DNA of 33,075 nt from Hoeflea sp. (GTDB lineage Bacteria; Pseudomonadota; Alphaproteobacteria; Rhizobiales; Rhizobiaceae). A model generated the notes under the pieces. The model worked only from the letters and a program-made list of their open reading frames with translations, was not told where the DNA came from and ran no database searches. The stretch spans positions 1 through 33,075 of the forward strand of contig NZ_JACIYP010000060.1 of NCBI RefSeq assembly GCF_014359905.1, written 5' to 3'. The position numbers and the translations under genes were made by a program. Positions 1 to 33,075 of the stretch are shown here, piece by piece; positions within the stretch are counted from its first letter, which is position 1; each line of letters opens with the position of its first letter.

Positions 1-8
1 ATTGCCCT

Positions 9-2192
9 ATGTCGCGACTGCTCAGCTTTACCTCTGTTCTTGCCCTCATTGCCGCCTCGGCCTCCGCCGCGGACATGAATTTCAACCGCGTCGCGTCCTT
101 CGCCACACCGCTCAACATGGCGACGGGCGAAGATCAGGACCGCGAGACATCATCGGAAATCATTGCAGCCACCGAAGACGGCATGCGTCTTGTTTACACC
201 GACAGCCCGCTGGGCGTGGTTGGCCTCATCGATATTTCGGATCCTGCCGCTCCCAAGCCGCTGGGCAATATCGCGATGAACGGCGAGCCGACCTCGACAA
301 CCATCATTGGCAACACCGCCTTCGTCGCGGTCAACACCTCTGAGGATTATGTCGCGGTTGGCGGCAAGCTCGTCACGATCGATATCGACGCCAAGTCGAT
401 CACCTCCGAATGCGATCTGGGCGGCCAGCCGGACTCGATCGCTAAAGCCAAGGACGGGTCCTTCCTGGTCATCGCCATTGAAAACGAGCGGGATGAAGAC
501 CTCAATGACGGCGTGCTTCCGCAGATGCCCGCCGGCCAGGTCGCCATGATTGACGTCAAGGACGGCGCTGCCGATTGCGGCAGCCTGCGCTTCACCGATG
601 TCACCGGGCTCGCCGAAGTCGGCGCAGACGATCCGGAACCGGAATTCGTCGATGTCAACGGTCTCGGCGAAACCGTCGTCACGCTTCAGGAAAACAACCA
701 CATTCTGGTCATCGGCCGTGACGGCAAGGTGATCTCGCATTTCTCCGCCGGCGCGGTGACGCTCGAGAACGTCGATCTGACCGACGAGCGCGGCGCGCTC
801 TCGTTTACCCAAACCCAGGCCGATCGCAAGCGCGAGCCGGACGCGGTGAAGTGGATCGATGACGACCATTTCGCAACCGCCAACGAAGGCGACTATGAAG
901 GCGGTTCGCGCGGCTGGACGATCTTCAACAAGGACGGCACCGTCGTCTACGATTCGGGCACGTCGTTCGAATATGCCATCGTCGAGGCCGGCCATTATCC
1001 CGACAAGCGATCCGACGCCAAGGGCGCCGAGCCGGAATCGATCGAGGTCGGAAGTTTCAACGGCGTGCCCTATGTCTTCGTCGGCGCCGAGCGCGCGTCC
1101 GTCATCGGCGTCTACGATGTGAGCGATCCCGCCAATCCGGTGCTCAGGCAGATCCTGCCCTCGGGCATTGCGCCGGAAGGCATCGTCGCCATCCCCTCGC
1201 GCAATCTGGTGGTCACCGCCAACGAGGCCGATCTGATCGAAGACGGCGGCGTGCGCAGTCATGTGATGATCTATGAGCAGCAGGACAGCCCCGCCACCTA
1301 CCCGCAGATCACCTCGGCCGGCGCCGACGACCTCATCGGCTGGGGCGCCCTGTCAGGGCTTGCCTCCGACCCGGAGAAGAAGGGCACGCTCTACGCCATC
1401 AATGACAGCTTCTACGGCTTCCAGCCGCGGATCTTCACCATCGACGCGACGCAGACACCGGCGCGCATCACCAAGGCGCTCGACATCACCCGCGGTGGCG
1501 CTCCCGCCCAGAAGCTCGATATCGAAGGCGTGACGCTCGACGGTAAGGGCGGCTTCTGGCTGGCGTCGGAAGGCAATACCGACAAGCTGGCTCCGCATGG
1601 GCTCTATCACGTCAACGCCAAGGGCGTGATCAAGCAGGAAATCGCGCTTCCGGCGGAGTTGCTCGCCAATGAGATCCGATTCGGGTTCGAGGGCATTGCG
1701 CGCGACGGCGACGTGCTGTGGATGCCGGTGCAGCGCCCCTGGGCGGACGACGCCAAGACCGAGGTCAAGCTCGTCGCCTACAACACCGAAAGCAAGGAAT
1801 GGGGCGCGGTGCGCTACCCGCTCGATGCGCCTGCCGACAAGGGCTGGGTCGGTCTGTCCGACATCGAGATCCACGGCGACTACGCCTATATCATCGAGCG
1901 CGACAACCAGATCGGCGAAAAGGCCGCGATCAAGAAGATCTACCGGGTGGCGATGAGCCAGCTTGTGCCGGCGGCCCTGGGTGGTGAGCTGCCGCTGGTC
2001 GAAAAAGAAGAAGTCCGCGATCTGCTTCCCGACCTCAAGTCGCTCAATGGCTATGTCGTCGACAAGGTCGAAGGTCTCGCCATCGACGCCGATGGCAAGG
2101 CCTATATCGCGACAGACAATGACGGCGTGGACGACAGCTCCGGCGAGACGCTGTTCTTCGCCGTGGACGGTTTCGTGTCCGCCTCCAACTGA
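9..2192 (+). CDS. Secreted beta-propeller / esterase-like phytase-family protein
   Basis: The 727-residue product begins with a Sec-type signal peptide (about residues 1-20, ending ASASA-AD), so it is probably periplasmic or extracellular. Residues of about 25-430 have repeated patterns such as VGLIDISDPAAPKPLG and IGVYDVSDPANPVLRQ, typical of LVIVD/choice-of-anchor-I beta-propellers found next to phosphatase-like domains. Residues of about 435-720 (WGALSGLASDP, IEGVTLDGKGGFWLASEG, GFEGIARDGD, VEGLAIDADGKAYIATDNDG) match the 'esterase-like activity of phytase' family. The propeller plus phytase-like order is inferred from motifs. The substrate is unknown, with phosphate-ester hydrolysis the family expectation. 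The start lies 8 bases into the window, so the ribosome-binding site cannot be seen. The gene ends just before a strong terminator and appears to be a single-gene unit or the last gene of one. Confidence 0.8.
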   Translation: MSRLLSFTSVLALIAASASAADMNFNRVASFATPLNMATGEDQDRETSSEIIAATEDGMRLVYTDSPLGVVGLIDISDPAAPKPLGNIAMNGEPTSTTIIGNTAFVAVNTSEDYVAVGGKLVTIDIDAKSITSECDLGGQPDSIAKAKDGSFLVIAIENERDEDLNDGVLPQMPAGQVAMIDVKDGAADCGSLRFTDVTGLAEVGADDPEPEFVDVNGLGETVVTLQENNHILVIGRDGKVISHFSAGAVTLENVDLTDERGALSFTQTQADRKREPDAVKWIDDDHFATANEGDYEGGSRGWTIFNKDGTVVYDSGTSFEYAIVEAGHYPDKRSDAKGAEPESIEVGSFNGVPYVFVGAERASVIGVYDVSDPANPVLRQILPSGIAPEGIVAIPSRNLVVTANEADLIEDGGVRSHVMIYEQQDSPATYPQITSAGADDLIGWGALSGLASDPEKKGTLYAINDSFYGFQPRIFTIDATQTPARITKALDITRGGAPAQKLDIEGVTLDGKGGFWLASEGNTDKLAPHGLYHVNAKGVIKQEIALPAELLANEIRFGFEGIARDGDVLWMPVQRPWADDAKTEVKLVAYNTESKEWGAVRYPLDAPADKGWVGLSDIEIHGDYAYIIERDNQIGEKAAIKKIYRVAMSQLVPAALGGELPLVEKEEVRDLLPDLKSLNGYVVDKVEGLAIDADGKAYIATDNDGVDDSSGETLFFAVDGFVSASN

Positions 2193-2215
2193 TACTTGTG
2201 TTTCTTGACGAATGA

Positions 2216-2250
2216 CGGAGGGGCTGGCGCAACCAGCCCCTCCGTTTTTT
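2216..2250 (+). terminator. Rho-independent terminator after the phytase-like gene
   Basis: A perfect stem, GGAGGGGCTGG (2217-2227) pairing with CCAGCCCCTCC (2233-2243), has a 5-base CGCAA loop and an extra C2216-G2244 pair. It is followed immediately by six T residues (2245-2250), 24 bases after the stop codon. It works on the plus strand only, because the other side of the stem lacks a T tract. Confidence 0.95.
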
Positions 2251-2320
2251 GTTCAGCGTGCGGGGAGGGCTTCTTGTGCCTTGCCGGACAAAGCAGCGGT
2301 GGCCGCATCCCTGTTCGGGC

Positions 2321-3397
2321 TTATGGCAAGGGCGGAGTTACGGAATTGCGCCACTGCGACAGGAAGCGAGCCCGCTTGGCGCGGTCGAGCGACACCAGCA
2401 GCGCTGGTGACAGCGGAATCGGTCTGAACGCCGTTTCCTCGTCGCCACTGAGGCGAGCCAGGGTGTCCGGACCGCTCAGCGGCGTGAGCAGCCGGGTTTC
2501 ACCGTCGAGGATCGCCCGTCCCTGCGGCGACAGGGCAAGCTCCAGAAAGGCCCGCGCCGCCAGGGCGTTGCGGGCTTCACGCGGAATGTATCCGGCACGC
2601 GCCAGCACCAAGGTATAGTCATTCGGCAGGGTCACGCCGATGCGCGGGTCATTTTCCGCGCGCGACAACGCATACGACCCCAGCACGTTGTAGCCGATAT
2701 GGGCGCGCCCGTCGGCGACCCGGTCGATGACTTCCGAACTGCAGCAGAAGGTGGCGACGTTGTTGCGCCCGAAACCCTCGATCAGCCGCCCCCAGGTGCT
2801 GGCCTCGGTCGAGTCCTGGAAGGCGAACAGATAGCCGACGCCGGAATCCTCGATGTCATAGGTGGCGATACGTCCGTTGAGAACACCCGACTGGCGCATC
2901 AGGTCAATCAGATCAAAGCGGCTGCGCGGCGGACCGTTCTCGGAAAAAGCCGCCTTGTTGTAGACCATGACGGCGGGTTCATAGGTCAGGCCGACCAGTT
3001 CGCCGCGCCATTGCGCCCAATCGGGCAGGTTTGAAAGAACCGGGCTGCCGATTTCCCGGGCGCAGCCGCCATTGACCAGCCGGACCTGCTGGGCGATCGA
3101 CGAGGAGATCACCAGATCGGCAAGGAAGCTGCGATCCGCGCAGGCGCGGGACACGTTGGCGTCAAGAGAGTTGGACGTGTCCTCGATATAGCTGACCGAA
3201 ACCCCGGGATTGGTTCGCTGGAATGCTGCAATCAGTGGCCGCATGAAAGCAAGATCGGTGACGCTGGCGATGACAAGTTCGCTGGATTGGCCGGCTTGCG
3301 CCTCGAACCGGGTGATGGTCTCGGATGCGTTGGCGGCTTTTGCCGGGACCGCAGTCAGGACGATGACGCTGGCGAGAATGGCGAGATGACGGATCAT
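2321..3397 (-). CDS. Periplasmic substrate-binding protein co-encoded with a two-component system
   Basis: The 358-residue protein has a signal peptide (MIRHLAILASVIVLTAVPAKA) and the overall look of iron(III)/solute-binding class 2 proteins. Recognisable stretches include ELVIASVTDLAFMRPLI, a binding-protein N-lobe strand-helix, and LVGLTYEPAVMVYNKAAF, a strand and hinge also common in ABC ferric-type binding proteins. The gene is the third in a minus-strand operon. Its ATG overlaps the histidine kinase stop codon by 4 bases (3394-3397), and no ABC permease or ATPase is encoded nearby. From this context the protein is inferred to act as an extracytoplasmic ligand sensor for the neighbouring kinase rather than as a transporter component. 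An orphan importer subunit is the alternative. The ligand is unknown; the divergent TctCBA system suggests a carboxylate. Confidence 0.75.
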   Translation of the reverse strand: MIRHLAILASVIVLTAVPAKAANASETITRFEAQAGQSSELVIASVTDLAFMRPLIAAFQRTNPGVSVSYIEDTSNSLDANVSRACADRSFLADLVISSSIAQQVRLVNGGCAREIGSPVLSNLPDWAQWRGELVGLTYEPAVMVYNKAAFSENGPPRSRFDLIDLMRQSGVLNGRIATYDIEDSGVGYLFAFQDSTEASTWGRLIEGFGRNNVATFCCSSEVIDRVADGRAHIGYNVLGSYALSRAENDPRIGVTLPNDYTLVLARAGYIPREARNALAARAFLELALSPQGRAILDGETRLLTPLSGPDTLARLSGDEETAFRPIPLSPALLVSLDRAKRARFLSQWRNSVTPPLP

Positions 3398-4815
3398 GCG
3401 GCATCACCCTTGCTGGTTGTTGCAGGGAGCGCTGCGGCGAGCGGCACCACGATCCCGACCTCAAAGCCGCCATCTTTCCCGGTTGCGGTCTCGATCGAGC
3501 CTTGATGGAATTCGGCGACCTCGGCGACGATAGCAAGACCGAGTCCGGCGCTTTGCGGATTGGAGCCGTCGCGGGCAAAGCGTTGTCCGATCCGCTGCAC
3601 CTGACCCGGGTTCATGCCCACTCCCCGATCGTGAACGGCGATCAGTGCCTGGCCGTCCCGGGTCGTGCTGACGCGCAGAACGACGGGCGGCTTGCCGTGG
3701 GCAAGCGCATTGGTGATCAGGTTGCGTGCTGCCTCGCGCAGGCTGAAGGCATCGCCGGTCACCATCACCGGGTCGGCCGGCAGGTCGAGTTCGATGCCGT
3801 CGGCGCCGCCGGTGCGCCGGGCCTCGCGCTCGGCTTCCACCGCCACCCGCCTGAGGTCGATCTGCTCCAGAGTGACCGAATCCGCCCGGTGCGTCACAAG
3901 CGCGTGCGACAGCAATTGATCGGTCAGCCGGCTCACGCCGAGCGCCCGGTCGCGGATGCGCCGTTGCAGGGTCTTGAGCTTGTCCGGATCGTCTTCCTCC
4001 ATCGCAAGCTCCGTCTGGGCCCTCAACGCGGTTATCGGCGTGCGCATCTGGTGGGCGGCATCGGCGACAAAGTCCTGCATGGCGCCGACACGCTTGTCGA
4101 GGCGCGCCATGAAACGGTTGATCGCCGCCACCAGCGCCTCCACTTCGCGCGGGGTCGAGGTGGAGAAAGGCGTCAGATCCTTCGGGTCACGGGCAAGAAT
4201 GGCCCGCTCGACGCGACGCAGCGGGCTCAGCGCCAGGTGCATGGCGAGCAGCGCCAGCGCCAGGGTGACGCCGCCGGCGATGATCACGCCGATCACGGCG
4301 CGCGCGACGATTTCATTGGCGAGTTCAGAGCGGGCACGCAATGTTTGCGCCACGATCACGGTGATCGGACCGCGCACCGCGCGCTCTGCCAGGAAACGCT
4401 GCATGCGGATGGCGCGCACCGCTTCGCCTGAAAATTCCGTGTCGTAGAGCAGCGGCGCGTCGCCCGTGTCGTCGGGCAAGGGAAAGCTCTCGTCGCCGGT
4501 GATTGTTTCCCCGTCCGGTCCGATGATCCGGTAGAAGATCCGGTCCTCGGAGGCGAGCGACAACAGGCCGAAGGCCGACAGCGGAATGTCGACCACAGTC
4601 TCGCCCTCGACGACGCTGATCCGTTCGGCGATCTGAAGGGCGGCGCCGGTCAGCAGGCGGTCGAAGGCACGGGTAGCTGCGGTCTGACCGTAACTCAGCG
4701 CCGCAATCACTGTTCCGGCAGCAGCGATGGTGAGCAGAAGCGTCAGCAGCAGGGTCAGCCGCCAGGCGATGGACCGGGAGCGGCCGGCGGAGGGGAGGGA
4801 GGGCGTCATGGTCAC
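3394..4815 (-). CDS. tctE: Sensor histidine kinase, TctE-like
   Basis: The 473-residue membrane kinase has transmembrane segments at about 18-42 and 170-195, enclosing a periplasmic sensor domain of about 125 residues. A HAMP-like linker (about 196-247) follows, then a HisKA domain with the phospho-acceptor His255 in DAAHQMRTPITALRAQ. The HATPase domain shows an N box (REAARNLITNALAHG) and G boxes (VHDRGVGMNPGQ, SAGLGLAIVAEV). This is the TctE/QseC class. The gene overlaps the response-regulator gene by 4 bases and the binding-protein gene by 4 bases, so all three are probably translationally coupled. By family and by divergence from tctCBA it should sense tri- or dicarboxylate supply and phosphorylate the neighbouring regulator. 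The exact ligand cannot be read from the sequence. Confidence 0.88.
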   Translation of the reverse strand: MTMTPSLPSAGRSRSIAWRLTLLLTLLLTIAAAGTVIAALSYGQTAATRAFDRLLTGAALQIAERISVVEGETVVDIPLSAFGLLSLASEDRIFYRIIGPDGETITGDESFPLPDDTGDAPLLYDTEFSGEAVRAIRMQRFLAERAVRGPITVIVAQTLRARSELANEIVARAVIGVIIAGGVTLALALLAMHLALSPLRRVERAILARDPKDLTPFSTSTPREVEALVAAINRFMARLDKRVGAMQDFVADAAHQMRTPITALRAQTELAMEEDDPDKLKTLQRRIRDRALGVSRLTDQLLSHALVTHRADSVTLEQIDLRRVAVEAEREARRTGGADGIELDLPADPVMVTGDAFSLREAARNLITNALAHGKPPVVLRVSTTRDGQALIAVHDRGVGMNPGQVQRIGQRFARDGSNPQSAGLGLAIVAEVAEFHQGSIETATGKDGGFEVGIVVPLAAALPATTSKGDAA

Positions 4816-5498
4816 GGCGTGACCGCATCCTGCCTGGTCGCAAGCGCCTGATAGCCCAGGCCGCGCAGCGTCCGGATTTCGAGATCAGCGCCCGACAATT
4901 TGCGGCGCAGCCGGCCGACATAGAGTTCGATGGCGTTGGGCCCGGCGTCAGCCTCCATGCCGAACAGTCTCATGACCAGTTCATCCTTCTCGAGCACCCG
5001 CCCTTTGTTGACCAGGAAAATCTCAAGGAGCAGCTGTTCGCGCGGGGTCAATGGCAGCGCTTCGCCGTTCACGGTCGCAAGGCGGGTGGCCATGTCGAAA
5101 TCCAGATTGCCGGCTGTCAGCGTCGCACCGGCTTGCCCTGTTCGCCGGCGCACGATGGCCCGCACCCGGGCTTCCAGTTCGCCCAGATCGAAAGGCTTGA
5201 CCATGTAGTCATCGGCGCCGAAATCGAGTGCGCCGATCTTGTCGTCGACGGCGAGCCGCGCGGTCAGCACCAGCACCGGCACGGCGTCTTTGCGTTGTCT
5301 CAGCCATTTGAGGAAGTCGAGCCCCGAACCGTCAGGCAGATTGATGTCGAGGATCACCAGATCATAGGCCGAGGCGGCGGCGAAATGCCTGGCGTCCTCC
5401 AGCGTCGGCGCGCGGTCGCAACAATGCCCGCCGCGCCCCAGCCGCGCGATGATGGCTTCGGCGACGTCGGCAGTGTCCTCGACGACCAGAAAATGCAT
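4812..5498 (-). CDS. tctD: OmpR-family response regulator, TctD-like
   Basis: The 228-residue protein starts MHFLVVEDTADVAEA. The frame is open further upstream, but this ATG (complement of 5496-5498) is preceded by GGAGGAG at proper spacing and matches the usual regulator start. The receiver domain has acidic pocket residues E7/D8, phospho-acceptor Asp51 (LVILDINLPDGSG), Thr79 and Lys101 (DDYMVKPFD). The C-terminal winged helix shows LTPREQLLLEIFLVNKGRVL and the recognition/wing region YVGRLRRKLSGADLEIRTLRGLGY. It is expected to bind tandem direct repeats upstream of the divergent tctC gene and activate carboxylate uptake. It is first in the operon tctD-tctE-binding protein, each gene overlapping the next by 4 bases. 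Confidence 0.9.
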   Translation of the reverse strand: MHFLVVEDTADVAEAIIARLGRGGHCCDRAPTLEDARHFAAASAYDLVILDINLPDGSGLDFLKWLRQRKDAVPVLVLTARLAVDDKIGALDFGADDYMVKPFDLGELEARVRAIVRRRTGQAGATLTAGNLDFDMATRLATVNGEALPLTPREQLLLEIFLVNKGRVLEKDELVMRLFGMEADAGPNAIELYVGRLRRKLSGADLEIRTLRGLGYQALATRQDAVTP

Positions 5499-5514
5499 GG
5501 GCAACTCCTCCCGC

Positions 5515-5542
5515 CCCCAAACATCGGGCCCCAAACATCGGG
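5515..5542. repeat. Exact 14-bp tandem duplication next to tctD
   Basis: The unit CCCCAAACATCGGG occurs twice with no gap. It lies 17 bases upstream of the tctD start codon on the minus strand, within its 5' leader or promoter. It may be a recent slippage duplication or a paired regulator site. Confidence 0.9.
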
Positions 5543-5543
5543 C

Positions 5544-5562
5544 TGACAGCTGGTTGACAGCT
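5544..5562 (+). promoter_or_regulatory. Candidate TctD (OmpR-type) binding site
   Basis: TGACAGCT at 5544-5551 is repeated at 5555-5562, an 11-bp centre-to-centre spacing. OmpR/PhoB-family regulators bind direct half-sites spaced about one helical turn apart, so this is the best operator candidate. It overlaps the TTGACA hexamer at 5554-5559, and its location about 70-85 bp before tctC fits activation. The assignment is inferred. Confidence 0.5.
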
Positions 5563-5586
5563 TTTTGCGTTAGCATAGCCACCATT

Positions 5587-5606
5587 CCGCCTTTGAGGAA
5601 AGGCGG
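5587..5606 (+). promoter_or_regulatory. Perfect hairpin in the tctC 5' leader
   Basis: CCGCCTTT (5587-5594) pairs perfectly with AAAGGCGG (5599-5606) across a GAGG loop (5595-5598). It ends 12 bases before the tctC Shine-Dalgarno sequence. The T run after it is short (CTTTA), so a 5' mRNA stabiliser or protein or sRNA target is more likely than a terminator. The loop carries an SD-like GAGG. Confidence 0.6.
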
Positions 5607-5628
5607 CTTTATCATTGTGGAGGAAATC

Positions 5629-6612
5629 ATGAAGAATTTTGTCACGCGGCTTGCCGCGACCGCTGTTGCTGTCGTCTCCTTGACGGCTGCCGCCCACGCT
5701 TTCGATCCGGGCGCGACCGAGTGCATTGCGCCGGCCAATCCCGGCGGCGGCTGGGATTTCACCTGCCGCCAGGCCGGCAAGACACTGCAGGATCTCAAGC
5801 TCATCCCGGGCACCATGCAGGTCACCAACATGGCCGGCGGCGGCGGCGGTGTCGCTTACGCCGAAGTCATCAACAAGCGCAATGACGCCAACAACCTGAT
5901 CGTGGCAGCCTCGTCGGCCACATCGACGCGCCTGGCGCAGGGCGCCTTTCCCGGCAACACCATGGACCAGGTCCGCTGGGTTGCATCCGTCGGCGCCGAT
6001 TACGGCATTGTCGCCGTCGCCAAGGATTCCCCGATCCAGACGCTCCCCGAACTGATGGACATGATCAAGGCCGATCCGTCGTCTGTCTCGATCGCCGGCG
6101 GTTCCGCGGTTGGCGGCTGGGATCATCTGAAGGTTCTTATGGTCGCAAAGAAGGCGGGCATCGATGATGTCCGAACCATCAAATATGTGGCCTTTGACGG
6201 AGGCGGCGAGGCTGTCACCCAGTTGCTCGGCGGTTCGGTGCAGGCCTTTACCGGCGACGCTTCGGAAGCCAAGGGCTTTGTCGACTCGGGCGACATCAGG
6301 GTGCTCGCGGTGCTTGCGCCCGAGCGGCTGGAAGGCGACTTTGCCTCGTTCCCGACCGCCAAGGAACAGGGCCTTGACGTGATCGGCGCCAACTGGCGCG
6401 GATTTTATGCTCCGGGCGGGATGTCGGATGAAGCCTATGAGTATTGGGTCAATGCTCTTGGAACGGTCTATGACAGCGAGGAGTGGAAGGCTGTCATGGC
6501 TCAGAACGGCCTGGCTCCGCTCGACCTGCGCGGCGAAGCCTTCCAGGCCTTTGTTGCCGAATCCGTGGCCTCGATCACGGACATCTCCAAGGAAATCGGC
6601 CTGATCCAGTAA
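5629..6612 (+). CDS. tctC: Tripartite tricarboxylate transporter binding protein TctC
   Basis: The 327-residue protein has a signal peptide (MKNFVTRLAATAVAVVSLTAAAHA). The mature N-terminus, CIAPANPGGGWDFTCRQAGKTLQ, matches the conserved TctC/Bug ligand-loop signature (PGGGWD). The AGGGGGVAYAEV loop and the KYVAFDGGGEAVTQLLGG motif later in the chain are also typical of the family. It binds a carboxylate in the periplasm and delivers it to TctAB. The start chosen has GGAGGA six bases upstream and gives an intact signal peptide; the longer open frame running back into the tctD leader is not used. It is the first gene of tctC-tctB-tctA-abrB. The actual ligand (citrate or another tricarboxylate) is not determined by sequence. 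Confidence 0.93.
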   Translation: MKNFVTRLAATAVAVVSLTAAAHAFDPGATECIAPANPGGGWDFTCRQAGKTLQDLKLIPGTMQVTNMAGGGGGVAYAEVINKRNDANNLIVAASSATSTRLAQGAFPGNTMDQVRWVASVGADYGIVAVAKDSPIQTLPELMDMIKADPSSVSIAGGSAVGGWDHLKVLMVAKKAGIDDVRTIKYVAFDGGGEAVTQLLGGSVQAFTGDASEAKGFVDSGDIRVLAVLAPERLEGDFASFPTAKEQGLDVIGANWRGFYAPGGMSDEAYEYWVNALGTVYDSEEWKAVMAQNGLAPLDLRGEAFQAFVAESVASITDISKEIGLIQ

Positions 6613-6625
6613 GGACAGCCGCTGC

Positions 6626-6652
6626 GTCTCCGCCCGGTCAGCGGGCGGAGAC
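6626..6652 (+). promoter_or_regulatory. Intercistronic hairpin between tctC and tctB
   Basis: A perfect 11-bp stem, GTCTCCGCCCG (6626-6636) with CGGGCGGAGAC (6642-6652), has the loop GTCAG. No T tract follows, so it is not a standard intrinsic terminator. It starts 14 bases after the tctC stop and 50 bases before tctB. It probably protects the tctC 3' end from exonucleases so that the binding protein is made in excess over the membrane subunits, as in many binding-protein operons. Confidence 0.75.
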
Positions 6653-6701
6653 ATCTCCGCGGCCCTGTAAAACCTGCAGAACCATCAAGGGGGAGGGCGC
6701 C

Positions 6702-7133
6702 ATGAGCGACCGCATTCTGGGAGGCCTGGGCCTCCTGCTGGCCATATTCTTCATCTGGCAGGCAACGCTGATCAAGGAGAGCTTCATTTCCGATCCGGTC
6801 GGCCCGAAGGTCTTTCCGATCATCATCGGCGTCCTGGTCGCTCTGTCGAGCCTGGCGATCTTCTTCAAGCCCGACGACGAGCCGGAATGGCCGGAGTTCA
6901 GCCGCCTGTTCGAGGTCGGACTGACCATCGCGGTGATGATCGCCTATGCCTATGCGCTTCCCACCGCAGGCTTCGTGGTCTCCACGGCCGTGACCGCCGC
7001 CTATCTGTCCTGGCGGCTCGGAACGCCGCCGGTCAGGGCGGTGATCGCCGGCGCCGTTATCGCCATCGGCATTTATGTCGTTTTCCATCTCATCCTGGGT
7101 CTGTCGCTCGCGCGCGGCCCATGGGGCTTCTGA
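6702..7133 (+). CDS. tctB: Tripartite tricarboxylate transporter small membrane subunit TctB
   Basis: The 143-residue integral membrane protein starts MSDRILGGLGLLLAIFFIWQ. Four hydrophobic segments are visible (about 5-20, 38-58, 70-92, 108-135), and the FISDPVGPKVFPIIIG motif between the first two is typical of TctB. It forms the small permease subunit with TctA. The start is preceded by GGGAGG (6691-6696); the frame is open further upstream across the intercistronic hairpin, but those codons have no TctB similarity. tctA begins 9 bases after its stop codon. Confidence 0.92.
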   Translation: MSDRILGGLGLLLAIFFIWQATLIKESFISDPVGPKVFPIIIGVLVALSSLAIFFKPDDEPEWPEFSRLFEVGLTIAVMIAYAYALPTAGFVVSTAVTAAYLSWRLGTPPVRAVIAGAVIAIGIYVVFHLILGLSLARGPWGF

Positions 7134-7142
7134 GGCAGGGTC

Positions 7143-8678
7143 ATGGATACTTTAAACGCACTTGCACACGGTTTTTCCATTGCGCTGACATTACAGAACC
7201 TGGGCCTGGCGCTGATCGGCTGTTTTCTCGGCACCATCATCGGCGCATTGCCGGGGTTAGGACCGTCAAACGGCGTTGCCATCCTCATCCCGCTCGCCTT
7301 CACGCTGGGACTGCCGGCAACGCCGGCGCTGATCCTGCTTACAAGCGTCTATTACGGCGCGATGTATGGCGGCCGCATCTCCTCGATCCTGCTCAATATC
7401 CCCGGCGACGAGCCGGCGCTGATGACGACGCTCGACGGCTATCCCATGGCCAAGAAGGGCATGGCCGGCGAAGCGCTGGCGCTGTCGGGCATCGCCTCCT
7501 TCGTCGGCGCCTTCTTTGCAACCTGGGGCCTTGTGTTCCTGGCGCCGCAGCTGGTCAAGGTCGCGCTGCTGTTCGGTCCGGCCGAATATTTCGCCCTGTT
7601 CGCGCTCGCCTTCGCCACGCTGGGCGGCATTGCCAGCCGCAACCAGGCCAAGGCAGCACTTGCCGCGGGTCTCGGCCTCGGCATCGCCATGATCGGCGTG
7701 GACGGGCAGACCGGTGTGCCCCGCTTCTCCTTCGGCGAAGTGCATCTTTATGACGGGATCGATTTCCTGGTGGCCATCGTCGGGTTGTTTGCGCTGTCGG
7801 AAGTGTTCATCTTTCTTGAGCACCGCGGCACGACGAAGGCCACGGGCGATGCCTCCAACATCAAGCTCGGACGACTGACGCCGCCGCTGTCGATGCTCAA
7901 GCAGACGGCGCCGACAATGGCGCGCTCGACTGTGCTGGGCTTCATCGCCGGCGTTCTGCCGGGCGCAGGCGCCTCGCTCGGCTCGTTCATCGCCTATTCG
8001 GTGGAAAAGCGGCTGGTCGACAAGGACAATACCTTCGGCACCGGCGATCCGCGCGGCGTGGCCGCGCCCGAGGCCGGCAACAACGCCGCCGCCGGCGGCG
8101 CGCTTGTGCCGATGCTGGCGCTCGGCGTGCCGGGATCGGGCACCACGGCGGTGCTGCTCGCCATGCTGCTCGCTCTCAACATCACGCCCGGACCGCTGTT
8201 GTTCACCAACAATCCGGATGTGGTCTGGGGTCTGATCGCCGCCCTGTTCATCGGCAATGTCATGCTCCTCATCATGAACATTCCCATGGTCAGCCTGTTC
8301 GTGCGGGTGCTTCTGGTGCCGCCGCGCTATCTGATGCCGGCGGTGGCGATGATCTCCTTTGTCGGGATCTACGGGATCTCCGGTTCGACCTTCGATCTGA
8401 TGGTCATGGTTGGTTTCGGCGTGCTTGGATGGCTGCTGCGCAAGCTTGACGTGCCGCTGGTGCCGGTTATCCTCGGCGTGCTTCTGGGCAACCAGATGGA
8501 AGCCAATATGCGCCGGGCGATGACCATCTCGGACGGCGACTGGAGCGCGCTGTTTGCCTCGCCCCTGTCCATCGGGCTGTGGCTGTTCGCATTCTTCGGC
8601 TTCATCCTGCCCATCGTCGCCGGACGCTTCTTCCGGTCGACACTGCCGCGCACGGACAGCGAAGCCGATCCGGACTGA
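7143..8678 (+). CDS. tctA: Tripartite tricarboxylate transporter large permease TctA
   Basis: The 511-residue protein is close to the usual TctA length of about 500 and has roughly 12 hydrophobic segments. Family signatures are clear: GTIIGALPGLGPSNGVAIL near residue 35 and its repeat FIAGVLPGAGASLGSFIAYS near 265. Between the repeats and after them lie YYGAMYGGRISSILLNIPG, GDPRGVAAPEAGNNAAAGGA and LALGVPGSGTTAVLLAML. It is the main translocating subunit for TctC-delivered carboxylates, probably proton- or sodium-driven. GAGG lies 8 bases upstream of the ATG. The gene is in the operon with tctC and tctB upstream and an AbrB-family gene 59 bp downstream. Confidence 0.95.
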   Translation: MDTLNALAHGFSIALTLQNLGLALIGCFLGTIIGALPGLGPSNGVAILIPLAFTLGLPATPALILLTSVYYGAMYGGRISSILLNIPGDEPALMTTLDGYPMAKKGMAGEALALSGIASFVGAFFATWGLVFLAPQLVKVALLFGPAEYFALFALAFATLGGIASRNQAKAALAAGLGLGIAMIGVDGQTGVPRFSFGEVHLYDGIDFLVAIVGLFALSEVFIFLEHRGTTKATGDASNIKLGRLTPPLSMLKQTAPTMARSTVLGFIAGVLPGAGASLGSFIAYSVEKRLVDKDNTFGTGDPRGVAAPEAGNNAAAGGALVPMLALGVPGSGTTAVLLAMLLALNITPGPLLFTNNPDVVWGLIAALFIGNVMLLIMNIPMVSLFVRVLLVPPRYLMPAVAMISFVGIYGISGSTFDLMVMVGFGVLGWLLRKLDVPLVPVILGVLLGNQMEANMRRAMTISDGDWSALFASPLSIGLWLFAFFGFILPIVAGRFFRSTLPRTDSEADPD

Positions 8679-8737
8679 ACCCCTGGGCGGCAGGGACCGC
8701 TCGTCAGACCGTGCATCCAAGACAGGAGTTTGACAGC

Positions 8738-9769
8738 ATGGCAACGGGTTCCTGGCTGATCCCCTTGCGTACCTTTGGCCTCGGCGTGCTCGGCGCCGGG
8801 GTCACCTATGCGCTGGGCTTTCCGGCGCCGTTCCTCACCGGGCCGGCCATCGTGGTGACGCTCGCCGGGCTGGCTGGTCTCAGGACCGCGGCGCTGCCGC
8901 AGCGGGCGCGTAACGCGGTGTTCGTGATCCTTGGCCTGACCATCGGGCAGGGGGTCACGCCGGAGGTGTTTGGCGCCATGCGCACCTGGCCCGTAACCCT
9001 TGCCGCCCTGGCCGCCAGTCTTTTCGCCATCATCTTCGTGACCCGGGCGGCGCTGGTGCGATTCTGGTCCATGGACAGGACGACGGCGTTTCTGTCGTCG
9101 TCTCCCGGGCATCTGAGCTATGTCCTGGGTCTGACCGAGGGCGTGAAAGCCGATCTCAAGACGGTCAGCATCGTCCAGTCGATCCGCGTTCTGGCCCTGA
9201 CGCTGATCGTGCCTGTTGCGCTGACATTGACCGGGCAGATACCTGAGAAAGCTGCTGCGGGTCCGCCCGAAACAGCCCCTGTTGCATTGATTGCCATGAT
9301 CCTGGTCGCCGGGATCTCCGGCTATCTGTTGCAGCGTCTCAAGCTGCCTGCAGCCTATCTGATTGGCGGCATGCTGGTTTCGGTCGTTGCCCATGTCACG
9401 GGTCTGGTCGCCGGCGTGATGTCATTCTGGCTGGCGGCGGCGGCCTTCGTCGCCCTTGGCGGGCTGATCGGATCGCGGTTTTCGGGCGTCACCTGGCCGG
9501 AGCTTCGCCGGGCCTTCAGCGCCGGGATCATGGTCACGGTGCTTGGCGTCATCCTGGCAGGGGTCTTTGCGCTGATTGCCCACTGGATCACCGGCATGGA
9601 TCTCATGGTCATTCTGATCGCGTTTGCGCCGGGCGGGCTCGAAACCATGGCGGCGATGGCGGTGATCCTCGGCATCGATCCCACCTTCGTGGCGACCCAT
9701 CACGTGGCGCGCTTGTTGATGCTGACGGCGATCGTACCGGTGTTTCTGCTCAGCGGCCGGCGCCATTGA
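8738..9769 (+). CDS. AbrB-family integral membrane protein (putative transporter)
   Basis: The 343-residue protein is almost wholly hydrophobic, with about 10 membrane segments. It contains two copies of the AbrB membrane duplication pattern: FPAPFLTGPAIVVTLAGLAG with VFVILGLTIGQGVTPE, and LKLPAAYLIGGMLVSVVAH with FVALGGLIGSRFSG. The last segment, FAPGGLETMAAMAVILGIDP, is the usual C-terminal family signature. This is the AbrB/'ammonia monooxygenase-like' family (unrelated to the AbrB DNA-binding protein), of unproven function and often encoded beside tricarboxylate transporters. The ATG at 8738 has ACAGGAG 10-16 bases upstream; longer in-frame extensions overlap tctA and are not family-like. 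It is the last gene of the tct operon and may be a carboxylate exporter or alternative permease. Confidence 0.8.
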   Translation: MATGSWLIPLRTFGLGVLGAGVTYALGFPAPFLTGPAIVVTLAGLAGLRTAALPQRARNAVFVILGLTIGQGVTPEVFGAMRTWPVTLAALAASLFAIIFVTRAALVRFWSMDRTTAFLSSSPGHLSYVLGLTEGVKADLKTVSIVQSIRVLALTLIVPVALTLTGQIPEKAAAGPPETAPVALIAMILVAGISGYLLQRLKLPAAYLIGGMLVSVVAHVTGLVAGVMSFWLAAAAFVALGGLIGSRFSGVTWPELRRAFSAGIMVTVLGVILAGVFALIAHWITGMDLMVILIAFAPGGLETMAAMAVILGIDPTFVATHHVARLLMLTAIVPVFLLSGRRH

Positions 9770-9865
9770 TCCGGTTGAGACGCTTTTTCCGGATTGTGCC
9801 GTTTTATTGCGGGCCCGCGTGCACTATGTGGAGGGTGTCCGAAACGACGAAGTCTGGAGTGCGAT

Positions 9866-11032
9866 GTGAGCGTTAGCAAAGAAGACGTCCTGGCCAAGCT
9901 GAAATCGGTCAAGGGGCCGGATCTCGAGGGCAATATCGTTGACCTCGGGCTGGTCTCCGAAATTTTCATCGCCGATGCGAAGGTCTATTTTTCGCTCACC
10001 GTTCCCGCAGCGCGCGCGCAGGAACTCGAGCCGTTGCGCGAGGCCGCCGAACGCGCCGCCAAGACCATCTCCGGCGTCAAGGGCGCCATGGTGGCGCTGA
10101 CAGCCAGCCGCGAGCCGGGTGCTGCGCCGGCAGCATCTCCGCGACCCGAGCCGCCACGCGCGGCGCATGCGCATGCCCACGGGGCACAGGGACAGCCGGG
10201 CCAGCCGCAGGGCCGGGCCAAGGCCGACGTGCCGGGCATATCCACCATCATTGCGGTTGCCTCGGGCAAGGGCGGGGTTGGCAAATCCACCACCGCGGTC
10301 AATCTGGCGCTCGGACTTCAGGCGTCCGGTCTGAAGGTGGGCGTGCTCGACGCCGACATCTACGGGCCGTCGATGCCGCGGCTTCTGGGGATTTCCGGAC
10401 GGCCGGAGCAGCTTGAGGGCCGGATGCTCAAGCCGATGGAGAATTACGGCCTCAAGGTGATGTCGATGGGCTTCATGGTCGAGGAAGACACGCCGATGAT
10501 CTGGCGCGGCCCGATGGTGATGTCGGCGCTCAACCAGATGCTGCGCGAAGTCGCCTGGGGCGAGCTCGACGTGCTGGTGGTCGACATGCCGCCGGGCACC
10601 GGTGACGCGCAACTGACCATGGCGCAGAATGTGCCGCTGGCGGGCGCGGTGATTGTCTCCACGCCGCAGGATCTGGCGCTGATCGATGCCCGCAAGGGGA
10701 TCAACATGTTCAACAAGGTCAATGTGCCGGTCTTGGGCATCGTTGAAAACATGAGCTATTTCGTCTGTCCCGATTGCGGCGGCCGCCACGATATATTCGG
10801 CCATGGCGGCGCCCGTGACGAGGCGACGCGGATTGGCGTGCCGTTCCTTGGCGAAGTGCCGCTGGCGATGCCGATCCGGGAGACCTCGGATGCCGGCCGC
10901 CCGGTGGTGGCGACCGCCGCTGACGGGCCGCATGCCAAGGTCTATCTCGAGATCGCCGCCAGGGTCCGCGCCCGCCTGGAAGAGCTTTCCGGAGACGGCG
11001 CGCGGGTGATGCCGGAGATCGTGTTCGAGTAG
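9866..11032 (+). CDS. apbC: Mrp/ApbC iron-sulfur cluster carrier ATPase
   Basis: The 388-residue protein is the cytosolic P-loop carrier that takes nascent Fe-S clusters to apo-proteins. An N-terminal MIP18/DUF59-type domain (about 5-80) is followed by an Ala/Pro/His-rich linker (about 84-122, with an AHAHAHG run). The ParA-type ATPase domain has the deviant Walker A GKGGVGKS at 134-141 and DADIYGPSMPR. The cluster-binding CxxC is C301-P-D-C304. The start is taken as GTG 9866, with GGAG ending 6 bases upstream and MSVSKEDVLAKL directly beginning the DUF59 domain; the 24 upstream in-frame codons are not conserved-looking. It converges with the serine hydrolase gene, the stop codons being 7 bases apart. 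It lies near the Fe-S-dependent regulator gene rirA, but in a different transcript. Confidence 0.95.
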   Translation: MSVSKEDVLAKLKSVKGPDLEGNIVDLGLVSEIFIADAKVYFSLTVPAARAQELEPLREAAERAAKTISGVKGAMVALTASREPGAAPAASPRPEPPRAAHAHAHGAQGQPGQPQGRAKADVPGISTIIAVASGKGGVGKSTTAVNLALGLQASGLKVGVLDADIYGPSMPRLLGISGRPEQLEGRMLKPMENYGLKVMSMGFMVEEDTPMIWRGPMVMSALNQMLREVAWGELDVLVVDMPPGTGDAQLTMAQNVPLAGAVIVSTPQDLALIDARKGINMFNKVNVPVLGIVENMSYFVCPDCGGRHDIFGHGGARDEATRIGVPFLGEVPLAMPIRETSDAGRPVVATAADGPHAKVYLEIAARVRARLEELSGDGARVMPEIVFE

Positions 11033-11039
11033 ACGCGCC

Positions 11040-12221
11040 TCAGGTCTCCTTGCTCAGCATCGCGAAGAGGCCAAGCAGGGTCTGGTCCGTGGTGTCGTTT
11101 TGCGGTTCGTTCTGCGACGAGTTCAGTGCGATGACCGTGCCGGTGTCGGGATCGCAATAGAGAAACTGGCCGTGGATGCCCGCGGCGAGGAAGGCATTCG
11201 AGCCGCCGCCCACCTGGTACCAGTTGTTGCGGTACCGGCCGGTCTTGAGAAACACCGCCTGCGAGCCGCGAGCCCAGACATCCGCATCGCCATTTTGCTG
11301 CATGTCGCTGATCCAGCGTTCCGAGACGATCTGCCGTCCGTTCGCGGTTCCGCCGTTGTTCAGCATCTGCCCCACCGCCATCAGATCATGCGGGCGGCAG
11401 GAGACGCCTCCGGCGGTGCGCGGTGCGCCATGCGGGTCGACCGTGATGAAGGCGTCCGCGGTGGCGCCGAGCGGTTGCCACAGCAGCCTCGAGCACAAAT
11501 CCGGGAACCGCTCGCCCGCTGCCCGCTCCAGCACGATGCCGAGCATGTCCGAGTTCGGCGAAAGATAGTCATGCACCCCGCCATGCGGATGCGCGGCTTT
11601 CTGCAGGCCGCTGAGAAAAGACAGCATGCCTTCGTCGTTGCCTTCGCTTGAGGGCGGGTTCCAGGACATGGCGCGCCGGTAGCGGGCATAGGCTTCCTGG
11701 GAGAGGTAGGATTCATCGAAATCGAGGCTGACGCGCATGTCGAGCAGGTCCTGCACCGCGGCGTCGGCATAGGCGCTGTTGGCCGCCTCCGGAACAATCG
11801 CGCCGACCAGGGTCGAGGGATCGAGCGCACGCTGATCCTGCAGGATGCCGGCAATCAGGGCGGTAAGCGATTTGGAGATCGAGAAGACCAGATGCGGATC
11901 GCTGCGGTCGACGCCCGGCGCGTGCCATTCCGCCATGACCTGTCCATTCTTGGACAGGATGAAGCTGTCGACTTCACTCTGCTCGAGCAATTCGGCAATG
12001 GAACGGCTTGCGCCCGATGCGGCCGGGCGGGACAGAAGCTCGGGATTGTTGACCTGATCGGGCAGCGAGGCTCCGTCACCGGATCTGATCCGGGCGGAGC
12101 GCACCATTTCGCCGACGTTGCGGAAGGACCAGAAGCTGTAGGGACGGGTGCGCCAATTGGCGAGCGTGATGTCTTCGCGTCCAAAGCCGTTGCGCATTTC
12201 GAATTGACTGGTCGACGCCAT
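11040..12221 (-). CDS. Serine hydrolase, class C beta-lactamase / NylB-like fold
   Basis: The 393-residue protein lacks a signal peptide and is probably cytoplasmic. The catalytic SxxK is S114-I-S-K117 (HLVFSISKSLTALIAG), and the tyrosine motif is Y219-L-S-P-N223. Both positions match 6-aminohexanoate-dimer hydrolase (NylB: Ser112, Lys115, Tyr215), so the NylB/esterase VIII branch fits better than true beta-lactamases. Near the C-terminus an HGQ triad (AAGIHGQFLY) takes the place of the KTG box. The reaction is probably amide or ester hydrolysis; the natural substrate is unknown. A GAGG ribosome-binding site precedes the ATG. The gene is divergent from rirA with 131 bp between them. Confidence 0.85.
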   Translation of the reverse strand: MASTSQFEMRNGFGREDITLANWRTRPYSFWSFRNVGEMVRSARIRSGDGASLPDQVNNPELLSRPAASGASRSIAELLEQSEVDSFILSKNGQVMAEWHAPGVDRSDPHLVFSISKSLTALIAGILQDQRALDPSTLVGAIVPEAANSAYADAAVQDLLDMRVSLDFDESYLSQEAYARYRRAMSWNPPSSEGNDEGMLSFLSGLQKAAHPHGGVHDYLSPNSDMLGIVLERAAGERFPDLCSRLLWQPLGATADAFITVDPHGAPRTAGGVSCRPHDLMAVGQMLNNGGTANGRQIVSERWISDMQQNGDADVWARGSQAVFLKTGRYRNNWYQVGGGSNAFLAAGIHGQFLYCDPDTGTVIALNSSQNEPQNDTTDQTLLGLFAMLSKET

Positions 12222-12352
12222 AATTTACCTCGTATTGGCGGCAAGGATGAACCGCAATAAAAACATGAATGAAAGGGTTTCCTTTTTCTGGAAGCATTCT
12301 AAACTGGTAGCTCTTCCGATTGGAAGCGCAGCCTGAGGACCGGAGCAAGAAA
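12222..12352. promoter_or_regulatory. Divergent promoter region, serine hydrolase / rirA
   Basis: This 131-bp intergenic stretch is clearly AT-richer than its flanks in its left half. A perfect inverted repeat, CTTCC-GATT-GGAAG, lies at 12313-12326, 27 bases before the rirA ATG. I could not find a clear TGA-N9-TCA iron-responsive (IRO) box, so any RirA autoregulation would have to use a divergent site. The rirA ribosome-binding site is GGAG (12342-12345). Confidence 0.5.
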
Positions 12353-12811
12353 ATGCGGTTGACACGTCAAACGAACTACGCCGTGCGGATATTGATGTAT
12401 TGCGCGGCCAATAATGCGCCGCTGAGCCGCATTGGCGACATCGCAAAGGCCTATTCGGTGTCGGAACTGTTCCTGTTCAAGATCCTGCAACCATTGACCA
12501 AATCAGGTCTGATCGAATCGGTGCGCGGACGCAATGGCGGCATCAGGCTTGGCCGCGCCGCCGAGAAGATCACCCTGCTCGACGTGGTCAAGGTGACCGA
12601 GGACGGCTTCGCCATGGCCGAGTGTTTCGAAAATGACGCAACGGAATGCCCACTGGTTGATTCGTGCGGATTGAACGCCGCCCTGCGCAAGGCGCTGGGC
12701 GCCTTCTTTGAAGTGCTGTCGACCTATTCGATCGATGATCTGGTCAAGGCGCGGCCATCGATCAATTTCCTGCTCGGGCTCGAAGAGAAATCGGTCAAAC
12801 CGGCAGCGTGA
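12353..12811 (+). CDS. rirA: Rrf2-family iron-responsive regulator RirA
   Basis: The 152-residue protein begins MRLTRQTNYAVRILMYCAAN. Its winged-helix domain includes SVSELFLFKILQPLTKSGLI and the wing ESVRGRNGGIRL. Cysteines C91, C99 and C105 (AECFENDATECPLVDSC) are in the arrangement of rhizobial RirA, which binds an oxygen- and iron-sensitive Fe-S cluster. With its cluster the protein represses siderophore, haem and iron uptake genes; loss of the cluster in iron-poor cells derepresses them. Length and ending (SINFLLGLEEK) agree with the family. The ATG at 12353 follows GGAG at 8-11 bases. The gene appears monocistronic, and it is the strongest single indicator of a rhizobial-type alphaproteobacterium in the window. 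Confidence 0.95.
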   Translation: MRLTRQTNYAVRILMYCAANNAPLSRIGDIAKAYSVSELFLFKILQPLTKSGLIESVRGRNGGIRLGRAAEKITLLDVVKVTEDGFAMAECFENDATECPLVDSCGLNAALRKALGAFFEVLSTYSIDDLVKARPSINFLLGLEEKSVKPAA

Positions 12812-13039
12812 GACGATCCTTTCCGGCTTGGTCAATCGGAGCATGGAATCGGCTGGCGCAGGACGCCTGACTTTGTAGCCCCTTCAACGCAGTCTTGCCT
12901 GGTGCTTGCTCCATGATTTCCCTGGATACGGGTGGTCTCCTGCAATCCGGATCTTGCGGCTTGTCAGCCAAAACCGGCTGATCTAAACGATTGGAGATCC
13001 GCAAGCCCTTTTCCTCTCCCGCCTGAAGTGGAGCAAGCC

Positions 13040-14692
13040 GTGACCAAGACACTCTCCCGGGACTGGTGGCGCGGCTGCGTGATCTATCAGGTCTATCCGC
13101 GGTCCTACCAGGACACGTCGGGTGACGGAATTGGCGACATAGCCGGGATTATAAGGCGCCTCGATCATATCGTCTCGCTCGGTGTCGACGCCATCTGGCT
13201 GTCGCCTTTCTTCACGTCGCCCATGGCCGATTTCGGCTATGACGTGTCGGATTATTGCGATGTCGACCCGATGTTCGGCACGCTCTCTGATGTCGAGGAA
13301 CTGATCGAACTGGCCCATGCCAAGGGGCTCAAGATCATCATCGACCAGGTGATCTCCCACTCCTCCGACCAGCATGACTGGTTCAGGGAAAGCCGGTCGA
13401 GCCGGGACAATCCCAAGGCCGACTGGTATGTCTGGGCCGATCCCAAGCCCGATGGCACAGCGCCCAACAACTGGCTGTCGATCTTCGGCGGCCCGGCCTG
13501 GGAATGGGACAGCACGCGGCGCCAGTACTACATGCACAATTTCCTGGCGTCGCAGCCGGATCTCAACTTCCACAACGCCGATCTTCAGAACGCCATCCTC
13601 GACACCGTGCGGTTCTGGCTGGACCGGGGCGTCGACGGGTTCCGGCTCGACACGGTCAATTTCTATGTCCACGACAAGCATCTGCGCGATAACCCGCCGC
13701 TGAAGAAGTCGGTGGAGGACGGCAATTTCATGGGGGTGGATGCGCCCGACACCAATCCCTACGGCTTTCAGGATCATCTCTACGACAAGTCGCAACCGGA
13801 GAACATCGTGTTCCTGCAGCGGTTCCGCGCGCTACTGAACGAGTATGAAGGGCGCACAACTGTCGGTGAAGTCGGCGACGGCCGCCGGTCGCTCAAGACC
13901 GTTGCAGCCTACACCAATGGCGGCGACAAGCTGCACATGTGCTACACGTTCGACATGCTCGGCGCGGAATTTTCGGCCGAGCATTTCCGCCGCAGCATCG
14001 CCAATTTCCAGACGGTGGTCAAAGACGGCTGGGTCTGCTGGTCATTCTCCAACCATGATGTCGAGCGGCATGTCTCGCGCTGGCTGCGGGAGGGCGACAA
14101 TCCCGATCATCTGGCGCGCTTTGCCATCACCATGCTCTCGTCCTTCCGCGGCTCGATCTGCCTCTACCAGGGCGAGGAACTGGGCCTTCAAGAGGCCGAG
14201 ATCGCGTTCGAGGACCTGACCGATCCCTATGGCATCCGCTTCTGGCCGGGCTACAAGGGGCGCGACGGATGCCGCACGCCGATGGTCTGGGAGCGCGAGG
14301 CGCCCAATGCGGGGTTCTCGCAGGCGCCACGAACCTGGCTGCCGGTTCCCGACAGCCACCGCCTGCACGCGGTGGATTGGCAGGAGCACCTGAGCGGATC
14401 CATTCTTTCCCATTACCGTGAGACTTTGGCATTCCGGAAGTCGCATCGGAGCCTGATTGACGGGCCGATGACATTCCTGGAGACCAATGGCGATCTGTTG
14501 GCCTTCATCCGGGGCGAGGGCAGCGAGCGGTTCCTGTTCGTCTTCAATCTTGATCGGAAACCCGCGCAATGGACGCCGCCATCCGATCTCAGGATCGCCG
14601 ACGAGATCCGGCTGCATGGCTTTGCGCCCGGTCATGAGGGCGGAACCGTCATGCTGTCCGGTCTCGACGCCTTCTGCGCCCGGCTTGGCTGA
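13040..14692 (+). CDS. aglA: Alpha-glucosidase, GH13 family (AglA-like)
   Basis: The 550-residue cytoplasmic enzyme is a GH13 alpha-glucosidase of the oligo-1,6-glucosidase/AglA type. The N-terminus WWRGCVIYQVYPRSYQDTSGDGIGD is diagnostic. Conserved regions follow: the nucleophile D204 (GFRLDTVNFY), the acid/base E277 (VGEVGD) and the transition-state aspartate D340 (FSNHDVER). It hydrolyses alpha-glucosides such as sucrose, maltose or trehalulose. The start is taken as GTG 13040, with GGAG 7 bases upstream, placing the first conserved residues near position 8; an upstream GTG at 12932 would add 36 residues of non-family sequence. No sugar ABC transporter (aglEFGK) flanks it here, unlike the rhizobial agl operon, so it seems to be a stand-alone copy. 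The preceding 228 bp after rirA shows no other gene. Confidence 0.9.
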   Translation: MTKTLSRDWWRGCVIYQVYPRSYQDTSGDGIGDIAGIIRRLDHIVSLGVDAIWLSPFFTSPMADFGYDVSDYCDVDPMFGTLSDVEELIELAHAKGLKIIIDQVISHSSDQHDWFRESRSSRDNPKADWYVWADPKPDGTAPNNWLSIFGGPAWEWDSTRRQYYMHNFLASQPDLNFHNADLQNAILDTVRFWLDRGVDGFRLDTVNFYVHDKHLRDNPPLKKSVEDGNFMGVDAPDTNPYGFQDHLYDKSQPENIVFLQRFRALLNEYEGRTTVGEVGDGRRSLKTVAAYTNGGDKLHMCYTFDMLGAEFSAEHFRRSIANFQTVVKDGWVCWSFSNHDVERHVSRWLREGDNPDHLARFAITMLSSFRGSICLYQGEELGLQEAEIAFEDLTDPYGIRFWPGYKGRDGCRTPMVWEREAPNAGFSQAPRTWLPVPDSHRLHAVDWQEHLSGSILSHYRETLAFRKSHRSLIDGPMTFLETNGDLLAFIRGEGSERFLFVFNLDRKPAQWTPPSDLRIADEIRLHGFAPGHEGGTVMLSGLDAFCARLG

Positions 14693-14717
14693 TCCCGGTC
14701 AGGGACAGGACTCTGCG

Positions 14718-14732
14718 GGTCGACTTTCGACC
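14718..14732. repeat. Short palindrome, first of three
   Basis: GGTCGA (14718-14723) and TCGACC (14727-14732) form a perfect stem with loop CTT. It abuts the larger palindrome beginning at 14733 and lies 25 bases after the alpha-glucosidase stop. Confidence 0.75.
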
Positions 14733-14774
14733 TAACGCGCGTCGCATTCATCCGGATTCAGGTGACGCGCGTTA
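14733..14774. repeat. Large intergenic palindrome, second of three
   Basis: TAACGCGCGTC (14733-14743) and GACGCGCGTTA (14764-14774) are perfect 11-bp inverted arms around a 20-base centre that itself holds the palindrome ATCCGGAT (14750-14757). It looks like a rhizobial intergenic mosaic-type element rather than a terminator, since no T tract follows. Confidence 0.8.
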
Positions 14775-14787
14775 ACCTTTTGGATTT

Positions 14788-14832
14788 GCATGTTGTTATC
14801 GCAAAACCGCTGCGCACTTTTGCGCGACATGC
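14788..14832. repeat. Imperfect 45-bp palindrome, third of three
   Basis: GCATGTTG...GCAAAA pairs imperfectly with TTTTGCGCGACATGC, ending one base before the adenine deaminase stop codon. From memory, the pattern GCATG(T)...CAAAACCG...CACTTTTG...ACATGC resembles a very abundant interspersed palindrome of Rhizobiaceae. It probably forms the 3' end of both convergent transcripts. Confidence 0.7.
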
Positions 14833-14833
14833 A

Positions 14834-16534
14834 TTAGGGATCGATGATCTCGAAGGCGTCGACGTCGATCATGCCGCGGTCGGAGATCTTGAGATGCGGG
14901 ATCACCGGGAGCGGCAGGAAGGCCAGTTGCAGGAAGGGCTCGTCCAGCGTGCCGCCCAGCGATTTCGCCGCCTTGCGCAAGGGGATCAGCGTCTCCCGCA
15001 CCCATTCATAGGGCTGGTCGCTCATCAGGCCGGCGACGGGCAGGGCGATTTCGGCGACGACGTTGCCGCCTTCGGCCACGACGAAGCCGCCGCGGATCTC
15101 GCTCAGGCGGTTGGCGGCGGCCGCCATGTCCGCCTCGCTCGCGCCGACGACGCAGATATTGTGGCTGTCGTGACCGACCGTGGAGGCGATGGCGCCGCGC
15201 TTGAGGCCAAAGCCCTGGACGAAGCCCGTGGCGATGTTGCCGTTCCTGCCGTGACGTTCGATCACCGCGATCTTGAGGATGTCGCGGGAGAGATCGACCT
15301 GTTTTTCGCCGTTGTCGATGGAGAGATCCAGATCGCGCCGTTCGGTGATGATCTTGCCGGGGATGATGCCGATCACCGGGGTCTGGCTGCGATTCTTGCG
15401 CACGGTGAAGGAGGCGGCCTCGACTTTTGGCGCGCGCACACTGTCGGTGCCCACAAGCGCGGTTTCAGCGCGGCTGGCGAACAGCGCGTCGGTGACAAGG
15501 CGGCCGGCGGAGAACACCATTTGGGCGTTGCACGCCTCCAGGCTGTCGACCACCACCAGGTCGGCACGCCAGCCTGGCGCCACCAGGCCGCGGTCCCGGA
15601 GACCGAAGGCCCGGGCGGCCGAGATCGAGGCGGCGCGGTAGATCGCCAGCGGCTCGACGCCCTTCGAGATCGCGTGGCGGATCATGTAGTCGAGATGGCC
15701 ATGCTCGGCGATGTCGAGCGGGTTGCGGTCGTCTGTGCACAGCGCCAGGAACGGCGAATTGCGCTCGGTGATGATCGGGATGAGCGCGTCGAGATCGCGC
15801 GACACCGAGCCCTCCCGCACCAGCACATGCATGCCCTTGGACATCTTCTCGAGCGCTTCCTCGGCGGTGGTGGATTCATGCTCGGTGCGGATGCCGGCTG
15901 CGAGATAGCCGTTCAGGCCGAGCCCGCGCAGAAGCGGCGCGTGGCCGTCGATGTGTCCGCCCTGGAAGGCTTCGAGCTTGGCCATGCAGGCGGGATCGCG
16001 GGCGAGCACGCCGGGGAAGTTCATGAATTCGGCCAGCCCGATCACCTGGGGATGGACGCGAAACGGCAGCAGATCGTCGATATCGAGCCGGGCGCCCGCG
16101 GTTTCGAGATGGGTCGCGGGCACGCAACTCGACAGCTGCACGCGGATGTCCATGATGGTCTGGACCGCACAGTCGAGGAAATAACGGATCCCGGCCGCGC
16201 CGATGACATTGGCGATCTCGTGCGGATCGCAGATCGCCGTGGTGACGCCGCGCGGCAGCACGCAACGGTCGAACTCGTGCGGCGTGACCAGCGAACTCTC
16301 GATGTGCAGATGGGTGTCGATGAACCCGGGCACGACGATCCTGCCGGAAATGTCGATCTCCCGTACGCCGGAATAGCTTTCGAGCGTGCCGACAATGCGG
16401 TCACCACAGATGGCGATATCGCCGTCACGCAACGCGCCGGTGGTGAGATCGAACAGCCTGCCGCCCTTGAGCACGATGTCGGCCGGCATCGTGCCCTGGC
16501 CCTGGTCGATCATGTCGCCAAGTCTGTTGGTCAT
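14834..16534 (-). CDS. ade: Adenine deaminase
   Basis: The 566-residue cytosolic metallo-amidohydrolase converts adenine to hypoxanthine plus ammonia. Metal-site motifs are H75-L-H77-I-E79 ([16 protein letters not shown]), [19 protein letters not shown] with the GHIDGHAPL histidines, and [10 protein letters not shown]. The C-terminal domain, [20 protein letters not shown], is characteristic of the Ade family as opposed to other amidohydrolases. AGGGGAG lies just upstream of the ATG; internal Met8 and Met16 are less likely starts. The gene follows the ABC transporter operon on the same strand, after a terminator-like hairpin. That suggests purine-base catabolism shares a locus, and perhaps the importer, with pyrimidine breakdown. 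Confidence 0.95.
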
Positions 16535-16562
16535 GGCTGCTCCCCTTGCTGTGGTCCCGAAT

Positions 16563-16592
16563 CAAAACCGGCCGGCTTTTGGGCCGGCCGGT
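16563..16592 (-). terminator. Terminator-like hairpin between the ABC operon and ade
   Basis: ACCGGCCGGC (16567-16576) and GCCGGCCGGT (16583-16592) form a perfect 10-bp GC-rich stem with a 6-base loop. Read on the minus strand it is followed by TTTTGATT, a short T tract. It lies 23 bases after the binding-protein stop and only 28 bases before the ade ATG, so partial read-through into ade is likely. Confidence 0.8.
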
Positions 16593-16614
16593 CTAGTCTA
16601 CCTCAAAAGGGCGA

Positions 16615-17580
16615 TTACATCGCGTCGGTGATGGCCGACGTCCAGGCGCCTTCCGGCTCCTTGGTGATGATGCCCTGGTCAAGAAGCGCCTGGGCGGTCC
16701 GCTCATAGGCTTCCGGGATCAGCTTGGCATCGGGCTCGTCGATCAGCTTGGCCACTTCGCCCATCATCCGCACCTGGTGGTTCTCGTCCTGGCCGCCATT
16801 GTCCATGACGATCGAGGCAGCCTCTTCCGGGTTGGCGATGGCGTATTCCCAGCCCTTCATCGAGGCCTTGACGAACCGGACCATCTTTTCGGCGAAGGCC
16901 GGATCGGCGAGGTCATCTTCCATCGCGTAGAGGCCGTCTTCGAGCAGGTCGTTGCCCATTTCGGAGTAGTTGAAGACGATCAGGTCTTCCGGCTTGTAGC
17001 CGGCGTCGATCAGCTGCCAGTACTCGTTGTAGGTCATGACCGAGATGCAGTCTGCCTGCTTCTGGATCAGCGGCTGCACGTCAAAGCTCTGCTTGAGCAC
17101 GGTCACGCCATCGGGTCCGCCATCGGTGGACAGTCCGAGCTTGTTCATCCAGGCGTAGAACGGATACTCATTGCCGAAGAACCAGACGCCGAGCGTGTGG
17201 CCCTTGAAGTCGGCTTCGGTCTTGATCGGCCCGTCGGCGGGGCAGACGAGCTGCATGCCGGCCTTCTTGAAGGGCTGGGCGATGTTGACGAGGCCCACGC
17301 CCTTCTCGCGCGCGGCGAGAGCGCCGCCCATCCAGTCGACGATGACATCGGCGCCGCCGCCGGCGATCACCTGCTCGGGCGCGATGTCCGGGCCGCCCGG
17401 CTTGATCTCGACATCGAGACCGGCCTCTTCGTAGAAGCCCTTGTCCTGGGCGACGTAATAGCCTGCAAACTGGGACTGGGCGACCCATTTGAGCTGCAGG
17501 GTCACCTCGTCGGCGGCATGGGCCGCACCCGCCATCAAGGTCATGGCGAGTGCCAGTGTCATTCCGATTGTTTTTTTCAT
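16615..17580 (-). CDS. NMT1/THI5-like ABC substrate-binding protein
   Basis: The 321-residue periplasmic protein has signal peptide MKKTIGMTLALAMTLMAGAAHA, then EVTLQLKWVAQSQFAGYYVA, the classic N-terminus of the NMT1/THI5 family. That family binds hydroxymethylpyrimidine, formylaminopyrimidine and related compounds. Further typical segments are GFYEEAGLDVEIKPGG, APEQVIAGGGADVIVDWMGG and CISVMTYNEYWQLIDAGY. The ATG at 17580 has AGAGGAG at good spacing; the frame is open 12 codons further but without a better site. It is the last gene of the ATPase-GNAT-small membrane protein-permease-permease-binding protein operon, with a 32-bp gap from the second permease. Given the surrounding catabolic genes, the ligand is inferred to be a pyrimidine, dihydropyrimidine or hydantoin-like compound. 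Confidence 0.88.
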   Translation of the reverse strand: MKKTIGMTLALAMTLMAGAAHAADEVTLQLKWVAQSQFAGYYVAQDKGFYEEAGLDVEIKPGGPDIAPEQVIAGGGADVIVDWMGGALAAREKGVGLVNIAQPFKKAGMQLVCPADGPIKTEADFKGHTLGVWFFGNEYPFYAWMNKLGLSTDGGPDGVTVLKQSFDVQPLIQKQADCISVMTYNEYWQLIDAGYKPEDLIVFNYSEMGNDLLEDGLYAMEDDLADPAFAEKMVRFVKASMKGWEYAIANPEEAASIVMDNGGQDENHQVRMMGEVAKLIDEPDAKLIPEAYERTAQALLDQGIITKEPEGAWTSAITDAM

Positions 17581-17612
17581 TGACGTTCTCCTCTGGTTAA
17601 GGCTCCGGTCGA

Positions 17613-18722
17613 TCACCTGCGATAGCTCGGATGCCAGAATGTGACGGTGCGCTCGAGAAGTGCAAGCGCCCCATAAAACAGGGACCCGACAACAGCCGCA
17701 AGGGCGATCTCGGCCCAGACCATGTCAAGGTTCATCCGACCCACTTCGGTCGAAATGCGAAAGCCCATGCCGACGACCGGCGTGCCGAAGAACTCCGCCA
17801 CGATGGCGCCGATCAGCGCGAGCGTCGAGTTGATCTTGAGGGCATTGAAGATGAAAGGCATCGCGGCCTGTAGCCGCAGCTTGAGGAGCACCTGCCAGTG
17901 GGTGGCGCCATAGGTGCGCATCAGGTCGCGCTCCATGTCGCCGCTCGCGGCGAGGCCCGCGAGCGTGTTCACCAGCATCGGGAAGAAGGTCATGACGATC
18001 ACGACCGCGGCCTTGGACTGCCAGTCGAAACCGAACCAGATCACCATGATCGGCGCGATGCCGATCATCGGCAGCGCCGAGACCATGTTGCCGATCGGCA
18101 GCAGGCCATTGGCGAAGAAGCGGAACCGGTCGGCAAGGATGGCGACCAGGAATCCGGTCAGCGATCCGACCACGTAACCGAACAGCACCGCCTTGAGCAC
18201 GGTCTGGCGGAAGTCGGCGGCGAGGATCGGCAGCGAGTTGCCGATCCGCACCCCTATGGCCGAGGGCGGCGGCAGCAGCACAAAGGGAACGCCCGCGCCC
18301 CGCACGGTGCATTCCCACAGGATCAGAACCCAGATGCCGAACAGGGCAGGCACGGTGATGGCCACAATCCCCATGAACTGGCCATTGCTTCTGCCGTCGC
18401 CCGACAGCACGCTGACCAGCCGCCAGGCCAGAAGCCAGGCAGCCGCCAGGCTTGTGAAATACCCGGCGGTCGCCGTGCCCGTGGCCTCGGCCAGACCGGC
18501 GATCAGCAAGGCAGCCGCCCCGAAGCTTGCCACCATGAGAACCAGCGCTTCCAGGCCAGTCGGCAGGCGCAGCATCGACAAAACAGCGCCCGCGGCCAGC
18601 ATCACTGCCACGATGATGGAAAACGACGCGCTCATGCCGGCGGTATAGGGCAGGGCGGTGAGGCTCGCCACGGCTGCGATCAGGGCCGCGAGCGCCTGCC
18701 AGTTGGGTCGGAACGCGGTCAT
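17613..18722 (-). CDS. ABC transporter permease (SsuC/ThiX-like) with extra N-terminal membrane domain
   Basis: The 369-residue protein has a C-terminal binding-protein-dependent permease domain (about 130-365). Its EAA-type loop is DLMRTYGATHWQVLLKLRLQAAMPFIFNALK, read in two parts around the central gly-ala turn, and IGAIVAEFFGTPVVGMGF follows as in NitT/TauT-type permeases. The usual length is about 260. Here about 110 extra residues form four or so hydrophobic segments (MTAFRPNWQALAALIAAVAS onwards) before the LPPPSAIG element that normally starts the fold. The ATG overlaps the first permease's stop by 4 bases. The same frame is open far upstream across the first permease gene, but that upstream translation is not protein-like. 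It pairs with the first permease to form the channel. Confidence 0.88.
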   Translation of the reverse strand: MTAFRPNWQALAALIAAVASLTALPYTAGMSASFSIIVAVMLAAGAVLSMLRLPTGLEALVLMVASFGAAALLIAGLAEATGTATAGYFTSLAAAWLLAWRLVSVLSGDGRSNGQFMGIVAITVPALFGIWVLILWECTVRGAGVPFVLLPPPSAIGVRIGNSLPILAADFRQTVLKAVLFGYVVGSLTGFLVAILADRFRFFANGLLPIGNMVSALPMIGIAPIMVIWFGFDWQSKAAVVIVMTFFPMLVNTLAGLAASGDMERDLMRTYGATHWQVLLKLRLQAAMPFIFNALKINSTLALIGAIVAEFFGTPVVGMGFRISTEVGRMNLDMVWAEIALAAVVGSLFYGALALLERTVTFWHPSYRR

Positions 18723-19606
18723 GGCTGTTTCGCTCCCATCCGGGCATTGACCAGGCGTCCGGTCATGTCGACCAGAGTCACGAGCAGGATGGCGACGATC
18801 GATCCGGCGATCAGGGCAGCGAAGATGTCGATGGTCTGGCTGTAGTAGGAGCCGGCGAGAAGCTTGGAGCCGATGCCGGCCACCGCGCCGGTGGGCAGTT
18901 CGCCGACAATGGCACCGATCAGCGAAGCGGCGATGGCGACCTTCATCGAGGCGAAGAAGAACGGCACCGAGGCGGGAATTCTGAGTTTCCACAGGAGCTG
19001 CATCCTGGTGGCGGAATAGGTCCGCATCAGGTCGAGATGGAGCACATCGGGCGAGCGCAGGCCCTTGACCATGCCGACGGCGACCGGGAAGAACGACAGA
19101 TAGGTCGAGATCAACGCCTTGGGCAGCAGCCCGGTGACGCCGATGGCCGACAGCAGCACGATGATCATCGGCGCCACTGCCAGGATTGGAATGGTCTGCG
19201 AGGTGATGATCCAGGGCAGAAGCGACCGGTCGAGCGCCGGAATATGGACAATGCCGATGGCGATGGCGACGCCCAGCGCCGTGCCCATGGCAAAGCCCAG
19301 CAGCGTGGCCGAAAGCGTGATCCAGGCGTGATAGACGAGGCTCCGTTTCGACCAGGGCTTGACCGTCAGCGTGTTCTTCCACAGGTTCTCGGCCACCTGA
19401 TGCGGCGCGGGCATGGTCGGTTTGGGCTGGGTCATGGTCTTCATCAGGAATTCGGTCGCCGTGCGGGTCTCGCCGGCGCGCCGGTCGAAATCGCGCTGGA
19501 ACGGCGCGTTCATCGAATAGGCGGCGATGTACCAGGCGATCAGGATCACCAGCAGGATCGAGCCGACCGGAAACAGCCGGTCCCTGAGGAAGCTCCCACC
19601 GCTCAT
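18719..19606 (-). CDS. ABC transporter permease (NitT/TauT/ThiX-type)
   Basis: The 295-residue protein has one N-terminal membrane segment (about 10-30) and a periplasmic stretch with PKPTMPAPHQVAENLWKN, corresponding to the usual LPPP element. The permease domain follows. Its EAA loop is DLMRTYSATRMQLLWKLRIP followed by ASVPFFFASMKVAIAASLIG; next comes AIVGELPTGAVAGIGSKLL. It is one of two permeases for the NMT1-type importer. Both ends overlap neighbours by 4 bases (19603-19606 and 18719-18722), indicating translational coupling. Confidence 0.9.
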   Translation of the reverse strand: MSGGSFLRDRLFPVGSILLVILIAWYIAAYSMNAPFQRDFDRRAGETRTATEFLMKTMTQPKPTMPAPHQVAENLWKNTLTVKPWSKRSLVYHAWITLSATLLGFAMGTALGVAIAIGIVHIPALDRSLLPWIITSQTIPILAVAPMIIVLLSAIGVTGLLPKALISTYLSFFPVAVGMVKGLRSPDVLHLDLMRTYSATRMQLLWKLRIPASVPFFFASMKVAIAASLIGAIVGELPTGAVAGIGSKLLAGSYYSQTIDIFAALIAGSIVAILLVTLVDMTGRLVNARMGAKQP

Positions 19607-19941
19607 CCCTGTCTCCCCTGCGGCCAGACAATCAGCGTGACGGCAACGATGCCGAGCGTGATACCGCCAAGTTGCATGTTGGTCGGCCGTTCGCCGAAGA
19701 TCAACAGGCCGACGATATTGATAAGCACCAGTTGCAGCACGGCCGACAGCGACATGGCCACCGCCAGCCCGCTTTCCTTCATCAGCCGCACCATCATCAG
19801 GTTGCCGACGGAATAGAGCCCGATGGCGAGCGCCAGGAGCCAGACCGAGGGCCGGTCGACATAGATCCTGAGGCTGCTGGCGGCCGCGAGGAACACGGCC
19901 ATGGCGCCTGCGAGCCAGATCATCAGCGAGGTGCTCATCAT
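19603..19941 (-). CDS. Small four-helix membrane protein, SMR/EamA-like
   Basis: The 112-residue protein has four hydrophobic segments (about 5-25, 33-53, 60-83, 89-108). The third and fourth, LSAVLQLVLINIVGLLIFGERPTNMQLGGITLGIVAVTLIV, here quoted in two family-typical pieces (LLIFGERPT and LGGITLGIVAV), match the end of EamA/SMR transporters, in which a conserved FGE(R/P) precedes the last helix. It lacks the clear Glu of the first helix used by EmrE-type multidrug pumps. It overlaps the GNAT gene and the first permease gene by 4 bases each, so it is an integral part of the ABC operon. A dimeric exporter of a by-product or an accessory to the importer is inferred. Confidence 0.65.
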   Translation of the reverse strand: MMSTSLMIWLAGAMAVFLAAASSLRIYVDRPSVWLLALAIGLYSVGNLMMVRLMKESGLAVAMSLSAVLQLVLINIVGLLIFGERPTNMQLGGITLGIVAVTLIVWPQGRQG

Positions 19942-20429
19942 GTGGAGGCTCCCTGCCAGCGCATTAGCAAGGTCGGCACGCCCTCGGGTGTCTTGTCGTT
20001 GCGGCTCTCGGGCACTTCGACGAGGCCTTCGCGATGGTAAAAACGTGAGGCATCCGCATTGGGTTCGAAGACGGTCAGTTCGAAGCCCTGCGGCCGCGCC
20101 TCTTTGGCGGCGTCGAGCAGGGCTTTGCCCAGGCCCTTGCCCTGGGCGTGCGGACGCAGATAGAGCGCGTGAATGAAGCCTGCCTGATGATCCATCGACA
20201 GATAGCCGATGATTGCATCCTCGTCTTCGGCCACGAAGATGGTGCGTTTGTCGAGAAGCGCCGGGCTGTACATGTCACGGATCGCGTCATGGTCGATGAC
20301 GCGGGGCAGCCAGTCGGTTGCTGCGTCCATGTAGTCATTGATGATGGCTGCGCAGGCCGGCAGATCGGGGACGGTCGCGCGCCGAACGCCGACTGTGTCG
20401 CAGGCTTTGCGGGCGGCACTATTCATCAT
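19938..20429 (-). CDS. GNAT-family N-acetyltransferase
   Basis: The 163-residue protein has the GNAT layout. An N-terminal strand and helix, VGVRRATVPDLPACAAIIND, precede YSPALLDKRTIFVAEDEDAI. The acetyl-CoA pyrophosphate loop is LRPHAQGKGLGKALLDAA, the Q/RxxGxG/A signature, and the C-terminal strand is ELTVFEPNADASRFYHREGL. It overlaps the ATPase gene by 11 bases and the small membrane protein gene by 4 bases. The substrate is unknown. The operon position suggests acetylation of an imported compound, an analogue or an amine intermediate. A second Met directly follows the first; either may start translation. Confidence 0.85.
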   Translation of the reverse strand: MMNSAARKACDTVGVRRATVPDLPACAAIINDYMDAATDWLPRVIDHDAIRDMYSPALLDKRTIFVAEDEDAIIGYLSMDHQAGFIHALYLRPHAQGKGLGKALLDAAKEARPQGFELTVFEPNADASRFYHREGLVEVPESRNDKTPEGVPTLLMRWQGAST

Positions 20430-21201
20430 AGCTGTGCCCCGCCTTCAGCCCTTCGCGCACCTGGTGGGCGATCTTCAAGAATTCCGGCGTCTCGCGGATG
20501 TCGAGCGGCCGGTCGGCTCCCAGGTCGCACTCGATGATCTCGTGGATGCGGCCGGGCCGGGGGCTCATCACCACGATCCTTGTCGACAGGAACACGGCCT
20601 CGGGGATCGAATGGGTGACGAAGACCACGGTCTTTTTCGTCTTGGCCCAGAGTTTGAGCAACTGTTCGTTCAAATGGTCGCGGACGATCTCGTCGAGCGC
20701 GCCGAAGGGCTCGTCCATCAGCAGCATCGCCGGCTCGACGGCGAGCGCGCGGGCGATGGAGGCGCGCTGCTGCATGCCGCCCGAGAGCTGCCAGGGGAAT
20801 TTCTTCTCGAAGCCCGCGAGATTGACCAGTTCGAGATTGCTGGCGATGCGGCTCTTCCGGGTGGCGGCGTCGAGCCCCATCACCTCGAGCGGCAGGCCGA
20901 CATTCTTCTCGATGGTCCGCCAGGGCAGGAGCGCCGCCTGCTGGAACACATAGCCATAGGCGCGCTTGAGCCGCGCTTCCTCCGGCGTCATGCCGTTGAC
21001 GCTGACCTTGCCGCCGGTGGGCTTTTCGAGATCGGCGATGACGCGCAGCAACGTGGTCTTGCCGCAGCCCGACGGCCCGATCAGCGAGACGAACTCGCCC
21101 TCGGCAATGTCGAGCGTGATGTCCTTGAGCGCATGCACGGGCCCGTCATTGGTCTCGAAGGTGAGGTCCAGATTCTGGGCGGAAATGACTGTCTCAGGCA
21201 T
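20419..21201 (-). CDS. ABC transporter ATP-binding protein (NitT/TauT/ThiZ-type)
   Basis: The 260-residue ATPase contains Walker A G42-PSGCGKTT-50, Q loop YVFQQAALLPW, signature LSGGMQQR (139-146), Walker B MLLMDEPFGALD and the switch histidine in VFVTHSIPEAVFLSTRI. This set is typical of nitrate/taurine/thiamine-precursor importer ATPases. It energises the two permeases encoded downstream. The ATG lacks a good Shine-Dalgarno sequence of its own and overlaps a 9-codon leader frame that has one. It is the first gene of the six-gene importer operon, 83 bp after dihydropyrimidinase. Confidence 0.93.
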   Translation of the reverse strand: MPETVISAQNLDLTFETNDGPVHALKDITLDIAEGEFVSLIGPSGCGKTTLLRVIADLEKPTGGKVSVNGMTPEEARLKRAYGYVFQQAALLPWRTIEKNVGLPLEVMGLDAATRKSRIASNLELVNLAGFEKKFPWQLSGGMQQRASIARALAVEPAMLLMDEPFGALDEIVRDHLNEQLLKLWAKTKKTVVFVTHSIPEAVFLSTRIVVMSPRPGRIHEIIECDLGADRPLDIRETPEFLKIAHQVREGLKAGHSYDE

Positions 21202-21223
21202 GAAATGCTGCTTTTTGTTTCAT
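21194..21223 (-). CDS. Putative 9-codon leader peptide overlapping the ATPase start
   Basis: The frame reads MKQKAAFHA then TGA. GGGGA lies five bases upstream of its ATG, whereas the ATPase ATG (21201-21199) has no SD-like sequence. The leader's last sense codons and stop overlap the first codons of the ATPase in the other frame, so a ribosome ending here would be placed on the ATPase start. A translational-coupling role is inferred; expression is unproven. Confidence 0.4.
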   Translation of the reverse strand: MKQKAAFHA

Positions 21224-21284
21224 TGTGTTCCCCAATATGTTCGTCATGCCGGACCTTGTCATAGTCTGCAAGTTCTGTGCCGGA

Positions 21285-22742
21285 TCACACCCCGCTCGCC
21301 GGAATGCCGGAGCGCTCCACCTTCCTTGGCGAAGTGAGTTCCTTCCAGGTCGACAGGGCCTTGTTGGTCGGCGTCACCGGTTCGCGGGCGACGAATTTGC
21401 CGTGGCCTTCCTGGGTCCGAATCTCGCCGTCATGCACGGCGACATGGCCGCGGGTGAGCGTGTAGCGCGGCAGGCCCTTGACGTGCTTGCCCTCGAAGAC
21501 GTTGTAGTCGATCGCCGACTGCTGCGCCGAGGCGGTGATGGTCTTGGACTTCTCCGGGTCCCAGACCACCAGATCGGCATCGGCGCCGACCAGCACTGCG
21601 CCCTTCTTCGGATAGCAGTTCAAAATCTTGGCGATGTTGGTCGAGGTGACGGCGACGAACTCGTTCATGGTCAGCCGTCCGGTGGCCACACCATAGGTCC
21701 ACAGCATCGGCATGCGGTCCTCGAGACCGCCGGTGCCGTTCGGGATCTTGGTGAAATCGCCGACGCCGAAGCGCTTCTGCTCGGTGGTAAAGGCGCAATG
21801 GTCGGTGGCGACCACCTGCAGCGATCCGGCGGACAGTCCGGCCCACAGCGAATCCTGGTGCAGCTTGTTGCGGAAGGGCGGGCTCATCACCCGGCGCGCG
21901 GCGTGGTCCCAGTCGGGATGGGCATATTCGCTCTCATCGAGCGTGAGATGCTGGATCAGCGGCTCGCCCCAGACGCGCATGCCCTTCTGGCGGGCGCGGC
22001 GGATCGCCTCGTGGCTCTGCTCGCAGGAGGTGTGCACCACGTAAAGCGGGGTTCCGGCCATGTCGGCGATCATGATGGCGCGGTTGGTGGCTTCGCCCTC
22101 GACTTCCGCCGGCCGCGAATAGGCGTGCGCCTCCGGGCCGTTGTTGCCCTCGGCGAGCAGTTTCTGCTGGAGCTGCGCCACCACGTCGCCGTTTTCGGCG
22201 TGAACCAGCGCGATGCCACCCAGTTCGCCGATGCGGCTGAAAGAGGCGTACATCTCGTCGTCATCGACCATCAGCGCGCCCTTGTAGGCCATGAAGTGCT
22301 TGAAGGTGGTGATGCCCTTGTCCTTGACCACAGTCTCCATCTCGTTGAACACCTGCTCGCCCCACCAGGTGATCGCCATGTGGAAGGAATAGTCGCAATT
22401 GGCCCGGGTCGACTTGTTGTCCCACATGGTGAGCGCCTCAAGCAGCGACTGGCCTGGGGCGGGGAGCGCGAAATCGATCACCATGGTAGTGCCGCCCGAA
22501 AGTGCTGCGCGGGTGCCGCTTTCGAAATCGTCGCTGGAATAGGTGCCCATGAACGGCATCTCGAGATGGGTGTGCGGGTCGATGCCGCCCGGCATGACAT
22601 AGCAGCCGGTGGCGTCGAGCGCGGTGTCGCCCATCAGATTGGGGCCGATGGCTGTAATGACGCCGTTCTCGATCATCACGTCCGCCTTGTAGGTCAGGTC
22701 GGCGGTGACAATGGTTCCGTTCTTGATGACTGTGGTGCTCAT
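21285..22742 (-). CDS. hydA: Dihydropyrimidinase (D-hydantoinase)
   Basis: The 485-residue cytosolic enzyme opens dihydrouracil or dihydrothymine to N-carbamoyl-beta-alanine or N-carbamoyl-beta-aminoisobutyrate. The binuclear metal site is visible: H57-T-H59 in PGGIDPHTHLEMPFMGT, the carboxylated Lys154 in KHFMAYKGALMVDD, LVHAENGDVV, YVVHTSCEQ and the final aspartate in VVATDHCAF. The ending, KVERSGIPASGV, is usual for the family. GGGGAG is placed 9-14 bases before the ATG and lies inside the 3' end of the DUF559 gene, whose stop overlaps this ATG by 4 bases. It is central to the pyrimidine reductive pathway in this operon. Confidence 0.95.
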   Translation of the reverse strand: MSTTVIKNGTIVTADLTYKADVMIENGVITAIGPNLMGDTALDATGCYVMPGGIDPHTHLEMPFMGTYSSDDFESGTRAALSGGTTMVIDFALPAPGQSLLEALTMWDNKSTRANCDYSFHMAITWWGEQVFNEMETVVKDKGITTFKHFMAYKGALMVDDDEMYASFSRIGELGGIALVHAENGDVVAQLQQKLLAEGNNGPEAHAYSRPAEVEGEATNRAIMIADMAGTPLYVVHTSCEQSHEAIRRARQKGMRVWGEPLIQHLTLDESEYAHPDWDHAARRVMSPPFRNKLHQDSLWAGLSAGSLQVVATDHCAFTTEQKRFGVGDFTKIPNGTGGLEDRMPMLWTYGVATGRLTMNEFVAVTSTNIAKILNCYPKKGAVLVGADADLVVWDPEKSKTITASAQQSAIDYNVFEGKHVKGLPRYTLTRGHVAVHDGEIRTQEGHGKFVAREPVTPTNKALSTWKELTSPRKVERSGIPASGV

Positions 22743-23194
22743 GATGGTGCTCCCCGGTGAAGGCGATGGTTTGCTCCCTCTCCCCGTCGGGGAGAGGGAT
22801 AGGAAGGCACTGCGAAGCGAAGCTGAGCAGATGCCTGAGTTGGGTGAGGGGGCTCGAGGCGCCCTTCAAGTGCGGCAAGGATCGTTTCCAAAACTGCGCC
22901 GCGCTCGAACACGACTTCGTCGTTCCAGAACCTCAGCACGCTGTAGCCGTTCTGTGTCAGCCAGGTCGTGCGCCGTGCATCGCTGGCCTCGTTCAGGGCG
23001 TGGTGGCTGCCGTCGAGTTCAACGATCAGCTTCTCGGTGCGACAACAGAAATCGCAGATATAGGATCCGATGCAGACCTGCCGGGAGAAGCGGTATCCGT
23101 TCAGAAGGCGGTTGCGAAGTTCGTTCCAGAGCCAGTGTTCTGCATCGGTGGGCTGTTTGCGCATGTTGCGCGCCAAGGCTTTGGTCGCGGGCAT
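22739..23194 (-). CDS. DUF559 protein (Vsr/PD-(D/E)XK endonuclease-like)
   Basis: With the ATG at 23194 the product is 151 residues. The DUF559 core spans about 1-112: ARNMRKQPTDAEHWLWNELR, then GYRFSRQVCIGSYICDFCC, LIVELDGSHH carrying the acidic catalytic-type residues, and VLRFWNDEVV. DUF559 adopts a Vsr-like endonuclease fold; the cellular role is not established. The last roughly 35 residues (YPSPRRGEGANH) are read through a CTCTCCCC-type hairpin, so the frame runs into the flanking repeat and happens to stop on the hydA start. The frame is also open upstream of 23194 through the other repeat (PLPPGERSGAATRRPGE), which is not part of the domain. It interrupts an otherwise catabolic operon. 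Confidence 0.85.
   Translation of the reverse strand: MPATKALARNMRKQPTDAEHWLWNELRNRLLNGYRFSRQVCIGSYICDFCCRTEKLIVELDGSHHALNEASDARRTTWLTQNGYSVLRFWNDEVVFERGAVLETILAALEGRLEPPHPTQASAQLRFAVPSYPSPRRGEGANHRLHRGAPS
22776..22798. repeat. CTCTCCCC/GGGGAGAG hairpin, left
   Basis: CCCTCTCCCC (22776-22785) pairs perfectly with GGGGAGAGGG (22789-22798) around loop GTC. It lies 34 bp upstream of the hydA start codon, inside the 3' coding end of the DUF559 frame. No T tract is present on either strand. Confidence 0.9.
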
Positions 23195-23244
23195 CGGTTT
23201 CGGGGCCGAGACCCGCTCACCCGGTCGCCGCGTTGCGGCGCCCG

Positions 23245-23267
23245 ACCTCTCCCCGGGGGGGAGAGGT
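23245..23267. repeat. CTCTCCCC/GGGGAGAG hairpin, right
   Basis: ACCTCTCCCC (23245-23254) pairs perfectly with GGGGAGAGGT (23258-23267) around loop GGG. Next to it is a second small perfect hairpin, CGCCGC-GTT-GCGGCG (23226-23240). It lies upstream of the DUF559 ATG. Confidence 0.9.
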
Positions 23268-23324
23268 GCTTGGCCTCTGGCGCTGGGCGGTTTCGCAATC
23301 ATTTCGCTGATCTAGCCCTCGCGA

Positions 23325-24086
23325 TCACTCGGCATAACCCGGGTTCTCCCGGTCGAGCACCAGTTTCATTTCCTCGAAATGCGAGTACTCGGCGTCCTTG
23401 TAGACGTCCCATTCCCGCGCCACGGATTCGGCGAGCTCGTCGCTCATCACGTTGAGCGGCTGGCCGGTGGAATAGGCGAGCACCATGGTCCGCGCCGCGC
23501 GTTCGAGGTGGTACATGGCGTCGAAGGCCTCGGCCACGGTTGGCGCCACGGTAGTGACGCCGTGGTTGGCCATCATCACCACGGAATGATTGCCGACTGT
23601 GGCGGCGATGCGTTCGCCCTCGGCTTCCTCTGAGGCGATGCCGCCGAAGCTCATGTCCATGGCCATGCGGTTGAAGAAGCGCGCGGTGACCTGGTCGATC
23701 GGCTTGATCGACGGGTCCTTGAGCGTGGCGAGCGTGGTGGCGTAGGGCGGATGCAGGTGCAGCGCCACCCGCGCATGCGGCACGTTGCGGTGGATGGCCG
23801 AATGGATCGACCAGGCTGAGGGATCGGGCGCATCCGACCGCTTCATCGTGTCGGGATCGTCGGCGTCGACCAGCAGCAACTCGCTGGCCTTCGCGCGGGA
23901 GAAATGCTTCCAGCGCGGATTGACCAGGAACTTTTTCCCGTCGGGCGAGACGGCGGCGGAGAAATGATTGGCGACGCCCTCGTGCCAGTCGTAATAGGCG
24001 GCGAGGCGGAGCGCGGCGGCGAGATCGATGCGCAACTGCCGTTCGTCGGGCTCGACTGCGGGTCGCAGGGAATGAATTTCAGCCAT
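23325..24086 (-). CDS. Class II aldolase/adducin family protein
   Basis: The 253-residue protein belongs to the class II aldolase/adducin domain family, zinc enzymes related to fuculose-phosphate aldolase. Visible motifs are RLAAYYDWHEGVANHFSAAV near residue 30, FLVNPRWKHFSRAKASELLL, the metal-binding ALHLHPPYATTLATL and ANHGVTTVAPTVAEAFDAMY. The ATG at 24086 (MAEIHSLRP) has GAGGA upstream; the longer frame adds 10 non-conserved residues. The reaction is unknown. It is not a standard step of pyrimidine catabolism, yet it sits between the amidohydrolase and dihydropyrimidinase genes on the same strand. Aldol cleavage or decarboxylation of a side product is possible. Confidence 0.85.
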   Translation of the reverse strand: MAEIHSLRPAVEPDERQLRIDLAAALRLAAYYDWHEGVANHFSAAVSPDGKKFLVNPRWKHFSRAKASELLLVDADDPDTMKRSDAPDPSAWSIHSAIHRNVPHARVALHLHPPYATTLATLKDPSIKPIDQVTARFFNRMAMDMSFGGIASEEAEGERIAATVGNHSVVMMANHGVTTVAPTVAEAFDAMYHLERAARTMVLAYSTGQPLNVMSDELAESVAREWDVYKDAEYSHFEEMKLVLDRENPGYAE

Positions 24087-24158
24087 GATTGTGTCCTCGC
24101 GTGAGATGGCGTGCACAGTTCGGATGCGATGATGCTATCACGCCGGGCCGGATCGTGC

Positions 24159-24239
24159 CTGCGAAGGCGCGGGCGCCGGATGCACTTGCCGGGCTTCGCA
24201 GCCGTGCGGGCAGGTAGGGCGAAGGGAGTTGGGTAGAGG
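24159..24239. repeat. Degenerate intergenic repeat, probably related to the DUF559 flank
   Basis: CTGCGAAG (24159-24166) and CTTCGCAG (24194-24201) are perfect inverted arms. At 24226-24239, GAGTTGGGTAGAGG resembles GAGTTGGGTGAGG from the left DUF559 element (around 22837-22849), which also contains CTGCGAAG at 22810-22817. A decayed copy of the same element is suggested. Confidence 0.45.
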
Positions 24240-24274
24240 TCGGCCCGAGCAGGGCCGGGCGGTTCCGACGCTGT

Positions 24275-24478
24275 TCAGACGTCGACCAACCCGAGCCGCT
24301 TTTCGATGTGGGAAACGCGTTCATCCATCCGGTCGAGCCGGTTGGACAGGTTGGCATACTGCATTTCGATAATGCCGAGCCGACCTTTGATTTCCCGCAG
24401 GTCTTCCGAATGCTTGTCCTGCGTCGCGCGGATGGCGCGAAGATGCTCAAGCACGAGGTTTTCGGTCGACGGCGACAT
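24275..24478 (-). CDS. Small coiled-coil protein of unknown function
   Basis: The 67-residue protein starts MSPSTENLVLEHLRAIRATQ. From about residue 15 to the end it is a heptad-like amphipathic helix (DLREIKGRLGIIEMQY, LSNRLDRMDERVSHIEKRL) ending LGLVDV. It has no membrane segment or known catalytic motif. The chosen ATG has GGAG nine bases upstream; a longer frame starting MRWWRLPGWW overlaps the amidohydrolase 3' end and lacks such a site. Similar short coiled-coil proteins are familiar in rhizobial genomes, but I know no function. It lies between the amidohydrolase and class II aldolase genes on the same strand, about 50 bases after the former. Confidence 0.7.
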   Translation of the reverse strand: MSPSTENLVLEHLRAIRATQDKHSEDLREIKGRLGIIEMQYANLSNRLDRMDERVSHIEKRLGLVDV

Positions 24479-24527
24479 GGCCGTGGCTCCAGAGGTCTGA
24501 CAATGTCCCAATATAAGGCCATCCGCG

Positions 24528-25778
24528 CTATTCCACCACCCCGGCAGTCTCCACCACCGCATGCATCAACACGTCTGCGCCGGCGGCCGCCCATTCCTTG
24601 GTGATTTCCTCGGCCTCGTTGTGCGACAGGCCGTCGACGCAGGGGCACATGACCATGGCGGTCGGCGCCACGCGGTTGATCCAGCAGGCCTCGTGGCCGG
24701 CGCCGGAGATGATGTCCATGTGCGAGTAGCCCAGCCGCTCCGCGGCGTCGCGGACGGCCTTGACGCAATCATGATCGAATTCCGGCGGGTCGAACTGGCC
24801 GACGATCTCGGACTCGAACTCCAGGCCGAGATCGGCGCAGAGTTTCGGCGCCTCCGCCATCAGCCGCTCGGCCATGCCGTTCAGCGTGTCGATCTCATGG
24901 CTGCGGAAGTCGATGGTGAAGACCACCTTGCCGGGAATGATGTTGCGGGAATTGGGGTAGACGTCGATGTGGCCGATGGCGCCCACGGCGTTCGGCGCAT
25001 TGTCCATGGCGATCCGGTGCACCAGCTCGGTGATCTGGGCCAGCCCGCGGCCGGCGTTCCTGCGCATCGGCATCGGGGTCGAGCCGGTGTGGCTTTCCTT
25101 GCCGGTCACGGTGCACTGGATCCAGCGCAGGCCCTGGCCGTGGGTGACGACGCCGATGTCCTTTCCTTGCGCTTCCAGGATCGGGCCCTGTTCGATATGC
25201 AGCTCGAACAGCGCATGCATCTTCCTCGCGCCCACTTCCTCGTCGCCCTTCCAGCCGATGCGTTCCAGCTCGTCGCCGAAGCGCTTGCCCTTGGCGTCGG
25301 TCCGGTCATAGGCCCAGTCCTGCTCAAGCACGCCGGCGAAGACGCCCGAGGCGAGCATGGCGGGGGCAAAGCGCGTGCCTTCCTCGTTGGTCCAGTTGAC
25401 CACCACGATCGGATGTTTCGTCCTGATGTCGAGGTCGTTCAGGGTGCGGACCAGCTCGAGCCCGCCCAGCACGCCGAGCACGCCGTCATACTTGCCGCCC
25501 GTCGGCTGGGTGTCGAGGTGGGAGCCGACATAGACCGGCAGGGCGTCGGGATCGGTGCCGGGCCGGGTCATGAACATGTTGCCCATGGTGTCGACGCCCA
25601 TGGTCATGCCTGCGTCCTCGCACCAGCGCTGGAACAGCTTGCGGCCCTCGCCGTCCTCGTCGGTAAGGGTCTGGCGGTTGTTGCCGCCGGCAACGCCGGG
25701 GCCGATCTTCGCCATCTCCATGAGCGAATCCCACAGCCGGTCGGCGTTGATGCGGAGGTTGGCGGCGGGTGCGGACAT
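24528..25778 (-). CDS. pydC: Zn-dependent N-carbamoyl amidohydrolase (beta-ureidopropionase type, M20 family)
   Basis: The 416-residue enzyme belongs to the M20/HyuC-AllC amidase group. Metal ligands are visible: H87 in YVGSHLDTQPTGGKYDG, D98, and E132/E133 in VVVNWTNEEGTRFAPAM. HIEQGPILEAQ carries a further ligand histidine, and SGAGHEACWI lies near the C-terminus. GGNNRQTLTDEDGEGRKLF is the usual N-terminal family motif. By operon context it should hydrolyse N-carbamoyl-beta-alanine and N-carbamoyl-beta-aminoisobutyrate to the beta-amino acid, CO2 and ammonia. N-carbamoyl-L-amino-acid hydrolase or allantoate amidohydrolase are the alternatives within the family. GAGGAG seven bases before the ATG overlaps the stop of the small membrane-protein gene. 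Confidence 0.9.
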   Translation of the reverse strand: MSAPAANLRINADRLWDSLMEMAKIGPGVAGGNNRQTLTDEDGEGRKLFQRWCEDAGMTMGVDTMGNMFMTRPGTDPDALPVYVGSHLDTQPTGGKYDGVLGVLGGLELVRTLNDLDIRTKHPIVVVNWTNEEGTRFAPAMLASGVFAGVLEQDWAYDRTDAKGKRFGDELERIGWKGDEEVGARKMHALFELHIEQGPILEAQGKDIGVVTHGQGLRWIQCTVTGKESHTGSTPMPMRRNAGRGLAQITELVHRIAMDNAPNAVGAIGHIDVYPNSRNIIPGKVVFTIDFRSHEIDTLNGMAERLMAEAPKLCADLGLEFESEIVGQFDPPEFDHDCVKAVRDAAERLGYSHMDIISGAGHEACWINRVAPTAMVMCPCVDGLSHNEAEEITKEWAAAGADVLMHAVVETAGVVE

Positions 25779-25788
25779 GGTGGTCTCC

Positions 25789-26043
25789 TCAATTAAATAT
25801 CATTCCAATCAGGCGCCCTAGTCCAAATATTATTGCCGCAGTTATGCCTTGCGTCACGACAATAAAAACTGTGGCTTTAAGGACGCCCCTTTGTTGTATA
25901 TCCGCCATCATGGAGTGGGATCTGGCGAAATAGTAGATAAATGATCCAAAAAACGTTCCTACGCCGATAGTCCAAACCCATGACCACTCAGCAAAGCCTC
26001 CGTACGCAATTATAATGGCCCAAGGTACGCCTATGATCTCCAT
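25789..26043 (-). CDS. Small membrane protein of foreign base composition
   Basis: The 84-residue protein has two or three hydrophobic segments: about 3-13 into 22-39 (WVWTIGVGTFFGSFIYYFA), and 55-82 (ATVFIVVTQGITAAIIFGLG). A charged loop, RSHSMMADIQQRG, lies between them. I do not recognise the family. Counted over 25801-26040, GC is about 47%, against well above 60% in both neighbouring genes, and the codons include many A/T-ending ones. It begins 2 bases after the mmsA stop and ends 10 bases before the amidohydrolase ATG, so it fits the operon without disrupting it. Its ATG has only a weak upstream site and probably depends on re-initiation after mmsA. Confidence 0.7.
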   Translation of the reverse strand: MEIIGVPWAIIIAYGGFAEWSWVWTIGVGTFFGSFIYYFARSHSMMADIQQRGVLKATVFIVVTQGITAAIIFGLGRLIGMIFN

Positions 26044-26045
26044 AA

Positions 26046-27542
26046 TCAGCTCGGGAAGGTGAAGACTGCGCCGGACTTGATGCCGTTGGGCCAGCGCGAG
26101 GTGATGGTCTTGAGGCGGGTGTAGAAGCGCACGCCCTCGGGGCCGTAGATCGAGTGGTCGCCGAACAGCGAGCGCTTCCAGCCGCCGAAGGAATGGTAGG
26201 CGACCGGCACCGGGATCGGCACGTTGATTCCGACCATGCCGACCTCGATGGCATCGGAGAAGGCGCGGGCGGCGTCGCCGTCGCGGGTGAAGATCGCGGT
26301 GCCGTTGCCGTATTCGTGGTCGTTGATCATCTTGACCGCGTCGTCGAAGCTGCCGGCGCGGACGACCGAGAGCACGGGGCCGAAGATCTCTTCCTTGTAG
26401 ATGGTCATGTCGGTGGTGACGCGGTCAAACAGCGTGCCGCCGACGAAATAGCCGTTCTCGTAGCCCTGCAGCGAGAAGCCGCGGCCGTCGACCACAAGCT
26501 CGGCGCCTTCGCTCACGCCCTGGTCGATGTAGCCCAGCACCTTCTGCTGGTGCATCTTGGTGACCACCGGGCCCATTTCGGCGCTGTCGTCTGTGGCAGG
26601 GCCGATCTTCAGCGCCTCGACGCGGGGCTTGAGTTTCGCTACCAGCGCATCGGCGGTCTTCTCGCCGACGGGAACGGCGACCGAGATCGCCATGCAGCGC
26701 TCGCCGGCGGAGCCATAGCCCGCGCCCATCAGCGCGTCGGCGGCCTGGTCCATGTCGGCGTCGGGCATGATCACCATGTGGTTCTTGGCCCCGCCCAAGG
26801 CCTGGACTCGCTTGCCGTTGGCGGTGCCGCGCGAATAGACATACTGCGCGATGGGCGTGGAGCCGACGAAGCTCACGGCCTTGACGTCCGCGTGGTCGAG
26901 CAGCGTGTCGACGGCTAGCTTGTCGCCATGGACGACGTTGAGCACGCCGTCGGGAAAGCCCGCTTCCTGGAACAGTTTCCAGGCCAGCATCGGCGCGGAG
27001 GGATCGCGCTCGGAGGGTTTGAGTACGAAGGTGTTCCCGCAGGCGATTGCGATCGGATACATCCACATCGGCACCATGGCCGGGAAATTGAACGGGGTGA
27101 TGCCGGCGACGACGCCCAGCGGCTGGCGGTCGGCGATGGAATCGACGCCCGGGCCGACATTGCGGGAAAAGTCGCCCTTGAGCAGATTGGGGATGCCGCA
27201 GGCGAACTCCACCACCTCGATGCCGCGGGTGACTTCGCCCAGCGCGTCGTCATGGGTCTTGCCGTGCTCGCGGCTGATCTCGCGGGCAATGTCGGCCGCA
27301 TGGCGGTCGAGCAGTTCCTTGAACTTGAACATGAAGCGCGCGCGCTTCAAGGGCGGCATCGCGCCCCAGGCCGGTTGCGCAGCCTTGGCGGAGGCCACCG
27401 CGGCGTTGATTTCTTCCACCGTCGACAGCGGTAGGTCTGCGATCTGTTCGCCGGTGGCAGGGTTGAACACCGGGGAGCGGCGGTCGGAGCCGGAAATGAC
27501 GAGCTTGCCGCCGATGGCGTTTTCGATGATCTGCATGGTCAT
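26046..27542 (-). CDS. mmsA: CoA-acylating methylmalonate-semialdehyde dehydrogenase
   Basis: The 498-residue aldehyde dehydrogenase oxidises malonate semialdehyde to acetyl-CoA and methylmalonate semialdehyde to propionyl-CoA, with CO2 release. The nucleophile is Cys283 in [19 protein letters not shown]. Other family marks are [34 protein letters not shown] and [15 protein letters not shown] near the C-terminus. RCMA around the catalytic cysteine, instead of the usual GQ-C-T context, separates it from hydrolytic aldehyde dehydrogenases. Its start overlaps the aminotransferase stop by 4 bases. It finishes both the uracil and thymine branches of the reductive pathway. Confidence 0.95.
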
Positions 27543-28867
27543 GCCAGTCCCTTGAGCACTTTGCGGAGTTTTTCGAACAGTTCGTCGATCTGGTCCTTCG
27601 AGATGATCAGCGGCGGCGACAGCGCGATGATGTCGCCGGTGGTGCGGATCAGCAATCCGTCCTCAAAGGCCGTGAGGAAGGCCGAGAAGGCGCGCTTGGT
27701 CGGCTCGCCGGCGATCGGCTCGAGCTCGATGGCGCCGATCAGGCCGGTGTTGCGGATGTCGATGACGTGCGGGCAGTCTCTCAGCGAATGCAGCTGTTCT
27801 TCCCAGTAGGGCGCAAGGTCGGCGGCGCGGGTCAGCAGGCCCTCTTCCTTGTAGGTGTCGAGCGTGGCGAGCGCTGCGGCCGAGGCGATCGGGTTGCCCG
27901 AATAGGTGTAGCCGTGGAAGAACTCGATCAGATGTTCCGGGCCGGTCATGAAGGCGTCGTGGATTTCGGAGGTGACGAACACCGCGCCCATCGGAATAAC
28001 CCCATTGGTCAGGCCCTTGGCTGAGGTGATCATGTCAGGCATGACGTCGTAATGCTGGGCTGCAAACGGCGCGCCGAGGCGGCCGTAGCCGGTGATGACC
28101 TCGTCGAAGATCAGCAGGATGCCGTGCCTGGTGCAGATCTCGCGCAGTTTCTTGAGATACCCCTTCGGCGGGATCAGCACGCCGGTGGAGCCCGCCACCG
28201 GCTCGACGATGACGGCGGCGATGGTGGAGGCGTCATGCAGGGTGACGATGCGCTCGAGCTCGGAGGCGATGTCGCCGCCATGCTCGGGCTGCCCCTTGGT
28301 GAAGGCGTTCTGCGCCGGCAGATGGGTGTGCGGCATGTGGTCGACGCCGGTGAGCAGCGTTCCGAACATCTTGCGGTTGGAGACGATGCCGCCGACCGAG
28401 ATGCCGCCGAAATTGACGCCGTGATAGCCGCGCTCGCGGCCGATCAGCCGGAAGCGGCCGCCATTGCCCTTGGCGCGGTGATAGGCGAGCGCAACTTTCA
28501 GAGCGGTCTCGACCGCTTCCGAGCCGGAATTGGTGAACAGCACATGGTTCATGCCCTCGGGCGCAATGTCGACCAGCCGGTTGGCGAGTTCGAACGCCTT
28601 CGGGTGTCCCATCTGGAAGGCCGGCGCATACTCGAGCTCCCCCGCCTGCTCAGCAATCGCCTCGGTGATCTTGGGGCGGCAATGGCCGGCGTTGACGCAC
28701 CACAGGCCTGCCGTCCCGTCGAGGATCTGGCGGCCGTCGGAGGCGGTGAAGTGCATGTCCTTGGCGCCCACCAGCATGCGCGGGTTCTGCTTGAACTGGC
28801 GGTTGGCGGTAAACGGCATCCAGAAGGCACGGAGGTCGTTGGGGGTTGTGTTGAGCCGGTTCGACAT
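27539..28867 (-). CDS. Omega-aminotransferase (beta-alanine:pyruvate type)
   Basis: The 442-residue class III PLP aminotransferase transfers the amino group of beta-alanine or beta-aminoisobutyrate, giving malonate or methylmalonate semialdehyde. Motifs: [40 protein letters not shown] for the cofactor phosphate, [30 protein letters not shown] and the PLP lysine K284 in [15 protein letters not shown]. The [17 protein letters not shown] stretch is typical of beta-alanine:pyruvate enzymes. The ATG at 28867 (MSNRL) has GGGAGG upstream; the frame extends 8 codons further. It is the first gene of the catabolic operon, divergent from the RutR-like regulator. Confidence 0.92.
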
Positions 28868-29071
28868 GGCTGGTGCGCCTCCCTGACGCAAGGGTTTCCC
28901 GATCCTTCAGTCAGACGCCATTTTGAAGGCTTTGTTTCCGCACAAAAGCTGTGGTACGAAATCTTGACTGTTTGATAAAACTCTAACAGGGCCAATCAGC
29001 CGGTCAAGGTCAATTCGCCCCACCTGATATCAGGCGGCCAATGGCACCGGCGGCTGAACAGGCGCGAAGGA
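28868..29071. promoter_or_regulatory. Divergent control region, aminotransferase operon / RutR-like gene
   Basis: The 204-bp region carries the promoters of the catabolic operon and of the regulator gene. Visible elements are TTGACT at 28964-28969, two tandem GGTCAA hexamers at 29002-29013 (TTGACC on the minus strand) and the perfect 12-bp palindrome CCTGATATCAGG at 29023-29034. The E. coli RutR site is TTGACCA-NN-TGGTCAA, so the TTGAC/GTCAA half-sites are suggestive, but no complete palindrome of that kind exists. No -10 element could be assigned reliably. Confidence 0.5.
29023..29034. promoter_or_regulatory. Perfect palindrome before the TetR gene, candidate operator
   Basis: CCTGATATCAGG is a perfect 12-bp palindrome whose right end lies 37 bases before the regulator ATG. 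TetR-family proteins usually bind palindromes close to their own start. The assignment is inferred. Confidence 0.4.
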
Positions 29072-29749
29072 ATGCAGTTGAAAGCACGGGCCACGGAAAC
29101 CCAGCGCAAGACGCGCATCCAGATCGAGAACGAGGAGAAGATCCTCGACGCGGCGCTGGAGGAATTTTCGGTTCACGGATTTCGCGGGGCCACCATCGAC
29201 CGCATCGCCGAGCATGCCGGCATGTCCAAGCCCAACCTCCTGTATTACTTCCGGCGCAAGCAGGACATCTACGAGGCGCTGATCGCGCGGCTGCTCGACA
29301 CCTGGCTCGAGCCGCTGCGGGAACTCGACGCGGTGGGCGACCCGCTGCCGGAACTGCAATCCTATATCCGCCGCAAGCTCGAGATGGCGCGCGACTTTCC
29401 CCGCGAAAGCCGGCTGTTCGCCAACGAGATGCTGCAGGGCGCGCCGCGAATCAAGCGGCTGCTGGAAAGCGAGCTCAAACCGCTGGTCGACGAGAAGGCC
29501 GAGGTGCTGAAGGGGTGGATGAAGGCCGGGAAGATCAATCCGGTGGACCCCAGGCACCTGATCTTCTCGATCTGGTCGACCACGCAGCACTATGCCGATT
29601 TCGATGTGCAGGTGCAGGTCATCCTCGGCCCCGACCGGGGGGCGGGCGGCCGGTTCGAGGATGCGGCGCGCTATCTCGAGACGCTGTTTCTTGACGGGCT
29701 CAGGCCCAAGAGCTTGCGCACTGAAACGCCTCGGATCCACACTCCCTGA
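29072..29749 (+). CDS. TetR-family regulator, RutR-like
   Basis: The 225-residue protein has an N-terminal TetR helix-turn-helix (about 20-66): ILDAALEEFSVHGFRGATID, then RIAEHAGMSKPNLLYYFRRK. The C-terminal ligand domain, RLFANEMLQGAPRIKRLL and IFSIWSTTQHYADFDVQVQV, matches the RutR (YcdC) C-terminal family, whose E. coli member senses uracil and thymine. It is divergent from the pyrimidine catabolic operon and is its likely repressor. The start is uncertain. The SD-like AAGGA (29067-29071) touches the ATG at 29072 and would be better spaced for the TTG at 29078, giving a protein two residues shorter. It converges with the dehydrogenase gene, with 15 bases between stops. Confidence 0.88.
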   Translation: MQLKARATETQRKTRIQIENEEKILDAALEEFSVHGFRGATIDRIAEHAGMSKPNLLYYFRRKQDIYEALIARLLDTWLEPLRELDAVGDPLPELQSYIRRKLEMARDFPRESRLFANEMLQGAPRIKRLLESELKPLVDEKAEVLKGWMKAGKINPVDPRHLIFSIWSTTQHYADFDVQVQVILGPDRGAGGRFEDAARYLETLFLDGLRPKSLRTETPRIHTP

Positions 29750-29764
29750 GCGGCTTGCGCTGTT

Positions 29765-30523
29765 TCAGGCGATCAGTCCCACCGCGCGGCGGGCTTCCTC
29801 GGTCCGGAGCGACATGTCGCCGCCATCGTAAGTGCGGGCCGCATCCGTCGTCAGCCAGGCGATGGCCTCGCCCACCCAGTCGGGCGAGATGTGCTGCGAC
29901 CAGTCGAGCTGGCTCACCGGATTGACGCCGGAGGTCTTGATCGACCGCTGCATGTCGGTGGCCACCGTGCCGGGCGACAGGCCGACGACGCGGATGTTGT
30001 CGGCGGCGCATTCCGCATGGGCGCAGCGGGTGAGCGACAGCACGGCGGCCTTGGTGGCGCAGTAATGGCTCCAGCCTTCGAGCGCGGAGGAGGCTGCGCC
30101 CGAGGAGATGTTGATGATGACGCCACCGCCCTGCCGCTTCATGGGCGGGATGGCGGCGCGCAGGCCGTGATAGACGCCCTTGAAATTGATATCGACCACC
30201 TGGTCCCAGGCTTCGGGATCGGAGTCCTCGATGCGGGCGATCGGGTCGATCACGCCGGCATTGTTGACCAGGATATCGAGGCTGCCGAAGCTCTCGATCG
30301 CCAGATCGACCGCGTTCTCGACATCGACATACTGGGCCACGTCGCAGGTGACCGCCAGCGCCCGGTCGCCAATTTCCGCCGCGATCCGCGCGGTATCGCG
30401 CGTGGAGCGCGCCGCCAGAACCACATTGGCGCCGTAGCCCGCCATGATGCGGGCCGCCGCCTCGCCGATGCCGCGGCTCGCGCCGGTAATCAGGGCCGTC
30501 TTGCCGGTCAGATCGATGCTCAT
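29765..30523 (-). CDS. Short-chain dehydrogenase/reductase (SDR)
   Basis: The 252-residue classical SDR has the NAD(P)-binding TGASRGIG at 13-20, NNAG at 87-90, catalytic serine 140/141 (INISSGAAS) and the YxxxK pair Y154/K158 (YCATKAAVLSL). The cofactor may be either NAD or NADP: Ala38-Arg39 after the second strand favours NADP. Substrate unknown. It is a separate single-gene unit, convergent with the RutR-like gene and divergent from arsC. The C-terminal YDGGDMSLRTEEARR is usual for small polyol/3-oxoacyl-type SDRs, which does not narrow the substrate. Confidence 0.88.
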   Translation of the reverse strand: MSIDLTGKTALITGASRGIGEAAARIMAGYGANVVLAARSTRDTARIAAEIGDRALAVTCDVAQYVDVENAVDLAIESFGSLDILVNNAGVIDPIARIEDSDPEAWDQVVDINFKGVYHGLRAAIPPMKRQGGGVIINISSGAASSALEGWSHYCATKAAVLSLTRCAHAECAADNIRVVGLSPGTVATDMQRSIKTSGVNPVSQLDWSQHISPDWVGEAIAWLTTDAARTYDGGDMSLRTEEARRAVGLIA

Positions 30524-30655
30524 GTCTCATCTCCTTTTGCTGTTGTCTTGTTTGCAGGGGATGGCGGCGGCAATCAAGATGGGAATGTCTCGCCTGTCGG
30601 GAAAACCGACCGCGGAACAGGAGGGCAGGGCCCGGCGCTCATCCGGTGGGAACCA

Positions 30656-30671
30656 ATCAAGAAAACTTGAT
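30656..30671. promoter_or_regulatory. Candidate ArsR-type operator upstream of arsC
   Basis: ATCAAG-AAAA-CTTGAT is a perfect inverted repeat centred 80 bp before the arsC ATG. ArsR/SmtB proteins bind imperfect TCAA...TTGA dyads, so arsenic-responsive control by a regulator encoded elsewhere is plausible. The remaining 220-bp spacer between the SDR gene and arsC shows no other gene. Confidence 0.5.
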
Positions 30672-30743
30672 ATGTGGCTGGCCTTAGCCGCATCATTGCG
30701 CTAAGCGAGGCTCAGTCGATCGCCAGTGACACAGGAATTTCTC

Positions 30744-31148
30744 ATGAGCATTGTCATTCATCACAATCCGGATTGCGGCACGTCCCGCAATGTTCTCGAA
30801 ATCATCCGGGCCTTTGCGGAAGAACCGGTCATCATCGAGTATCTCAAGACCGGCTGGACGCTGGGCCAGTTGCAGGGCCTGTTCGCCGCCGCCGGGCTGA
30901 CGCCGCGCGAGGCGCTGCGGGTGTCCAAGACCCCGGCCGAGGAGCTGGGTCTGACCGATCCGGCCGTCAGCGACGAGGCCATTCTTGCTGCCATGATCGA
31001 GCATCCGGTGCTGGTCAACCGGCCGATCGTCTGCACGCCGAAGGGCGTTAAGCTGTGCCGCCCGTCGGAAGCGGTGTTCGCGCTGCTCGATGTCGCACCG
31101 GGCGCCACCTACACCAAGGAAGACGGAGAGGTGATCACCGCGCCATGA
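30744..31148 (+). CDS. arsC: Arsenate reductase ArsC (glutaredoxin-dependent type)
   Basis: The 134-residue cytosolic protein reduces arsenate to arsenite using glutathione/glutaredoxin. The catalytic cysteine is C11 in [17 protein letters not shown], followed by the family segments [26 protein letters not shown] and [15 protein letters not shown], which includes the active-site arginine (NRPI). AGGA lies 7-8 bases before the ATG at 30744; an upstream GTG in frame is not needed. It overlaps arsH by 4 bases (ATGA). No arsenite exporter (arsB or acr3) or arsR is in this window. Confidence 0.93.
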
Positions 31149-31861
31149 CAGACGAGATGCCGAATATCGCTCCGGACAGCTTTCACCTGCCGGACGCGGA
31201 GAGGCTGGCTCTGCCGGGCGAGGACGGGCATCCGCCCCGCGTGCTGATGCTCAGCGGATCGCTGCGCACGCGCTCTTACTCGCGGTTTCTCACCTTCGAG
31301 GCGAAGCGCGTGCTCGAGGCGCTGGGCGCCGAGGTGCGGGTGTTCGATCCCGCCGGCCTGCCGCTGGTTTCGGACGCGGCTGAAACACATCCCAAGGTTC
31401 TCGAGTTGCGGGAGGCGTCGCTCTGGTCGGAAGCACAGGTCTGGTGCTCGCCCGAGCGGCACGGCGCCATGACCGGGGTGATGAAGACGCAGATCGACTG
31501 GCTGCCGCTCGCGCCGATCGGCGGCGTTCGCCCGACGCAGGGGCGCACGCTGGCGCTGATGCAGGTCTGCGGCGGATCGCAAAGCTTCAACACGCTCAAC
31601 CAGATGCGCATTCTCGGCCGCTGGATGCGGATGATCACCATCCCCAACCAGTCCTCGGTTCCCAAGGCCTTCACGGAGTTCGACGAGGACGGCCGGATGA
31701 AGCCCTCGCCCTATTACAACCGCATGGTCGACGTCATGGAAGAGCTGATCAAGTTTACGCTGCTCACGCGCGGACGCTCGGCCTACCTCGTGGACCGCTA
31801 TTCCGAGCGGGTGGAAAGCGCCGAGGAACTGTCCAAGCGGGTCAACATGCGCTCGATCTAG
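31145..31861 (+). CDS. arsH: ArsH, NADPH-dependent FMN reductase of arsenic resistance
   Basis: The 238-residue flavoprotein contains the FMN phosphate loop [20 protein letters not shown] (about 34-53), the ArsH-specific [20 protein letters not shown] and [20 protein letters not shown]. ArsH oxidises trivalent organoarsenicals such as methylarsenite to the less toxic pentavalent forms. Its ATG overlaps the arsC stop, so the two are translationally coupled. The full expected length is present. Confidence 0.93.
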
Positions 31862-31937
31862 CGGCTTTTCAGGCCTGGGCTTGGATGCGCTGCCGGCCGT
31901 CCGGGCTGCTGGATCCGGCCGAAGCGCGGGATTGTTG

Positions 31938-32804
31938 CTAGCGGTTGGACCAGATGGCGGCGATGTCGTCGGCCAAGGTCTGACCCGAAGCCTGCCGCCA
32001 GGTGTCCGGGGCAGCCTTTATGTAATCGACGAACTCAAGGTCGGATTCATACCGAAGCGCTGCGACCGCCACACGGTCCGGCAGGATGGTGCGGACTCCA
32101 TAGATTTCCTGAACCGGCAGAGTGAGTTCGGGCATGACGCGATGAATGAGTTCTGTGCAGAAGGTGCAGTCGGGCGAGTCGACGTCAAACAGAAAATCGA
32201 AGTCCGTTCCGATCGCGTCGAAATAGGCCCGCGCCACCTGCCGGCGCCGCGCCGGGCTGCGCAGCGCCGGGCGGAGAATGGCCACCCGGTCGGTGTTGAG
32301 CACCACCGACGAGGGGGACAGGTGCACGCCCTTTGCGTCCGCCTCGATGAAAATCAGGTCCGCCCGGATCCCGGCTGCGTGCGGCTTGACTTCGGCAGAG
32401 GTCCAGACGCCGAGCTCCTCGAGCTCGGCTCGTGTCCCCAGATAGATCGCGGCGTGGCCGAACAATCCGGGAATCACCTGCCCGGACTTGCGGCCTTTCG
32501 AACTGACCAGGACAATGTCCAGCGGCCGGATTTCGGCGAGTATGGCTTTCTGCGCCGCCTGTTTCGATCTGAGATGGCCGCTCCGCCAGGTGATGTGACT
32601 GAGGACGGTGCCGAGCGGAGGCCCAATTGCGCGCGACACATCGACAAACCAGCGCGGGTAGTCCTCCATGTCGGTGCAGCACCGGGCAAGCGTGGGCTGC
32701 GACGATGTGTTGGCGGTCGGTCGCGAAGCGGACTGCGTGCATCCTTGGGCCGCCAGGATGAGCACAAGCAAGGTCATGAGGACGAGCGGGTTCAAGATGG
32801 GCAC
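31938..32804 (-). CDS. YiiX-like permuted papain-fold cysteine peptidase, lipoprotein
   Basis: The 288-residue protein starts at a GTG and has a hydrophobic N-terminus followed by the lipobox-like LAAQGC (Cys22), so it is probably membrane-anchored at the cell envelope. The catalytic layout is that of the YiiX/YebB-like (permuted NlpC/P60) family. The early histidine is in GLFGHAAIYLG, preceded by RPLDIVLVSS, and the later cysteine is in CTFCTELIHRVM with the Glu directly after. This His-before-Cys order defines the permuted fold. Substrate is unknown; peptidoglycan peptides, lipids or protein amides are possibilities. An internal ATG at 32777 is an alternative start but has a weaker ribosome-binding site. 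It overlaps the upstream methyltransferase gene by 13 bases. Confidence 0.8.
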   Translation of the reverse strand: MPILNPLVLMTLLVLILAAQGCTQSASRPTANTSSQPTLARCCTDMEDYPRWFVDVSRAIGPPLGTVLSHITWRSGHLRSKQAAQKAILAEIRPLDIVLVSSKGRKSGQVIPGLFGHAAIYLGTRAELEELGVWTSAEVKPHAAGIRADLIFIEADAKGVHLSPSSVVLNTDRVAILRPALRSPARRRQVARAYFDAIGTDFDFLFDVDSPDCTFCTELIHRVMPELTLPVQEIYGVRTILPDRVAVAALRYESDLEFVDYIKAAPDTWRQASGQTLADDIAAIWSNR

Positions 32805-33075
32805 CGTTGTTTCCGGGCCAGCAGCACGGTGTGAAACCCGCAGTCCGGATCCTGCCTGGCGACCTGGATGATGCGGAGCCCCAGGCCTTTCAGGATCGCC
32901 TCATAGTCCGCCAGCGACAGGCTTGAATGGTAGACCGGCTCATCGCCGACATGGCCCGCCACCTCTCCGGCTTCGGGGCCGACGGTCAGCATCAGGGCGC
33001 CCTCCGACTCGAGATGCGACGCCAGCAAAACCAGTGCCGTGCGCTGCTCCTCCGGTGTCAGATGAAAGAAGCTGT
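32792..33075 (-). CDS. Class I SAM-dependent methyltransferase, C-terminal part (partial)
   Basis: The coding frame enters from beyond the right edge and ends at 32792; about 94 residues are visible. FFHLTPEEQRTALVLLASHL followed by SEGALMLTVG corresponds to the motif-III helix and strand of small class I methyltransferases. PVYHSSLSLADYEAILKGLG and LRIIQVARQDPDCGFHTVLL give the C-terminal strand pair typical of Methyltransf_25/11 families. The S-adenosylmethionine-binding motif I lies outside the window. It forms an operon with the YiiX-like gene, which overlaps its end by 13 bases. Confidence 0.8.
   Translation of the reverse strand, partial: SFFHLTPEEQRTALVLLASHLESEGALMLTVGPEAGEVAGHVGDEPVYHSSLSLADYEAILKGLGLRIIQVARQDPDCGFHTVLLARKQRCPS

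Follow-up and report, generated by a model that had tools for sequence, protein, structure and literature searches.

The stretch of DNA analysed here, 33,075 nucleotides from a Hoeflea genome and referred to as the window, carries a cassette with a DUF559 gene lying between two repeats, and the cassette itself stands between two genes of a host operon. The features are as follows.

21285 to 22742, minus strand: hydA, a dihydropyrimidinase/hydantoinase-like amidohydrolase gene of the host operon, downstream of the cassette
22739 to 23302, minus strand: DUF559 open reading frame of 187 aa, a putative YcjD/Vsr-like PD-(D/E)XK endonuclease
22775 to 22799, plus strand: hydA-side hairpin 1, with 12-bp arms TCCCTCTCCCCG/CGGGGAGAGGGA
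22800 to 22841, plus strand: 42-nt spacer of the hydA-side repeat, in which a second hairpin is possible
22842 to 22852, plus strand: hydA-side purine tail GGGTGAGGGGG, a mirror of the hairpin purine arm
22865 to 23185: DUF559 domain, within the open reading frame 22739 to 23302
23212 to 23222, minus strand: aldolase-side purine tail GGGTGAGCGGG, in which a single C breaks the purine run
23223 to 23245, minus strand: aldolase-side second hairpin, TCGGGCGCCGCAACGCGGCGACC on the minus strand
23246 to 23266, minus strand: aldolase-side hairpin 1, with 9-bp arms CCTCTCCCC/GGGGAGAGG
23325 to 24116, minus strand: class II aldolase/adducin-family gene (longest open reading frame) of the host operon, upstream of the cassette

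The initial annotation had described a perfect 10-bp hairpin on each side of the gene; a hairpin is present on both sides, but the arms are 12 bp on the hydA side, where they pair perfectly (22775-22786 with 22788-22799), and 9 bp on the aldolase side. The GGGTGAG-type inner motifs that it had placed in inverted orientation around DUF559 were confirmed at 22842-22852 (GGGTGAGGGGG, plus strand) and 23212-23222 (GGGTGAGCGGG, minus strand), the latter being missed by the tail finder because of the interrupting C. The frame does read through the hydA-side hairpin onto the hydA start as described, so that the C-terminus of the DUF559 protein is encoded by the hydA-side repeat and its TGA stop overlaps the hydA ATG. 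The exact hairpin CTCTCCCC-n(2-4)-GGGGAGAG was found at only three sites in the 6.86-Mb assembly, two of which are the DUF559 flanks, and the reversed pattern, which served as the chance control, gave no match in the same assembly. Ordinary terminators and generic repeats were rejected on the basis of these three exact copies, two of them at DUF559, and of the count of 0 of 28 at PIN loci.

The window protein matched Pfam DUF559 with an E-value of 3.5e-41, the only other domain match being REase_MTES_1575, below its cut-off, and it matched the solved relative 3HRL with an E-value of 4.3e-23. Residues D84, E95 and D97 are invariant across 96 aligned relatives, and by the family match and these conserved acidic residues the protein belongs to the DUF559/PD-(D/E)XK Vsr-like nucleases. 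It is of the same domain family as E. coli YcjD and is not an equivalog, the score for the YcjD model (NCBIfam PRK09767) being 101.5 bits against a cut-off of 218. The PADLOC defence models gave no match for the window protein, and short, weak DpdF matches for two of three relatives scanned.

The results showed that such repeats recur beside DUF559 in proteobacteria. Inverted repeats flanked DUF559 at 70 of 127 loci in comparison to 2 of 1937 control placements within those loci (7 of 134 loci were dropped as too short), and at 43 of 78 loci of a named-locus set (2 of 80 dropped) in comparison to 0 of 4175 control placements; 41 of 74 remained once the four Hoeflea loci shared with the first set were removed, and orthology is frequent among the named loci, two operon junctions accounting for 44 and 24 of the 78. 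A pyrimidine-arm hairpin was located within 350 bp of DUF559 at 184 of 201 loci in comparison to none of 28 PIN control loci (2 of 30 dropped). The density was 0.78 hairpins per locus over the 100 bp nearest the gene on its upstream side and fell to 0 to 0.04 per 100 bp at distances greater than 500 bp. Orthology affects two further samples less. The non-genus class subset had the hairpin at 71 of 85 loci; the class subset comprised 89 fetched loci, mostly from the top of the listing and picked before the flanks were seen, and leaves out lower-scoring and contig-edge matches. The phylum set, made up of automatically chosen top-scoring matches, had the hairpin within 350 bp at all 27 newly fetched loci, 14 of them non-alphaproteobacterial. 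The enrichment near DUF559 is thus real and broader than had been thought, the earlier term alphaproteobacterial palindromes being too narrow, since the repeats also stand beside DUF559 outside that class. The hairpin was absent at 17 of the 201 loci, two-sided inverted flanks were absent at 57 of 127 and 35 of 78 loci under the thresholds used, and several DUF559 lineages have a single flanking repeat only. In the main set the tails were biased towards the gene (inward-only 233, outward-only 82, both 83), and at non-alphaproteobacterial loci there was no such bias (7, 9 and 17, respectively).

Each DUF559 lineage has its own repeat type. In a matching test on 75 loci with two-sided repeats, the repeat type was shared by 7 of 7 same-genome DUF559 pairs of at least 60% identity in comparison to 5 of 21 pairs below 60%, and by about 49 of 51 cross-genome pairs in comparison to 7% to 20%, by identity band; several lineage-specific repeat types coexist in single genomes. 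These data bear on the explanation that intergenic hairpins passively collect around small, dispensable genes of any kind or within particular operons, with no functional link to DUF559. The repeats are indeed intergenic and the host operon does hold other inserted material, but such accumulation is already contradicted by the absence of the hairpin at the 28 PIN toxin-type loci, by the control placements (2 of 1937 and 0 of 4175), and by the tracking of DUF559 lineage by repeat type inside one genome, and we consider it highly improbable.

The unpaired tail of the repeats mirrors the purine arm of the hairpin, and changes in arm and tail are correlated in the way set by the purine-triplex code. 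An arm G was opposite a tail G in 754 of 767 cases, and an arm A was opposite a tail A in 140 and a tail T in 65 of 216 cases, the absolute agreement being inflated because the tail finder accepts only G-rich strings. The fair part of the test is formed by comparisons which reuse identical strings: the mirror register was better than the direct register for 88 units, worse for 8 and tied for 19 (12, 4 and 4, respectively, for non-alphaproteobacterial units), and the fit of arms to their own tails was 0.910 in comparison to 0.744 (sd 0.014) for shuffled tails in a permutation test, or 0.931 in comparison to 0.725 (sd 0.023) with one unit per distinct arm. In the window, the inner GGGTGAG motif mirrors the hairpin arm, a relation overlooked in the initial annotation, and a triplex is therefore possible. 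With hairpin arm and third strand obeying the purine-motif code, the repeats are relatives of the intrastrand triplex repeats; the window units lie outside the strict TM_ECO consensus, with its 3-nt second loop, because their second loop is longer (PMC4666352), the spacers being 42 nt and 23 nt in the window units and 2 to 3 nt in Hoeflea type-2 units.

Copies of the repeats also occur away from the gene. In one genome seven hairpin places were fetched, of which three are single or imperfect and four are solitary dimers. In all four dimers both ends have the relative orientation of the cassette, with, for example, 54 of 57 and 36 of 36 positions identical to the cassette ends. At least three hairpins were present in 24 of 76 genomes with DUF559 in comparison to 3 of 213 without, where a positive genome was defined by a best E-value of at most 1e-10, picked by hand, and 21 genomes with weaker matches were counted as negative; three hairpin-rich genomes have no strong DUF559. 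Within Hoeflea, dispersed dimer copies are few and the copy counts of three repeat types had no clear relation to the cognate gene. The type-2 pattern was matched 16 times, 8 of them exactly, in a genome that has no intact type-2 gene, and 15 of 18 genomes contain the type-4 pattern, the type-4 gene having been seen in three.

It may also be asked whether DUF559 simply removes or repairs the structures of triplex repeats, or performs Vsr-like mismatch repair, the flanking repeats mainly regulating its own expression. DUF559 proteins are Vsr-like with conserved acidic residues, VsrA of Caulobacter, which contains DUF559, acts in DNA damage and has a proposed role in mismatch repair (PMC12907096), and the lineages with one flanking repeat would fit such a function. 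Regulation alone, however, predicts neither inverted repeats at both ends, nor lineage-specific repeat types within one genome, nor look-alike dimers elsewhere, and we regard this housekeeping role as quite unlikely.

The aldolase/hydA junction was compared in 18 Hoeflea genomes. The same cassette is present there in four further genomes, and in 10 of the 18 nothing but a spacer of about 80 bp separates the two genes, so the cassette is not an assembly artefact. The lack of any empty site in relatives had been set beforehand as one of two grounds on which the proposal could fail, the other being hairpins equally frequent around other genes. Together with the flank and control counts, these empty sites support the proposed gene-plus-palindrome pair, and the pairing of DUF559 with its repeats is well supported. 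In different Hoeflea species the junction holds two DUF559 lineages with different repeats, and in one other genome the cassette is internally deleted, with both repeats and the 3' end of the gene retained. The 76-bp hydA-side repeat is 97% to 100% identical across five Hoeflea species in comparison to 52% to 66% identity at DUF559 third codon positions, which points to constraint. Comparison of two operon junctions, and of three BoxC sites in E. coli, revealed no clean target-site duplication.

At one junction a cassette of one lineage adjoins a remnant repeat of the other lineage, and six junctions within one operon are filled by the same DUF559 clade, which covers 75 of the 78 nearest named relatives. 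Both observations would suit a free-standing homing endonuclease cutting solitary-repeat sites, into which the cassette is copied by repeat homology, so that the repeats are landing pads and not offspring. Vsr-related (EDxHD) homing endonucleases are indeed known, with the Vsr-like fold in a selfish role and target cleavage in an intron/intein or phage context. Homing leaves unexplained the gene-less repeat dimers with both cassette ends and the arm-tail covariation in the mirror register, and no site was seen passing from solitary repeat to filled, which makes it an unlikely explanation on the whole.

We therefore favour the reading in which DUF559 is probably the dedicated nuclease of BoxC/PIT-related palindromes whose single strand can fold as a hairpin plus third-strand tail. 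The minimal element would be about 500 bp, consisting of the DUF559 gene and two inward-facing repeats, and its miniature derivatives would be the repeats that stand at other genomic sites, alone or as dimers. A repeat may turn single-stranded, for example during replication, and fold with its tail laid back as the third strand; DUF559, as a Vsr-like PD-(D/E)XK enzyme, would recognise its own type of repeat in the folded state and nick or cut at the foot; repair or replication restart would then leave the repeat or the whole cassette moved, copied, converted or deleted. We infer both the catalysis on the repeats, over all three steps, and the mobilisation of the repeats by DUF559. More tentatively, and with somewhat less than even confidence, the elements could represent a new minimal class of DNA transposon, in which the sole protein would be a Vsr-like PD-(D/E)XK nuclease and the ends would be hairpins read as intrastrand triplexes, with BoxC/PIT-type proteobacterial repeats as non-autonomous offspring and ycjD as the resident K-12 copy.

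The DUF559-linked palindromes are relatives of the BoxC/PIT/intrastrand-triplex repeats. Those repeats, discovered in E. coli during the 1990s, adopt a triplex fold in vitro and have been linked to genome instability; published footprinting in vivo gave no support for a triplex that is stable inside cells (PMC4666352). Many such repeats have also been counted in Cyanobacteria and Neisseria. Both kinds are intergenic and consist of a pyrimidine-purine hairpin followed by a purine tail, which in BoxC/PIT/TM_ECO can form a G/C-rich purine-motif triplex (PMC4666352). No mobility gene close to the repeats is reported in that paper, and in its main text ycjD does not occur, nor does any word that starts with nuclease or endonuclease. 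The inverted pairs of its Table 1 combine type A with type B in five of five cases, with tails facing each other in four of five by our own reading of the coordinates. K-12 copy no. 9 (1 351 204-1 351 239) adjoins ycjD. K-12 ycjD itself passes neither the hairpin finder nor the inverted-flank test, since its sole BoxC is mismatched and one-sided. The median number of BoxC places among the sampled E. coli genomes was 22 with ycjD (n=37) and 7.5 without (n=22; one small record of 60 dropped), a contrast that follows lineages and is confounded, and 14 BoxC places are present in E. coli O157:H7 despite the absence of ycjD there. In the full-text literature, from which subscription journals are mostly missing, none of the titles and passages inspected links DUF559 to BoxC or triplex repeats. 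The pairing thus offers a candidate partner enzyme for a long-known orphan class of bacterial repeats, to which no gene had been tied (PMC4666352), in DUF559, a nuclease family without settled function. It suggests a possible origin for triplex repeats and the possibility that triplex DNA serves cells as a signal to be recognised, both of which can be tested in E. coli K-12 with its ycjD and 23 repeats in the published table (PMC4666352).

YcjD has been linked to Vsr by profile search (PMC1189080). Vsr acts on T:G mismatches and has a methyltransferase alongside, whereas the partner found for DUF559 here is the repeat (PMC12907096, PMC1189080).

The CGTC-tagged REPs, said to lack a dedicated transposase (PMC3733652), are likewise alphaproteobacterial palindromes, but they carry a CGTC tag and A and T at the stem base, unlike the DUF559 repeats (PMC3733652); they were set aside, none being seen by eye among the inspected flanking repeats. 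The closest parallel in layout is RAYT/TnpA_REP, in which a single gene likewise stands between inverted palindromes, with lineage-specific repeats and miniature dimers (REPINs) elsewhere (PMC3733652, in part). DUF559 too lies between inverted, lineage-matched copies of its own repeat and has dispersed miniature dimers with the same ends (4 of 4 dimers in one genome), so the RAYT-like proposal stands as to layout but not as to mobilisation, neither target-site duplication nor transposition having been seen. The enzymes differ, RAYT being an HUH tyrosine transposase and the protein here being of the PD-(D/E)XK type, and the REPs of RAYT bear a GTAG tag where the DUF559 repeats have a mirror purine tail (PMC3733652, in part). 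A domain search showed that the flanked gene encodes no HUH (Y1_Tnp) transposase, the GTAG tag was absent by eye at the hairpin foot, where the tails are GGGTGAGGGG-like purine runs, and RAYT was rejected as the source of the repeats because a check of 19 genomes gave no match to its Y1_Tnp domain in 15 of them. The DUF559 system is best read as analogous but unrelated to RAYT, with a Vsr-like nuclease dedicated to triplex-forming REPs.

In the window, which comes from Hoeflea (Rhizobiaceae), the DUF559 ORF (22739..23302, minus strand; 187 codons) separates hydA from a class II aldolase gene of a pyrimidine/hydantoin-type operon and has one repeat unit on each side. Both units are built alike, and from the outside inwards each consists of a hairpin whose 5' arm is purely pyrimidine, a spacer able to hold a second hairpin, and a purine tail adjoining the gene. 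The exact hairpin of this type was found in three copies in the 6.86-Mb assembly, two of which are the DUF559 flanks. The impurity of this assembly (552 contigs, 8.29% contamination) is offset by the recurrence of the arrangement in four other Hoeflea genomes.

PF04480 matches were found in 97 of 289 genomes of the class, and the 134 distinct DUF559 loci used comprised 45 from the genus (18 genomes) and 89 from other genera of the class (part of the matches in the 289 genomes). When the 350 bp upstream of each gene were aligned to the reverse complement of the 350 bp downstream, inverted flanks with a score of at least 20 were observed at 70 of the 127 loci whose flanks were long enough, in comparison to 2 of 1937 same-shaped control placements at the same loci. 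For a second set of named loci, with a score of at least 18, the result was 43 of 78 in comparison to 0 of 4175 controls, and 41 of 74 after removal of the four Hoeflea loci shared with the first set. By direct count, 184 of 201 DUF559 loci had a hairpin no more than 350 bp away. The density was 0.78 per locus over the 100 bp immediately upstream and 0 to 0.04 per 100 bp at distances above 500 bp. The same count gave a hairpin near 0 of 28 PIN-domain loci serving as the small-gene control. The hairpin was present at 71 of 85 class loci beyond the genus, and at all 27 newly fetched, top-scoring loci of a phylum-wide search, 14 of them non-Alphaproteobacteria. The results showed that DUF559 and the repeat are paired. 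At two loci from different families (L133 in genome G029 and L140 in G058), DUF559 lies directly upstream of an apparent ruvA, the start of which was read by eye, and the neighbouring repeats are of similar type.

The pairing also follows gene lineage. Among 75 loci with two-sided repeats, the repeat was common to 7 of 7 same-genome DUF559 pairs at least 60% identical and to 5 of 21 pairs below 60%; between genomes, about 49 of 51 shared it at 60% identity or more in comparison to 7% to 20% by lower identity band. The match is between one locus's left flank and another's right flank in reverse, which rules out shared coding sequence as its source. Flank similarity within a locus exceeded that between loci of the same genome for 27 of 43 loci (19 genomes, p 0.0025). 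Judged by these sequence comparisons, each DUF559 gene has its own repeat.

The aldolase/hydA junction was compared across 18 genomes of the genus. Five hold the window-type cassette there, and two hold another DUF559 with another repeat pair next to a remnant of the first type. One has a second-type cassette with an internal deletion, which retains both repeats and the final portion of the gene, and the remaining ten have a bare spacer about 80 bp long. The adjacent M20/aldolase junction holds the second-type cassette in four genus genomes, a relative of the window DUF559 (59% identical) with yet another repeat in one genome, and a repeat remnant in one further genome. A clean target duplication was found at neither junction in the Hoeflea comparisons. 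In the M20/aldolase interval of locus L009 (Hoeflea G006), an additional gene, several hundred bp long, lies between direct duplicates of the M20 3' end, which suggests an insertion that duplicated its target. A small ORF lies between the M20 and aldolase genes of the window (24275-24562), and by eye similar sequence occurs at the same place in four other Hoeflea genomes (G002, G006, G007 and G009) and is absent from others. Among the 78 nearest named relatives, 75 lie at one of six junctions of this operon, in the same direction as the genes on either side.

Junctions occupied by DUF559 among the 78 nearest named relatives
M20/hydA junction: 44 of 78
ABC/permease junction: 24 of 78
aldolase/hydA junction: 3 of 78
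hydA/ABC junction: 2 of 78
M20/aldolase junction: 1 of 78
EamA/permease junction: 1 of 78

Two-sided repeats are missing at many of these same-operon loci, at M20/hydA above all. Those operon DUF559s that were included in a quick tree alongside the class sample form one clade (SH-aLRT 96, 105 columns), and this tree does not require many moves. The distribution fits local moves by an old resident, or gene order rearranged around it.

Within the 289 genomes of the class, at least three TCTCCCC-n-GGGGAGA hairpins were found in 24 of 76 genomes with a strong DUF559 match in comparison to 3 of 213 others, and, for genomes of at least 2.5 Mb, in 23 of 67 in comparison to 1 of 99, both counts being uncorrected for phylogeny. 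In one hairpin-rich genome, 4 of 4 dimers read bear both cassette ends in the same relative orientation as in the cassette (examples: 60/66 and 33/35 identical; 54/57 and 36/36 identical). Hoeflea itself is a counter-example, with low copy numbers for three repeat types that do not follow their cognate genes. G141 and G223 (same genus) and G187 hold 14, 7 and 9 TCTCCCC hairpins with a weak DUF559 match at most, possibly repeats outliving the gene or served by another partner.

Ordinary duplication does not generate mirror copies, and the purine-motif triplex code places G on G-C and A or T on A-T. For 115 distinct asymmetric units, the tail was compared with the hairpin purine arm read backwards (mirror) and forwards: the mirror fit was the better one in 88 units and the poorer one in 8, with 19 ties. 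Of 767 arm G positions, 754 had G opposite in the tail; of 216 arm A positions, 205 had A (140) or T (65). The fit to the arm was 0.910 for own tails in comparison to 0.744 for shuffled tails (sd 0.014), and 0.931 in comparison to 0.725 (sd 0.023) when each of the 44 distinct arms was represented by a single unit. Since such mirror copies do not come from duplication and obey this code, we interpret each unit as a hairpin plus third strand, a putative triplex. A non-alphaproteobacterial locus, L310, has three copies of an A+T-richer version (CCCCTCTTTGCTAAAGAGGG) behind DUF559, and by eye its tail has T in place of A at mirror positions, as the code permits.

The repeats of the window are related to BoxC, yet fall outside strict TM_ECO spacing. 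According to passages of PMC4666352 on BoxC, the E. coli sequence forms a triplex in vitro (CD, NMR), in vivo footprinting gave no support for a stable triplex, and no mobility gene was found near the repeats; no. 9 of its Table 1 is the copy adjoining ycjD, the E. coli DUF559 gene. A hairpin mismatch in that copy makes K-12 ycjD fail our hairpin finder. Of 5426 complete E. coli genomes, 3365 carry ycjD, and two ycjD-less strains examined have a TetR/RND efflux operon at its site, where eefRABCD is likewise described in the relevant part of PMC12817139. Of 60 records taken from along the ranking, all but one small one were used; the 37 ycjD-positive records had 14 to 33 BoxC-like places (median 22, the ycjD place included) in comparison to 2 to 19 (median 7.5) for the 22 ycjD-less ones, a contrast confounded by lineage. 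O157:H7 without ycjD had 14. At three BoxC sites the repeat is present in some strains and absent in others. At L346 (E. coli O111:H8, hrpB-mrcB), a dimer of BoxC type B and type A has lost the 64 bp that separated its two loops, which leaves one hairpin.

The 76-bp repeat on the hydA side shows 97% to 100% identity among five Hoeflea species, in comparison to 52% to 66% at third codon positions of DUF559 and 73% to 82% at those of hydA, so the repeat is constrained more tightly than the synonymous sites of its gene. D84, E95 and D97 are invariant among 96 relatives, as would be expected for an active PD-(D/E)XK enzyme, and YcjD is tied to Vsr in the relevant part of PMC1189080. In the most likely view, the nuclease would recognise its own folded repeat once the strand is exposed and, by presumed catalysis, nick at its foot, and subsequent repair would copy, convert or remove repeats. 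That DUF559 acts in a homing-type mode seems unlikely to us, and that it has a housekeeping role slightly more so. In 15 of 19 genomes checked, the search for proteins with Y1_Tnp, the domain of RAYT, found none. The initial annotation had proposed a RAYT-like system; because the defining features of RAYT, the enzyme class and the GTAG tag, both differ, we do not class the DUF559-repeat system as RAYT, although the pair would work similarly.
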